Source of the DNA: a virus
Reading direction: 5' to 3' (one strand)
Virus record (IMG/VR): IMGVR_UViG_3300025679_000010
Span: 1-46,609 of that record
DNA: 46,609 nt
Shown in pieces: positions 1 to 46,609 of the stretch. The position numbers and the translations under genes were made by a program. Every line of letters starts with the position of its first letter. The stretch's first letter is position 1. The notes beneath the pieces are model-generated. The model saw nothing but the letters and a program-made list of their open reading frames with translations, was not told the DNA's origin and made no database searches.

Positions 1-11
1 GTGAGCGTGCG
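1..11. repeat. Terminal direct repeat, left copy
   Basis: GTGAGCGTGCG begins the window and is repeated exactly as its last 11 bases (46599-46609). This suggests a complete linear genome with a filled-in cohesive end, or a circular map opened here. A lambda-type terminase (4783-6756) makes short 5' overhangs in known relatives, which fits an 11-base cos. Direct end determination is lacking. Confidence 0.6.
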
Positions 12-151
12 CGCGTTAGGGCACTAGATTCGTCGCGTCAAAACCCTTGTGATTACAACATTATACGCGTCCAGGTGGGTTCTCCCCTTCTCTTTTGTGT
101 AAAAGAACTGCAAATTTGGAATATGAATTCCCCAATCCCCCGGAGCGTTTC
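12..151. other. Left-end non-coding leader
   Basis: About 140 bases precede the first gene. I see a short palindrome TTGTGATTACAA near 47-58 and an AT-rich TTATACG at 61-67, but no well-spaced -35/-10 pair. If the molecule is circular, transcription entering from the rightward genes ending at 46494 could read through into the modification operon. A cos-flanking terminase binding site could also lie here, but I cannot identify one. Confidence 0.3.
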
Positions 152-709
152 ATGGCGCTCGCGATAAAACTTGTTCCGGTCACAGACCTCAAACCGGCCG
201 CCTATAACCCCCGTGCAATTTCGCCCGAATCCCTGGAAGGCTTGAAGAGTTCGCTCACCCGGTTCGGCATGGTCGACCCCGTGATCGTAAACATGACCAC
301 CGGAAATATGGTCGGCGGACACCAGCGACTTACGGCCGCGATCGCACTCGGATGGAAAGAGGTTCCGTGCGTCCACGTCGCGCTCTCGCTCATCGAGGAG
401 AAGGCGCTCAACGTCACACTGAATAATCAGCGCATCTCCGGTCACTTCACCGACGGGCTTCAAACCCTTCTCGAAGAGATCCGTCTCGAGTTCGAGGATA
501 ATGACTTCACCGACCTGAAGCTCGACGAGCTCGTAATCGGCGACGCCTTCAGCGAAGGCGGATCGCACGTCGCGAACACCGAAGAAAATCTCGACGGGCT
601 CAAGCACACGTTCAAAGTAAAATGTCCGCCGGAAATTAAGGACGAAGTTCTGGTCATTCTCAAGCGCGCGTTCATCGAAACTTCGCTTGAAGGCGTGGAG
701 GTCGTCTAG
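152..709 (+). CDS. ParB-like N-terminal nuclease-domain protein
   Basis: A 185-residue protein with a ParB/sulfiredoxin fold. It has a 'tDLKPAAYNPR' strand-turn near residues 9-19 and the conserved GGHQRL motif around residue 53 that binds a nucleotide phosphate in this family. Start ATG 152 is chosen because GGAGC lies six bases upstream; an earlier in-frame start at 95 has no ribosome site. The stop TAG shares its last G with the GTG start of dpdA (TAGTG), so the two are coupled. Stand-alone ParB-like domains are common beside phage DNA-modification enzymes, where they may act in DNA binding or nicking. No segregation partner (ParA) or parS site is visible, so plasmid-style partitioning is unlikely. 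The exact role is unknown. Confidence 0.8.
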   Translation: MALAIKLVPVTDLKPAAYNPRAISPESLEGLKSSLTRFGMVDPVIVNMTTGNMVGGHQRLTAAIALGWKEVPCVHVALSLIEEKALNVTLNNQRISGHFTDGLQTLLEEIRLEFEDNDFTDLKLDELVIGDAFSEGGSHVANTEENLDGLKHTFKVKCPPEIKDEVLVILKRAFIETSLEGVEVV

Positions 710-1530
710 TGCTCAGCTTTCTTTGCGCATACCCTTACGTCGATAAAGGAGTCATCGAACTGATTCGCGCGAATGAAAAACGCGTGCGCTTCGTTCTCGA
801 CTCTGGGGCGTTCACCGCATGGAAATCCGGTAAGGAAATAAAACTCGATAACTACTGTAAGTTTATTGAAACCTTACCCTTCAAGCCCTGGCGTTATTTC
901 GCTCTCGATGTGGTCGGTGACCCCCACGGCACCCTCAAGAACTACGAAGCGATGCGAGCGCGCGGCTTCACCCCGGTCCCGATTTTCACGCGCGGAGAAG
1001 ACCCATCTGTCCTTGAGGATTATTACAAAACGAGCGACGTGGTCGGAATCGGCGGGCTCGTCGGCACGCAAGGGAATAAGGGCTTCGTCAAGGGGATCAT
1101 GAAACGCGTGAACGGTCGGAAGGTTCACTGGCTCGGCTTCACCAATTTCGATTTCGTAAAAGTTTATAAGCCTTATATGTGCGACTCGTCTTCATGGGAG
1201 GGTGGCGCCCGCTTCGGTGTCGCGCAACTTTACCTCGGGCGCGGTCACCGGGATAAGGTCTCGCGCGATGATTTTCGCAAGGGCATCAACGATCAATGCC
1301 CAAAGGTCCAGGCAATAAAACGCCTGGGGATGGACCCGCGCGAGGCCATAGACCCGAAAAAATGGGTGGGCGGGATGAGCTTTCAGCGGCGCCTTAGCGC
1401 TGCGAGTGGAGTCGCCCAGTCGCTCGACGTCGAGAAGCATCTCGGCACTCACCAGTTCTTGGCATTCACCACCGCATACGCCGGGAGAATGCTTGTCGAT
1501 GCATTCAATCAAATTAGGAGAGAGGCATGA
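709..1530 (+). CDS. dpdA: DpdA-like DNA 7-deazaguanine transglycosylase
   Basis: A 273-residue TIM-barrel enzyme of the tRNA-guanine transglycosylase superfamily, phage DNA type. The LDSGAFTAW motif (about residues 30-38) carries one of the two expected catalytic aspartates, and ALDVVGDP (about 64-71) is the next conserved strand. The four-cysteine zinc site of tRNA TGTs is absent, as in DNA-acting DpdA proteins. It would swap guanine in phage DNA for preQ0 or a relative. The start is GTG 709 with GGAGG eight bases upstream, overlapping the ParB-like stop. Its own stop overlaps the ATG of queC (ATGA). The four preQ0 synthesis genes that follow strongly support the DNA-modification reading. 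Substrate sequence preference cannot be read from the gene. Confidence 0.87.
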   Translation: MLSFLCAYPYVDKGVIELIRANEKRVRFVLDSGAFTAWKSGKEIKLDNYCKFIETLPFKPWRYFALDVVGDPHGTLKNYEAMRARGFTPVPIFTRGEDPSVLEDYYKTSDVVGIGGLVGTQGNKGFVKGIMKRVNGRKVHWLGFTNFDFVKVYKPYMCDSSSWEGGARFGVAQLYLGRGHRDKVSRDDFRKGINDQCPKVQAIKRLGMDPREAIDPKKWVGGMSFQRRLSAASGVAQSLDVEKHLGTHQFLAFTTAYAGRMLVDAFNQIRREA

Positions 1531-2192
1531 AAGTCGTCGTCGTTTTGTCGGGTGGAATGGATTCAAGCGCCGCGCTCGGATGGGCGAAGGGCGTCGGTGG
1601 TCACGCAATCATCGGCGCGCTGTCGTTCTGGTACGGCTCGAAACACAACGACCGAGAATGGGAATCGGCACAGGAAATCGCCGACCATTACGACGTTCGG
1701 ATCCAACGCGCGCGGCTTGACTTCGTGGCCGACACCTTCAAGAGTGACCTCCTGAAAACCGGAGGAGAAATTCCCGAGGGTCATTACGCAGATCCATCGA
1801 TGCAGCGAACCGTCGTCCCATTTCGGAACGGTATTATGTTGGCGATCGCCGCCGGATACGCCGAGAGTCTTGGCGCGGAAGCGATCGTTCTTGGGAATCA
1901 CTTCGGTGATCACGCTGTCTATCCAGACTGCCGGAAAGATTTTATCGACCCGATGGCTGCGGCGATCGAAGCCGGAACTTACGCAAAGATCAAACTCCTT
2001 TCGCCGTTCCTGAAGGCGACGAAAACCGACATCGCGAAGCACGGATTGTTGTGGGGAGTTCCGTTCGGGCTCACTTGGTCCTGCTACAAGGGCGGTCGAT
2101 TGCACTGCGGAAAATGCGGAACATGCGTTGAACGAATTGAAGCGTTCAAAGAAGCGGGAATTAAAGACCCGACGGAGTATCTTGAAGCATGA
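1527..2192 (+). CDS. queC: 7-cyano-7-deazaguanine (preQ0) synthase QueC
   Basis: A 221-residue ATP-dependent enzyme that converts 7-carboxy-7-deazaguanine plus ammonia to preQ0. The N-terminal PP-loop LSGGMDSSAAL (residues 6-16) binds ATP. The C-terminal zinc site has four cysteines in CYKGGRLHCGKCGTC, about residues 187-201. Length and motif order match bacterial QueC. ATG 1527 overlaps the dpdA stop. This is the last step of the preQ0 pathway and hands product to DpdA. No amidotransferase domain is fused, so it looks like plain QueC rather than the Gat-QueC type that makes the archaeosine-like base. Confidence 0.95.
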   Translation: MKVVVVLSGGMDSSAALGWAKGVGGHAIIGALSFWYGSKHNDREWESAQEIADHYDVRIQRARLDFVADTFKSDLLKTGGEIPEGHYADPSMQRTVVPFRNGIMLAIAAGYAESLGAEAIVLGNHFGDHAVYPDCRKDFIDPMAAAIEAGTYAKIKLLSPFLKATKTDIAKHGLLWGVPFGLTWSCYKGGRLHCGKCGTCVERIEAFKEAGIKDPTEYLEA

Positions 2193-2608
2193 TTGTTATT
2201 ATTCCTTGCGGCGCAAGAAAGTTAAAAAATAAAACCTTCGCAAAAGACCTATATATAGGCCCATATTTTAAAATGAATTTAAAATGGGCAAAAAGCGTTA
2301 CTCACGACGATTGTATTTTTATTTTATCTGCAAAACACGGTCTCCTAAACCTTTACTCAAAAATCGAACCATATGATTTATTTATGGGATCACCCGGCTC
2401 TGTAAGTTCTGAAACAATTAATAAGCAGGCAATTGATTTAAAAATTTTAGACCAGAATATTTTTGCTTTGGGTGGATCTAATTATATCTCTGCGTTAAAA
2501 AAAGCGGGAATAAAAGTTTGTGCGCCCGTAAGGGGACCAATGGGAGTTCAGATGGGAATTTTAAAAAAGAACATCGGCAAAAAACCAAAATGGGTTGAGG
2601 TAATTTAA
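2189..2608 (+). CDS. DUF6884-like protein in the preQ0 operon
   Basis: A 139-residue protein beginning IIPCGARKL, with AKDLYIGPYFKMNL (about 18-31), ILSAKHGLL (about 45-53) and PYDLFMG. These are the hallmarks I know from DUF6884/YaaA-related proteins. The cysteine, the lysine-rich loop and the KHGL strand look like a conserved active or binding surface. It is plainly A+T-rich, with runs of AAAAAT and many TTA/AAA/ATA codons, unlike queC before it and queD after it, so it was probably acquired separately. The start overlaps the queC stop (ATGA) and its stop overlaps queD (TAATG), so it is wired into the operon. It may act in substrate handling or further alteration of the deazaguanine base. 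That is inference from position only. Confidence 0.65.
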   Translation: MIVIIPCGARKLKNKTFAKDLYIGPYFKMNLKWAKSVTHDDCIFILSAKHGLLNLYSKIEPYDLFMGSPGSVSSETINKQAIDLKILDQNIFALGGSNYISALKKAGIKVCAPVRGPMGVQMGILKKNIGKKPKWVEVI

Positions 2609-3048
2609 TGTTCTCTTCGACGAAATCTTTTTGGAATTACCCGTGCTCGCATCGCCAATGGAAACACCCAGGTCAGTGCGCCTATATCCACGGGTATTCG
2701 CGGAGCTTCCATTTCACCTTTGGCGCTCACACTTTGACCGACACGCATTTCGTTGTCGACTTCGGAAGCCTCAAAGCGTTCAAGGCGAAGCTCGATGATT
2801 GGTTTGATCACACTCTTTTGATTAACGAAAACGACCCAATGCTGCCGGAATTCCGTGAATTAGAGGTCAAAGGAGCGGCAAAATTAACGGTTTTACCTAA
2901 CGTGGGAATGGAAGGAACCGCTCATTTTCTCTGGCTTCAGATGAACGAATTCCTCTTCACGGCGACCGGAGGAAGGGCTTTTTGCACGAAGGTTGAAGTC
3001 CGCGAGAACGATAAAAACAGCGGTATTTTTGAGGAGCTTCCAGAGTGA
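2608..3048 (+). CDS. queD: QueD-like 6-carboxytetrahydropterin synthase
   Basis: A 146-residue member of the 6-pyruvoyl-tetrahydropterin synthase family. In preQ0 synthesis QueD converts dihydroneopterin triphosphate to 6-carboxytetrahydropterin. The catalytic-cysteine and zinc region is near residues 13-32, with SH, then CAYIHGYS and FHFTF. The later DHTLLIN stretch corresponds to the family's conserved Asp-His. The usual HGH zinc motif reads HGY here, so one expected histidine ligand is a tyrosine. A nearby histidine, as in SFHF, might substitute. ATG 2608 overlaps the preceding stop, and the stop overlaps the queE GTG. Flanking queC, queE and folE make QueD far likelier than a biopterin enzyme. 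Confidence 0.87.
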   Translation: MFSSTKSFWNYPCSHRQWKHPGQCAYIHGYSRSFHFTFGAHTLTDTHFVVDFGSLKAFKAKLDDWFDHTLLINENDPMLPEFRELEVKGAAKLTVLPNVGMEGTAHFLWLQMNEFLFTATGGRAFCTKVEVRENDKNSGIFEELPE

Positions 3049-3671
3049 AAATGTATCGAATCAAGTCGGCTTTCGGGCCGACAATCCAGGGTGAGGGATC
3101 GGCCACCGGTACCGTCGTGAAGTTCCTGCGCTTCGCCGGGTGCAACCGGTGGACCGGACTCGAGAAGGATCGCGCGAAATCTGTCTGCTGGTATTGCGAC
3201 ACGGACTTCAGAGACGGCGTTCAGATGACGCCGATCGAAATTCTCGCATGGCTCGACCGGCTTGGTCCGGCGAAGGTCGTGGTTATCTCCGGCGGTGAGG
3301 CCACGCTTCAGATCGATGAGCCATTACTCCTCTCGCTCACGGCTCACGGCTACCGGCTTCACCTGGAAACGAACGGTTCTAGGGCGCTCGGTGATCTCGC
3401 CGGCTTCTTCGAGCATATTACTTGTTCGCCAAAGCAGAGTTTCGAAGAAACGAAACTTGAATACGCGACAGACCTGAAGCTTCTGTTCCCTCCCGTTCAA
3501 GAGTCCGTCACGATCGAGGGCTTCAAGAAGTTCGATTCGCATAATCAATTTCTCCAACCGGTTCACTGCGAAACGTACCAAGAGAATCTTCAGGCCACGA
3601 TCAAAAAACTGTACGAGAATCCTGAGTGGCGCTTGTCGCTCCAGACTCACAAAATCACGGGGGTTGAATGA
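3045..3671 (+). CDS. queE: Radical-SAM 7-carboxy-7-deazaguanine synthase QueE
   Basis: A 208-residue enzyme that rearranges 6-carboxytetrahydropterin to 7-carboxy-7-deazaguanine. It begins with the QueE-type [11 protein letters not shown] stretch (about 5-15). The iron-sulfur ligands are three cysteines spaced C-x14-C-x2-C (about residues 31-49, ending CWYC), the noncanonical spacing known for QueE rather than the CxxxCxxC of most radical SAM proteins. [11 protein letters not shown] (about 79-89) is the SAM-binding GGE strand. GTG 3045 overlaps the queD stop and has GAGGAG upstream; ATG 3051 is an alternative. The stop overlaps folE (ATGA). Confidence 0.94.
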
Positions 3672-4237
3672 GAGTATCGAAGGCGTCAAAAAAAGAAATG
3701 GATCTCGTGCGCGGAATTCTTATCGCGATCGGTGAAGACCCGACGCGCGAAGGCTTGCTCGACACTCCGAAAAGAGTCTCGAAATCTTGGAAAGAGATTT
3801 TCTCTGGCTATAAGCTCGATCCGGTAAAGATCCTCGCGACTGCGTTTAAAGACGGCTCGTGTGATGAGATGGTTATCCTGCGCGACATCGAATTCAGTTC
3901 GACGTGCGAACATCACATGCTCCCGTTCCGTGGAAAAGCGCACGTCGGCTACCTTCCGAACGGCTCCGTCGTCGGGCTCTCAAAGCTCGCGCGCGTGGTC
4001 GATTGCTTCGCGAAGCGTTTGCAGATTCAAGAGAAGATGACCACCCAGATCGCCGAAGCGATCAACGCCGCGCTGAAGCCAAAGGGTGTCGCGGTCGTCA
4101 TCGAAGCCCATCACCAGTGCATGAGCTGTCGGGGTGTGAATAAGCAAGGAACGACGATGGTCACTTCGTCGATGTCTGGGCGGTTCAGAGAAAGCGCGGA
4201 AGCGCGCGGCGAATTCCTGATTTTGATGCGCGGATAA
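3668..4237 (+). CDS. folE: GTP cyclohydrolase I FolE
   Basis: A 189-residue enzyme that opens GTP to 7,8-dihydroneopterin triphosphate, the first step towards preQ0. Family motifs are present in order: [14 protein letters not shown] (about 18-31), [10 protein letters not shown] (about 77-86) with the zinc-binding Cys-Glu-His-His, and HQCMSCRG (about 148-155) with the second zinc cysteine. Length matches bacterial type I enzymes. The start overlaps the queE stop, and three bases separate its stop from the terminase small subunit ATG, so the modification operon runs straight into the packaging genes. It lets the phage draw on the GTP pool without relying on host FolE. Confidence 0.96.
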
Positions 4238-4240
4238 TCT

Positions 4241-4786
4241 ATGGCGTTGATGAATTTTTCCGAGTACGCGAAGCATCGCGGGGTCACCCAGCAAGCGGTG
4301 AGCTATGCGGTACAGGAAGGCCGGATCACCGTCACGGTTGATCCGAAAAATGGGAAGCGCTTCATTGATTCAGAGCGCGCCGACGGCGAGTGGGATAAGA
4401 ATACTGATTACGCCAGGCACCCAGAAAAAGAGAGTGCGAAAGAGCGCCGTGAAAACGGGGCTGAGAAGGTTGAATCGGTTCCTGGGGCGGGATCGCGTAC
4501 CGGAAACACCCCGACCATAACCGAGTCGAAGCAGATCAAGGAAGCGTTCCTCGCGCGCATCGCGAAACTCGAATATGAGCGCATGTCAGGCAAGGTCGTA
4601 CCGCTCGACGAGATGAATCGCGAATGGTTGAAGGTGTGCGGCGCTGTAAAAACGAAACTTCTCGGAATTCCTTCAAAGCTCAAGGGGAAACTCGAACACC
4701 TTACGCTTGAAGATATCGCAACGATCGAAGACGAAATCCGAGCTGCGATGGCTGACCTCTCGGATAATCGCGGCGAGATGCTATGA
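4241..4786 (+). CDS. Terminase small subunit (Nu1-like)
   Basis: A 181-residue protein opening with a helix-turn-helix of Nu1 style (EYAKHRGVTQQAVSYAVQEG, about 6-25). A charged linker follows, then a helical C-terminal half with KLEYERMSGKVVP (about 110-122), typical of small terminase subunits that recruit the large subunit. It should bind the cos/pac region and position TerL. Its last codons overlap the TerL ATG (ATGA). If the ends of the window are cos, the binding site lies more than 4 kb from this gene, unlike lambda where cos adjoins Nu1. Confidence 0.85.
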   Translation: MALMNFSEYAKHRGVTQQAVSYAVQEGRITVTVDPKNGKRFIDSERADGEWDKNTDYARHPEKESAKERRENGAEKVESVPGAGSRTGNTPTITESKQIKEAFLARIAKLEYERMSGKVVPLDEMNREWLKVCGAVKTKLLGIPSKLKGKLEHLTLEDIATIEDEIRAAMADLSDNRGEML

Positions 4787-6756
4787 GTTCACCAGCCGTC
4801 GCCGTCCTGGTTGACGCGTTTTTCGAGCATCTCAGGCCACCGCCGCGCCTTCGGTTGAGTCAATGGGCCGACCGATACGCTTACCTCTCGGCCGAAAGCT
4901 CGGCAGAGTCTGGGAAATGGCGGAACATTCCGTATCAGATCGGAATGATGGACGCGATGACCGATCCACGGATCTGGAAGATCGTCGTAAAAAAATCAGC
5001 CCGCGTCGGATACACGAAAATCATCGGCCACCTTTGCGGGTACCATATCCATTATGACCCTTGCCCGATCGGGATCGTGCAGCCGACCGAGGGAGACGCC
5101 GAAGGGTATTCCAAAGAAGAAATTGCGCCGATGATCCGCGATACTCCGGTCATCGAAAAGCTCGTGTCCGATGCGAAGGCAAAAGACGGCTCGAACACGA
5201 TGACTCAGAAGATGTTTCCCGGTGGATCGCTCTCGCTGATCGGAGCGAATACGGCGACAGGGTTTAGACGGGTCTCTCGTCGGATTATGATTTTCGACGA
5301 AGTGGACGGGTATCCTCTTTCGGCAGGAACCGAAGGCGATCCGGTCAAGCTCGGAACGAAGCGAACCGAGTATTACTGGAACCGAAAAATCGTCATGGGT
5401 TCAACACCGACGACGAATCTTCTTTCGAGAATTACGCCTGAATTTGATGCGAGTGATAAGCGCTTTTATAATGTGCCTTGCCCGCACTGTCAGGCTGCGC
5501 AGGTTTTAAAATTTGCAAACCTGAAATGGATCGAAGGTCAACCGGAGACGGCGCATTTTGTCTGCGAAAAAAACGGATGCGTAATCGAGCACAAGTGGAA
5601 AAGGTGGATGGTGGAGCAAGCCCACCTCCGACAAGAAGCAGATCAGAAATCAGGATACGGATGGGTCGCAACCCGTCCAACGAAAGGCGTCGCCGGCTTC
5701 CATATCTGGGCAGCCTATTCCTATTCGCCTAACGCGTCTTGGGAGTCGATCGCTCGAGAATCAGAAGAAGCGAAGGCCGGAGGAATCGAGCTTTTAAAAA
5801 CTTTCATAAATACTTTGCTTGGAGAAGAGTGGCAAGAAAAGGGCGACGCACCTGAGTGGCGGCGTCTATACGATCGCCGCGAAGCATACCCTGTCGGAAT
5901 TATCCCAGAAGGCGGTCTCTTCATTACCGCTGGCGTCGACGTTCAAGGGAACCGTCTTGAAATGGGAATCTGGGCGTGGGGAGTCGGGCGAGATCGGTGG
6001 GCAGTCGACTATCAGATAATTCACGGAGACACGTCTGACCTTGGTCCCGAGGGTCCGTGGGCCGAACTTTCGAAAAGGATCAGCAAGTATTATAAAACGA
6101 GCGCCGGAGTCAGTCTTCCGATTCAGATGACCGCGATCGATTCCGGGTATAACACGCAGGTCGTCTATCAGTTCGTTCGCCGGTATCCGTCGAACCGCGT
6201 GATCGCGACCAAGGGCGTGGACACGCAGCTCCCGATTGTTTCGACACCGACTGCGGTGGACGTAGCGATCCAGGGGCGCAGACTGAAGCGCGGATTGCTG
6301 ATGTGGCCGGTCGGCGTTGGGACCGGGAAGACAGAAATCTATGGCTTTCTAAGAATGGAGAATCCGACCGACGAAGAAAAATTGGCGCGAGGGTACCCTC
6401 CCGGCTTCGTCCATTTTCCTGAGTTCAACGAAGATTGGTTCAAGCAACTCACCGCCGAAGTCCTCGTAAAAAAGCGAACGAAGGGTCGAAGTGGAATTCG
6501 GATGCACTGGGAGAAGCAATACGAGCGAAACGAAGTTCTCGACTGCGCGGTTCTCGCGCGAGCTGCCGCCGCCGTATTCGGGATCGATCGCTTCGGCGAG
6601 GAAGACTGGGCACAGCTTACCGGGTACATCGGCGAAGCGGTCACCACGAAGCCCGGAATGGTTCCGGCTGCGGAAGTTCTTCCCATTGACGAGAAAGCGC
6701 CGCAAAGCAGCATGGAACCGACACTCGTTCGAAAGCCTTCTCGCTCGTACCGATGA
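4783..6756 (+). CDS. Terminase large subunit (lambda GpA family)
   Basis: A 657-residue packaging ATPase-nuclease. Residues about 62-80 include KKSARVGYTK, the variant Walker A of GpA proteins. RIMIFDEVDGYP (about 167-178) is Walker B. A cysteine pair CPHC near 233 and a second Cys pair near 259 form the expected zinc region. ITAGVDVQGNRLE (about 382-394) begins the RNase H-like nuclease with its catalytic Asp. It moves DNA into the prohead and cuts concatemers, usually leaving a short staggered end in this family, consistent with the 11-base terminal repeat. Order TerS-TerL-gpW-portal matches lambda. Confidence 0.95.
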   Translation: MSSPAVAVLVDAFFEHLRPPPRLRLSQWADRYAYLSAESSAESGKWRNIPYQIGMMDAMTDPRIWKIVVKKSARVGYTKIIGHLCGYHIHYDPCPIGIVQPTEGDAEGYSKEEIAPMIRDTPVIEKLVSDAKAKDGSNTMTQKMFPGGSLSLIGANTATGFRRVSRRIMIFDEVDGYPLSAGTEGDPVKLGTKRTEYYWNRKIVMGSTPTTNLLSRITPEFDASDKRFYNVPCPHCQAAQVLKFANLKWIEGQPETAHFVCEKNGCVIEHKWKRWMVEQAHLRQEADQKSGYGWVATRPTKGVAGFHIWAAYSYSPNASWESIARESEEAKAGGIELLKTFINTLLGEEWQEKGDAPEWRRLYDRREAYPVGIIPEGGLFITAGVDVQGNRLEMGIWAWGVGRDRWAVDYQIIHGDTSDLGPEGPWAELSKRISKYYKTSAGVSLPIQMTAIDSGYNTQVVYQFVRRYPSNRVIATKGVDTQLPIVSTPTAVDVAIQGRRLKRGLLMWPVGVGTGKTEIYGFLRMENPTDEEKLARGYPPGFVHFPEFNEDWFKQLTAEVLVKKRTKGRSGIRMHWEKQYERNEVLDCAVLARAAAAVFGIDRFGEEDWAQLTGYIGEAVTTKPGMVPAAEVLPIDEKAPQSSMEPTLVRKPSRSYR

Positions 6757-6798
6757 ATTCAGGTGCGGGAACCTGTATCAGTGAAGTAGGCTTTGAAT

Positions 6799-7035
6799 AT
6801 GGCGTGGAGCTCCGACGATCTTGCTGACCTTGAAGCGGCGATTGCGCAAGGCGCGATGGTCGTAAAATATACCGACAAGACGGTTCAATATCGTTCTCTT
6901 GACGAGATGATGAGAATCAGAGACCTCATGCGAAAAGAACTTGGTCTTAGCGATCCCTGCAAGAGCCGAATCTATCCGAGATTTTCAAAGGGCTTTTGGC
7001 GCGGACGGGACGATGACTGGGGTGATGACCGTTGA
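6799..7035 (+). CDS. gpW-like head-tail joining protein
   Basis: A 78-residue protein with LADLEAAIAQGAMVVKYTDKTVQYRSLDEMMRI compressed as in lambda gpW: a helix, a beta hairpin with Tyr-Thr-Asp-Lys, then a second helix. gpW closes the portal and makes room for the tail. ATG 6799 is preferred to TTG 6793 because AAGTAGG lies at suitable spacing. The TGA stop overlaps the TTG start of the portal gene. Position between TerL and portal is exactly as in lambda. The C-terminal tail is Asp/Arg-rich. Confidence 0.85.
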   Translation: MAWSSDDLADLEAAIAQGAMVVKYTDKTVQYRSLDEMMRIRDLMRKELGLSDPCKSRIYPRFSKGFWRGRDDDWGDDR

Positions 7036-8576
7036 AAAAGACTTGGTTTGACCGCGCTGTAGAATTTATTTCCCCGACAGCAGCCTTCCACCGGTACCAA
7101 TCCCGGATCAAGGCCGAGATTATTTTGCGCCATTACGAAGCGGCGTCGCATGGCCGTCGTACCTCTGGATGGAATTCAAACGGTCTCGACGTTAACAATG
7201 AAATCGCCAGAGCGAAAAGACCTGTACGCGAACGCGCGCGCGACCTCACCAGAAATAATCCGTTCGCTGTTTCGGTTCTCGACGGTCTCACCGCCAACGT
7301 CATCGGGACTGGTATCGAGACGATCTTTCGGAACGCTGATGGCACTCCAAATAAAAAACTGACCGATGCCTTCAAGGCTTGGGCTGAATCAACCGACGCC
7401 GATCAGTGTCAGTCGACGACGTATCACGGAATTCAGGAACTCGTTTTCAGATCGATCGTTGAAGGCGGCGAAGCGCTTGTTCTTCCGATCATCGAGTCGA
7501 GTCCGGTTCCTCGTTTTTGCCTGAAGGCTCTTGAGCCTGACTTCATCGACGATAACCGAATCGGTGTTCATCGCGTGACCACCGCGCTCTATGAAATGAT
7601 CGTAGACGGAATTCTGATCGACAAGGACGGGAAGAAAAAAGGTTATTACCTTTGGAGCGCCCATCCGGGAAGTCAGTCTACCATCGGTCAGAATATTTTC
7701 GTCTCGAATCTCGTCGATGCGTCGAGCGTGTTCCATATCTTCAAGGCTGAGCGGATCGGGCAGCTTCGCGGAATCTCCTGGTTTGCTCCAGTGATGACGA
7801 TGCTGAAAGAACTCGACGAGCTTTTCGATGCGACTCTTCTCAAGCAGAAGATCGCTTCGGCCTTCGCCGGTTTCATTGTCGATTACGAAGGTGTTTCAAC
7901 CGGACTTACCGCCGCGAAAGAATACCAGCTTCGTGAGACGATCGAATCAGGCGCGCTTGAAGTAATGCCTCCGGGGAAAGATATAAAATTTCCGAACCCT
8001 CCCGCTGCCGGGGACTTCGATCCGTTTACCCGGTCGATTCTCCGCGCTTTTTCGTGCGGCATGAAGGTGCCTTACGAGGTTGTCACCGGCGATCTTTCGA
8101 ACGTGAATTTTTCGAGCGGTCGAATGGGGTGGCAGGAGTTCGGTCGGAAGATCGATCAATGGCAGTGGAACATGCTCGTTCCGATGCTTTGTCAGCCGGT
8201 CGCGAATCGATGGCTTCAGTTCCAGGGTGTTATGGGTGCAAGAACCGGTGGCGTCTACGCGACTTTCGTCATGCCGAAAAGAGCGATGGTAGATCCGGTC
8301 TCTGAGACCAATGCAATAAATTCTCAGATCCGAATGGGAACGATGTCTCTCCCGGATGCGATTCGCGCGCAGGGTGAAGACCCCGAAGAGAAAATCAAAG
8401 AGATCGCGGACTTCAACGAACTCCTCGATCAATATGGTCTGGTGTTTGACTCCGATCCGCGTAAGATCACGAAGTCAGGAATCCTTCAGGCCGACCCTTC
8501 GGCAAAAAATTCTGGTCAAGATTCTGGTGCCGCTGCCGATGGGAAAGATGCTCCCCCGTCGAGTGCTAACGCGTAG
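7032..8576 (+). CDS. Portal protein (lambda gpB family)
   Basis: A 514-residue portal forming the dodecameric ring through which DNA enters and leaves the capsid. Family signatures include RARDLTRNNPFAVSVLDGL (about 68-86), AEVGGEAL-like IVEGGEALVLP (about 142-152), the LKALEPDFIDDNRI segment (about 166-179), VFHIFKAERIGQLRGIS (about 233-249) and the VTGDLSNVNFSSGRMG segment (about 355-370). It starts at TTG 7032, overlapping the gpW stop, so translation is probably coupled. The low-complexity Ser/Ala C-terminus is usual for portals. Confidence 0.94.
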   Translation: MKKTWFDRAVEFISPTAAFHRYQSRIKAEIILRHYEAASHGRRTSGWNSNGLDVNNEIARAKRPVRERARDLTRNNPFAVSVLDGLTANVIGTGIETIFRNADGTPNKKLTDAFKAWAESTDADQCQSTTYHGIQELVFRSIVEGGEALVLPIIESSPVPRFCLKALEPDFIDDNRIGVHRVTTALYEMIVDGILIDKDGKKKGYYLWSAHPGSQSTIGQNIFVSNLVDASSVFHIFKAERIGQLRGISWFAPVMTMLKELDELFDATLLKQKIASAFAGFIVDYEGVSTGLTAAKEYQLRETIESGALEVMPPGKDIKFPNPPAAGDFDPFTRSILRAFSCGMKVPYEVVTGDLSNVNFSSGRMGWQEFGRKIDQWQWNMLVPMLCQPVANRWLQFQGVMGARTGGVYATFVMPKRAMVDPVSETNAINSQIRMGTMSLPDAIRAQGEDPEEKIKEIADFNELLDQYGLVFDSDPRKITKSGILQADPSAKNSGQDSGAAADGKDAPPSSANA

Positions 8577-8628
8577 CGGCTCCAATTATCCGATTGCATA
8601 CTTCTGAGCTTAGGGAAGAATAGGTCTT

Positions 8629-10731
8629 ATGCCCGCAAGGAAAATCACGACGCAAAAAGTTCCGGTCCTTGGCTTCCGCGCCGAGATCAAAGACGGCTCG
8701 ATCAATGTCGATAAGCGAACCGTCGAACTTATTTTTGCAACCGGCGCCCCGGTTCGTCGCGGCGGCTGGTTCACTGAACCATTCAACGAAGAACTTTCCC
8801 TTGACCCCGCGCACGTCAAGCTCGATCGTTTGCGCTCAGGTGGTCCTCTTTTAAATTCTCATTCTAACTGGGATCTTTCTTCGATTCTCGGCGTTGTTGA
8901 GCGCGCCGACGCTGACGGAAAACAGGGAACCGCAACGGTTCGATTTCCGAAAGCCGAAGACGATCCAGAAGCCGATCAGATTTTCCGTAAGGTGGCCGAC
9001 AAAATTATTCGGAACGTCTCGGTCGGATACAAGGTCAATAAATACGAAGAAGTCGGCGACTCAAAGACCGCGAAAAAGAACGGACAGATTCCCACGTTCC
9101 GCGCGATCGACTGGGAACCGATGGAAATTTCTCTTGTGCCGATTCCGGCAGATTGGAAGTCTCAAGTTCGCGCCGACGGCTCACCAGATCCCGAAGCGAT
9201 GAAAAATGTTCGCATGTTTGATTGCGAATTTATCCGCCTTGCGGATACAGAAGATCAGCCCGAAGTCGTTCCTGCGAACGACGGGGGCAAAACCGGCGCG
9301 GCCAAAACCACGCCTGAAACTGCCACCAGGGGGGCAACTCAGATGGATCCAATTGAACTGAAACGCATTCAAGACGAAGCGGCCGCTGCCGCCCTTCTCG
9401 CCGAACAGACCCGCTCGAACGAAATCATGTCTTCGGTGACTGAAGCCGGACTTGACCTCGCTTTCGCGCGCTCCCTGATCGACGGAAAGAAAACCGTCCT
9501 CGAAGCCCGTGGGCTCATCATCGCCGAAATGGCGAAGCGCTCTAAGGCCGCAAGCGAAGTGAACGCGACCGTCGCTTCAGCCACGATGACGGCGACCGTC
9601 ACCGAAGACGAAACCGATAAATGGCGTAAGGGAACGTCCGACTGGCTCGTTCAGCGTTCGGGCGCATCCGTTTCGGCGGCTGTCGAAGGACACACGAAGG
9701 CGAAGCTCGACGGCGGAAACTTCCGTGGGATGTCCCTGATGGATATCGCCCGCGACTTCCTTGAGCGTTCCGGCGTGAAGACGCGCGGGATGGACAAAAT
9801 GGACATGGTCGGAAAGGCCCTGACCCATCGGTCCGGCTACAACACGACCAGCGACTTCGCGGTGTTGCTTGAAAACACCCTCCACAAGATCCTCCTCGCG
9901 TCCTACGCGTTGACCCCGGACTCGTGGACGAAATTCTGCGCGCGCGGCACCGTGAGCGACTTCAGGGCTCATAACCGGTACCGCCAAGGTACGTTCGGAT
10001 CTTTGGACACCGTTCCAGAGCATTCGGAGTTCAAGAATAAGCAAATTCCTGACGGAACGAAGGAAAGCATTACCGCTGCGACGAAGGGGAACATCATCGC
10101 CCTTTCCCGCCAAGCGATCATCAACGACGACATGGGGTCCTTCAACAGCCTCGCGATGCGTCTCGGCCGCGCTGCGAAGCTGTCGGTTGAAGTGGACGTG
10201 TTCGCTCTTCTCGGTCTGAATTCGGGTCTCGGCCCGAACATGAACGACGGGAAAGCGTTGTTCCATACCGATCACGCGAACATCAACGCCGCGGGCTCAG
10301 CCCTCGGTGTTGCCGGGCTCGATGCCGACCGCGTGGTCATGGCCTCCCAAAGAGATCCGAGCGGAAATGAGATCCTGGACCTTCGTCCTTCGATTCTCGT
10401 TCTTCCAATCGGCCTGGGTGGAGCTGCGCGAGTCTTCAACAACTCGCAATACGACGCGGAAGTTTCGTCGAAGTTCCAGGTTCCCAACAAAGTCCTCGGC
10501 CTCTTTCAAGAGATCGTCGACTCCCCTCGGATCAGCGGAACTCGCCGGTACCTCTTCGCAAGCCCTTCGATCGCTCCGACGATCGAAGTCGCGTTCCTCG
10601 ACGGTCAGGAAAATCCTTTCCTTGAGTCGAAAGATGGCTTCCGCATCGACGGTGTCGAGTGGAAGGTCCGCCTCGATTACGGCGTGGCCGGCATCGACTA
10701 TCGCGGCGCCGTCACGAACGCTGGCGCTTAA
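8629..10731 (+). CDS. Prohead protease-major capsid protein fusion
   Basis: A 700-residue protein joining two functions. Residues about 1-200 are an HK97/U35-type prohead serine protease, with the catalytic His in LLNSHSN (about 73-79) and Ser in NVSVGYKV (about 125-132). Residues about 200-320 are a charged Ala/Glu-rich linker resembling a scaffold. Residues about 320-700 are a major capsid protein (GYNTTSDFAVLLENTL, then LFHTDHANINAAG, DYGVAGIDYRGA). Protease-capsid fusions of this type are a recognised family. Self-cleavage in the prohead should release mature capsid subunits. A terminator follows directly, which suits a highly expressed gene. Confidence 0.92.
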   Translation: MPARKITTQKVPVLGFRAEIKDGSINVDKRTVELIFATGAPVRRGGWFTEPFNEELSLDPAHVKLDRLRSGGPLLNSHSNWDLSSILGVVERADADGKQGTATVRFPKAEDDPEADQIFRKVADKIIRNVSVGYKVNKYEEVGDSKTAKKNGQIPTFRAIDWEPMEISLVPIPADWKSQVRADGSPDPEAMKNVRMFDCEFIRLADTEDQPEVVPANDGGKTGAAKTTPETATRGATQMDPIELKRIQDEAAAAALLAEQTRSNEIMSSVTEAGLDLAFARSLIDGKKTVLEARGLIIAEMAKRSKAASEVNATVASATMTATVTEDETDKWRKGTSDWLVQRSGASVSAAVEGHTKAKLDGGNFRGMSLMDIARDFLERSGVKTRGMDKMDMVGKALTHRSGYNTTSDFAVLLENTLHKILLASYALTPDSWTKFCARGTVSDFRAHNRYRQGTFGSLDTVPEHSEFKNKQIPDGTKESITAATKGNIIALSRQAIINDDMGSFNSLAMRLGRAAKLSVEVDVFALLGLNSGLGPNMNDGKALFHTDHANINAAGSALGVAGLDADRVVMASQRDPSGNEILDLRPSILVLPIGLGGAARVFNNSQYDAEVSSKFQVPNKVLGLFQEIVDSPRISGTRRYLFASPSIAPTIEVAFLDGQENPFLESKDGFRIDGVEWKVRLDYGVAGIDYRGAVTNAGA

Positions 10732-10749
10732 TTAGAAAAAGAAACCTAG

Positions 10750-10786
10750 TGGCGCTGATGGGTAATATCCATCAGCGCCAATTTTT
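10750..10786 (+). terminator. Intrinsic terminator after capsid gene
   Basis: A perfect 12-bp stem TGGCGCTGATGG/CCATCAGCGCCA with loop GTAATAT is followed by ATTTTT. It lies 19 bases after the capsid stop and should trim or end the transcript, so downstream genes need read-through or their own promoter. Confidence 0.88.
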
Positions 10787-10815
10787 AGAAAACCACCTCA
10801 CAGAAAGACGAAAAA

Positions 10816-11385
10816 ATGAGAAACTTTATACACCCTGGAAAAGTGATGGACTACGTCGCAGGTGGAACGATCACAGCCGGTGACGTGGTTGCGATTGCCG
10901 GAATCGGATGCGGGATCGCCACGAAGAGCGGCGTATCTGGAGACATTATCCCGATTGAACTCGAAGGCGTCTTCGAAGTCGTCTCGACCGGCGCAATCGC
11001 GCAAGGCGCGCGAGTTTACTGGAATGGTTCAGCCGCAACGGCGACCGGAAGCACGAACACTCTGATGGGTGTCGCGATGAAAGCGGCCGCGAGCAATCTC
11101 GTTCAGGTGAAGCTCATCGCCCTCGGTGATACCGAACCGGGAAATCTTACTCAAGCGGCGAACGTCGCTGCTCTGGGTGGCACCCTTACGGGAACCGTGG
11201 CCGGAACGATGGTTGATGTCGCTGCCGCAGCTTGCGGTGGAACTATGACACCTGCGGCGTCCGACGTGGATACCGCTGTCGCCGCTCTCGCGCTCAGCAC
11301 GAATCTCGCGCTGAAAGAACTTCAAACCGCATTCAACGCCGAGATCGCCGCCCTTAAGGCCGCCGGTCTCCAAGCGTCGAGCTAA
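10816..11385 (+). CDS. DUF2190 capsid cement/decoration protein, long form
   Basis: A 189-residue protein. Residues 1-105 have the DUF2190 pattern: FIHPGKVMDYVAGGTITAGD, then VVAIAGIGCGIA, GVFEVVS, and GARVYWNGSAATAT. DUF2190 proteins are small beta-rich capsid-stabilising proteins. Residues about 106-189 form an Ala/Thr/Gly-rich extension ending in a predicted helix (LALKELQTAFNAEIAALKAAG), absent from the second copy downstream, and may be an exposed or trimer-forming addition. It is preceded by a terminator and followed by a 34-base gap to its paralogue. Confidence 0.82.
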   Translation: MRNFIHPGKVMDYVAGGTITAGDVVAIAGIGCGIATKSGVSGDIIPIELEGVFEVVSTGAIAQGARVYWNGSAATATGSTNTLMGVAMKAAASNLVQVKLIALGDTEPGNLTQAANVAALGGTLTGTVAGTMVDVAAAACGGTMTPAASDVDTAVAALALSTNLALKELQTAFNAEIAALKAAGLQASS

Positions 11386-11419
11386 GAAAATCCTCTGACG
11401 AGGAAAAGAAAGGGTCTAG

Positions 11420-11767
11420 ATGAAGAACTATATTTCGAATGGAAAAGAGATTGAGATCACCCTCGGGGCAGACATCGTTTCTGGAGCTCCACTCCTAATC
11501 GGCGACATCCTCGGTGTGGCTGTGAAGGACGGAGCCAACGGGGACACCGGTTTCCCGATGGCGATCGAAGGCGTTTTTACCCTTCCGAAAACAACCTCGG
11601 ACACGTTCGACCCAGGTCAGATTCTTTTCTGGGACGACTCTGGGAAAAAGCTCACCGAAACCGCTTCGACGAACAAGCCGGTCGCAATCTCGATGGAGAC
11701 CGCCGGCAGCTCAGCGACGACCGTCGTCGCAAAGCTCCATGCGTTCACGAGAGATACGACCGCTTAA
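11420..11767 (+). CDS. DUF2190 capsid cement protein, short form
   Basis: A 115-residue protein with the same strand order as the preceding gene: YISNGKEIEITLGADIVSG, then LLIGDILGVAVKDGANGDTG, MAIEGVFTLPK, FDPGQILFWDDSGKKLT. It is a divergent tandem paralogue without the C-terminal extension. Two cement proteins may occupy different capsid sites. A strong terminator follows. Confidence 0.8.
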   Translation: MKNYISNGKEIEITLGADIVSGAPLLIGDILGVAVKDGANGDTGFPMAIEGVFTLPKTTSDTFDPGQILFWDDSGKKLTETASTNKPVAISMETAGSSATTVVAKLHAFTRDTTA

Positions 11768-11790
11768 TTTTCGGTCGTTGAAATAATTCT

Positions 11791-11824
11791 CGGGGGGGTG
11801 GGTTTCGCCCGCCTCCCCGTTTTT
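11791..11824 (+). terminator. Intrinsic terminator after second cement gene
   Basis: A 12-bp G/C-rich stem (CGGGGGGGTGGG with CCCGCCTCCCCG, two G-U pairs), loop TTTCG, then TTTTT. It isolates the abundant capsid genes from the tail genes. Confidence 0.87.
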
Positions 11825-11839
11825 ACTTAAGGGAATTGA

Positions 11840-12175
11840 ATGGGTCGATGGCAGAAAATGACTGATGGGGTGATGAAGACTTGTCGTGACACGTTCACGA
11901 CTCCGTTCACCTATCTGCCAAAGGTCGGCTCTGGCGTCTCAATGAAGGGTATTTTCGACGCCGCTTTCGTGACCGTCCAGATCATTGACTCAGCTCCGGT
12001 TCAGTCGATCGGCCCACAGATGGGCGTGCGCGTGGCCGACCTCGTCGCTGCGTCGATTACCCCAGGCCCAGGCGATCGCATCCAGGTCGGTGCGATTACC
12101 TATACCGTCGACGAATATCGCCCTGACGGCGAAGCAGGGGCCGTCATCATCATGAACGAGATCGACGATGGCTGA
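11840..12175 (+). CDS. FII-like head-tail joining protein
   Basis: A 111-residue protein resembling lambda gpFII in length, position and strand pattern: an N-terminal helix, GIFDAAFVTVQI, a GVRVADLVAAS segment, then PGDRIQVGAITYTVDEYRPDGEAG. gpFII caps the connector to provide the tail docking surface. The stop overlaps the next start. Similarity is by pattern, so the family call is moderately secure. Confidence 0.65.
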   Translation: MGRWQKMTDGVMKTCRDTFTTPFTYLPKVGSGVSMKGIFDAAFVTVQIIDSAPVQSIGPQMGVRVADLVAASITPGPGDRIQVGAITYTVDEYRPDGEAGAVIIMNEIDDG

Positions 12176-12737
12176 GCAAACGAATCGGAAAGACATCCGC
12201 ACGAAAGTCCTCTCGATCATCAAAGCTGCGGTCTCAGAGTTTGGCGGCGTTTCGGATCCGGCTCTTGGTCGGGTCTTCGAGAACCGCATGAAGCCGATGT
12301 GGGAAGTCGAGATGCCAGCGGCGAACATTTACACGAAGAACGAGTCGGCTGAAATCTTCAATGTCGCGCCGCGCGAATATAAGCGGACCCTGAATCTTTT
12401 CTTGGACGTTTACGTCAAGGCCGACGACGCCGCAGACGACACGATCGACCTCCTGACGCGGAAGATCGAAAAAGCTCTTTTTGTGAATGAGACGCTTGAC
12501 GATGTTGTTTCTGATACTGTCCTCGGAGACACTGAAATTGAATTGGACGTGGATGGCCGGAGCGTGCAAGCGCTCGCGAGAATGACTTGGGTAATTACCT
12601 ATTTCACTTTCGCACCCGGAGATGAAGCGAGCGCAGGTCTTGACGATTTTGTGACGGCTCATACCGAGATGAAACCGGCACCGGGCTTAACGGATACGCC
12701 TAAGATCGTCGATGACATCAAACCGGCGCAAACATAA
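12168..12737 (+). CDS. Tail terminator / minor tail protein (gpU-like)
   Basis: A 189-residue protein placed between the head-joining gene and the sheath module. The pattern IRTKVLSIIKAAVSEFGG (helix), PAANIYTKNESAEIF (strands), EYKRTLNLFLDVYVKADD and DLLTRKIEKALF is that of gpU-type tail terminators, which cap the tube end and bind the head connector. The last about 35 residues are Pro/Thr-rich and may be disordered. Function is assigned from fold pattern and place. Confidence 0.62.
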   Translation: MAEQTNRKDIRTKVLSIIKAAVSEFGGVSDPALGRVFENRMKPMWEVEMPAANIYTKNESAEIFNVAPREYKRTLNLFLDVYVKADDAADDTIDLLTRKIEKALFVNETLDDVVSDTVLGDTEIELDVDGRSVQALARMTWVITYFTFAPGDEASAGLDDFVTAHTEMKPAPGLTDTPKIVDDIKPAQT

Positions 12738-12750
12738 GGAAAATCGGTTT

Positions 12751-12990
12751 ATGAAAATTCTTGTTCCATGCCCAGGCCGAACGGTTCTCTGTCCAGACTC
12801 AAAGCGAATCGTTGGACCTGACGGAATTAAAGTGAACATGATTACGACCTATTGGCATCGTCGGATTCAATCCGGTGATGTGGTCGAAAAAGAACCGGAA
12901 ATCTCTCCGGTTCCCGAGCAAAAAAAGCTCAAACCAATTCAACCAAAAGCCGACAAGCCGGTACAGGATTCCGAAAAAGAGGAGAAATAA
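12751..12990 (+). CDS. DUF2635 family protein (Mu gp38-like)
   Basis: A 79-residue protein starting MKILVPCPGRTVLCPDSKR, with VNMITTYWHRRIQSGDV near 30-46; this is the DUF2635 pattern. In Mu-like phages this small gene directly precedes the sheath gene, as here. ATG 12751 is chosen over upstream ATG 12712 because the conserved domain begins there and AAGGAAAA precedes it. The C-terminal third is Lys/Pro/Glu-rich. Its role in the tail is not known. Confidence 0.78.
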   Translation: MKILVPCPGRTVLCPDSKRIVGPDGIKVNMITTYWHRRIQSGDVVEKEPEISPVPEQKKLKPIQPKADKPVQDSEKEEK

Positions 12991-12993
12991 ATC

Positions 12994-14463
12994 ATGGGTA
13001 TTTCGTTTAATCAAGTTCCAGCCGCGAATCGAACCCCGTTCTTTTTCGTTGAATTCGACAACACTGCAGCGGTGAAAGGGCCGACGCTCCAAGCGTATAA
13101 GGCTCTGATGCTCGGTCAAATGCTTTCAACCGGAACCGCGACAGCCGCTCTGCCGGTGACGGTGACTTCGGCAAAGCAAGCCGAGACGCTCTTCGGTTCT
13201 GGTTCGATGCTCTCGCATATGTGCGACCGATGGTTCAAAAACAATAAGCAAACCGGACTGACGGTAATTCCACAAGCCGACAACGGCTCTGGAACGAAGG
13301 CCGCTGGCTCGCTTGAGTTCGGTGGTTCTGCCACCGCTGCCGGAGCGATCAACCTCTACGCGAATGGTCGGACGCTTTCAGTTCCAGTCGCGAGCGGCGA
13401 CGCTGCCGCAGACGTGGCCGCAGCGGTGATCGCGGCGATCAACGCCGAAAGCACTTACCCAGTCGAAGCCGGAACGATCTCGACTTCGACCGCGCCGATC
13501 CTTTTCAAGCATAAGGGTCTTTGCGGAAATGAAGTCGACGTTCGCCTGAACATGAACGACGGAGAAGCTCTTCCTGCCGGAATCACCTGCGTCGTGACGC
13601 AGCTTTCGAGCGGAACGCTGAACCCGGTTCTGACCTCGGCGATCTCCGCGATGGGTGATGAGCAGTACAACATCATCGCTTGCGCGTATAACGACACCGT
13701 GTCGCTTACCGCGATCGAAACCGAACTGACCGATCGGTGGGGACCAAGCCGTCCTCTCGACGGTCTCGCGATCACGGCAAAGCAAGCCGCGCACGGAACG
13801 CTCCTGACTTACGGCGCGACCCGGAATTCGCCGTTCGTGACCTGCTTCGGAATGTATCTTCACCCGGACAGCCCTTACGAATTCGCCGCAGGGAAGGCCG
13901 CTCTCATCGCCTTCTACGGGAATATCGACCCGGCTCGTCCGTTCCAAACTCTCGAGCAACTCGGTGCGATTCCTCCGGCGTTGGCCGATCGGTTCACGAT
14001 GCAAGAGCGGAATCTTCTCCTCTTCGCCGGGATCGCGACCAGCTATGTTGACTCCGGCGGTAAGGTTCGGATCGAACGGGCGATCACGATGTACCAAGAG
14101 AACCCTCTCGGTGCGCCAGATCCGTCGTATCTCGATGTGAATACGATCCTGACGAACTCGTACATTCGGTACGATTTCAGGGCATACTTCATGCGGAAAT
14201 ACCCGCGCCACAAGCTCGCCGACGACACCTATCGGGTGCCTCCGGGACAAGCGGTCATCACTCCGAAGGTCGGGAAAGCCGAATGTATCGCGCTTTACCA
14301 AGGCTGGATGGAGCTCGGGCTCGTCGAAGATCTCGACGGGTTCAAGGCTGCGCTCATCGTCGAGCGGAACATCACCGATGTGAATCGGTTGGACTTCTTG
14401 CTGGCACCGAACTTGATGAATCAACTCGTCGTCGGAGCCGCGCGCTTCGCCTTCATTCTCTAA
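12994..14463 (+). CDS. Contractile tail sheath protein (Mu gpL family)
   Basis: A 489-residue sheath subunit. It opens GISFNQVPAANRTPFFFVEF, the Mu gpL-type N-terminus, and contains YNIIACAYND (about 225-234), LADRFTMQERNLLLFAGIAT (about 330-349), an AITMYQENPLGAPDPSYLDV stretch, and a C-terminal IVERNITDVNRLDFLLAPN segment that interlocks with neighbouring subunits. Its presence shows the tail is contractile. The tube gene follows after 13 bases with a GGGGG-rich ribosome site. Confidence 0.95.
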   Translation: MGISFNQVPAANRTPFFFVEFDNTAAVKGPTLQAYKALMLGQMLSTGTATAALPVTVTSAKQAETLFGSGSMLSHMCDRWFKNNKQTGLTVIPQADNGSGTKAAGSLEFGGSATAAGAINLYANGRTLSVPVASGDAAADVAAAVIAAINAESTYPVEAGTISTSTAPILFKHKGLCGNEVDVRLNMNDGEALPAGITCVVTQLSSGTLNPVLTSAISAMGDEQYNIIACAYNDTVSLTAIETELTDRWGPSRPLDGLAITAKQAAHGTLLTYGATRNSPFVTCFGMYLHPDSPYEFAAGKAALIAFYGNIDPARPFQTLEQLGAIPPALADRFTMQERNLLLFAGIATSYVDSGGKVRIERAITMYQENPLGAPDPSYLDVNTILTNSYIRYDFRAYFMRKYPRHKLADDTYRVPPGQAVITPKVGKAECIALYQGWMELGLVEDLDGFKAALIVERNITDVNRLDFLLAPNLMNQLVVGAARFAFIL

Positions 14464-14476
14464 GGGGGAAATTTAA

Positions 14477-14839
14477 ATGGGACAACGTAGAGGCGGAATT
14501 GTATTCGTCAAAGTCGACGGCGCGCAGCTTTCGGCGAAGGGTGAGTTTACTTACTCTTTACTCGACTCGAAAAAAGAAGGGATCGTCGGATCTGACGGGA
14601 TTCACGGCTATAAAGAATTGCCGGTCATTCCGTACATCGAGGGTGAAATCACCGACTCGATCGATCTCGACGCAAAATCATTGATCAAGCTTACCGACGC
14701 AACGGTGACGCTTGAACTCGCGAACGGAAAAGTCATCGTTCTTCGAGGTGCCTGGTATGCCGGAGACGGCGTGACGGGAAGCGAAGAAGGAAACATAGCG
14801 GTGCGGTTCGAAGGAACAAGCATCGAAGAAGTTCGCTAA
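14477..14839 (+). CDS. Tail tube protein (Mu gpM family)
   Basis: A 120-residue tube subunit: GGIVFVKVDGAQLSAKGEF, then GSDGIHGYKELPVIPYIEGE, then DATVTLELANGKVIVLRGAW and FEGTSIEEV. This is the tail_tube family pattern and length. It assembles the rigid inner tube inside the sheath. Two hairpins occupy the gap before the chaperone gene, which could help set tube expression above that of its neighbours. Confidence 0.92.
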   Translation: MGQRRGGIVFVKVDGAQLSAKGEFTYSLLDSKKEGIVGSDGIHGYKELPVIPYIEGEITDSIDLDAKSLIKLTDATVTLELANGKVIVLRGAWYAGDGVTGSEEGNIAVRFEGTSIEEVR

Positions 14840-14848
14840 GTTAGCCTG

Positions 14849-14924
14849 CGCGCACGGGGAATGTGCGCGGCTTTCTAAGCGACAAAGGTGCGCTCTCTGC
14901 GGTCCCATACCTAGAGAGCGCACC
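14849..14924 (+). other. Two hairpins between tube and chaperone genes
   Basis: CGCGCAC/GTGCGCG with a 7-base loop (14849-14869) is followed by GCTTTCT, a weak terminator form. A perfect 12-bp stem GGTGCGCTCTCT/AGAGAGCGCACC with a 14-base loop follows at 14887-14924, without a T run. They may end most tube transcripts, block 3' decay, or mark an RNA processing point. Confidence 0.6.
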
Positions 14925-14944
14925 CAAAACTAAAGGAAGCACCC

Positions 14945-15226
14945 ATGAGTGAAGCACCGAAAATCGTAAAGACCATAACTCTCAAGCACCCATTCAACGT
15001 CGGCTCCGAGCAGATCACCGAGATTAAATTCCGTCGCCCGAAAGGAAAGGATCTTCGGCTCCTTCCACCTGAACCGGCAACGAGTGACATTCTCGATCTG
15101 GCCGCTCGAATCGGCGGCGTGCCACCGAGCACGATCGACGAGATGGACGCTGAAGACGTTATGGAAATCGTTGGAGTGGTCCAAGATTTTTTGCCGAATT
15201 CCCAAAAGACTGGCGCGACGCAATAG
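14945..15226 (+). CDS. Tail assembly chaperone, unshifted product (Mu gp41-like)
   Basis: A 93-residue protein: VKTITLKHPFNVGSEQITEI, then FRRPKGKDLRLLP, ILDLAARIGGVPPSTIDEMD and DVMEIVGVVQDFL. This is the TAC pattern of Mu gp41. It should coat the tape measure while the tube polymerises. The gene ends TAG at 15226, but a -1 reading frame open to 15360 continues from a slippery run near residue 82. Confidence 0.88.
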   Translation: MSEAPKIVKTITLKHPFNVGSEQITEIKFRRPKGKDLRLLPPEPATSDILDLAARIGGVPPSTIDEMDAEDVMEIVGVVQDFLPNSQKTGATQ

Positions 15227-15360
15227 CGGCTCTTGCGGGGATATTTCATTTCGGACCGGCAGAGATTCTTGAAATGGAAGGCGAAGAAGTAAGGTTCTGG
15301 TTCAAGAGGGTTGAGTGGTTCGTGAATGAACAAGCGAAAGGCGCGAAAGGAATTACTTGA
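14945..15360 (+). CDS. Tail assembly chaperone -1 frameshift product
   Basis: Ribosomes slipping back one base at TTTTTTG (15187-15193) would give 83 residues of the gp41-like protein joined to 55 residues from the -1 frame, about 138 in all. The extension reads AEFPKDWRDAIAALAGIFHF, then GPAEILEME, then VRFWFKRVEWFVNEQ, an amphipathic, tryptophan-rich tail like that of known TAC frameshift products. It has no start codon or ribosome site of its own, and its stop overlaps the tape measure TTG start (TTGA). Frameshifted chaperones upstream of the tape measure are conserved in long-tailed phages. Confidence 0.85.
15187..15193 (+). other. Slippery heptamer for programmed -1 frameshift
   Basis: TTTTTTG sits in phase T-TTT-TTG relative to the chaperone frame, which lets both tRNAs re-pair after a one-base slip. 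The zero-frame stop lies about 30 bases downstream. No obvious strong stimulatory hairpin was identified by eye. Confidence 0.82.
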
Positions 15361-16832
15361 GCGGACGCGAGTTTAGACTCTCATTCGTAATTGGAGCGGT
15401 CGATAACCTCACTTACAAGGTGATGGAGATCAATCAGCGCGTCGCGAAGCTCACCAAACCTTTCCGCGATGTCGGCGAGGCATTCGCAAACCTTGGACGC
15501 GAATCAGGCGCGAGTAGAATCGGCGAGCAGATTACCGAGGTCGGAAAAGCAACCGGCCACCTAATGAGCGCGTTCCTCGACATCGGAAAGGTTCTCGGTG
15601 GCGTCGGTTTGGCGGCTGCGGGAGCGTTCAGGTATTTTGTTCTCGGCGCAGGGAATTCGCTTCAGGCGATCAACGACATATCTCAGCAGAGTGGAATTTC
15701 AACGACCGTCTTCCAGGGGATTCAATACGCGGCTGCGAAAGCTGGCTTCGAACTCGATGACCTTGGACCGATCATGAATAAGTTCTCCAAGAACGTCGGT
15801 GACGCGCAGAAGGGCGTCGGGGAATCGGTCGGCGTCTTTCAGGCTTTTGGTTTTTCGATTAACGACCTGAAGACGATGAATATGGATCAGATCCTCGCTC
15901 GTACCGGCGCGGAGATGGAAAAGATTAAAAACCCTGCGCTTCGGAACGCAGTCGCAATGCAGCTCTTCGGAAAAGAAGGCGCGAAACTCGTCGAGGTCTT
16001 GAAGGATATTCCTGGCTCGGTAAACGCTGCGAAAGCCGCCGGTTTGATCGTCGGTCCTGAAGCTCTTCAACGCGCAGATAAATTTGAAAAGGCATGGGGA
16101 GTTATCACGCTCACGCTGACACGACTTCGCGACTTGGTCGGAGCCGAAATCATGCCGGTTTTCACCGATATGTTTCAGGGTCTTCTCGTCACGATCAACG
16201 AAAACAAAGGCGCGATCCTCGACTGGGCAAAGCAATTTGCGGTCAATCTTCCTTCGATGCTGAAGACGGCGATGAGCGCGCTCCAGGGTTTTATCGGTGT
16301 GATGGCGATTGTCGGTTCGGTTTTTAATTCGATCATTTCATTCCTTGGGCCTGGCGGCGTGAAGTTCGTCACCTGGGGCTTGATCGTCGCGAAGCTCGCC
16401 GGTCCAGTTTGGGGATTAATCACCGCTGTCCAGGCGCTCTCTCTTTCCCTTCTTACGACGCCGATCGGTTGGATCATTCTCGGAGTCGCCGCGATCGTTC
16501 TCGCCATTGCGAACTGGGACAAAGTCATGCAGGGACTTCTTTGGACCTGGCAGCAGATCAAAGACATCGCGACTTCGGTCGGATCATTCTTCACGCCTGG
16601 GACAACGATGAGCCAGGCCGACACGCAAGCCATGGCGCGCGCCGGAGACCAGCCGCAAACCGGTTCTGCCGGAAACACGGTTAGAACACAGGGCGCGAGC
16701 GGATTGAATCGCACCGAAAATAAACTTTCTGTTGATTTTAAAAACGTCCCGAAGGGCGTAAACATCGTCACCGAAAAAGCGGAGGCACCGATCGACGTGA
16801 CCCGAGGAATGGCGAACGCATTTCAGTTTTAA
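15357..16832 (+). CDS. Tail tape measure protein
   Basis: A 491-residue protein. Residues 1-60 are helical (YKVMEINQRVAKLTKPFRDV). Residues about 70-270 contain the conserved YAAAKAGFELDDLGP and NAVAMQLFGKEGAKLV segments seen in Mu-type tape measures. Residues about 310-395 contain three or four hydrophobic stretches, such as FIGVMAIVGSVFNSIISFL and IGWIILGVAAIVLAIANW. The last 70 residues are polar. It starts at TTG 15357 with AAAGGA upstream, overlapping the frameshift product stop. It sets tail length, and at 491 residues predicts a fairly short contractile tail. Hydrophobic segments may insert in the host membrane during DNA entry. Confidence 0.88.
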   Translation: MSGREFRLSFVIGAVDNLTYKVMEINQRVAKLTKPFRDVGEAFANLGRESGASRIGEQITEVGKATGHLMSAFLDIGKVLGGVGLAAAGAFRYFVLGAGNSLQAINDISQQSGISTTVFQGIQYAAAKAGFELDDLGPIMNKFSKNVGDAQKGVGESVGVFQAFGFSINDLKTMNMDQILARTGAEMEKIKNPALRNAVAMQLFGKEGAKLVEVLKDIPGSVNAAKAAGLIVGPEALQRADKFEKAWGVITLTLTRLRDLVGAEIMPVFTDMFQGLLVTINENKGAILDWAKQFAVNLPSMLKTAMSALQGFIGVMAIVGSVFNSIISFLGPGGVKFVTWGLIVAKLAGPVWGLITAVQALSLSLLTTPIGWIILGVAAIVLAIANWDKVMQGLLWTWQQIKDIATSVGSFFTPGTTMSQADTQAMARAGDQPQTGSAGNTVRTQGASGLNRTENKLSVDFKNVPKGVNIVTEKAEAPIDVTRGMANAFQF

Positions 16833-16844
16833 GGAAATAAGATA

Positions 16845-18056
16845 ATGGCCGACCCACAATGGAAAAAAAATCTAAGACCGGCAAGCTTCCGTGGGATTCC
16901 TTTTCTGGTCGAGTCGCATACTCTTTCCGGCGGTCGTCGCGGGATTCAGCACGAATTCGCGCAGCGGAACGATCCGTTTACCGAAGATACCGGACGTAAG
17001 GGGCGAAAGTATTCGGTTGAGGCTTACCTTGTCGGCGCCGATTACATGCCGAACCGTGACAAGCTCACGGACGCCGCCGAAGCTGACGGCGCTGGTGAAT
17101 TGATCCATCCGTATTTTGGACGGAAGATCGTAAACTGTTTTGACTTCTCTGTCATGGAGACCACCCGAGAAGGTGGCTTCGTAAAATTTACGTTCTCATT
17201 CGTCGAGTCTGGAACCGAGCTTTTCCCTGACTCAAAGGTTGACGCACTTTCCGCGACTAGCGCTGCGGCCGATTCTCTCGTTGCTGCAAAATATAAAGAA
17301 TTCACCCAGACATTTTCGGTCGCGCAGCAACCGCAATTCATCCTAGATTCCGCAGCGTCAAAGATCCGCGATACGTCGAGCGCGCTTGAAACCATGCAGG
17401 ATCACTCGGGTGGAATCCTGGCGTCGAGCGCAGCGGCGGCTGCGGAAATTCAAGTGCTCCGGGGTCAGGCCGACGTTCTAATCGGAACACCTGGCGCTCT
17501 TTTCGATCAGGTCGAAAATTCCTTTTCAGTGATCTTCGATGCTGTAACGAATAAGCGATCTGGGTTTGAGGCCGGCGGCGGTCTGGTCACTTACGGAAAC
17601 GGCGACGCTCCGATCGTCGGTGACACGGCGACCAGAGACCAGCAGCGAACGAATCAAGAGCAGATAAATTCGTCAGTTAGAATCCTCGCTCTATCCGAAG
17701 CGGCGGTGGCTGCGGTCCAGATTCCTTTCGAAAGCACGAACGACGCGACCGCTGTCCGTCAGTTCATGCTCGACGCAATCGACAATGAAAGCGACGTGAC
17801 GACGAGCGATGAAATTTACGCAGCTCTTCGGGATTTAAAAGTTCAGATGGTGACGCACATTCCTGGCGACGCGGCTAATCTCGCGATCGTTTCGAGCGTT
17901 GTTCCGAAGGAAACTTCGACCAGCTTGACCATAGCCTATGAGGTATATGGCTCGGTTGAAAAGGAACTCGACATCGTCGCGCGAAACAATCTTAGAACGC
18001 CCGGATTTATCGCCGCAGGAAAAGCCGTCGAAGTCCTCCTGACCGAGGAGGGCTGA
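16845..18056 (+). CDS. DNA circularisation / baseplate protein (Mu gpN family)
   Basis: A 403-residue protein with a DNA_circ_N domain at residues about 8-95 (LRPASFRGIPFLVESH, then GRRGIQHEFAQR, then DTGRKGRKYSVEAYLVG). In Mu this is gpN, a tail/baseplate protein whose name comes from an early role in circularising injected DNA. The C-terminal half is helical and Ala-rich. The stop TGA overlaps the ATG of the gpP-like gene. Confidence 0.9.
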   Translation: MADPQWKKNLRPASFRGIPFLVESHTLSGGRRGIQHEFAQRNDPFTEDTGRKGRKYSVEAYLVGADYMPNRDKLTDAAEADGAGELIHPYFGRKIVNCFDFSVMETTREGGFVKFTFSFVESGTELFPDSKVDALSATSAAADSLVAAKYKEFTQTFSVAQQPQFILDSAASKIRDTSSALETMQDHSGGILASSAAAAAEIQVLRGQADVLIGTPGALFDQVENSFSVIFDAVTNKRSGFEAGGGLVTYGNGDAPIVGDTATRDQQRTNQEQINSSVRILALSEAAVAAVQIPFESTNDATAVRQFMLDAIDNESDVTTSDEIYAALRDLKVQMVTHIPGDAANLAIVSSVVPKETSTSLTIAYEVYGSVEKELDIVARNNLRTPGFIAAGKAVEVLLTEEG

Positions 18057-19141
18057 TGTCTCTTTCAAAGGTCGAGGCAAAAATAAACGGCCAGATCTAC
18101 GGCGGCTGGAAAGAGTGTGACGTAAGGCGATCACTGAAGTCGCTCTCTGGTTCTTTTGACCTTGCAATTACCGACCGGTGGAGCGCGCATCAAAAGTCAT
18201 GGCCGATTAAGCGCGGCGACGAAGCGCAGATTCTGGTCAATGGCGAACCAGTCGTCACCGGCTTCGTTGACATGGTGAAGCTGTCTGTTTCAGCGACCGA
18301 TAAAAGCATAGCCATTTCAGGGCGCGATAAAACGTGTGACATGGTGGACTCATCGGTTGACCTGAATAAAAGTCAGTTCATAAATATCAGCCTCCCGACG
18401 ATCGCCACGCAGATCGCAAAGCAATTCGGAATTAAAGTGATTGCTCAAGTCGCTGCGCTCGGCGTGATCGAAGTCGCGTCTCTTCAGACCGGCGAAAGCG
18501 CGTTTGAATTTCTCGAAAAACTCGCCAGGAAAAAGGGCGTCTTGCTTACGACCGATGGGCTTGGAAATCTTCTCATCACCAGACCTGGACACGATCGCGC
18601 GACAACGGCACTCGTTCTTGGACAGAATCTTTTGACCATCGACCGCATAGACGACGGGATCGATCGCTTCTCGGTTTATAAGGTGAAGGGTCAGGGGCTC
18701 GGCGCGCAGATTCAAAACCAGACGAATCCAGACCAGGATTTTTTCGTCATGGGTACCGCGAAGGACGCAGGGGTCTTAAGATACAGGCCGAAAATCATGC
18801 TCTGCGAAACCGGAGCGACGACAAAAGAAGCGATGACGCGCGCGCAATGGGAAGCGAAATCCCGCGCCGCGAAGGGTGAGCCGGTTTCCGCGACCGTTCA
18901 GGGCTGGGTACAGAGCGACGGAAAACTCTGGCAACCGAATCAGATCGTAAAAGTCGTTGCACCATGGTTGAACCTGAACGAAGAACGGCTCATCTCTGAG
19001 GTGTCGTATCACCTCAGTTCTTCGTCTGGATCGATCGCCACGCTTTCGCTTGACCGAAAGGACGCGTTCATTCCTGAGCCGGTCACGAACGAAGATCCAG
19101 GTCTCGGTGGTCGTATTCGCCAAGACAGGCAGGGCGGGTAA
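18056..19141 (+). CDS. Baseplate hub protein (Mu gpP/gp44 family)
   Basis: A 361-residue protein of the late-control D/gp27 hub class: SKVEAKINGQIYGGWKECDV, WPIKRGDEAQILVNGEPVVTG (about 50-70), SATDKSIAISGRDKTCDMVDSSV (about 78-100) and a later GLGNLLITRPG. It forms the trimeric hub linking tube to spike. The stop TAA overlaps the spike gene ATG (TAATG). Confidence 0.9.
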   Translation: MSLSKVEAKINGQIYGGWKECDVRRSLKSLSGSFDLAITDRWSAHQKSWPIKRGDEAQILVNGEPVVTGFVDMVKLSVSATDKSIAISGRDKTCDMVDSSVDLNKSQFINISLPTIATQIAKQFGIKVIAQVAALGVIEVASLQTGESAFEFLEKLARKKGVLLTTDGLGNLLITRPGHDRATTALVLGQNLLTIDRIDDGIDRFSVYKVKGQGLGAQIQNQTNPDQDFFVMGTAKDAGVLRYRPKIMLCETGATTKEAMTRAQWEAKSRAAKGEPVSATVQGWVQSDGKLWQPNQIVKVVAPWLNLNEERLISEVSYHLSSSSGSIATLSLDRKDAFIPEPVTNEDPGLGGRIRQDRQGG

Positions 19142-19878
19142 TGAAAGAGCGCGATTTAAAAAGAATTCTCGAACCGCTCTATCGACGCATCATGCAGGTG
19201 GTCGCGCGCGCGGTAATCAAATCAACCGACGACTCCGGTGCGATTCGGAAAGCCCAGATCGCGGTGATGGCCGAAGACACTCTAGACGGTGTGGACCAGA
19301 TTCAGGAATACGGCTTCACGTCTCGGCCGCTTGCGGGTGCGCAAGCCGTCGTCATCACGGTAAACGGATCGCGCGACCATCCGGTAATTATAGCGACCGA
19401 TGACGGAAGGTACCGGGTCAAGCTCGAGAACGGAGAAGCGTGCCTCTACGATGACCAGGGGCAATTCGTAAAAATCGCTCGCGCAAAGATCGACATCACC
19501 ACCCCTCTTGACGTTGAAATAACTGCCGGTGGTAAGGTCAAAGTGACCGCACCGAATATTGAAGCGAATGCGTCGGTGAAAATTCAAGCGACCAGTCCTG
19601 AAGTGGACGTGATCGCGACGACCATGGTGAGTATGACGACACCGCTTCTTGCGGTCACCGGGCTTATAACCTGCGCAGGAATAGGCGCTGGCGGGGCGGC
19701 TCCTGCCGCTGGTACGATGAAAGTATCTGGAAGCATCGAAGCGACTGGGGACGTGAGCGCGGTGAACGTCGCTGCGTCTGGAAACGTAAACGATTCGGTC
19801 GGTTCAATGGCTGGAATGAGAACGAAATATAACTCGCACGCCCATGGTGGGGTGCCTGACCCAAGCCCTCAAATGTAA
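19141..19878 (+). CDS. Baseplate spike protein (Mu gp45/V family)
   Basis: A 245-residue membrane-puncturing spike. Residues 1-95 have the gpV/gp45 OB-fold pattern (IKSTDDSGAIRKAQIAVM, then VITVNGSRDHPVIIATDDGRY). Residues about 100-215 form a beta-helix with valine/threonine repeats. The C-terminus carries HAHGG (about 234-238), the His-x-His motif that holds an iron ion at the tip of Mu-type spikes. It pierces the outer membrane on sheath contraction. Confidence 0.92.
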   Translation: MKERDLKRILEPLYRRIMQVVARAVIKSTDDSGAIRKAQIAVMAEDTLDGVDQIQEYGFTSRPLAGAQAVVITVNGSRDHPVIIATDDGRYRVKLENGEACLYDDQGQFVKIARAKIDITTPLDVEITAGGKVKVTAPNIEANASVKIQATSPEVDVIATTMVSMTTPLLAVTGLITCAGIGAGGAAPAAGTMKVSGSIEATGDVSAVNVAASGNVNDSVGSMAGMRTKYNSHAHGGVPDPSPQM

Positions 19879-19886
19879 GGAACGAG

Positions 19887-20348
19887 ATGAGCGACCTGAA
19901 ACTCGTATGGGATGAAGACGCGGTGATGTTTGATCTGGCCTCGCTGCCGGGATCGACCGATCTTGCTCTCGAAGAGGGTCTGGAAACCGCGATCGCCGTT
20001 TCGCTTTTTACTGACGCACGCGCCGAGGTTGTCGAGCTTCCGCCCGGAGAAACCGATCGTCGCGGCTGGTTCGGCGAGGAATTCGGAACCGTATCGGGTG
20101 ACAAGATCGGCTCGAAACTCTGGCTGCTTGACCGCGAAAAGCAGACCGAAGAAGTTCGCATGAAGGCGATCGAATATGCCGAAGAGGCTTTGAAATGGTT
20201 GATCGACGACGGCGTCGCGAGTGCGATTGACGTGGACTGTCAATTCCCTTCGCGTGGCGTATGGCAGTTATCTGTCGACATTACGAAGCCGAAGACCGGT
20301 CAGGCTTTTAAATACTCAATCATCTGGGGCCAAGCTCTGGCAAAATAA
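19887..20348 (+). CDS. Baseplate wedge protein (Mu gp46 family)
   Basis: A 153-residue protein with LEEGLETAIAVSLFTDARA (about 28-46), DRRGWFGEEF (about 56-65), GSKLWLLDREKQ (about 74-85) and AEEALKWLIDDGVAS (about 98-112), the GP46 signature. It is equivalent to the gp25-type wedge component that anchors sheath to baseplate. Order gp45-gp46-gp47-gp48 is as in Mu. Confidence 0.92.
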   Translation: MSDLKLVWDEDAVMFDLASLPGSTDLALEEGLETAIAVSLFTDARAEVVELPPGETDRRGWFGEEFGTVSGDKIGSKLWLLDREKQTEEVRMKAIEYAEEALKWLIDDGVASAIDVDCQFPSRGVWQLSVDITKPKTGQAFKYSIIWGQALAK

Positions 20349-20365
20349 AATCATAAGGATCACCG

Positions 20366-21421
20366 ATGCCATTTCTAAGACCTACAATTTCGCAGATCGT
20401 CGCCAGGGTAAAATCAGACCTTGAGTCGCGGCTTACTTCTGGGAGCGCAACCCTTCGCCGGTCGGTTATCGCTGTTCTCGCGATCGTGATCGCCGGAGCG
20501 GTTCACCTGCTTTACGGCGCGATCGAATTCTTCTCGCGCCAGATTTTTGGTGACCAGGCTGAGGACGAGTACATGGTCAGGCTCGCTTCGCAGTTCGGAG
20601 TGACCCAAAAGCCAGCCGGGTTCGCTGAGGGAGCTGTCGTTTTCGTCGGCGCAGATGGTGGCGTGGTCCCGGTAGATTTCGTCATGCAGCGTTCAGACGG
20701 TGTCCTTTTTTCTTCAACCGAAACCGGCGTAATCGCTTCAGGCTCGGTCTCGATCAACATGAAAGCGCAGGTTGCGGGGATCTCCGGAAACACAGACGCA
20801 GCGGTTTCACTGAACGCGGTGTCTCCACTCTCAGGCGTCTCGAGTACGGCGACGGTCGGTGACGGCGGAATCGCGAATGGGATCGACGAAGAATCTCTTG
20901 AGGACTTCAGAGCGCGGTATCTCGAACGCGTTCGCAGAGCGCCGCAAGGCGGAACGATTCCCGATTACGAGCGATGGGCAAAGGAAGTTCCTGGCGTTAC
21001 GCGCGCGTGGGGATACTCGAAATACCTGGGTCCATCTACGGTCGGCCTGACGTTCGTACAGGACAACGAGACCGACATCATTCCAGACTCGACTAAGGTT
21101 GCGGAAGTTCAGGCGTATATCGACACACTCAGGCCGACCACCGATGACCCGACGGTCTTTGCTCCGACGTCTGTCCCTCTTAATTTTTCGATTCAGCTTA
21201 TCGACGTTGACACGCCAGCGGTTCGTGCGGCGATCACGGCTGAGCTTGCCGACTTAATTAAGCGTGAAGCAGAACCAGCCGGAACGCTGAAGCTCAGTCA
21301 TATCCAGGAAGCGATTTCGCTCGCAGCCGGAGAAGTTGATCACGACCTCACCTCGCCTTCGGCTGACGTAACGACGACCGCCGGTCAACTCACGACCATG
21401 GGAACCATCACATGGGCTTAA
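20366..21421 (+). CDS. Baseplate J-like protein (Mu gp47 family)
   Basis: A 351-residue wedge protein. It begins FLRPTISQIVARVKSDLESR, continues with FGDQAEDEYMVRLASQFGV (about 62-80), GDGGIANGIDEESLEDFRARY (about 166-186) and RRAPQGGTIPDYERWAKEVPGV (about 190-211), all typical of the J family. AAGGATC precedes ATG 20366. It bridges the wedge and the fibre-bearing parts of the baseplate. Confidence 0.93.
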   Translation: MPFLRPTISQIVARVKSDLESRLTSGSATLRRSVIAVLAIVIAGAVHLLYGAIEFFSRQIFGDQAEDEYMVRLASQFGVTQKPAGFAEGAVVFVGADGGVVPVDFVMQRSDGVLFSSTETGVIASGSVSINMKAQVAGISGNTDAAVSLNAVSPLSGVSSTATVGDGGIANGIDEESLEDFRARYLERVRRAPQGGTIPDYERWAKEVPGVTRAWGYSKYLGPSTVGLTFVQDNETDIIPDSTKVAEVQAYIDTLRPTTDDPTVFAPTSVPLNFSIQLIDVDTPAVRAAITAELADLIKREAEPAGTLKLSHIQEAISLAAGEVDHDLTSPSADVTTTAGQLTTMGTITWA

Positions 21422-21427
21422 AATAAA

Positions 21428-22021
21428 ATGGCAAGGACAGCGGACCAATTCTTAAAGATGCTCCACAAGCTTTTACCGCAAGGGAAAGCATGGAACCGCA
21501 CGTCTGGTTCGCTGATGGACGCAGTTTCGTGGGCGGTCGCGCGCGAGCTTGAGCGAATAGATCAGCGGATCGACGTTCTGCTTACCGAATCGGATCCTCG
21601 CTCGGCTTCCGAAACGATCGATTGGTGGGAGTCTTACCTGGCTCTTCCTGATGACTGTACCGGTACAGCGCCGAACACGTCTGAGAGAAGGCGCCAGATC
21701 CTTGAGCGGCTGACGACTCGCGGCGGTATATCGAGGCAGGATTATATCGACCTCGCTGCGGCTCTCGGATATACGATCACGATCACGGAGTTCAGGGCGT
21801 TCAGGGCTGATCGTTCGAGCGCCGAAGACCCGGTGGCCGGCGGCGACTGGGATTTTACCTGGCAGGTAAACACGAGCACGCTGAACCCGATATATTTTTC
21901 GGCCGAGACGGGTAAGGCTGAAGACCTCCTCGTCAAGTATTCAAACGACCTGCTGGAATGCGTCATTAATAAAAAGAACCGTGGATCTCGAATTGTGATT
22001 TTCGCCTATTCGGATTCGTAG
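21428..22021 (+). CDS. DUF2313/YmfQ-like baseplate protein (Mu gp48 family)
   Basis: A 197-residue protein: FLKMLHKLLPQGKAWNR (about 8-24), LLTESDPRSASETIDWWES (about 50-68) and LTTRGGISRQDYIDLAAALGY (about 94-114), the DUF2313 pattern. It is the last conserved Mu-type baseplate gene before the fibres, and probably forms the outer tip of the wedge where fibres attach. Confidence 0.9.
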   Translation: MARTADQFLKMLHKLLPQGKAWNRTSGSLMDAVSWAVARELERIDQRIDVLLTESDPRSASETIDWWESYLALPDDCTGTAPNTSERRRQILERLTTRGGISRQDYIDLAAALGYTITITEFRAFRADRSSAEDPVAGGDWDFTWQVNTSTLNPIYFSAETGKAEDLLVKYSNDLLECVINKKNRGSRIVIFAYSDS

Positions 22022-22041
22022 CAAGATCATGGAGAGAACCT

Positions 22042-22623
22042 ATGCATAAGATTGACTCAGTCGGCGCAGTCGTTTCGAAACCAGCGGAGAGAGCAGTCGG
22101 CGATGTCGTCGGGTTCTTCAGCCCTGGCGATCCTTCACTGGGTCAACCATCCACGATCGTGACGTACGAATGGCTGAACGCGGTTCAGGGTGAACTCACC
22201 GCAGTCATCGCCGCCGCCGGAATCGCGCTCGACAAAACGAGCAACGCTCAGCTTCTCGCGGCGCTCGCGATCCTGATAAATAATACTCTCGAAGCGGCCG
22301 CATTCGTCGTTCCGAACAACGCGACGACCGCGATCACTGGGTTGCTTTTTGACAGCGCGGTCTACCGGAGCGCTGAAGTAAAATTCGACCTCCGTCGTAA
22401 GACCGATTCATTCAACGGAATGTATAGCGGCGTTCTGAAGGCTGCTTACATCGCTGGCGCCTGGGTGATCCTTGGTCCGAACGGCGATGAGTCGGGTGAT
22501 GACCATGGGTGCACCTTTTCGATCAACTCTTCAACCGGTCAAATTTCCATCGTCGCGAACAACATGACCGGCACGAATTACGCCGCCACGATTGCCTATA
22601 AAGTTTCGCGCTTCGCGCTCTAA
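22042..22623 (+). CDS. Tail fibre-type protein, short
   Basis: A 193-residue protein directly after gp48, where fibre genes usually start. FFSPGDPSLGQPSTIVTYEWLNAVQGEL (given here in part, about 27-55) is a motif common near the start of phage tail fibres. Residues about 85-193 are a beta-rich Asn/Thr/Ser domain (ATTAITGLLFDSAVYRSAEV, then FSINSSTGQISIVANNMTGT). It is short for a complete fibre, so it may be the base part or adaptor on which a longer protein is mounted. It ends two bases before the strong ribosome site of the next gene. Confidence 0.72.
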   Translation: MHKIDSVGAVVSKPAERAVGDVVGFFSPGDPSLGQPSTIVTYEWLNAVQGELTAVIAAAGIALDKTSNAQLLAALAILINNTLEAAAFVVPNNATTAITGLLFDSAVYRSAEVKFDLRRKTDSFNGMYSGVLKAAYIAGAWVILGPNGDESGDDHGCTFSINSSTGQISIVANNMTGTNYAATIAYKVSRFAL

Positions 22624-22633
22624 GGAGGAACTT

Positions 22634-24679
22634 ATGAACTTCAAGAAAATCCCTGCTCTTTTCGCCGCGCTCATTTTGGCCGGTTCAGCTTTCGCCGCAA
22701 CGAACTATCCGATCGGGTCTGACAAGATCACTCTCGGAAAACCGACCGCTGCTGATCGAAGCATCGTCATCAATAAGGGGTCAGGCGCCGCGAACCCAGT
22801 CATCAAATGGGATAACAGCGCCGGAAAACTTAAGTTCGCGAACGACGGCGTAAGCTTCAAAGCGTTCGGTTCAGGCGGCGGCGGTGGTTCCGGCGGGGTC
22901 AACCTCCTGAGCGATAACCCTGACGCTGAATCTGGAGTCGCGAATTGGACCGCTTCGGGCGGTACCTTCACCACGACGACGACCGCTGCGAACGTGAATA
23001 GCGGAGCGGCTGCGTTCTCGTTCACACCTTCAGCCGGTGGTCAGACCGTCACGTCAGATGCGTATGCAACGCTCGGCGGGATGGAAGGGAACAACGGATG
23101 CTCGGCGGCTCTGTATTACAAGACCGCTGAAGGTACGAATAAATATATCGTGAACGCGATGACCGGCTCGACGGTTCTTGGAACCGCGACGCTCGACTCT
23201 TCTTCGACTTACAAGCTGGTGAATGTCCCGTTTCCGTGTCAGACGACGGGAACGACGGTGAAGCTTCAGGTCTCTGCGGCGGCTTCGACTCCTTCGAGTC
23301 CGATTTACTGGGACGATGCCTTTGATGGGATTGGTTTCAATACGTCGCAGGTTAGTCAGGCGCGATGGATCGGGAGCGTATCATATGCCCCGACGGCATC
23401 TTGCGTTTGGACTGGAAGCAGCACGACTACGCCGGCAAATTTTGCGGCGCAAAGTTCTTGCCCGACCCCAACTGCGTCAGGTGCCATCTCTGTACCCGCA
23501 ACTAAAATTCCAGGATTTATTCTTCCATCTGGAGGTCCGGGGATTTATCGAATTGTTGCAAAGAGTTCTTTCCGTGTAACGGGAAATGAAAACTGCGGAT
23601 TCAGATTTTCAGACGGAACCAATAGCACGGTTATCGCTCAGGTTACCGGTCAGGTCTCGGCTCAAACTGTATCGTCTCCAATGATTGAGGGTGAGTTCAA
23701 TTACTCTACAGCGCCTGCTGGAAATACGACGATTCAAATTCAATCTTCTTGCGGTATCACCGGAACTGATGCCCAAATTTTAGATTCACAGACAAATCAA
23801 TCTGGATTCGAAGTTTCGGTTTACTACTTCCCATCCGGCCAAGAAACCGCCGTCCGCGCGGATTCTTCTTCGGTCAACTGGAGCGGAACCTCGACATTAA
23901 ATGCGTCCACAACGTCGACCAGCTACGGCGTGGTTAGCACGTCGCTGACTGGCGCTATTTCGACGACTACCTCTAAAAACCTGACGTGTACGGCTGCTTC
24001 AAGCTCTCTCGGAGTGACATGTTCGCTTCCAAGAACCGGCACCTATCTCGCTTGTTTCTCCGGATACTTTTATAACAGTACTGCCGGCGATCTTATCAAT
24101 GTGAAGCTCGTAGACGGATCTGGAACTAGCATCACTGGCGAACAATCGATCGACCAGCCCACCGGCTCTCCTGGATACCAGTCATCCATGGGAGCTTGCG
24201 GGAACTATACCGCCAACTCATTAACGACCACGTTTCAGCTATACGGAAAAGTCAGCGGCGGCACCGGTACTTTCTTCCCGACTTCGTTTTCGGTCGTCTC
24301 GATCGACGGCGGCTCGACGAACATGCAGGTCTTCAAGGGGTTGCGAACGACGCAGGGATCGGGAGCTCGATACGGGGAATCGGCGCTCATCGCCGATAGC
24401 TCCTCCGAAGGAACGGGTTGCGGATCATCTCCGTGCACGGTCTATAATTCGAGCGCGAGCTGGATTACCGTGACGCGTGCATCGGCCGGGACCTACACCG
24501 GGACGATGTCAGGTTTCTCCGGTAAGCCTGTATGCGTCTGCTCAGTATCCCGGATCGCCGGACTCCATGCTCCTGAATGCGCGGTCACCTCGGCGACGAG
24601 CGTAAGCATCGGAATGTATAACTCGTCGAACTCGGCTCAAGATGAACCGATCTCGATCATGTGCGACGGTCCTCACTAA
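22634..24679 (+). CDS. Large fibre-like surface protein with Sec signal peptide
   Basis: A 681-residue protein. Start ATG 22634 is preceded by AAGGAGG, a near-perfect ribosome site, in preference to an overlapping earlier start at 22592. Residues 1-21 (MNFKKIPALFAALILAGSAF) plus Ala look like a signal peptide with an A-x-A cleavage site. After a glycine-rich hinge near 77-86 comes a carbohydrate-binding-like segment (GVNLLSDNPDAESGVANWTA, about 87-106), then Ser/Thr/Gly-rich beta repeats with paired cysteines to the end. Its place suggests a receptor-binding fibre or spike. A signal peptide is unusual for a virion protein and suggests export to the periplasm or cell surface instead. I cannot decide between these. 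Confidence 0.7.
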   Translation: MNFKKIPALFAALILAGSAFAATNYPIGSDKITLGKPTAADRSIVINKGSGAANPVIKWDNSAGKLKFANDGVSFKAFGSGGGGGSGGVNLLSDNPDAESGVANWTASGGTFTTTTTAANVNSGAAAFSFTPSAGGQTVTSDAYATLGGMEGNNGCSAALYYKTAEGTNKYIVNAMTGSTVLGTATLDSSSTYKLVNVPFPCQTTGTTVKLQVSAAASTPSSPIYWDDAFDGIGFNTSQVSQARWIGSVSYAPTASCVWTGSSTTTPANFAAQSSCPTPTASGAISVPATKIPGFILPSGGPGIYRIVAKSSFRVTGNENCGFRFSDGTNSTVIAQVTGQVSAQTVSSPMIEGEFNYSTAPAGNTTIQIQSSCGITGTDAQILDSQTNQSGFEVSVYYFPSGQETAVRADSSSVNWSGTSTLNASTTSTSYGVVSTSLTGAISTTTSKNLTCTAASSSLGVTCSLPRTGTYLACFSGYFYNSTAGDLINVKLVDGSGTSITGEQSIDQPTGSPGYQSSMGACGNYTANSLTTTFQLYGKVSGGTGTFFPTSFSVVSIDGGSTNMQVFKGLRTTQGSGARYGESALIADSSSEGTGCGSSPCTVYNSSASWITVTRASAGTYTGTMSGFSGKPVCVCSVSRIAGLHAPECAVTSATSVSIGMYNSSNSAQDEPISIMCDGPH

Positions 24680-24702
24680 TTTCTCTCACCAACGGAGCTC
24701 AA

Positions 24703-25080
24703 ATGGAAAAGGGATTATCAGTCGCAGACATCCTGAGTGTCATCCAAGTTCTGATGACTCTCGCGATCATTCCGATTTTAAAATGGGCTTACGGTCTAGC
24801 CAAGTCGGCGGCGCAGTCGTTCGTTCTTCTTCAGGTCACCGGGCTTACGAACCGGATCGAGACGCTTGAGAAGTCGAACACTGCGCTGACCGAAAAATTC
24901 ACGAAGCTCGAAACCGTTCTGAACGAGATCCTGACGACGGCTAAGAATACCGGCGTCGCGAACATGGAAGAAATCCGTCGCGCAATGACCCAGTACGCCG
25001 AAGAGATCCGATCGTTTATGAAAACCGGTGAGCCTTGGACCAAGGACACCCAGAAGGTTTCGGAACCAAAAAAGAATTAA
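24703..25080 (+). CDS. Membrane-anchored coiled-coil protein, possible holin
   Basis: A 125-residue protein with one hydrophobic N-terminal segment (VLMTLAIIPILKWAYGLA, about 14-31) and then a long coiled coil (IETLEKSNTALTEKFTKLET, about 49-68), ending in a Lys-rich tail. ATG 24703 follows GGAGC. The layout resembles small phage holin-like or i-spanin-like proteins found after fibre genes, but no family was recognised. Two other possible lysis clusters exist, near 35816-36546 and 44621-45515. Confidence 0.55.
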   Translation: MEKGLSVADILSVIQVLMTLAIIPILKWAYGLAKSAAQSFVLLQVTGLTNRIETLEKSNTALTEKFTKLETVLNEILTTAKNTGVANMEEIRRAMTQYAEEIRSFMKTGEPWTKDTQKVSEPKKN

Positions 25081-25121
25081 AGTTCGGATGCTCGGGCTTA
25101 TGATCCGCGCGCCCGTCGTTG

Positions 25122-25156
25122 CCCCTGACCTGTGCCTAGCTGGTCGGGGGTTTTTT
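25122..25156 (+). terminator. Terminator of the rightward late genes
   Basis: A 9-bp stem CCCCTGACC/GGTCGGGGG (one G-U pair) with an 11-base loop, then TTTTTT. It overlaps the last codons of the leftward integrase gene, so it stops late transcription from running antisense into int. Confidence 0.82.
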
Positions 25157-26320
25157 CTTTCCCTCAAGTGCGTCTCGGATCTGGTTTGCGTTTTCAATGG
25201 CGGCATCTCGGACCACCGAATCTCTGGCGTGGATATATCTCGCGGTTGAATTCAGATGCTTGTGTCTAAGCATTGAGGCGATCAGTCTTTGGGACGCCCC
25301 GGACTCGTGCGCGTTGGACGCGAAGATGTGGCGAAGGTCGTGAATTCTTAGCTTCGGTAGACCGGCGGAAACCCGAATTTTTTGCCAATGTAAGTAGATC
25401 CCAGCGAATGGTCTCTTTGAAAATCGCCCCGGGAATATAAACGGACTCCCATTCGATCCAGATTGCGCCGCAAGAATCTCCTCAAGCACCCAGTCAGGAA
25501 GGTTCACCCATTCACCGTCGAGGCCACCGCTCTTTGTTTCGGGTAGGAAAAGCATTTTCCTGTGATGATCGACATGCTGAAATTGAGCGCGCAGGATCTC
25601 AGTCTTTCGACAGCCGGTGGCCAGGTAAAGTTTGAGCGCCAGTTTGACACGCTCATTCGGATACTCGGCGATCGCCGTTCCCAGCCGTTCGAACTCCTCT
25701 GGACTCGCCGTGGCCGTCCGGCGGCGCTGCGGATAGTAAGCCACGTCTTCGGTCGGGTTTGAATTCCGCTGGCGCCACCCCCAGACCTCACAGAGCGCGA
25801 ATGCCTTGATGAGCATTCGGATAATGCAGTTCGCTTGGATGGGGGTCTTAATCATTCCCGCGTGCAGCTTCAAGACATCCCCATAGGTCACCTGATTAAC
25901 GCGGAGCTTCCAAAATGGGGTTTCCTCGATTCGCTTCCAGAGGCGCCGGTACTCAAGCGCCGTCGATCGCTTCGTATAGGCTGCGACGTGTTCGCTCATG
26001 TGCCGGTCGCGAAGCTCGGCCATTCCGGGCCCGGACCTGAGTGCGAACTTTTCCCCTGCCGGATCTTCGCCGTGGGCAACCCGGTAGAGCGTGTCCTTTG
26101 CCCATTGGCGCGCTTGATCGAGCGTCGAGACGTTCGTCGGGGAGAAGGTCAGGAACCGCTGTACGCCCCCATGTGTGCGGTAGGTGACGATATACGCCTT
26201 ACGTCCTCCCGAGCTAACCCGAACCCCGAAGCCGGTCGGGTTGTCGTCCCAAAGGTAGACCGATCGCTTATCGGGTGGACAGGTGGATTCCTTGATCTCG
26301 CGGACGGTGAGGGTGGGCAT
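25136..26320 (-). CDS. int: Tyrosine integrase
   Basis: A 394-residue site-specific recombinase. The N-terminus TVREIKESTCPPDKRSVYLW, then DNPTGFGVRVSSGGRKAYIV, is the DUF4102-type arm-binding domain of P4-like integrases. The catalytic domain has the first Arg in ATGCRKTEIL (about 229-238), HDLRHIFASNAHE (about 320-332) with His-x-x-Arg, LRHKHLNSTARYIH (about 348-361) with the late His and the nucleophile Tyr. TAGGAG lies eight bases before ATG 26320. It inserts the circular phage genome at attB. Its own terminal codons carry the opposing late terminator. No Xis with clear similarity is adjacent; a small HTH protein lies far off at 37531-37827. Confidence 0.95.
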   Translation of the reverse strand: MPTLTVREIKESTCPPDKRSVYLWDDNPTGFGVRVSSGGRKAYIVTYRTHGGVQRFLTFSPTNVSTLDQARQWAKDTLYRVAHGEDPAGEKFALRSGPGMAELRDRHMSEHVAAYTKRSTALEYRRLWKRIEETPFWKLRVNQVTYGDVLKLHAGMIKTPIQANCIIRMLIKAFALCEVWGWRQRNSNPTEDVAYYPQRRRTATASPEEFERLGTAIAEYPNERVKLALKLYLATGCRKTEILRAQFQHVDHHRKMLFLPETKSGGLDGEWVNLPDWVLEEILAAQSGSNGSPFIFPGRFSKRPFAGIYLHWQKIRVSAGLPKLRIHDLRHIFASNAHESGASQRLIASMLRHKHLNSTARYIHARDSVVRDAAIENANQIRDALEGKKKPPTS

Positions 26321-26582
26321 ATGTGAACTCCTACCATAACCGACTCAAAGCGTCACAGACAAAAGCGGATCGCTTTTCTGAGCCTTACGGTCACTTTAAT
26401 TTAATATCGAATGATTTCAAATAGTTATGACGCATTTCGTTGGCGCGTAAAAATAACGCCTAACCAAAAACATAACGAGTGTCCGCGCTTATACGCGTGA
26501 TGGGTGTGAACCAGAAGTGAACCACGCGGCGCAACGTGCATAAATTATATCGAAAAATGATATAATAACGCAACCGGTAAAA

Positions 26583-26607
26583 GACCATATTATGGTCCTT
26601 GTTTTTT
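26583..26607 (+). terminator. Weak hairpin terminator
   Basis: GACCAT-ATT-ATGGTC, a 6-bp perfect stem, followed by CTTGTTTTTT. On the other strand it is followed by TTTTA, so it may work weakly in both directions. No gene for it to end is evident on the + strand. Confidence 0.45.
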
Positions 26608-26780
26608 GAACAGACCGGCGGTACCAAGGGATCTGTTTCGTCGAGCCGGGTCAGCATCGAGCAATCGAATAGCGCCGCGTGAATGAAGAGGCCAAACTCG
26701 ATAGGCCCTTCCTCAAGTAGCCACGAGTCAAGTGAGTCTCGCGCCCCGCAGACCCAAGCAGGCTATAAAATCGAGGGCAT

Positions 26781-26811
26781 AACCCCCGGATCGAAAGACT
26801 CGGGGGTTTTT
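26781..26811 (+). terminator. Terminator-like hairpin, first of a related pair
   Basis: AACCCCCG and CGGGGGTT form an 8-bp stem around GATCGAAAGACT, followed by TTTT. The loop motif GGATCGAAAG is shared with the element at 26931. It has the form of an end signal for a short rightward RNA. Confidence 0.65.
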
Positions 26812-26930
26812 AAATTTCAAGGATCAGACCTTGGTCAGTACGTTGGCGCAGTTAGCGAGCAATCGCGGAACACGTTCGTTCGGAACGCTTCAAGGCGATG
26901 CCAAAAGCCTGGGCGTAAAAACAGGCATTT

Positions 26931-26960
26931 AACCCTGGATCGAAAGGTCCGGGGTTTTTT
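26931..26960 (+). terminator. Terminator-like hairpin, second of a related pair
   Basis: AACCCTGGA and TCCGGGGTT (one G-U pair) enclose TCGAAAGG and run into TTTTTT. It sits just beyond the 3' end of the leftward DUF4031 gene. On the - strand its T run is interrupted, so it points mainly rightward. Confidence 0.65.
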
Positions 26961-26961
26961 A

Positions 26962-27234
26962 TTACCGCTCCGGCAGGTGGCCTTCGGCGAAAGACCCGCG
27001 CGCCTCGCAGATGATCCGTACGATCTCGCGTGGGTCAACCAGGACGCATTTCGCGGTGATCTGTTCGATCCGCCGCTTCGGAATGTCGTAATGCGGGAAG
27101 CGCCCCTGGTGAAACCACCATGCGCCGATGCCGAGCTCCCGCGCCATCCGGTGAAGGTTCTCGATCGAATACGGTTCGCAGATCAGGTGCCGCATGTCGT
27201 CACAGACGAAGCGGAGCGGGCCGTCCGGGGTCAC
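26962..27234 (-). CDS. DUF4031 domain protein
   Basis: A 90-residue protein: LRFVCDDMRHLICEPYSIEN, then LHRMARELGIGAWWFHQGRF, then PHYDIPKRR and LVDPREIVRI. This is the DUF4031 pattern with its conserved Asp-Asp, His and PHYD motifs. Its biochemical role is unknown, though the acidic/His set looks metal-binding. The GTG start overlaps the upstream stop (GTGA). It is the last gene of the leftward operon. Confidence 0.82.
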   Translation of the reverse strand: MTPDGPLRFVCDDMRHLICEPYSIENLHRMARELGIGAWWFHQGRFPHYDIPKRRIEQITAKCVLVDPREIVRIICEARGSFAEGHLPER

Positions 27235-27434
27235 ACGGACTCGCGCGGCCGAATGCCGCCGCTGACCGGAGAAAGCTCTCGCTCGCCGCGCCCGACACAG
27301 TCGATCAGCATTTCGCGCTCGATCGTTTCCTTGTTCGTCGGCGAAGGCTTCGCGTCGATGATCGCGATCCGCCGTTTCATCACGTCGATCGAATGCTGGA
27401 TGGCGTCGCGGCGTTCGCGGTCACGGTCGGTCAT
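27231..27434 (-). CDS. Small charged helical protein
   Basis: A 67-residue protein rich in Arg and Glu (DRERRDAIQHSIDVMKRRIA), probably one helical hairpin. No family was recognised. It is supported by ATGA overlap with the upstream gene and GTGA overlap with DUF4031. Confidence 0.6.
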   Translation of the reverse strand: MTDRDRERRDAIQHSIDVMKRRIAIIDAKPSPTNKETIEREMLIDCVGRGERELSPVSGGIRPRESV

Positions 27435-27673
27435 ACGGTCGCCGTTCTCCCGGCCATCTCCGCAACGCCTGGTTTTGGAACCGACGCTTCAACGGTGTCG
27501 GCGAATTCCTGTTCGCTGACGAGCTTCCGGTAGCAGGTGAAGATCGAAGCGCCGACGCTCTTCAGGTACGCGTCCCGACCGGCGTCGTCTGCGAATCGCG
27601 GCGTCTCTTTATCGACGCGGAACTGCGAAGAGTATTTTGCCCAGAAAACCCATCTCGTTTTTTTATCGCTCAT
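27431..27673 (-). CDS. Hypothetical protein
   Basis: An 80-residue soluble protein (RWVFWAKYSSQFRVDKETPR) with mixed strand and helix. No known family was recognised. Start and stop both overlap neighbours as ATGA, which supports it as a real gene of the coupled series. Confidence 0.6.
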   Translation of the reverse strand: MSDKKTRWVFWAKYSSQFRVDKETPRFADDAGRDAYLKSVGASIFTCYRKLVSEQEFADTVEASVPKPGVAEMAGRTATV

Positions 27674-27876
27674 GTGTGCTCCTCGTTTAGTTCGCGCAAT
27701 TCAGTGAGCGCCTTGTAATACTCGATCACCGTCTGCCGCTGTTCCGGTGTCAGGTTCTTTTCGTCGTCGGCTCCGTCCTTGATTGCGATCACTTTCGTTT
27801 TCAGGTCAAGGTACCGGGTGACGGCGCGTTTCAGCGCCTTGTGTTTCGTGCAGCAGCCGGTAATTTTCTTAGGCAT
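27670..27876 (-). CDS. Small helical protein with paired cysteines
   Basis: A 68-residue protein starting MPKKITGCCTKHKALKRAV; the rest is helical (LTPEQRQTVIEYYKALTELR). ATG 27876 has GGGAAC upstream, and a longer form from 27936 lacks a ribosome site. It overlaps the end of the zinc-finger gene by eight bases. Function is unknown. Confidence 0.6.
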   Translation of the reverse strand: MPKKITGCCTKHKALKRAVTRYLDLKTKVIAIKDGADDEKNLTPEQRQTVIEYYKALTELRELNEEHT

Positions 27877-28015
27877 GTTCCCAATTCTCTTCGGTGTTTT
27901 CAATTCGTCCGGTGCCCGTACAGAGCGCGCATTCACAGGTGTCGTAAGTTCCGTCCTCGCGGCGAACTATTATTTCGCCTTGGCCTTTGCAGATCGTGCA
28001 TTCGATGTAGATCAC
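27869..28015 (-). CDS. 48-residue DnaJ-type zinc-finger protein
   Basis: A short gene starting at GTG 28015, where GTGA overlaps the upstream stop. It encodes CTICKGQGE, then CECALCTGTGR: two Cys-x-x-Cys-x-Gly-x-Gly units, the zinc-binding repeat of DnaJ cysteine-rich domains, 48 residues in all. Such mini zinc fingers occur in phage early regions and may bind a host chaperone or nucleic acid. Confidence comes from the motif and the coupled start. Confidence 0.7.
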   Translation of the reverse strand: MIYIECTICKGQGEIIVRREDGTYDTCECALCTGTGRIENTEENWEHA

Positions 28016-28674
28016 AAAGTCTCCGGCGCAATCTCACCGAGAACCGGACACTCGGTCAGGTACGTCGTGCTGAAAATGCTCTTAAGGCTTCTCCCTTTTT
28101 TCGCCATCGTCTTTCGCCACGCCGGAACGGCGAGCGCGCAAAGACCGACCTTCTCCATCTCGATTCCCATCAGCCAAAATTTCAACGTGTCCGAGTCACC
28201 GGATGTCGGCCCGTAGCTCCAACCGTGCAGGAGAATGCAAAACGAGAAGACGATCTGTGAGACGAGTCCAACCCGGAACCCGGCGCGCGCGCGGAGGTAC
28301 GGCATCAGGAACGCAAACCTGAAAAAGTATTCCTGTTCCGCGTTCGGATCGCTGTAGAGGCCGTCCTGTTCCTCAAGCCTGACGATGATCGACTTCGCGG
28401 CGACCGGGCTCAGGTGAGCCGCACCGATCAGTTCGTCATGGCTTAAGCCGCCACCATCCGGCCAACGGCGAAGAATTCCCTCTGGGGTCATACACGCCTG
28501 AACGTGTTTCAGAAGCGCTTCCCACCATGAAGGCGGAACGAGACCGTCAACGATCTTCACCAGCGCGAAGACGTAAGCCGTATAGATCCACGGGTTGTTA
28601 TTGATCGGAATGGTGGGGAGGCCGTAGCGGGCGTCCCAGACGTTCGACGCTTGGACCTTATCTGCGGCTGTCAT
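28012..28674 (-). CDS. Hypothetical protein with hydrophobic centre
   Basis: A 220-residue protein I do not recognise. Residues 1-60 contain ARYGLPTIPINNNPWIYTAY. Residues about 80-130 are polar. Residues about 134-153 (GLVSQIVFSFCILLHGWSYG) could be one membrane helix. The C-terminus is Lys-rich. It lies between a lipoprotein gene and the zinc-finger gene with 4-base overlaps on both sides. It may be a membrane-associated early protein. Confidence 0.6.
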   Translation of the reverse strand: MTAADKVQASNVWDARYGLPTIPINNNPWIYTAYVFALVKIVDGLVPPSWWEALLKHVQACMTPEGILRRWPDGGGLSHDELIGAAHLSPVAAKSIIVRLEEQDGLYSDPNAEQEYFFRFAFLMPYLRARAGFRVGLVSQIVFSFCILLHGWSYGPTSGDSDTLKFWLMGIEMEKVGLCALAVPAWRKTMAKKGRSLKSIFSTTYLTECPVLGEIAPETL

Positions 28675-28832
28675 ATTTGCCCGGTTCCAGACCAGTAAGA
28701 GCCGTCTTTACATGAACACGAAATTCCGTGCGACCGTACATCACCGCGCGTCTTACAGGTCTCGATGCAATGCTTTTCGCCGTATGAGCAACCCGATAAA
28801 ACAAAAAGCATCAGAACCAATGCGCCCCTCAT
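28671..28832 (-). CDS. 53-residue lipoprotein
   Basis: ATG 28832 overlaps the upstream TGA (ATGA), and the stop overlaps the next ATG (ATGA). It starts MRGALVLMLFVLSGC, a short lipoprotein signal with lipobox LSGC at residues 12-15. The mature part is 39 residues with four further cysteines (CIETC and CSCKDG), probably two disulfides. It would be lipid-anchored in the envelope. Phage lipoproteins of this size include outer spanins and superinfection-exclusion proteins. No i-spanin partner overlaps it. Confidence 0.72.
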   Translation of the reverse strand: MRGALVLMLFVLSGCSYGEKHCIETCKTRGDVRSHGISCSCKDGSYWSGTGQI

Positions 28833-29104
28833 TTCCTACCTGCATTCTTGTCGTGTTCGAGTTGAAGCTTCAGAAGCGATCCGATTTGCTTCGCGCAGTT
28901 ACATGCCGCGTTTACAAGCTGCGGATCAATCCGGTCGGTCCCCTTTTTCCGAATCACGTTTCCGACGTCGCTCATCAGCTCGTGTAACTGCTTCACCGAG
29001 TCGCCGATTAAGCTCTTCGATCTGAATGTCTCCCCGGCGAAATTCGGCAATGCTTTTTCTAATTCCGTATGCGGGCGCCTTAGCTCGGGCGCGTTCTCGG
29101 TCAT
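28829..29104 (-). CDS. Small helical protein overlapping the next frame
   Basis: A 91-residue protein from ATG 29104 ending IGSLLKLQLEHDKNAGRK. The central GDSVKQLHELMSDVGNVIRK and DRIDPQLVNAACNCAKQIGS stretches look like ordinary helical protein. Its stop overlaps the lipoprotein start (ATGA). Its first 179 bases overlap the Arg-rich gene in another frame. This frame also stays open back to GTG 29446, where a Cys-x4-Cys...Cys-x3-Cys cluster lies, so a 205-residue form is possible. Confidence 0.5.
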   Translation of the reverse strand: MTENAPELRRPHTELEKALPNFAGETFRSKSLIGDSVKQLHELMSDVGNVIRKKGTDRIDPQLVNAACNCAKQIGSLLKLQLEHDKNAGRK

Positions 29105-29441
29105 AGTCTCGGTATCGTTTTCCACTGGCTCCCTCTCGTTTGCGTTTATATTTTTCAATGTTTGCGGCGCGTGATTTTTCTGGGTCTCTGAGGTACCGCT
29201 CGCGCGCTTGTCGTTTCTTCGATTCCCGGCGAGCAGGATCAGATTGGTACCTTGCGGCGTCGGCCTTTCGCCGTTCAATAACGGTTCCGAGTCTTCGCCA
29301 TCCTCCTCCGAAGAGGATTCGTCCGTCGCTGGTTCGTACCGAGTAGGCTTTCGGGATGGGGAACTTCCGGCGGGGACACAAAGATCGGAGCAATAACTCG
29401 ATCCGGGCCTTGCGTTTCGGTGACAGAGCTGGTCGGCGCAT
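28926..29441 (-). CDS. Arg-rich protein with YxxDP repeats
   Basis: A 171-residue, strongly basic protein. Repeats of the form Tyr-x2-Asp-Pro-x3-Arg (ARYQSDPARRESKKRQ, then RYLRDPEKSRAANIEKYKRK) resemble the linker of phage HNH-type and nucleic-acid-binding proteins, but no HNH catalytic motif is present. The C-terminal half is helical (IQIEELNRRLGEAVTRADE). It starts at ATG 29441, right at the end of the upstream gene. The reading frame competes with the frame ending at 28829; both look coding in parts. Confidence 0.5.
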   Translation of the reverse strand: MRRPALSPKRKARIELLLRSLCPRRKFPIPKAYSVRTSDGRILFGGGWRRLGTVIERRKADAARYQSDPARRESKKRQARERYLRDPEKSRAANIEKYKRKREGASGKRYRDYDRERARAKAPAYGIRKSIAEFRRGDIQIEELNRRLGEAVTRADERRRKRDSEKGDRPD

Positions 29442-29442
29442 T

Positions 29443-29667
29443 TCACTTTTTTGAGTCCTTGCGCGCAGCTTCGCGCATCTTCCAGATTTTCGCATTCAGT
29501 TTTTCTGCTGTTCGCATGGTGTTTTTCGCGGTCTTCGGGTCTTGGTATTGATACAGTGAAAGTCCGTTCTGGATCATCTCAAGTTCGTCGAGCGTAAAAA
29601 GGAACTCTCGCGCACCGCAGTCACCACAGGTCGCGATCCGATTTTTTACGCAGTAGCATTTTTTCAC
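29443..29667 (-). CDS. Small zinc-ribbon-like protein
   Basis: A 74-residue protein from GTG 29667 (GTGA overlap with the upstream stop; an in-frame GTG at 29679 is possible). MKKCYCVKNRIATCGDCGAR has two Cys pairs suited to one zinc ion, followed by a helical segment (FTLDELEMIQNGLSLYQYQ) and a Lys-rich end. It is probably a nucleic-acid- or protein-binding early protein. Confidence 0.6.
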   Translation of the reverse strand: MKKCYCVKNRIATCGDCGAREFLFTLDELEMIQNGLSLYQYQDPKTAKNTMRTAEKLNAKIWKMREAARKDSKK

Positions 29668-29867
29668 ACCAGCCGCCACGCCACCTTGAGCGAGACGCGA
29701 AGCACGTCGGACACCGTGGTTCCCTTTGGCATGTCGCGCAAGCGACGGCGAAGCTCGGTTTCCATTTCCTCATCGATGCGGACCTGATGCGGGTAAGTTC
29801 GCTTCGCGCGCTTCTCAGCCGCGACCTTGAACTTGATTTCTGATTTCGTAGCCGTGAGTGCCTTCAT
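29664..29867 (-). CDS. Ribbon-helix-helix-like DNA-binding protein
   Basis: A 67-residue protein. After a basic start, YPHQVRIDEEMETELRRRL is a strand plus helix and TTVSDVLRVSLKVAWRL a second helix, the Arc/CopG arrangement. It may be a small repressor of this region. ATG 29867 is chosen for GAGG ten bases upstream and the TAATG overlap with the preceding micro-gene. No operator can be assigned to it with confidence, although dyads occur near 32478-32500. Confidence 0.65.
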   Translation of the reverse strand: MKALTATKSEIKFKVAAEKRAKRTYPHQVRIDEEMETELRRRLRDMPKGTTVSDVLRVSLKVAWRLV

Positions 29868-29941
29868 TAGTAAAACCTCGTGTAGATCACAAAACACAGT
29901 ACAATTATCGTTACAACGACGAACCAGATTTCAGCGCACAT
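29867..29941 (-). CDS. 24-residue membrane peptide
   Basis: ATG 29941 lies four bases after the upstream stop; the TAA overlaps the next ATG. The product begins MCAEIWFVVVTIIVLCFVIY, essentially one membrane helix with a short Thr-Arg-Phe-Tyr end. It is too short for statistics; support comes only from coupling and the clean hydrophobic composition. Confidence 0.4.
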   Translation of the reverse strand: MCAEIWFVVVTIIVLCFVIYTRFY

Positions 29942-29945
29942 TTTT

Positions 29946-30314
29946 TCAGTCTGAACGTGCGCGCGCCGCCGCGTCAAGAGCGACTTGCGCGATTGGTCCC
30001 GCGACTTTTAAAAACTCATCGCACCGCTTCTTGATTTCATCCGGTAGACCGGCGCTCCCCATGATGATCCAGCTCACCGCCGAACAGGGGAACTCCGGGA
30101 TCGAGATCTTCGCGTCCTGGAGAACCATGATGGTGGTCATCACCTGGAAGAGCGCTTGAAAGCATTCTTCGCGGCGCATCTCGTAAAACTTCTTATCCTT
30201 CGCCTCGCTTATTTCGTCGTCGCACGGGCTACAGATTCCTTTTTCGTATTTCCCTTGAAAATACTCACCGCAGTTATCGCACTCGACGGTAAACGTCTTT
30301 TTGGTTTCGCTCAT
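29946..30314 (-). CDS. Zinc-ribbon protein with helical C-terminus
   Basis: A 122-residue protein. VECDNCGEYFQGKYEKGICS plus PCDDE gives a Cys-x2-Cys...Cys-x2-Cys zinc ribbon at about residues 10-32. The remainder is mostly helical (FQALFQVMTTIMVLQDAKIS; ALPDEIKKRCDE-like region). ATG 30314 is fixed by ATGA overlap; a longer start at 30362 is unnecessary. Function is unknown. Confidence 0.65.
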   Translation of the reverse strand: MSETKKTFTVECDNCGEYFQGKYEKGICSPCDDEISEAKDKKFYEMRREECFQALFQVMTTIMVLQDAKISIPEFPCSAVSWIIMGSAGLPDEIKKRCDEFLKVAGPIAQVALDAAARARSD

Positions 30315-30562
30315 GGTGTCCTCGCAATCCAGCCCTTTTTCAGCTCGACAATTTGTTCGCATTCTGGATCGTTCTCAAACGGAACGAGAAGCGCGTATCT
30401 CCCCTCGCCGCTTGGCGGGTGGAGATATTCTACGCGGCCAGAAATCCAATGGCGACCGATCTTGACCTCAACCGGCGAACCGCTGGTGAGTTCCTCAAAC
30501 GGTTCTTCGTCGCATTCAATCGCCCATCGCTTCGTGCTGGTCTTCGTGAGTTTGCCTTTCAT
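30311..30562 (-). CDS. DUF5348 family protein
   Basis: An 83-residue beta-rich protein: WAIECDEEPFEELTSGSPVE, then VKIGRHWISGRVEY, then RYALLVPF and CEQIVELKKGWIAR. Strand order and the conserved Trp/Gly residues match DUF5348, found in many mobile elements, function unknown. ATGA overlaps on both sides. Confidence 0.72.
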   Translation of the reverse strand: MKGKLTKTSTKRWAIECDEEPFEELTSGSPVEVKIGRHWISGRVEYLHPPSGEGRYALLVPFENDPECEQIVELKKGWIARTP

Positions 30563-30813
30563 TCGTCTATCCCCGCCTTCACCGCAAGCTCGAGAAGCTG
30601 TTTCCAGGTGAGCGTGAATTGCTTCCCGGTTTTTACGCTCTGGAGAATTGGCTCGCGGCTTCCAACGTGAAGAGACATCTCATAAGCCGGACCTTCGTCG
30701 GTGTCGGCGGTCCCGACGTTCTCGCGAAGGAAAAGCGATCCCTTCGAGTGAATAAAACCGATTCCTTGCTTACCCATCGTCATTTTTGGCTTGTCTTGTG
30801 GTGTGGTTTTCAT
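30559..30813 (-). CDS. Hypothetical early protein
   Basis: An 84-residue soluble protein (GKQGIGFIHSKGSLFLRENV, then FTLTWKQLLELAVKAG). Mixed strand and helix, no known family. Both ends overlap neighbours by ATGA, supporting it as a real gene. Confidence 0.62.
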   Translation of the reverse strand: MKTTPQDKPKMTMGKQGIGFIHSKGSLFLRENVGTADTDEGPAYEMSLHVGSREPILQSVKTGKQFTLTWKQLLELAVKAGIDE

Positions 30814-30959
30814 TCTTTATTTCCCCCGTTCAGGTAATGAACCCGGTCGGCTGCGTCGTCTCGGTTTGAGTAATCGCTATCTGGATTCCAATTTCCGTTT
30901 GGATCGTAGAACCCGACAGTCCAGAGGTTTGGTTCGCTGCAAATATAGACGTAGCTCAT
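30810..30959 (-). CDS. 49-residue conserved-looking phage protein
   Basis: ATG 30959 overlaps the upstream stop and the TGA overlaps the next ATG. It encodes MSYVYICSEPNLWTVGFYDP, then NGNWNPDSDYSNRDDAADRV, then HYLNGG. The 'TVGFYDPxGxWxPxSD' and 'AAxRVHYLNGG' patterns are ones I have seen in small phage proteins of unknown function. Confidence 0.75.
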   Translation of the reverse strand: MSYVYICSEPNLWTVGFYDPNGNWNPDSDYSNRDDAADRVHYLNGGNKE

Positions 30960-31180
30960 GCGCATTCCGCTTTCGCGATGGCAGCGCGGATATGGTTCAT
31001 CGCCATATTCCGTTCGATTTTGTACTTGGCCTCAAGCGCAGCAATCGTTTTTTCGGCGGCCTTCAGCGCTTCGAGCAGGTCCGCCTTCTGCTTCTGAAGG
31101 TCGAGCACCATCAGGGATAGGTCTTGAGTTGACTGCATGAATTCGTTTCTTTGTTTTTGGAGATCGTTTTGATTGCTCAT
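30956..31180 (-). CDS. Small coiled-coil protein
   Basis: A 74-residue protein, nearly all heptad helix (DLSLMVLDLQKQKADLLEAL, then AAEKTIAALEAKYKIERN). ATG 31180 has GGAAGGACGG upstream and overlaps the previous stop. It is probably an oligomerising partner of another early protein. Confidence 0.65.
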   Translation of the reverse strand: MSNQNDLQKQRNEFMQSTQDLSLMVLDLQKQKADLLEALKAAEKTIAALEAKYKIERNMAMNHIRAAIAKAECA

Positions 31181-31566
31181 TTTCCGTCCTTCCAGACTTG
31201 CATGAAAAATTTCGTAAGCTTCGGATCCGTTTCGGGCTGGCCGCACATCCAAACCCGGCTGATCGGCTTGTACCCGCATTTAAAATATCCCTTGGACTTC
31301 ACCAGGAAGAATTCAGTCTGGTTCACGCCGATACCGGCGAGACAGTCCTGAATTTTTTCGGCCGCACCCTGGGACTTTGAGGCACCCGAATCCATCACCA
31401 TCGCGAACTGCCCCTTGCGGACGCCGGCCACCGAAACGATCACGCCGTTTGACCGGTCTGCGTTCGTGGACTTAATCAGATTCGCGCATTCGGTGATACC
31501 AGCGTGGGCCGGAGTGATCGCGTATAGGACGACTAGAGCGGCGAGCATGGCTATGATTGCTTTCAT
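31177..31566 (-). CDS. Secreted early protein
   Basis: A 129-residue protein with signal peptide MKAIIAMLAALVVLYAITPA plus HA, cleaved at A-H-A. The mature part has four cysteines (ITECANL, IQDCLAG, YFKCGYK, VWMCGQ), probably two disulfides, so it acts in the periplasm. ATG 31566 follows AAGGGAC; a start 27 bases earlier would spoil the signal. A secreted protein from the early operon could be a superinfection-exclusion or envelope-altering factor; that is inference. Confidence 0.72.
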   Translation of the reverse strand: MKAIIAMLAALVVLYAITPAHAGITECANLIKSTNADRSNGVIVSVAGVRKGQFAMVMDSGASKSQGAAEKIQDCLAGIGVNQTEFFLVKSKGYFKCGYKPISRVWMCGQPETDPKLTKFFMQVWKDGK

Positions 31567-31567
31567 T

Positions 31568-31894
31568 TCAGTCCCTTTCGATAAGCTGGTCAATGGTGGT
31601 CATCAGCGTGTCGCAGTACACGTCGTCAAGGGTTTTGATGTCCGAAACTTTCGCGCCGCGAACCTTGCGGAGAACGATCGTATAGGTGTCGTCACCCATC
31701 AGGCGAACGATTACGAACCCTTTGAACTTCGCGCCGTTCACCTTGAACTGAAGGCCACCGAGTTGAACCTTGCCCGGCGCGAGAAGCTTTTCAGGAAGCG
31801 CGGCGAGCTGCTGGGAACCCCAGGCCATCATTGCGGATCGGTCGGACGCTAGAATCTGGTCGCGGATCGTGTTTGCGATTTCTAGTGGGTTCAT
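31568..31894 (-). CDS. Hypothetical early protein
   Basis: A 108-residue protein from ATG 31894 (GAAGGAG upstream). The N-terminus is helical (PLEIANTIRDQILASDRSAM), followed by a beta domain (LGGLQFKVNGAKFKGFVIVR, then YTIVLRKVRGAKV) and a final helix. No named family was recognised, but it looks like a compact conserved domain. Confidence 0.65.
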   Translation of the reverse strand: MNPLEIANTIRDQILASDRSAMMAWGSQQLAALPEKLLAPGKVQLGGLQFKVNGAKFKGFVIVRLMGDDTYTIVLRKVRGAKVSDIKTLDDVYCDTLMTTIDQLIERD

Positions 31895-32079
31895 TTCGAC
31901 TCCTTCTTCTTTTTCGCGTGGAATTTTTGCATCGCCTTGAACCATGGGAGCGCCGGACATTTCGTTTTCCAGAATTCTGAGAATCCCGTGCCGTCGAGAA
32001 TTGGGGCTGGTTTCTTTTTCTCTTGGTCCTTTTTTTCTTGGATCTCGGCCATCGCTTTTAAGGTGTTCGTGAAGTTCAC
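31891..32079 (-). CDS. Small Lys-rich protein
   Basis: A 62-residue basic protein (IQEKKDQEKKKPAPILDGTG, then FSEFWKTKCPALPWFKAMQK). GTG 32079 has AAGGAG five bases upstream, and GTGA overlaps the previous stop. Function unknown. Confidence 0.58.
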   Translation of the reverse strand: MNFTNTLKAMAEIQEKKDQEKKKPAPILDGTGFSEFWKTKCPALPWFKAMQKFHAKKKKESK

Positions 32080-32258
32080 GCGATCTCCTTTTTCTTGTAA
32101 TAACTGGCGAAGGTCATATCGAGCGCGAGGCTGTCGATGATCTTTACGCTGAAAATATATTGGCCGTCGTGAGTGTAGAAATCGAACCCGTCATATTTTT
32201 CGGGCTGTTCTTTGACCAGTGCGCGGGCTTCAAGTTCGTTATGTACCGTCGTTTTCAT
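32076..32258 (-). CDS. Hypothetical early protein
   Basis: A 60-residue protein (VHNELEARALVKEQPEKYDG, then FDFYTHDGQYIFSVKIIDSL), a likely helix plus beta sheet. Overlap with both neighbours supports it. No family known to me. Confidence 0.58.
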   Translation of the reverse strand: MKTTVHNELEARALVKEQPEKYDGFDFYTHDGQYIFSVKIIDSLALDMTFASYYKKKEIA

Positions 32259-32467
32259 TCTTCGTCCTTTGCGCCGAGCCCGCGAACCTGGCTGGTAAGC
32301 ATACCGACAGCTCGGGATGCGATTCGAGTGGCGTCTTGCTTAGTCCATGCGTCAGCTTCTTCGAGATCAGCGATGGCAGACTTTAGGTGAGCGAGTGCGC
32401 TGTTTAAAAGCGCTTGGCGCTTGCGGGCCTTAAGTTCGGTTTCGTTGTGCGTCTTGTTCGTTCTCAT
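32255..32467 (-). CDS. Small helical protein, first gene of its transcript
   Basis: A 70-residue helical protein (KARKRQALLNSALAHLKSAI, then ADLEEADAWTKQDATRIASR). ATG 32467 has no ribosome site, but a promoter-like pair lies so close that transcription would begin at or within a base or two of the ATG, suggesting a leaderless message. It heads the distal leftward operon. Confidence 0.62.
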   Translation of the reverse strand: MRTNKTHNETELKARKRQALLNSALAHLKSAIADLEEADAWTKQDATRIASRAVGMLTSQVRGLGAKDEE

Positions 32468-32473
32468 ATACCT

Positions 32474-32502
32474 ATAATACAAAATGTACTGCGTTTTGTA
32501 TA
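32474..32502 (-). promoter_or_regulatory. Leftward promoter with overlapping palindromic operator
   Basis: On the - strand TATACA (32497-32502) and TATTAT (32474-32479) are 17 bases apart. A perfect 7-bp dyad TACAAAA-9-TTTTGTA (32478-32500) lies between and over both boxes, as expected for repressor control. The predicted start of transcription falls at about 32467, the ATG of the next gene. Confidence 0.7.
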
Positions 32503-32550
32503 CAGAAATCGGACAACGTATCGCGCCGGAATCACTAAGGAAAAAAAGCT

Positions 32551-32619
32551 GGCGCCGTGCGGGGATTGAACCCGCGACCCTCCCCGTTTAGGGGCGCTCT
32601 ACCGCTGAGCTAACGGCGC
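32551..32619 (-). tRNA. tRNA-like gene with shortened anticodon arm
   Basis: Reading the - strand, acceptor arm GCGCCGT pairs perfectly with ACGGCGC, the D arm is GCTC-AGCGGTA-GAGC, and the T arm is GCGGG-TTCAATC-CCCGC. The anticodon arm is only CCCC-TAAAC-GGGG (32582-32594), 13 bases instead of 17, so the normal 5-bp stem and 7-base loop cannot form. An alternative is a 3-bp stem with loop CTAAACG and anticodon AAA. CCA is not encoded in the usual place, and TTTTTTT follows (32541-32547). It is either a decayed tRNA or a tRNA-shaped RNA with another function. A decoding identity cannot be given. Confidence 0.75.
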
Positions 32620-32656
32620 GCAGCTACGCGATGGGGACGGTTATACCCGTCGCGAT

Positions 32657-32908
32657 TCATTCGACCTTCCTGGCCCGCGCTTCCGCCGCCCGTATTTTCT
32701 TTGAAAGTTCTCTGGAGTCGCACCGGACGTTAAAGTCCCTCTCCTCTTGCTTCTTATCCTCGATAGCTTGCTCCCTATTCCATTGAGCCGTGTCGCGCTT
32801 CTCGAACTCCTCAAGGACTGTCATCCGGATAAGTCCGATGTAAGCTTCATCCGGCTTCGGAGTCGCGCACGCTGAAAACATGACTGCTAGGAAAATTAAG
32901 TATTTCAT
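32657..32908 (-). CDS. Small lipoprotein, possible outer spanin-like
   Basis: An 83-residue protein from ATG 32908 (ATGA overlap). MKYLIFLAVMFSACATPKPD has a hydrophobic signal and a near-consensus lipobox ending at Cys14. The mature part is helical and highly charged (LEEFEKRDTAQWNREQAIED). Small charged lipoproteins can be o-spanins, but a membrane-anchored partner gene is not adjacent. It is the last gene before the tRNA-like element. Confidence 0.65.
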   Translation of the reverse strand: MKYLIFLAVMFSACATPKPDEAYIGLIRMTVLEEFEKRDTAQWNREQAIEDKKQEERDFNVRCDSRELSKKIRAAEARARKVE

Positions 32909-33195
32909 TCGCCCCCCAGGATTGCGCGGCACTTGTCGCGACTATGCTCGTTGATTCTGACGATTTGCTCTCTGTCCACAGCCTGGTTTTTAATGGTCCA
33001 TTCGATTACAGCCATCGCCTCCTCCAAAGCCTTCCCAAGTTTCGCGAAGCAAGCGGCGTGACCGGCTTTGAAGGCGCCGAGTAGATCGCACTCTTTTCCT
33101 GTCTCACACTCTGGCATTGGGTTAACGAATGCGTACGCCTCCGCTTCGCAGTCTTCGAGTGATTTGAGTAGGGCTTGGGTTGGGGGGTTGGTCAT
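32905..33195 (-). CDS. Hypothetical early protein
   Basis: A 96-residue helical protein with five cysteines (EDCEAEAYAF, PECETGKECDLLGAFKAGHA, then CFAKLGKAL). A type of phage early protein that I do not recognise by name. Overlaps neighbours by ATGA at both ends. Confidence 0.62.
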   Translation of the reverse strand: MTNPPTQALLKSLEDCEAEAYAFVNPMPECETGKECDLLGAFKAGHAACFAKLGKALEEAMAVIEWTIKNQAVDREQIVRINEHSRDKCRAILGGE

Positions 33196-33440
33196 TTCTT
33201 TCTCCTTACAATCGGCATTAGCGTTGCATGACCTGGCATCTGCTGATTAAGAACGCCTGCGCACCAATCGCAAACCGACATACTCCCTTTCGGCTTTTTA
33301 ATTTCCGTCGCGATATAGGTCGGAGTAGCGTCGCATCGAACAAATCCTGGGCGACCACCGAGAGTGAACGCGTTCGCCCCATTCGGCTTCTCGGCTTGGC
33401 ATCGCTTTCTATCCGGAGGTATCAACTTTACCTTTTTCAT
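33192..33440 (-). CDS. Hypothetical Cys-containing early protein
   Basis: An 82-residue protein from ATG 33440 (GGGGAGAG upstream). KRCQAEKPNGANAFTLGGRP, GFVRCDATPTYIATEI and MSVCDWCAGVL supply four cysteines that could bind one zinc. It resembles small zinc-binding phage proteins. An earlier in-frame start at 33524 would overlap the upstream gene and is not preferred. Confidence 0.65.
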   Translation of the reverse strand: MKKVKLIPPDRKRCQAEKPNGANAFTLGGRPGFVRCDATPTYIATEIKKPKGSMSVCDWCAGVLNQQMPGHATLMPIVRRKK

Positions 33441-33477
33441 AGATTCTCTCCCCCCGTGGCGGGGGTTGGGGTACTCA

Positions 33478-33741
33478 TCAGTTACATCCTCCATCGTTGG
33501 CTGGGTAATCTTCCTCACCACCATCCGGGCCTTCGAGAAGGACTGGCTCGTTCTTCAAAGCGAAGCGGACAGAGCCGCCACGGACGTAAAGAAATACCGT
33601 GCGAAACTGCATCGACGAAACCCAGCCGGGATGCTGGACCTTTCCTCGAATATAAATGTACCGCCCCGCGTGGATCTCTTGGATGAGCGAATCAACTGAA
33701 GTGATGATCTCACCGGGGCGGTACATTCTTTTGCGGGCCAT
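33478..33741 (-). CDS. Hypothetical early protein, beta-rich
   Basis: An 87-residue protein: MYRPGEIITSVDSLIQEIHA, then GRYIYIRGKVQHPGWVSSMQ, then FRTVFLYVRGGSVRFALKN. Alternating strands suggest a small barrel. Its last part is acidic. Stop overlap is absent; a 37-base gap follows. One base separates it from the upstream gene stop. Confidence 0.65.
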   Translation of the reverse strand: MARKRMYRPGEIITSVDSLIQEIHAGRYIYIRGKVQHPGWVSSMQFRTVFLYVRGGSVRFALKNEPVLLEGPDGGEEDYPANDGGCN

Positions 33742-33742
33742 T

Positions 33743-34006
33743 TTACCTCGTCGGGTTCGAGCGCATCGGCGCTTTCATTGACGGGCCGCCATTATTCGTG
33801 CGCGGTGGAACCTTCACAGCGGCGCGCTTCAGCACTTCAAGCTGCGGTTCGTCGATCCAAAATGCGTCGGGGTGTTTTCCGTCTTTGTCGATCTTCGGTT
33901 GGACACCGATCCGCGCGCACCCGTTTAGGTGAACGGTTCGGCTGGTCGCAATTCCTTTGAAGCCCGTGACCTTACATTTTACTTCGCTTCCGAGTTCAAT
34001 TTCCAT
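33743..34006 (-). CDS. SH3-like small phage protein
   Basis: An 87-residue protein. IELGSEVKCKVTGFKGIATS, then RTVHLNGCARIGVQPKIDKD, then FWIDEPQLEVLKR make a compact beta barrel. The 'VTGFKGIAT...LNGC.RIGVQP' pattern recurs in phage early proteins of unknown role. The start overlaps the preceding gene's stop by one base. Confidence 0.7.
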   Translation of the reverse strand: MEIELGSEVKCKVTGFKGIATSRTVHLNGCARIGVQPKIDKDGKHPDAFWIDEPQLEVLKRAAVKVPPRTNNGGPSMKAPMRSNPTR

Positions 34007-34248
34007 CAGTTCACCTTCTTTTTTAGATACGATTTTTCCAGGTCAGACAGCGCGTTTAAAACTTCTTGAATGGCGCTCACACCGATGCGCGACGGCGTGG
34101 AGTGCTGAATTAGGAGTAGAAGCGCGCGCTCGTTCATCTGACCCGACCGAAGCTTTCGCATTCCATCGGCGATTTCTTTGATCGACTGCGCGATAATCTC
34201 TGTCGGAATTACTGCCTTATTCGGCGCTTGCACTACTGACGTTCTCAT
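34006..34248 (-). CDS. Hypothetical helical protein
   Basis: An 80-residue helical protein (IIAQSIKEIADGMRKLRSGQ, then MNERALLLLIQHSTPSRIGV, then IQEVLNALSDLEKSYLKKK). ATG 34248 lies inside the end of the ATPase gene (32-base overlap) with AAGGGTC upstream. It may be a partner of that ATPase. Confidence 0.62.
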   Translation of the reverse strand: MRTSVVQAPNKAVIPTEIIAQSIKEIADGMRKLRSGQMNERALLLLIQHSTPSRIGVSAIQEVLNALSDLEKSYLKKKVN

Positions 34249-35578
34249 CTTGACCCTTGACCTTTCCATTTTCGATCACGAAGCCCACCTTGCCGGACGA
34301 ATCCACGCGCTCAACCCAGCATTGAAAGTCGGCGGCGGTCGCCATTTCTCCGAGGATCTTCATCGAGTCCTCATCGAGAAGCGAGCCGTCACGGACCCGG
34401 ATAACCCGGAGCTTCGGGTTCAGCGCCATCGCGATCGAGATAGACGCGCGAAGCTGTTCGGCGTCGGACGCTTGCTCGAACGGGACACCGGCGAGCGTGA
34501 CGAACCCGTCACCGAAGCCGATCCCGGGAGCTGGCATCGCAGCGGCAGCGATTGCAGCTTGCTTGTCGGCTGTCCGTTTTTCCATGGTGGCGGTGAGCGC
34601 TTCGGCCGTCACCTGGAGTGCGGTGTGTTCGGCCACGAGTTTGATTTTCTGCGAGCGCGAACGGACCTCGTCGTTCACCTTATTCGCTTCCGCAATCTCG
34701 GCCTCGAGCGCAGCCGCATCGACAGGTGAAGGAAGCGGTTCGGCTGATGCGAGCTTCGCTTCCATATCGACAGCGGCCTTCTCGAAAGCAGCCTGAATTT
34801 TCGCCGCGTTCTCCCTGGCGGCTGTGATCTTTGACTTACGTTCTTCGATCTCGGCTTCGAGAAGATCCACGAGTTCTTCAAGATTATCCTCCGTCTTAAG
34901 AGCATCGGTCCGGCTCTTTTTCACGGCGAGTTCCGCGTCGATCCGGCGCTGACGACGTGTCTCGATATCGGCGTTGAAGCGACCAGCATCGCCAAGCTTC
35001 GCGACGAGCGCGGTCACGTCGATCCCTTCAACCGAACCCTCAATGTCGAGCGTAATCGCGTCGGCGTTGGTCTTCGCTGCCTTCGCGGACCGGTTCAGAT
35101 CGGCGCGCGCTTCGAAATCCGCCTTGTTCGCTCGGTCAATGGCTCCAAAGTCGATCCCTGGTACGAGTGCGGTAAGCGTCTGAAACTGGTCCTTCGCGGG
35201 CATCCGAGCGAACGCGAGCGGGTCAAAGGTCAATGATCCGACGAGCTTGTCGAGCATGGCTTGTGGGGACTGGTACCGCGCGCCCTCGGCGTTCTCGACG
35301 TGAATCGCCGTGGTGAAGTCTCCGTCTTCCTGCGCCGTGAACGTGCGCGTCACCACGATTTCACCCAGATCCAACCGGATTTTTGCCTTGGTTTCACCCT
35401 TGCGGATCGGCTGGTCTTGGATCTCGGCTGAACCGGCGAGCGCCCACCAGATGGAATCGAGAATGCTCGTCTTTCCTTGTCCGTTTTTCCCGGTGATTTC
35501 GACGATATTTCCGTCGGGCTTGATTTCGACGGCGACGAGCTTTTTTATATTCTCAGACTGTAGGCTTACGATTTTCAT
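34217..35578 (-). CDS. RecF/SbcC-like AAA ATPase
   Basis: A 453-residue ABC-type SMC-family ATPase. The N-terminus KIVSLQSENIKKLVAVEI plus GKNGQGKTSILDSIWWAL (about 30-47) is Walker A of RecF/SbcC. Residues about 165-320 form a coiled coil. The C-terminal lobe has a signature-like SDAEQLRASISIAMALNP (about 374-391) and RVRDGSLLDEDSMKIL with the Walker B-like acidic pair. It is likely to handle DNA ends with the RecE/RecT and SSB genes upstream. A phage SbcD-type nuclease partner was not found. Confidence 0.85.
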   Translation of the reverse strand: MKIVSLQSENIKKLVAVEIKPDGNIVEITGKNGQGKTSILDSIWWALAGSAEIQDQPIRKGETKAKIRLDLGEIVVTRTFTAQEDGDFTTAIHVENAEGARYQSPQAMLDKLVGSLTFDPLAFARMPAKDQFQTLTALVPGIDFGAIDRANKADFEARADLNRSAKAAKTNADAITLDIEGSVEGIDVTALVAKLGDAGRFNADIETRRQRRIDAELAVKKSRTDALKTEDNLEELVDLLEAEIEERKSKITAARENAAKIQAAFEKAAVDMEAKLASAEPLPSPVDAAALEAEIAEANKVNDEVRSRSQKIKLVAEHTALQVTAEALTATMEKRTADKQAAIAAAAMPAPGIGFGDGFVTLAGVPFEQASDAEQLRASISIAMALNPKLRVIRVRDGSLLDEDSMKILGEMATAADFQCWVERVDSSGKVGFVIENGKVKGQDENVSSASAE

Positions 35579-35819
35579 TTTTATTCTCCGGCGCGTTTAA
35601 AAAAATATTTATTTCGCTAATGATCGGACCATAACCTTCGTCACCATCGGTGTCGTCGGCCTGTTCATGCAAAATCTCCTCAGCTTGCGAAAGCATTCTA
35701 CCAGCCTTCGCGAGGAGTTTTTTCGCGTCTTTTTTTCCTTCTTCATATCCCTGCTCGTATCCCGAACAGAGATCTTTGCAGGGGTGATGAAGCGGCGGAC
35801 GATAGGGAAGCGGTGTCAT
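35553..35819 (-). CDS. Hypothetical helical protein
   Basis: An 88-residue protein: MTPLPYRPPLHHPCKDLCSG, then YEQGYEEGKKDAKKLLAKAG, then helical acidic stretch. The Cys-x3-Cys and His pair near the start may bind a metal. ATG 35819 overlaps the stop of the small membrane gene (ATGA). Its last 26 bases overlap the ATPase gene. Confidence 0.6.
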   Translation of the reverse strand: MTPLPYRPPLHHPCKDLCSGYEQGYEEGKKDAKKLLAKAGRMLSQAEEILHEQADDTDGDEGYGPIISEINIFLNAPENKNENRKPTV

Positions 35820-35956
35820 GGCTTTGCCCAAGCCGCGAGCGCGAAAAATGCGGCCGCTTTCGGATAGTCATCAAGCCAAAGGTAAACCATCCCCACAACC
35901 CCGATCAGAGTGCCGCAAATATTTGAAATGTTTTTGGTGATTTCGAAGAACGACAT
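35816..35956 (-). CDS. 46-residue membrane protein next to lysin (holin candidate)
   Basis: ATG 35956 overlaps the lysin TAA (TAATG), and its TGA overlaps the next ATG. NICGTLIGVVGMVYLWLDDY (about 12-31) is a strong membrane helix; KAAAFFALAAWA (about 33-44) is a shorter second hydrophobic stretch. A tiny membrane protein translated directly after an endolysin is a natural holin or pinholin candidate, though the order is reversed from the usual holin-then-lysin. Confidence 0.62.
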   Translation of the reverse strand: MSFFEITKNISNICGTLIGVVGMVYLWLDDYPKAAAFFALAAWAKP

Positions 35957-36546
35957 TAGTTCGCAACCTCCAGAGAATCAGGAAACGCGACGAGGTAAGC
36001 GTAAGGCTTCAAGTCCCCTTCGCCTTCAACCTTCCGCATTCGGTGGAAGAACCCGTCACCATCACGCGAAAGGCCAGGGCCGCTCGACGTATTTCCCTCG
36101 CAGGTAAACATCATCAGGTTGTGGTAGAAGCCGAGAATTTCGCCGACATGCCCGTCCGGTCCGGTACCGTGAAGCCAAACCACCGCAAGCGCACCGGGCA
36201 CGATCAGCGGCGGGTGCCACCGACATTCGGGAGAATAGTCGGCGACGGTCTTACAGTGTCCGGCTGCGTAGACGGGCGATTGCTTACCCGTCCAAAATTC
36301 GGCGAACGCTACGGCGCATTGCCAAGCGTACATGCACCACGAATCACCGAGTGAACCGCCGGTCACCGACTGAATCCAGCCGACAACCTTACCGCGATTA
36401 TTTCCACCCTCTTCGAGAACACCTTCAAGCGAACGCATTGCCCATTGAGCGACGGTGTTCGGATTTGCGGCCTTCAAGACGGTGTCGGAGACAGGGATTC
36501 GCGCACGCATGAGCGCGGAGAGTTCAGCGTTTAGTTTTCTGGTCAT
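35956..36546 (-). CDS. CHAP/NlpC-P60-like peptidoglycan hydrolase
   Basis: A 196-residue protein. GDSWCMYAWQCAVAFAEFW (about 67-85) carries the likely catalytic Cys, GPDGHVGEILGF (about 127-138) the His, and FTCEGNTSS (about 146-154) the third polar residue, the Cys-His-Asn order of CHAP/NlpC enzymes. PGALAVVWLHG before the His is also typical. It should cleave the peptide of murein. It has no signal peptide, so needs a holin. Finding it inside the leftward recombination operon rather than with late genes is unusual. Confidence 0.78.
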   Translation of the reverse strand: MTRKLNAELSALMRARIPVSDTVLKAANPNTVAQWAMRSLEGVLEEGGNNRGKVVGWIQSVTGGSLGDSWCMYAWQCAVAFAEFWTGKQSPVYAAGHCKTVADYSPECRWHPPLIVPGALAVVWLHGTGPDGHVGEILGFYHNLMMFTCEGNTSSGPGLSRDGDGFFHRMRKVEGEGDLKPYAYLVAFPDSLEVAN

Positions 36547-36555
36547 ATTTGCCTT

Positions 36556-37068
36556 TCAAAATGGAATGTCGTCTTCGGTGAAGGTGTGCTCAGCCGGAAT
36601 CCCGTTCACGCCACCCATCGGGTCTTTCGCGAGCGGTCCTGCGGGCGGCGTGCGTGAGGTCTGGGCGGGCTCCCACCCTGCGGGCGACCCTCCGGCATCG
36701 GGAGCGCCGAAACCGGCTGCTGCGGGCTGCTCAGCGCCCTTGGCGCGTGGTCCAAGCTGAAACTGATCCCCGATGATCTCGGTCGTATAACGGTCAACGC
36801 CGTTTTTGTCGGTCCATTTCCGCGTGGCGAGCTTACCTTCGACGTAGAGAACCGCGCCCTTCGTGGAATACTGGTTGATGACCTCAGCCGCTTTTCCGAA
36901 AAACGTGCAGCGGCACCATTCAGTTCGCTCTTGTTTCGCGCCAGCCTTGTCCTTCCAGGTCTCAGTCGTGGCGAGCGAGAAGTTCACGACACCGCGCCCG
37001 TCAGGGAGGTACCTCATTTCGGGGTTCTGGCCGAGTCGGCCGCAGAGGATAACTTTATTGACGTTGAT
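36556..37068 (-). CDS. ssb: Single-stranded DNA-binding protein without a standard start codon
   Basis: A 170-residue SSB: NVNKVILCGRLGQNPEMRYL (about 2-21) is the first OB-fold strand; WCRCTFFGKAAEVINQYSTK and GAVLYVEGKLATRKWTDKNG follow; then a Gly/Pro-rich linker and the acidic tip TEDDIPF that recruits partner proteins. The full domain requires initiation at or before residue 2, but no ATG, GTG or TTG lies between the in-frame stop (37072-37074) and the internal ATG 37017, which would cut off the first strand. Initiation at ATC 37068, or less likely GTT 37071, with coupling from the overlapping HNH gene, is proposed. The acidic C-terminus shows the gene is still under selection. Confidence 0.85.
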   Translation of the reverse strand: MNVNKVILCGRLGQNPEMRYLPDGRGVVNFSLATTETWKDKAGAKQERTEWCRCTFFGKAAEVINQYSTKGAVLYVEGKLATRKWTDKNGVDRYTTEIIGDQFQLGPRAKGAEQPAAAGFGAPDAGGSPAGWEPAQTSRTPPAGPLAKDPMGGVNGIPAEHTFTEDDIPF

Positions 37069-37534
37069 AACTCACCCGCTTTGTTATGTGGGTCCAGATT
37101 CGACCCGTTTTAATTTTCGAAACTAACGACGGGTCTACTTCAAACCTTGCCGCAATTTCGATCTGAGAAATTTTTCCGATCATATAATTTAACCGAAGAA
37201 CGTCTTCGTCACTCAATTTTGCACCTGGTCCGTCTTCTCCAATTCTCGAGCACCTGTTTCCGCGACCGCGACGCTCTCTGTCTTGGGAATTTTCTTTTGC
37301 AGTTCCGGCGTACAGATGGTCGGGTTTTACGCAGTTGCGAACATCACAGTGATGGCAAACCATTAAACCCTTCTGAATTTCTCCATTAAAAAGCTGGTAA
37401 GACACGCGATGAGCGCGCTCATATTTGTCACCAATTTTTACAATCCCATAGCCGTACTCAGTTACAACACCGCGCCAAAGCCAGCATTTTTCAGTCTTTT
37501 CTACGCGAGACAAGAACGCGTCTTTCTCGATCAT
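37055..37534 (-). CDS. HNH homing-type endonuclease
   Basis: A 159-residue protein. CWLWRGVVTEYGYGIVKIGD (about 17-36), then MVCHHCDVRNCVKPDHLYAG (about 58-77) with the His-His...Asn...His core and two zinc cysteines, then KENSQDRERRGRG. The C-terminus (ISQIEIAARFEVDPSLVSKI) is a helix-turn-helix that gives DNA specificity. Codons are clearly A+T-richer than neighbours, suggesting recent arrival. Its end overlaps the ssb start by 14 bases. No intron was recognised, so it is probably free-standing. Confidence 0.9.
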   Translation of the reverse strand: MIEKDAFLSRVEKTEKCWLWRGVVTEYGYGIVKIGDKYERAHRVSYQLFNGEIQKGLMVCHHCDVRNCVKPDHLYAGTAKENSQDRERRGRGNRCSRIGEDGPGAKLSDEDVLRLNYMIGKISQIEIAARFEVDPSLVSKIKTGRIWTHITKRVSYQRQ

Positions 37535-37827
37535 TTGCGCTTCTTTTTTGAACGCGGAGACACTCGCCTAAGAGATGCCTCCGCGTCCTTTGATCCGCGC
37601 AGCGACCGGGTGGACTTTCGTCCTGGGGAAACCCCCGGTCGGCGAGCAGATTCTTTCCGGGCTCTCGCCTCGTATTTTTCGACGTCTTCAAGGTGGTAGA
37701 AAACCGCGCCACCGATCTTGATCGCTTTCGGTCCGGTGCGTTTCCAGCGCCAATTCGCGAGCGTCTTTTCGGTGACCGCGCCACCATAGCGCCGCGAAAG
37801 CGCGGCTGGGCTTAAGAGGGTGCTCAT
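37531..37827 (-). CDS. Helix-turn-helix DNA-binding protein (excisionase-like)
   Basis: A 98-residue protein. LSPAALSRRYGGAVTEKTLA, then NWRWKRTGPKAIKIGGAVFY and HLEDVEKYEARARK form a MerR/AlpA-type winged helix (about 5-55) as in phage excisionases and small regulators. The rest is a basic, Ser/Arg-rich tail. Start overlaps the recT stop (ATGA). It could direct excision or control the early operon; its distance from int makes excisionase uncertain. Confidence 0.7.
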   Translation of the reverse strand: MSTLLSPAALSRRYGGAVTEKTLANWRWKRTGPKAIKIGGAVFYHLEDVEKYEARARKESARRPGVSPGRKSTRSLRGSKDAEASLRRVSPRSKKKRK

Positions 37828-38513
37828 AGAGGCGCCCCTTCATCGATCGTCGGCGCTGACGCCTTCGGTGGTTCAGCCGCATTTAAAACGGCGGCGGTGC
37901 TCGTACCCTTCTTCGTGGTCGGTGGGCGCGCGGGTCCGTCGATGTCGTCCATTTCGTCTTGGGTCATCAACCCGAGCGCGATCTCGGGGGCGTACCGGCG
38001 AACCAGAAACGTCGCCGAGCGGTAGCCGAGCATGGTGTTCGGCATCGTTTGGTATTTCTTGTTATTCGTCCAACCTTCCTCCTTTGCCATCCTCATCGAG
38101 CACTCCATCGACACGGGTTGACCCGTAGCCGCGAGCGTGATGGTGGCGCGAACCGTAAGCCCGTTCGCCGGGTGCTCGAAGTCCTCGAACGTCATGCGCG
38201 ACGAAAACAGTTTGCTCCGGTTCGCGCGCGCGATCAGATACTGCGCTTTGAAGGACGGATTCCCCTTCACCACGTTTAGATTTTGGATAATCTCGAACGG
38301 ATCTTCACCCGAACGGTGCGCCACCTGAAGCGCGATGAAACAATTTTGCGGCTTACCCTTATAGAGTTCCGGCACGAGGTCGGACTGGGAAAACTTCGAC
38401 GCAAGCTCGGAGAGCTGCTGAAATACGGGGGAATCCTTACTCCAGGTCGCGAAGCCGGTTGAAACTTCAGTGCCGGGTGCGCTTAGGGTGGCGGGTAGAT
38501 TTTCGGTGGTCAT
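37824..38513 (-). CDS. recT: RecT-family single-strand annealing protein
   Basis: A 229-residue recombinase. ELYKGKPQNCFIALQVAHRS (about 49-68), DPFEIIQNLNVVKGNPSFKA (about 71-90), QYLIARANRS and EGWTNNKKYQTMPNTMLGYR (about 146-165) match RecT: the conserved lysine-rich strand, the annealing core and the MLRYRA-like helix. It anneals single strands exposed by the exonuclease encoded just upstream. The start overlaps the nuclease stop (ATGA), giving a coupled pair. The C-terminal 40 residues are Pro/Ala-rich. Confidence 0.88.
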   Translation of the reverse strand: MTTENLPATLSAPGTEVSTGFATWSKDSPVFQQLSELASKFSQSDLVPELYKGKPQNCFIALQVAHRSGEDPFEIIQNLNVVKGNPSFKAQYLIARANRSKLFSSRMTFEDFEHPANGLTVRATITLAATGQPVSMECSMRMAKEEGWTNNKKYQTMPNTMLGYRSATFLVRRYAPEIALGLMTQDEMDDIDGPARPPTTKKGTSTAAVLNAAEPPKASAPTIDEGAPL

Positions 38514-39349
38514 TTCAGGTCTCCATTTTTCTGCTTCCAGAGCTGGCGCGAAGTCGGACCGATGTCCGTCACTTCTTCCGGGTATCCGGGCCAGTCGTTC
38601 GATTTAGTACATTTTACTAAGAGGTCAAAAAGGGCGTTATTCTCGACTCTTCCGATCGAAAGCATTTCGGGACGAGCGGAGTGAATCCAGCAGCCATGCG
38701 GGGCTTCCGGCTCAATGCACGCAAAAACGTAAGGGAGCGTCTCACCAGTACAGGCAAAGATCCCATCCTGGTACCAGGCCGCGCGGCGGTGATAGGAAAA
38801 GCTGTCGATCGTTTTTTCGAAAGCTTCAGGCCGCGCGTCGTGGGTCACCTTCGTGTCTATGATCGCAAAGCCCGGCACGAAAATATCGACCCGCAGCTTG
38901 CACAGTTCACCGTCGCGCATCCAGAAAAAGGTCTCCTCGAAGGAAACGTCGTCGCGCGAGAAAACTTTTTCAGCCAGCCATTTCTGGTTATTAAAAATGA
39001 CGGACATCGCGTCGAGCGCGGCAAACTCATCGGGCTTCAGAAGCGTTTTCGGAAGCGCGCGCGCCTCGGCGTCTTTCCATTGGTTCGTATTTCTTCGAGC
39101 GTCGGGGCCTTCGCGGTAAAGAGATTTAAAAACCTCCTCGCTTTCGATCTTCGCGTGAAACGCGCTTCCGAACTTCATCGCGTCGGAAGGTTCTTTGATG
39201 ATGCGACCAGGCTTCAAGCGCTCATCCCAGTAGTGAAGCGGAGAGCGCGCGATCGCTTCAAGCGCGCTCGCATTGATTCCGGCGTGGGCGTGATATTGCG
39301 CGTTCGTTAGCTCGGTGCGCGGTACGCGTTTTGGAAATTCGTCGTTCAT
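38510..39349 (-). CDS. RecE-like PD-(D/E)XK exonuclease
   Basis: A 279-residue nuclease. Start ATG 39349 (MNDEFPKRVPRTELTNAQYH) is chosen because the region upstream is low-complexity and divergent. INASALEAIARSPLHYWDER (about 25-44) is the RecE/DUF3799 N-terminal motif. FGSAFHAKIES (about 61-71) carries the first His/acidic pair. LRVDIFVPGFAIIDTKVTHD (about 156-175) contains the Asp...Asp-x-Lys core, and YHRRAAWYQDG the last motif. It resects duplex ends 5' to 3' to supply RecT. It is the first gene of the leftward operon. Confidence 0.88.
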   Translation of the reverse strand: MNDEFPKRVPRTELTNAQYHAHAGINASALEAIARSPLHYWDERLKPGRIIKEPSDAMKFGSAFHAKIESEEVFKSLYREGPDARRNTNQWKDAEARALPKTLLKPDEFAALDAMSVIFNNQKWLAEKVFSRDDVSFEETFFWMRDGELCKLRVDIFVPGFAIIDTKVTHDARPEAFEKTIDSFSYHRRAAWYQDGIFACTGETLPYVFACIEPEAPHGCWIHSARPEMLSIGRVENNALFDLLVKCTKSNDWPGYPEEVTDIGPTSRQLWKQKNGDLK

Positions 39350-39481
39350 GAATTGAGTGACTACCGAACGGCGGGAGGGTTCACAAGGGAAAAAAAACCA
39401 TAACGCGGGACCGCGCGGGAAATATAAGGAAGGACGGGGCTTTTTTTTTTGCGGCGGCGCGTGTACTCCCGATGACCAACG
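39350..39481. promoter_or_regulatory. Divergent intergenic control region
   Basis: About 130 bases separate the leftward recombination operon from the rightward helicase gene, so promoters for both should lie here. I see an A-run and a TATAAGG-like element near 39422, a GC palindrome CGCGGGACCGCGCG near 39400-39415, and a T9 run near 39441. No confident -35/-10 pair was found in either direction. Confidence 0.4.
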
Positions 39482-40963
39482 ATGGAACTTCGAGATTACC
39501 AAGCTTCAAACACCGACGAGATCCGCGCGCATTTTATTGCGGGCTTGCGCTCGATCCTTTACCAGCTTTCGACCGGTGGCGGAAAAACCGCTGTCGCCGC
39601 ATTCATGGTTCTCGAAGCCATGAAGCGCGGAAAACGCGTTTACTTCGTCGCTCATCGCGACTTTCTCCTGACGCAGACTTCTGCGGCGCTCGACCTTATC
39701 GGGGTCAATCACGGCATCATTTCGCCGCGCTATAACCAGGCGCTTTCGCTGCTCGTCCAGGTGTGTTCGCTCCAGACCCTGGCGAAAAGGTACGGCGCGC
39801 TAATACCACCTGATTTAATTATCATCGACGAGGCGCACCGCTCCCCCTCTAAAACTTACCGCACCATCCTAGACGCATGGCCGAAAGCGCGCGTGGTCGG
39901 GCTTTCGGCAACCCCGAAGCGTCTCGACGGTAAGCCGCTCGGCGATATTTTTCAGGCGATCGTAAAAGGTCCACCGATGCGCGAACTCATTCAGCGCGGT
40001 TTCCTTTCTGATTACGACGTTTATATCCCACCGATCCCAGGGCTTGATTTGAAGGGTTTGAAGACGAAATTCGGCGATTACATTCTCAGCGAAGCGGCTG
40101 AGCGCGTGAATAAACCGACCATCACCGGCTGCGCGATCGAGCATTACCGGAAATATCTCAACGGTAAGCGCGCGATCGTCTTCGCTGCCGGCGTCGATCA
40201 CTCGAAAGAAGTCGCCGCCGCTTTCAACGCCGAGGGAATTCCCGCGAAGCATATCGACGGAACGACGCCACAAAATGAGCGCATCGCGGCGCTTCGAGAC
40301 TTCAAGGATGGGAAAATTCTCGTCCTCTGCAACGCGGAACTGATGGTTGAAGGTTTTGACTGCCCTGCGGCGGAAGGTGTGATCCTTCTGCGCCCGACAA
40401 AATCACTCGTCATATTCCTTCAGGCATGTGGCCGCGCGCTAAGACCAGCGCCGGGAAAAAAGAAAGCGATCATCCTCGATCACGTCGGCGCCACGCTCGA
40501 ACACGGACTTCCCGATGAAGAACGCGAATGGTCACTCGACGGCGAGAACAGATCGAAGCGGAAAAAAGATCCGTCTGCTGCGGCGCGGACCCGTCAGTGT
40601 CCCGATTGCTACATGGTTCACGAACTCTTCTTTGAAAAATGTCCGGGGTGTGGACACTTGTATGAAGTGAAGGGGCGACGGATCGCTGAAGCGGACGGCG
40701 AGCTCCACAAAGTTACGAAGGATGAAATCGAACGGCTGCGAAAGTCGAAGCGATCAGAGGTAGGGATGGCGAAGTCTCGCGCTGACCTGGAAAAGATCGC
40801 AGCCGAACGAAATTATAAACCGGGGTGGGTGAAGAGAATGATGAAACTCAAACACATCCCGGAGAGAACAGTCGCAAGCTGGCTAATGGATAGCTGTCAT
40901 TGCGCGGTCACCAAAATGCCTCCGTGTTCTTTTTGCACACGCGAGGCAGATGGCGACGCTTAA
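39482..40963 (+). CDS. DEAH-type superfamily 2 helicase
   Basis: A 493-residue helicase. LRDYQASN (Q-like motif), LSTGGGKTAVAAF (Walker A, about 30-42), LIIIDEAHRSP (Walker B, about 118-128), LSATPKRLDGKPLG (motif III, about 140-153), motif V MVEGFDCPAA and motif VI QACGRALRPAPGKK (about 311-324) are all present. A zinc knuckle CPDC...CPGCGH follows (about 375-398), with a basic tail. It probably unwinds or remodels DNA in phage replication or recombination. It overlaps none of its neighbours and faces away from the recE-like gene. Confidence 0.93.
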   Translation: MELRDYQASNTDEIRAHFIAGLRSILYQLSTGGGKTAVAAFMVLEAMKRGKRVYFVAHRDFLLTQTSAALDLIGVNHGIISPRYNQALSLLVQVCSLQTLAKRYGALIPPDLIIIDEAHRSPSKTYRTILDAWPKARVVGLSATPKRLDGKPLGDIFQAIVKGPPMRELIQRGFLSDYDVYIPPIPGLDLKGLKTKFGDYILSEAAERVNKPTITGCAIEHYRKYLNGKRAIVFAAGVDHSKEVAAAFNAEGIPAKHIDGTTPQNERIAALRDFKDGKILVLCNAELMVEGFDCPAAEGVILLRPTKSLVIFLQACGRALRPAPGKKKAIILDHVGATLEHGLPDEEREWSLDGENRSKRKKDPSAAARTRQCPDCYMVHELFFEKCPGCGHLYEVKGRRIAEADGELHKVTKDEIERLRKSKRSEVGMAKSRADLEKIAAERNYKPGWVKRMMKLKHIPERTVASWLMDSCHCAVTKMPPCSFCTREADGDA

Positions 40964-40985
40964 GGATTAGGGGATACGCTGTAAA

Positions 40986-41396
40986 ATGGGAAAATTAGAA
41001 CGGGTTGTAAAACCCGAGGTGATGCTGGCTGTCTCAAAAATTCCTGGATGCAGAATTTTTAATTGCCCGACTGGGCAAGGCTGGGTTGGAAAAGTCGTTT
41101 CGAGAATCGACGGGTTTCTAACGCTAAAATTTCCGACCAAGGTTTCGTTCGGGCTTACGATCGGTGGAAGTGACCTGATCGGTTGGACGTCTTTCGTAGT
41201 CCCTCCCGAGTGGGTTGGAAAGAAGGTCGCGGTTCTAACGGCGCTCGAGACGAAGCGCGCGGACGGCGGATCGGTCTCGGCTGAGCAAGCCAATTTTCTA
41301 ATGCGCGTCGAGGAGGCGGGTGGAATCGCCTGTGCCCCGCGCTCGGCTGAAGAAGCGGTGGCTGCAATTGAAGCTTTCGAAGGACGTGAAGCGTGA
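40986..41396 (+). CDS. VRR-NUC family nuclease
   Basis: A 136-residue protein: an N-terminal GCRIFNCPTGQGWVGKVVSR, then the conserved GSDLIGWT (about 60-67), VLTALETKRADGG (about 82-94, with the catalytic Glu-x-Lys) and SAEQANFLMRVEEAGGIACA. This is the VRR-NUC/phage nuclease pattern of the PD-(D/E)XK superfamily, often beside SNF2 or SF2 helicases in phages. It is suited to cutting branched DNA. The stop overlaps the next GTG (GTGA). Confidence 0.87.
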   Translation: MGKLERVVKPEVMLAVSKIPGCRIFNCPTGQGWVGKVVSRIDGFLTLKFPTKVSFGLTIGGSDLIGWTSFVVPPEWVGKKVAVLTALETKRADGGSVSAEQANFLMRVEEAGGIACAPRSAEEAVAAIEAFEGREA

Positions 41397-43615
41397 CCGT
41401 AGCCGATACCGAGAGGGCGTTTTACGATTTTCTTTGCGCGCGTGGGCTGGCTCCGACCGATCCGAGTGTCATCATTGGCGACGGAAAACGTCGGCGCTAT
41501 CAGCCGGAGGGGGACACTCGAAAAAATGCCTGGTATGTCCTGTACGCTGACGATCGCCCGAATGGCGTCGCTGGCTCTTGGCGTTTCCCAGGAAAGCACG
41601 CGTGGAATTTTAAGGGCGCGCGCGCTGCCGCCACCCCAGAAGACCGTAAGAAGTGGAAGGAGAAGCGCGAGGCCGAGGCCAAAAAACAGGCCGCGATCCA
41701 CGAGCGCTCCGCGAAACGCGCTGACTATATATGGTCGAAGTCGCAACCGGCTGACCGAACCGCGCTCTACGCTGAGCGGAAACGCATCACCCCTTTCATG
41801 GCGAGACGGGGCGATCAGGCGCTTATTATCCCGGTCAGGTCCACCGAGGGGCGGCTTACATCGCTCCAGTTTATCGCTGGTGATGGGAGTAAAATCTTCC
41901 TGCCCGGCGGGCGCGTCGAGGGATGTTATGCGTCCGTTTACTCCGGCGTTCCCGCAGCTGACAGCCCACTCCTGATCTGCGAAGGCTACGCTACGGCGTG
42001 CACTCTTCACGAAATCACGGGTTTTCCCGTCGTCGTTGCGTTCAACGCAGGGAACCTCGTCCCCGTCGCTGCGGCGATACGTTCGAAATACCCTCATAGA
42101 AAGCTCTTAATTTGCTCAGATAACGATAGGGCCACGACTTCTCCCATGGAAAATCCGGGGCTTCATTTTGCCCGGAAAGCTGCAAGCGTAGCTGAGTGTC
42201 CAATATCCGTACCAGATTTTGCTGGGGCGGATTCCCACGGAACGGACTTCAATGACCTTGCGCTCGAGGAGGGGGCGCAAAGGGTGCGTGAAATCATCGA
42301 GAATTCACTCGATCCCGCGCCTTCCGAAATAATGGGTATCGACGAACCACCTCCGCACCCCGGCGATGAGCGGGACCAATCGCGGGGAATGCCTTACATC
42401 GACTGGCCGATCCGTAAGAAAAACGGAACGCCCGTTTGCAACATCGAGAACGTCGTCGCGATGCTCGACCAGCAGGAAATTACGGTTCGCTATAACGTGA
42501 TCGCGAAAGAAATCGACATGCGGATTCCAGGTGAATCCTACCTCGTCGACACTCAGCGGAACGATAAGATGACCCGAATTGTTTCGATCGCGAACACAGC
42601 CGGGATGCCGGGCGAGAAAATCAAAGGCTTCGTTCGCTATGTGGCCGGCCAGAACCCTTTCAACCCCGTCACGAATTGGATCAATTCAAAACCCTGGGAC
42701 GGGGTCTCTCGCGCGCAGTCCTTCTACGACACGGTTCGCGGAAAATACGATGCTGAACCCGCACGTCGCGCGTTCAAGGAAACCCTGATGCGTCGCTGGA
42801 TGATTTCGGCGATCGCGGTCGCGTACCTCCCTGAGCCGACGTCGACCGCTGGCGTTCTCACTTTCACCGGTCTCCAGGGCGGTGGGAAAACTCACTGGTT
42901 CAAAAACCTGGCTCCGCGCGAACTGAACGTCACCAAAGACGGGATGATGCTTCGGATCGACAATAAAGATTCCGTCATGCAGGCAACCTCCTACTGGCTT
43001 GTCGAACTCGGCGAGCTCGACGCGACTTTCAAGAAGTCGGAAATCTCACAGCTCAAGGCATTCCTGACCAACGCGTCCGACGTGCTCCGGCCACCCTATG
43101 CCGAAGCCTCGAACACCTATCCCCGGCGGACGGTCTTCTTCGGATCCGTCAACGACCGCGACTTCCTCGCGGACCCGACCGGCAACCGGCGCTTCTGGAC
43201 GATCGCGGTCGATTCCCTCGATCACAATCACTCGCTCGACATGCAGCAGGTCTGGGCCGAATTCCATTCGATGTGGAAAAACGGCGAATCGTACTTCCTG
43301 ACCCCGATCGAACTCGAGACGCTTAACGCGGGTAATAAAGAATTTGAAGCGCTCAATCCGATCGAAGAACTCGTCCGGGCCCTTTATAAATGGGAAGACG
43401 TTTGGCCGAACACCTGGCGCAAGCTTACGGCCTCCCAGGTCGCGCTCGAGGTCGGGTACCGAAACCCGCGCCAGAACGATTCTCGCGCGGTAGCGAAGGC
43501 GATACGGGACGTGACCGGGAAGGACTCGGAGATCACCCGTGCCGGCCGCGTGTTCCTGATGCCGCCTCTACGCACCGCGTATCAAAACGAGATGGACCGG
43601 CAGCCGTCGCTCTAG
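41393..43615 (+). CDS. Toprim primase-helicase, VapE/DUF927-type
   Basis: A 740-residue replication protein. Residues about 10-75 resemble the zinc-free N-terminus of phage primases (PEGDTRKNAWYVLYADDRPN). Residues about 170-240 form a Toprim domain (LLICEGYATACTLHEITGFP, then KLLICSDND). Residues about 340-720 are the virulence-associated E/superfamily 3-like helicase, with FTGLQGGGKTHWFKNLAP as Walker A (about 487-504), SYWLVELGELD as Walker B, and FFGSVNDRDFLADPTGNRRF. It probably makes primers and opens the replication fork at the repeat-rich region just downstream. Confidence 0.92.
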   Translation: MTVADTERAFYDFLCARGLAPTDPSVIIGDGKRRRYQPEGDTRKNAWYVLYADDRPNGVAGSWRFPGKHAWNFKGARAAATPEDRKKWKEKREAEAKKQAAIHERSAKRADYIWSKSQPADRTALYAERKRITPFMARRGDQALIIPVRSTEGRLTSLQFIAGDGSKIFLPGGRVEGCYASVYSGVPAADSPLLICEGYATACTLHEITGFPVVVAFNAGNLVPVAAAIRSKYPHRKLLICSDNDRATTSPMENPGLHFARKAASVAECPISVPDFAGADSHGTDFNDLALEEGAQRVREIIENSLDPAPSEIMGIDEPPPHPGDERDQSRGMPYIDWPIRKKNGTPVCNIENVVAMLDQQEITVRYNVIAKEIDMRIPGESYLVDTQRNDKMTRIVSIANTAGMPGEKIKGFVRYVAGQNPFNPVTNWINSKPWDGVSRAQSFYDTVRGKYDAEPARRAFKETLMRRWMISAIAVAYLPEPTSTAGVLTFTGLQGGGKTHWFKNLAPRELNVTKDGMMLRIDNKDSVMQATSYWLVELGELDATFKKSEISQLKAFLTNASDVLRPPYAEASNTYPRRTVFFGSVNDRDFLADPTGNRRFWTIAVDSLDHNHSLDMQQVWAEFHSMWKNGESYFLTPIELETLNAGNKEFEALNPIEELVRALYKWEDVWPNTWRKLTASQVALEVGYRNPRQNDSRAVAKAIRDVTGKDSEITRAGRVFLMPPLRTAYQNEMDRQPSL

Positions 43616-43714
43616 GCGATAACGCGTCGTGTATGACTTTTAAGTTACAGATATCCGACGCTTTAAATGCGTCCGGTGTTGGTGCTGGATAACGCTGAAT
43701 ACCGCATCGGTCTT

Positions 43715-43727
43715 GTCAACGGTTGAC
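43715..43727. repeat. Palindrome GTCAACGGTTGAC
   Basis: Two GTCAAC half sites in inverted order with one base between. Single half sites recur at 43747-43752, 43961-43966, 43996-44001 and 44006-44011. The form fits a dimeric regulator or initiator. Confidence 0.7.
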
Positions 43728-43789
43728 CGAGACGCACCGCGTATCAGTCAACATGATTCCAGAATGATTTCTAGGGACTTGCGCGATCC

Positions 43790-43808
43790 GTTTACCGAGT
43801 TTACCGAG
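43790..43808. repeat. Tandem GTTTACCGAG repeats
   Basis: Two head-to-tail copies sharing one G, and a third, inverted copy (CTCGGTAAAC) at 43983-43992. Spacing and direct order resemble iterons, although only three copies are seen. Confidence 0.65.
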
Positions 43809-44143
43809 TTTCGAGTGAGCGAAGATTCACGCGGAAAACCCCCACGCATTCCCAGACCCCCTGCTATAACCCACTCCTTCCTTTTTACTTAAGTCTTTCA
43901 AGAATTATGGGTTTATCAGTAAACAGAGTGAGTAAGTTACGGGGATTATAGGGAAATGCTGTTGACTCATATGCACTGCGTCTCGGTAAACATCAGTCAA
44001 CGTCGGTCAACACGTTTTAACGCGCAACACCATTCACCGGTATGCAACGGCGTTGTCTCCCGGCGGCGATTTTCCGCTTCCTTGACGCCGCGCCTCTCCC
44101 TCACGCTGAAAGTCACTTACCTTTTCACCTTGGAGGATCCGTC

Positions 44144-44491
44144 ATGGAAAAAACGAAAATCGAAATTCAGGTCTCAAAACCCTTTTATGATCTTGGCCTT
44201 GAGATCAAATCGCTCGTGAGCGACATCGCTGACGCGACGAAGGACGGCGTTCAAATTCAGGACGTGGTCACCGTGCTCATGCCGCGGATCTCTCGCATCG
44301 GCGCCATCAAGGCCGAGATCGCGGCGATTCCCGAAGAGGTGAAAGCCCCGTGGGATTGCGCGAAGGCCATGCTCGTCGCGCTCGAGGGGATCGAAGTTCC
44401 GTTCCTCAAAGCGCCCGCGCCGGCCGAACCAACTCCGGCGGCACCAGCCGCACCGGCTGCTGATCCGGTATCGACGCCGCCAACGACTTAA
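44144..44491 (+). CDS. Helical protein with Pro/Ala tail, first right-arm gene
   Basis: A 115-residue protein I do not recognise. Residues 1-85 are helical (DLGLEIKSLVSDIADATKDG, then VQIQDVVTVLMPRISRIGAI). Residues about 86-115 are Pro/Ala/Thr repeats (APAPAEPTPAAPAAPAAD). ATG 44144 follows GGAGG at eight bases, so initiation should be strong. It opens the rightward right-arm operon after the repeat region. Confidence 0.68.
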   Translation: MEKTKIEIQVSKPFYDLGLEIKSLVSDIADATKDGVQIQDVVTVLMPRISRIGAIKAEIAAIPEEVKAPWDCAKAMLVALEGIEVPFLKAPAPAEPTPAAPAAPAADPVSTPPTT

Positions 44492-44620
44492 ATTTCTCAA
44501 CCCCGAGACTAAACTCGGGCGATGGATTGCCCGATAAGAGGGCAACGGATGGCCCATAGCTCGGACGCGGCGAAGGTTTCCCCGGTCGTCGCCGCGTCCA
44601 CCTCCTGAGGAAATTTTTTC
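44492..44620 (+). promoter_or_regulatory. Structured leader before membrane protein gene
   Basis: Three hairpins are visible: CCCGAG-6-CTCGGG (44502-44519), a perfect 11-bp GGACGCGGCGA-15-TCGCCGCGTCC (44563-44599), and CCTC-CT-GAGG (44601-44610) followed by TTTTTT. The last one uses the GAGG ribosome site of the next gene, so it could hide it or act as a weak terminator. It is consistent with an expression control of a lysis gene. No known riboswitch class was recognised. Confidence 0.55.
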
Positions 44621-44926
44621 ATGGCCGCAGCTCTGCTCGCGCTCTTCACGCAGATTCCAATCCCGATCGCCGTTCTTTCGGCGATGGGAATGCTTCGGAT
44701 CATTAACACGGCGCTTTTCGCGTTCTTGAATTTCTACGTCAAGACCACGCCTTCAACGTCTGACGATGAGGAGCTCCAGAAGTTCGAAGCGCACTGGGCC
44801 TATAAGCTTTTCGCCACGATCATCACGGTCGCGGCTTCCATTCCTGTACCCACGAAGGTATCGGCCGATTCGCTCGTCGCGACCGATAAACCCGCAACAC
44901 CTACGAAGCTGGGGCCGGTGCCATGA
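44621..44926 (+). CDS. Membrane protein, possible holin
   Basis: A 101-residue protein with hydrophobic stretches at about 3-38 (LLALFTQIPIPIAVLSAMGM, then LRIINTALFAFLNFYV) and 61-75 (YKLFATIITVAASIPV), and a polar Lys/Pro tail. Two or three membrane helices and a short length suit a holin. Its structured leader and its place before other small envelope proteins support a lysis role. GAGG lies ten bases before ATG 44621. Confidence 0.58.
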   Translation: MAAALLALFTQIPIPIAVLSAMGMLRIINTALFAFLNFYVKTTPSTSDDEELQKFEAHWAYKLFATIITVAASIPVPTKVSADSLVATDKPATPTKLGPVP

Positions 44927-45165
44927 GTTTTCTCGCGGTATTGGCCTCAGCCTTCGAAGCTCTTCCACTTCTTTTGAAGGTGTATCAATCTATCGTGGAC
45001 GCTGTCGGAAAAGAGAAAGCGGTCGAGTTCGCGAACGATGTCGCTCGAGTCACGAAACTCGTTCAGGCAACGCGAGACCCCGGTCTCTCGTTCGACGAAA
45101 AGCGAAAACTTAGATTAGCCGCACTGAAAGAGGGAAATGATCTATGGGAGAGAAGTTTACAGTAG
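44923..45165 (+). CDS. Small helical protein
   Basis: An 80-residue protein: a hydrophobic start (FLAVLASAFEALPLLLKVYQ) and a helical, charged remainder (FANDVARVTKLVQATRDPGL). ATG 44923 overlaps the holin-like gene stop, and its end overlaps the next gene by 22 bases. It may be a membrane-associated lysis accessory. No family recognised. Confidence 0.6.
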   Translation: MSFLAVLASAFEALPLLLKVYQSIVDAVGKEKAVEFANDVARVTKLVQATRDPGLSFDEKRKLRLAALKEGNDLWERSLQ

Positions 45166-45515
45166 GTCAGTTCTTCGTGTGCCTCGTTCAATTTCTCATT
45201 CTCATCACGGCGGTCACCGTGATCGTTTCGTTCATGGGCTGTAACTCCGTGCCGACGCCAGAGATCCATGAGTGCCTGATTACGATCGGAACGGCCGAGT
45301 TCAGAGACTCGATTGACCCGTGCCTGAAAACCGATTCTCCTCGGACATGCATCCTCGATGCTTACCAGCATTTTCACGTCGCTGACTGCCGGTACCTTCC
45401 TGATGGAACCGAGTCTTCAATTGGAATTGGATCGTTCGATGGAACGTACCTCACGACGGCTGAAGACCGAGCAACGCTTTTAAACTGGTCGCAACGATGG
45501 TGCAGCGGAAAATGA
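45144..45515 (+). CDS. Membrane-anchored Cys-rich envelope protein
   Basis: A 123-residue protein. Residues about 9-31 are hydrophobic (FFVCLVQFLILITAVTVIVS), followed by MGCNS. The Cys is not in a perfect lipobox, so anchoring by the helix is as likely as lipidation. The exported part has six more cysteines (ECLITIG, DPCLKTD, RTCILDA, ADCRYLP and RWCSGK). It could be a spanin-like or periplasmic factor within the lysis group. Confidence 0.6.
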   Translation: MGEKFTVGQFFVCLVQFLILITAVTVIVSFMGCNSVPTPEIHECLITIGTAEFRDSIDPCLKTDSPRTCILDAYQHFHVADCRYLPDGTESSIGIGSFDGTYLTTAEDRATLLNWSQRWCSGK

Positions 45516-45853
45516 AACTCCAAAAGATCGATAACTCTCACGATCCTGGGCACGACGAATACTTTTTTCACTGTCCCGGCTGCAACATGGGTCACACGTT
45601 CGTCACGAGCTGGGGAATTCGCGCGCTTCAAAACAGAGTCGGAAGAGGTCACTTTGGAACGCCTCCGACTTGGAAGTTCAACGGCGATATGGTGAAGCCG
45701 ACTTTCCAGCCGAGCTTGCTCTACACTTTTTCTGACGGCGTCGAACCAGCGCAAAGGATCTGCCACCTCTTTATGACGGACGGAAAAATCTGCTACCTCG
45801 CTGATTCAACCCATCAGTATTCGGGAAAGAGCATCGAGATGGCGGGGATCTGA
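45512..45853 (+). CDS. DUF6527 zinc-binding protein
   Basis: A 113-residue protein from ATG 45512 (overlapping the previous TGA). FFHCPGCNMGHTF (about 20-32) has the Cys-x2-Cys...His metal site; WKFNGDMVKPTFQPSLLYTF (about 55-74) and CHLFMTDGKICYLADSTHQY (about 84-103) complete the DUF6527 pattern. This family recurs in phage late regions, function unknown. Confidence 0.82.
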   Translation: MKLQKIDNSHDPGHDEYFFHCPGCNMGHTFVTSWGIRALQNRVGRGHFGTPPTWKFNGDMVKPTFQPSLLYTFSDGVEPAQRICHLFMTDGKICYLADSTHQYSGKSIEMAGI

Positions 45854-46494
45854 TGGCGTTTTATTTAAAAGTAACGCACAACCTCTTCAAAATTCCGATG
45901 GTCTTAAACGAAGCCTCTGGACCTGCTGTTCGGAAGGCAGTCGCTCGTTCACTGAACGAGACACGCGCATGGATCTACTCAAAGGGTTCGGCCATTATCA
46001 GGACTCGAGTAAACCTTCCAATCAATGGCGGCTCAAAGGGTGGCGGCGGACTCACGCCTCCAGGGATCAAGTCGCTCATCGACATCAACCGCGTTCGGTA
46101 CAGGGCTAGCCTCCCCCTGGCCGACTACTCGCTGAAGGTGAACTCAGCGGTCCGTTCCATCTCGATGATCCATTTCCTCTCACCATCCAAGAAGCGTCCC
46201 ATCGAGCAGAAGGGGCGCGCCGTAAACAAGCGCTTACCCAAGACACTCACAGCTAAGATCGCATCAGGCAGACAGACAGTGCTCACTGGCGCGTTCGTAC
46301 AGAGGTCCAACGGTGCGCTGCAGGTGTTCCGCAGGGACAAGAGCGGACAGCTTCGCAAGCAGGCGTATAGGTCGCTCTGGGATCTCATAGCCAAAGACCC
46401 AATCACCAAGCGCTTACTAAGCGGTGCGCAAGAGAAGTATAAGACCTCGGTCGAACATAACCTCTCGTTCTATCTAGGTAAGATCAAGCGCTGA
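45853..46494 (+). CDS. Minor tail protein Z-like (tail completion)
   Basis: A 213-residue protein. AVRKAVARSLNETRAWIYSK (about 25-44), RVRYRASLPLADYSLK (about 80-95) and VLTGAFVQRSNGALQVFRRD (about 142-161) follow the lambda gpZ/prophage minor tail Z pattern. gpZ-type proteins attach to the head-proximal end of a finished tail. It starts at ATG overlapping the previous stop. Its second half uses different codons from the rest of the window (many AGG, CTA, ATA), and it sits far from other tail genes at the right end, so it may have been gained separately. Confidence 0.72.
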   Translation: MAFYLKVTHNLFKIPMVLNEASGPAVRKAVARSLNETRAWIYSKGSAIIRTRVNLPINGGSKGGGGLTPPGIKSLIDINRVRYRASLPLADYSLKVNSAVRSISMIHFLSPSKKRPIEQKGRAVNKRLPKTLTAKIASGRQTVLTGAFVQRSNGALQVFRRDKSGQLRKQAYRSLWDLIAKDPITKRLLSGAQEKYKTSVEHNLSFYLGKIKR

Positions 46495-46550
46495 GTAAAC
46501 CTAAGAACATATAGGTTGACTTATATATTCGACATCATCTCCCAGGTATA

Positions 46551-46593
46551 CGCAGGGGGGGTATGCGGTGGGTCCTTCCTAACCCCCCCTGCG
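46551..46593 (+). terminator. Right-end G/C hairpin
   Basis: A perfect 11-bp stem CGCAGGGGGGG/CCCCCCCTGCG with a 21-base loop. It has no T run, so termination would be non-standard. Lying between the last gene and the terminal repeat, it may instead be part of the cos/packaging signal. Confidence 0.5.
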
Positions 46594-46598
46594 GAGCG

Positions 46599-46609
46599 GT
46601 GAGCGTGCG
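46599..46609. repeat. Terminal direct repeat, right copy
   Basis: GTGAGCGTGCG, identical to bases 1-11. Overlap of this length is shorter than usual assembly overlaps, which favours a biological end such as a filled-in cos overhang. Confidence 0.6.

What the first reader, a model, noticed from the sequence alone, without database searches (positions are those of the whole stretch)
152..4237. preQ0 DNA-modification operon joined to the packaging genes
Seen: ParB-like, DpdA, QueC, DUF6884-like, QueD, QueE and FolE lie in one strand with overlaps of 1-4 bases and only three bases before terminase. Known: FolE-QueD-QueE-QueC make preQ0 and DpdA inserts 7-deazaguanines in phage DNA. Inferred: this phage's genomic guanines are partly replaced, probably by preQ0 because no QueF reductase or Gat-QueC is present, and the modification is timed with packaging.
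Basis: partly seen in the sequence, partly recalled or inferred. Interest (0 to 1): 0.85.

Follow-up and report, generated by a model that had tools for sequence, protein, structure and literature searches.

The report
Phage deazaguanine DNA-modification operon with add-on enzyme
This uncultured phage carries a complete gene set for swapping guanines in its own DNA for a modified base, plus one recently acquired gene that probably changes the modified base into a different one than first guessed, which would matter for how such phages escape bacterial restriction enzymes.

Summary
In detail: at 152-4237 seven same-strand genes, ParB-like, DpdA, QueC, DUF6884, QueD, QueE and FolE, overlap by 1-4 bases and end 3 bases before the terminase. 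Related operons ending at the terminase are already known in actinobacteriophages (Rosebushvirus, CRB2). That the DNA gets a 7-deazaguanine is well supported. Its product has the YaaA fold and is a remote homologue, with a shared C-x3-K motif, of the N-terminal part of DpdC, the bacterial enzyme that turns dPreQ0 into dADG. In relatives it is an optional one-gene cassette, usually straight after QueC, with clean empty sites. In this window it is the lowest-GC 420 nt (33.8% against about 55%), so recently acquired. I predict dADG at about 50%. Against that, a Rosebushvirus carries a DUF6884 from another clade while Rosebush DNA is dPreQ0, and dADG phages MED16, CP220 and 7-11 lack DUF6884. ParB lies beside DpdA in 56 of 58 loci and carries a C-terminal tail that tail-only scans found only beside DpdA (14 of 14). 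The terminase follows in 26 of 31 loci and belongs to at least four families. New variant of a known system.

The parts
152..709 (+). ParB/Srx-superfamily partner gene with ParB_N domain and a C-terminal tail (about residues 140-185, ENLDG motif)
   Evidence: Pfam ParB_N E 1e-8; model matches ParB/Noc CTPase N-domains; tail found only beside DpdA in tail-only scans, 14/14
709..1530 (+). dpdA, DNA guanine transglycosylase (DpdA type with conserved His, GTG start)
   Evidence: phrog_887 E 1.9e-29; D31, D67, GG115-116, H140, D159 invariant in the 10-row alignment
1527..2192 (+). queC, 7-cyano-7-deazaguanine (preQ0) synthase, no GAT domain
   Evidence: Pfam QueC E 2.4e-56, TIGR00364 167.6 bits over cut-off 150.3; no GATase in contig
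2189..2608 (+). DUF6884 / YaaA-fold gene, DpdC-like candidate dPreQ0 hydratase; low-GC single-gene cassette
   Evidence: PF21818 E 3e-20; AF2 pLDDT 94.6 and Foldseek YaaA 5caj E 6.6e-4; profile match to bacterial DpdC E 1e-6; GC 33.8%, z -5.6
2608..3048 (+). queD-like 6-carboxytetrahydropterin synthase (CxxxHGY instead of CxxxHGH)
   Evidence: PTPS E 2.3e-21; phrog_2389 E 5e-35; alignment A5
3045..3671 (+). queE, 7-carboxy-7-deazaguanine synthase, Cx14CxxC type
   Evidence: TIGR04508 154 bits, E 4.5e-45
3668..4237 (+). folE, GTP cyclohydrolase I
   Evidence: Pfam E 1.3e-74; TIGR00063 244 bits over cut-off
4241..4786 (+). terminase small subunit, 3 bases after folE
   Evidence: phrog_57 E 6e-30
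4783..6756 (+). terminase large subunit, GpA type
   Evidence: GpA ATPase and nuclease domains, E 1.6e-79 and 2.9e-82; phrog_15 E 6e-239

Best explanation
This is a self-contained phage operon for 7-deazaguanine DNA modification. FolE, QueD, QueE and QueC make preQ0 from GTP. DpdA exchanges selected guanines in phage DNA for preQ0. The ParB-like protein, through its DpdA-linked C-terminal tail, probably recruits or loads DpdA on DNA, as the ParB-superfamily DpdB does in bacterial dpd islands. The DUF6884 protein, a plug-in cassette, probably then hydrates the nitrile of dPreQ0 in DNA to the amide, giving dADG as DpdC does. Shown here: gene identities, operon structure, remote DUF6884-DpdC homology, cassette behaviour and ParB-DpdA linkage. 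Inferred from characterised homologues: preQ0 synthesis and insertion (about 0.9). Inferred more weakly: ParB as recruiter (about 0.55) and dADG as end product (about 0.5). The stated confidence is for the statement with dADG as end product.
For: Gene identities. FolE+QueD+QueE+QueC+DpdA is the published minimal dPreQ0 set. DUF6884 is DpdC's domain and DpdC hydrolyses dPreQ0 to dADG. Bacterial dpd islands fetched here have DpdC whose N-terminal part matches DUF6884 (E 2e-5 and 5e-5). Operon DUF6884s match DpdC models at 3e-6 to 0.04. hhalign against DpdC gives E 1e-6, prob 91. C7 and K11 are invariant in 14 DUF6884s and the C-x3-K motif is present in both DpdCs. The only significant PDB fold match is YaaA/DUF328, the family named for DpdC. 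Empty sites: L062 against L061, and L018 against L022. Independent pairings with DpdA: phiFN37 ParB-DpdA-DUF6884-preQ0 transporter, Acinetobacter HD01, Bacilli MAG L095. ParB beside DpdA in 56/58 loci; tail-only scans returned 14/14 DpdA loci.
Against: Ares (Rosebushvirus) carries a DUF6884 beside its terminase although Rosebush DNA is dPreQ0 with only a trace of dADG; that copy is in a separate supported clade and on the other strand. Phages with measured dADG (MED16, CP220, 7-11) have no DUF6884, so other routes exist. Many DUF6884 phages (Angel, Lemuria) appear in no DpdA hit list seen, so the family has other roles. The phage protein lacks DpdC's C-terminal ~170 residues, and the homology is remote. 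Bacterial DpdB is DndB-type (PF14072), not ParB_N. The QueD zinc-site change is unexplained.
Confidence: 0.5

Rival explanations
1. The end product is dPreQ0. DUF6884 does not act on the modified base; it is a YaaA-like DNA-binding or repair protein that rides in the operon, for example dealing with lesions made by base exchange.
For: Same operon without DUF6884 gives dPreQ0 in Rosebush-type phages. Ares carries a DUF6884 elsewhere and its genus makes dPreQ0. B. subtilis YfjM (DUF6884) binds abasic and ribonucleotide lesions (PMC11701544). Actinophages Angel and Lemuria carry DUF6884, and neither appeared among the DpdA hits listed.
Against: The operon-type proteins form a clade apart from the Ares type, are repeatedly slotted straight after QueC, and pair with DpdA even where no preQ0-synthesis gene lies beside them (phiFN37); the DpdC N-terminal homology points at the nitrile step.
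Confidence: 0.35
2. DUF6884 acts on free preQ0 or another intermediate, or makes a different derivative (for example dCDG), so the DNA carries neither dPreQ0 nor dADG.
For: Its usual slot is beside QueC, the enzyme that makes the nitrile. Other 7-deazaguanine DNA bases are known, by recall (Cui et al. 2023 was not held).
Against: The only function known for a homologue in this pathway, DpdC, is dPreQ0 to dADG.
Confidence: 0.1
3. The operon is present but silent or non-functional, and virion DNA is unmodified, for example because the QueD-like protein is inactive or the cassette disturbs translation.
For: QueD has CxxxHGY where the zinc-site motif is HGH. No promoter-like or terminator-like site was found on the coding strand in 1-5000.
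Against: All seven frames are intact with tight overlaps; the HGY form is shared by many relatives and by Acinetobacter phage HD01, so it is conserved; the host may supply intermediates.
Confidence: 0.05

Closest known systems
Mycobacteriophage Rosebush group (Ares, Rosebushvirus; also CRB2 and Funsized) preQ0 operon
   Same: First gene (ParB-like in CRB2 and Funsized; 'transcriptional regulator' in Ares, ParB_N-like by profile), DpdA, QueC, QueD, QueE, FolE, then terminase; Rosebush DNA has dPreQ0
   Different: No DUF6884 inside the operon; the ParB-like proteins of Ares and Funsized lack the tail seen here; DpdA only about 30% identical; terminase and head modules differ
Bacterial dpd islands, modification part DpdA-DpdB-DpdC (Salmonella Montevideo type)
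   Same: A transglycosylase, a ParB-superfamily partner and a DUF6884/DUF328-related protein act together; product dPreQ0 and dADG
   Different: Here DpdB's place is taken by a ParB_N protein rather than DndB type; the DpdC-like protein is a single 139-aa domain against about 310 aa; no restriction genes; preQ0 genes are in the operon
Fusobacterium phage phiFN37 ParB-DpdA-DUF6884-transporter cluster
   Same: ParB next to DpdA next to DUF6884
   Different: A queuosine-precursor transporter sits where the synthesis genes are here; its ParB lacks the tail
Escherichia phage CAjan / 9g (Queuovirinae)
   Same: preQ0 pathway plus DpdA of the His-containing type
   Different: No ParB annotated beside dpdA in CAjan, dpdA next to DNA polymerase genes rather than terminase, no DUF6884
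YaaA (DUF328), E. coli
   Same: Fold: only significant PDB match of the DUF6884 model
   Different: YaaA is an oxidative-stress DNA-binding protein, not part of a deazaguanine pathway

Membership tests
Phage preQ0/DpdA DNA-modification pathway | FolE, QueD, QueE, QueC and a DpdA in one genome | tested here: met
   QueC and FolE over NCBIfam cut-offs; QueD and QueE below the NCBIfam equivalog cut-offs but clear by Pfam/PHROGs
Phage preQ0/DpdA DNA-modification pathway | 7-deazaguanine present in virion DNA | not testable with these tools
   Uncultured IMG/VR record; needs mass spectrometry
DpdA (His-containing type) rather than DpdA2 | TGT-like Asp residues and the conserved His reported absent in DpdA2 | tested here: met
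   D31, D67, D159, H140 invariant with Finch, HD01 and Nicole72 proteins; equivalence of H140 to the published His196 rests on alignment, not on a solved DpdA
DpdC | Homology of the DUF6884/DUF328 domain with C-x3-K motif | tested here: met
   hhalign E 1e-6, prob 91; DpdC against PF21818 E 2e-5 and 5e-5, below Pfam cut-off; invariant C7 and K11
DpdC | Full-length (about 310 aa) DpdC architecture | tested here: not met
   Phage protein is 139 aa and matches only about residues 42-105 of DpdC; I therefore do not call it DpdC
DpdC | Conversion of dPreQ0 to dADG in DNA | not testable with these tools
   No biochemistry; comparative test on phages of known chemistry does not fit a simple rule
DpdB | DndB-type (PF14072) ParB-superfamily ATPase beside DpdA | tested here: not met
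   Window protein is ParB_N (PF02195) and does not match PADLOC DpdB models
ParB CTPase fold | ParB N-terminal fold | tested here: met
   Foldseek to pNOB8 ParB-N, ParB-CDP and Noc structures, E 5.6e-7 to 2e-6
ParB CTPase fold | CTP binding and sliding on DNA | not testable with these tools
   A GGHQR motif is present in the window protein, activity not shown

The most novel reading that the evidence does not exclude
Phages carry a modular DNA-base pathway in which a single-domain DpdC-like enzyme is gained and lost as a one-gene cassette in the slot after queC, switching the genome's modified base from dPreQ0 to dADG, while a dedicated ParB-type protein with a DpdA-specific tail recruits DpdA to DNA. 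Changing the base by one gene would be a quick counter to restriction systems that recognise the old base.
Probability: 0.35. Interest if true: 0.75.

Novelty: new variant of a known kind. Interest (0 to 1): 0.5.

Why it matters
The last step of dADG formation in phage DNA is an open question in the field (the MED16 paper says so). This operon offers a small, testable candidate, a 139-aa protein, with natural presence/absence pairs that differ at that spot by just that gene. It also ties DpdA to a specific ParB-type partner across an uncultured group, which makes the unclear role of DpdB-like proteins testable in a compact phage system.

Tried and rejected
1) A ParB-DpdA fusion in L029 (one 462-aa frame) looked like proof of physical partnership. 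I rejected it: the ParB end reads on correctly (...YEFK stop, overlapping the DpdA start) one base out of frame, so the fusion is a single-base frameshift, probably an assembly or sequencing error (frame read by eye from its sequence). 2) The simple rule 'DUF6884 present means dADG' fails on known phages. 3) DpdC in Burkholderiales and its class is rare: none in 274 genomes at E 1e-20 and two in 399 at E 1e-6; both were used as references. 4) Sequence search of DUF6884 against PDB with the single protein gave only chance Kelch matches; the profile and the fold search found YaaA. 5) DpdA and QueD of the window have no usable PDB match by single-sequence search. 6) The first ParB-tail scan could not be run, since the alignment was too divergent; two closer sub-alignments worked. 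7) Rosebush itself, Yuan 2018, Gedara 2023 and Cui 2023 were not held; Ares stood in for Rosebush, and published statements are cited through papers that were held. 8) A direct ArcS relationship of DpdC (a DpdC model rings in Haloferax volcanii) was not followed up.
Full report
WHAT IS THERE. The window is a 46,609-base virus record. Its seven genes at 152-4237 are as described: ParB-like, DpdA, QueC, DUF6884, QueD, QueE, FolE, with overlaps of 1, 4, 4, 1, 4 and 4 bases and a 3-base gap to the terminase small subunit (identities). The phage looks like a temperate myovirus: tail sheath, tape measure, baseplate and integrase genes and RecT- and exonuclease-like genes. An 11-base direct repeat at the two contig ends (GTGAGCGTGCG) hints at a complete circular map, although IMG/VR classes it as linear.

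RELATIVES. Scanning IMG/VR with a DpdA alignment gave about 60 related operons (37-60% identity to the window DpdA) plus several weak ones, and genome contigs gave a few more. No cultured phage has a DpdA match that covers 80% of the query, so this DpdA group is essentially uncultured. A local profile annotation shows a ParB gene directly upstream of DpdA in 56 of 58 loci with sequence there; the two exceptions are a frameshifted ParB (L029) and an ORF whose ParB overlaps in another frame (L050), so neither is a real absence. QueC, QueD, QueE and FolE follow in several orders.

TERMINASE LINKAGE. With my GpA-type profile, terminase follows the operon in 11 of 39 loci that have 2.5 kb of downstream sequence. 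For 20 further loci I scanned one large downstream ORF with PHROGs: 15 are terminase large subunits, from families phrog_2, phrog_38, phrog_9, phrog_10250 and phrog_979 (some of these profiles overlap), and 5 are not (L035, L039, L044, L053, L059; L039 has a late transcriptional activator instead). That is 26 of 31 examined; L048 lay outside the 2.5-kb rule, and L043's terminase lies about 3 kb downstream. The examined set was not a random sample. The linkage therefore persists although the terminase itself differs, which fits a late-gene location, but timing was not measured. The arrangement is already documented: CRB2, Ares, Funsized, Nicole72.

DUF6884 AS A CASSETTE. In relatives DUF6884 is in the operon of a minority, usually straight after QueC. 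On the DpdA tree, 12 of 53 rows carry it and 10 changes are needed, at least 6 forced by supported branches; this is no more clustered than shuffled labels (121 of 500 shuffles as low). Two pairs show clean empty sites: L062 against L061 aligns on both sides with 415 extra bases lying exactly between QueC and QueD, and L018 against L022 has about 450 bases in place of 23. In the window the gene has 33.8% GC (29% at third positions) and is the lowest-GC 420-base stretch of the contig (z about -5.6). In some relatives the cassette is also low in GC, in others (L088, L062) not. I read this as a recently acquired one-gene cassette in the window.

WHAT DUF6884 MAY DO. DpdC of bacterial dpd islands carries DUF6884 and hydrolyses dPreQ0 to dADG. 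I fetched two bacterial islands with DpdA, DpdB-like and DpdC genes. Their DpdC N-terminal parts match PF21818 below its cut-off, operon DUF6884s match DpdC models weakly, and the profile comparison gives E 1e-6 over 61 columns (the DpdC profile has only two sequences). Cys7 and Lys11 are invariant in 14 proteins, and the same C-x3-K motif opens DpdC. The predicted structure is confident and matches only YaaA. Separate associations of DUF6884 with DpdA exist in Fusobacterium phage phiFN37, Acinetobacter phage HD01 and a Bacilli MAG. A Cys-thioimide route from nitrile to amide is my inference, by analogy with preQ0 chemistry in QueF (own knowledge).

COUNTER-EVIDENCE. I tested the rule on phages of measured chemistry. 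dADG phages MED16, CP220 and 7-11 have no DUF6884; CAjan (dPreQ0) and 9g (dG+) have none; Ares, of the Rosebush genus (dPreQ0), has one, on the opposite strand after the terminase. The Ares-type protein and the operon type fall into separate supported clades (99/96), except that two long-branch copies (the second L016 copy and L087) group with the Ares side. Phages without a known DpdA also carry DUF6884. I therefore put dADG at about one half.

PARB PARTNER. The window protein is ParB_N, not the DndB-type of bacterial DpdB, so it is not DpdB by family, although both are ParB-superfamily and DpdB is described as a ParB-like ATPase that helps DpdA. CRB2's authors already suggested a dpdB role for the ParB next to DpdA. 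Its model matches ParB and Noc CTPase domains. A C-terminal tail separated by a low-confidence linker (residues 130-147) is detected in 61 of 72 ParB ORFs of the group. It is not detected in six tested ParB proteins from other phage contexts, nor in five dpd-linked ParBs of cultured phages, nor by tblastn in 50,697 phage records beyond chance. Two scans of IMG/VR with the tail alone returned 14 loci, all with DpdA next door. The scans start from dpd-linked sequences and find only close relatives, so exclusivity is not proven.

CONCLUSION. A known kind of system in a new variant: a complete preQ0-DpdA operon with a dedicated ParB partner and a recently acquired DpdC-like add-on, placed at the terminase. 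Its chemistry, dADG or dPreQ0, is undecided but cheaply testable.

Noticed in passing
window 2608-3048 and alignment A5: QueD of this group has CxxxHGY where QueD zinc sites have CxxxHGH, and many relatives also lack the first His (F instead); shared with Acinetobacter phage HD01. Unexplained; activity unknown.
   Followed up: partly
window 25136-26320 (-): Integrase gene: a temperate phage carrying a full DNA-modification operon; if expressed in lysogens the host chromosome could be modified too.
   Followed up: no
window 1-11 and 46599-46609: 11-base direct repeat GTGAGCGTGCG at both contig ends; may mean the contig is a complete circular genome.
   Followed up: partly
window 32551-32619 (-): ARAGORN calls a tRNA-Phe with anticodon AAA, an unusual anticodon; may be spurious.
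   Followed up: no
window 22592-24679 (+): 695-aa ORF after the baseplate genes with no Pfam or PHROGs match.
   Followed up: no
L039:4823-5554: A late transcriptional activator lies about 1 kb after the operon, in line with late expression in that phage.
   Followed up: no
L029:6845-8230: Apparent ParB-DpdA fusion explained by a one-base frameshift.
   Followed up: yes
L120 (Fusobacterium phage phiFN37): ParB-DpdA-DUF6884-queuosine precursor transporter: a compact set that probably imports preQ0 instead of making it.
   Followed up: partly
L109 (Streptococcus phage Javan124): A ParB-like domain N-terminal in an adenine methylase, followed by a cytosine methylase, upstream of the terminase: the same kind of slot as the dpd operon.
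   Followed up: no
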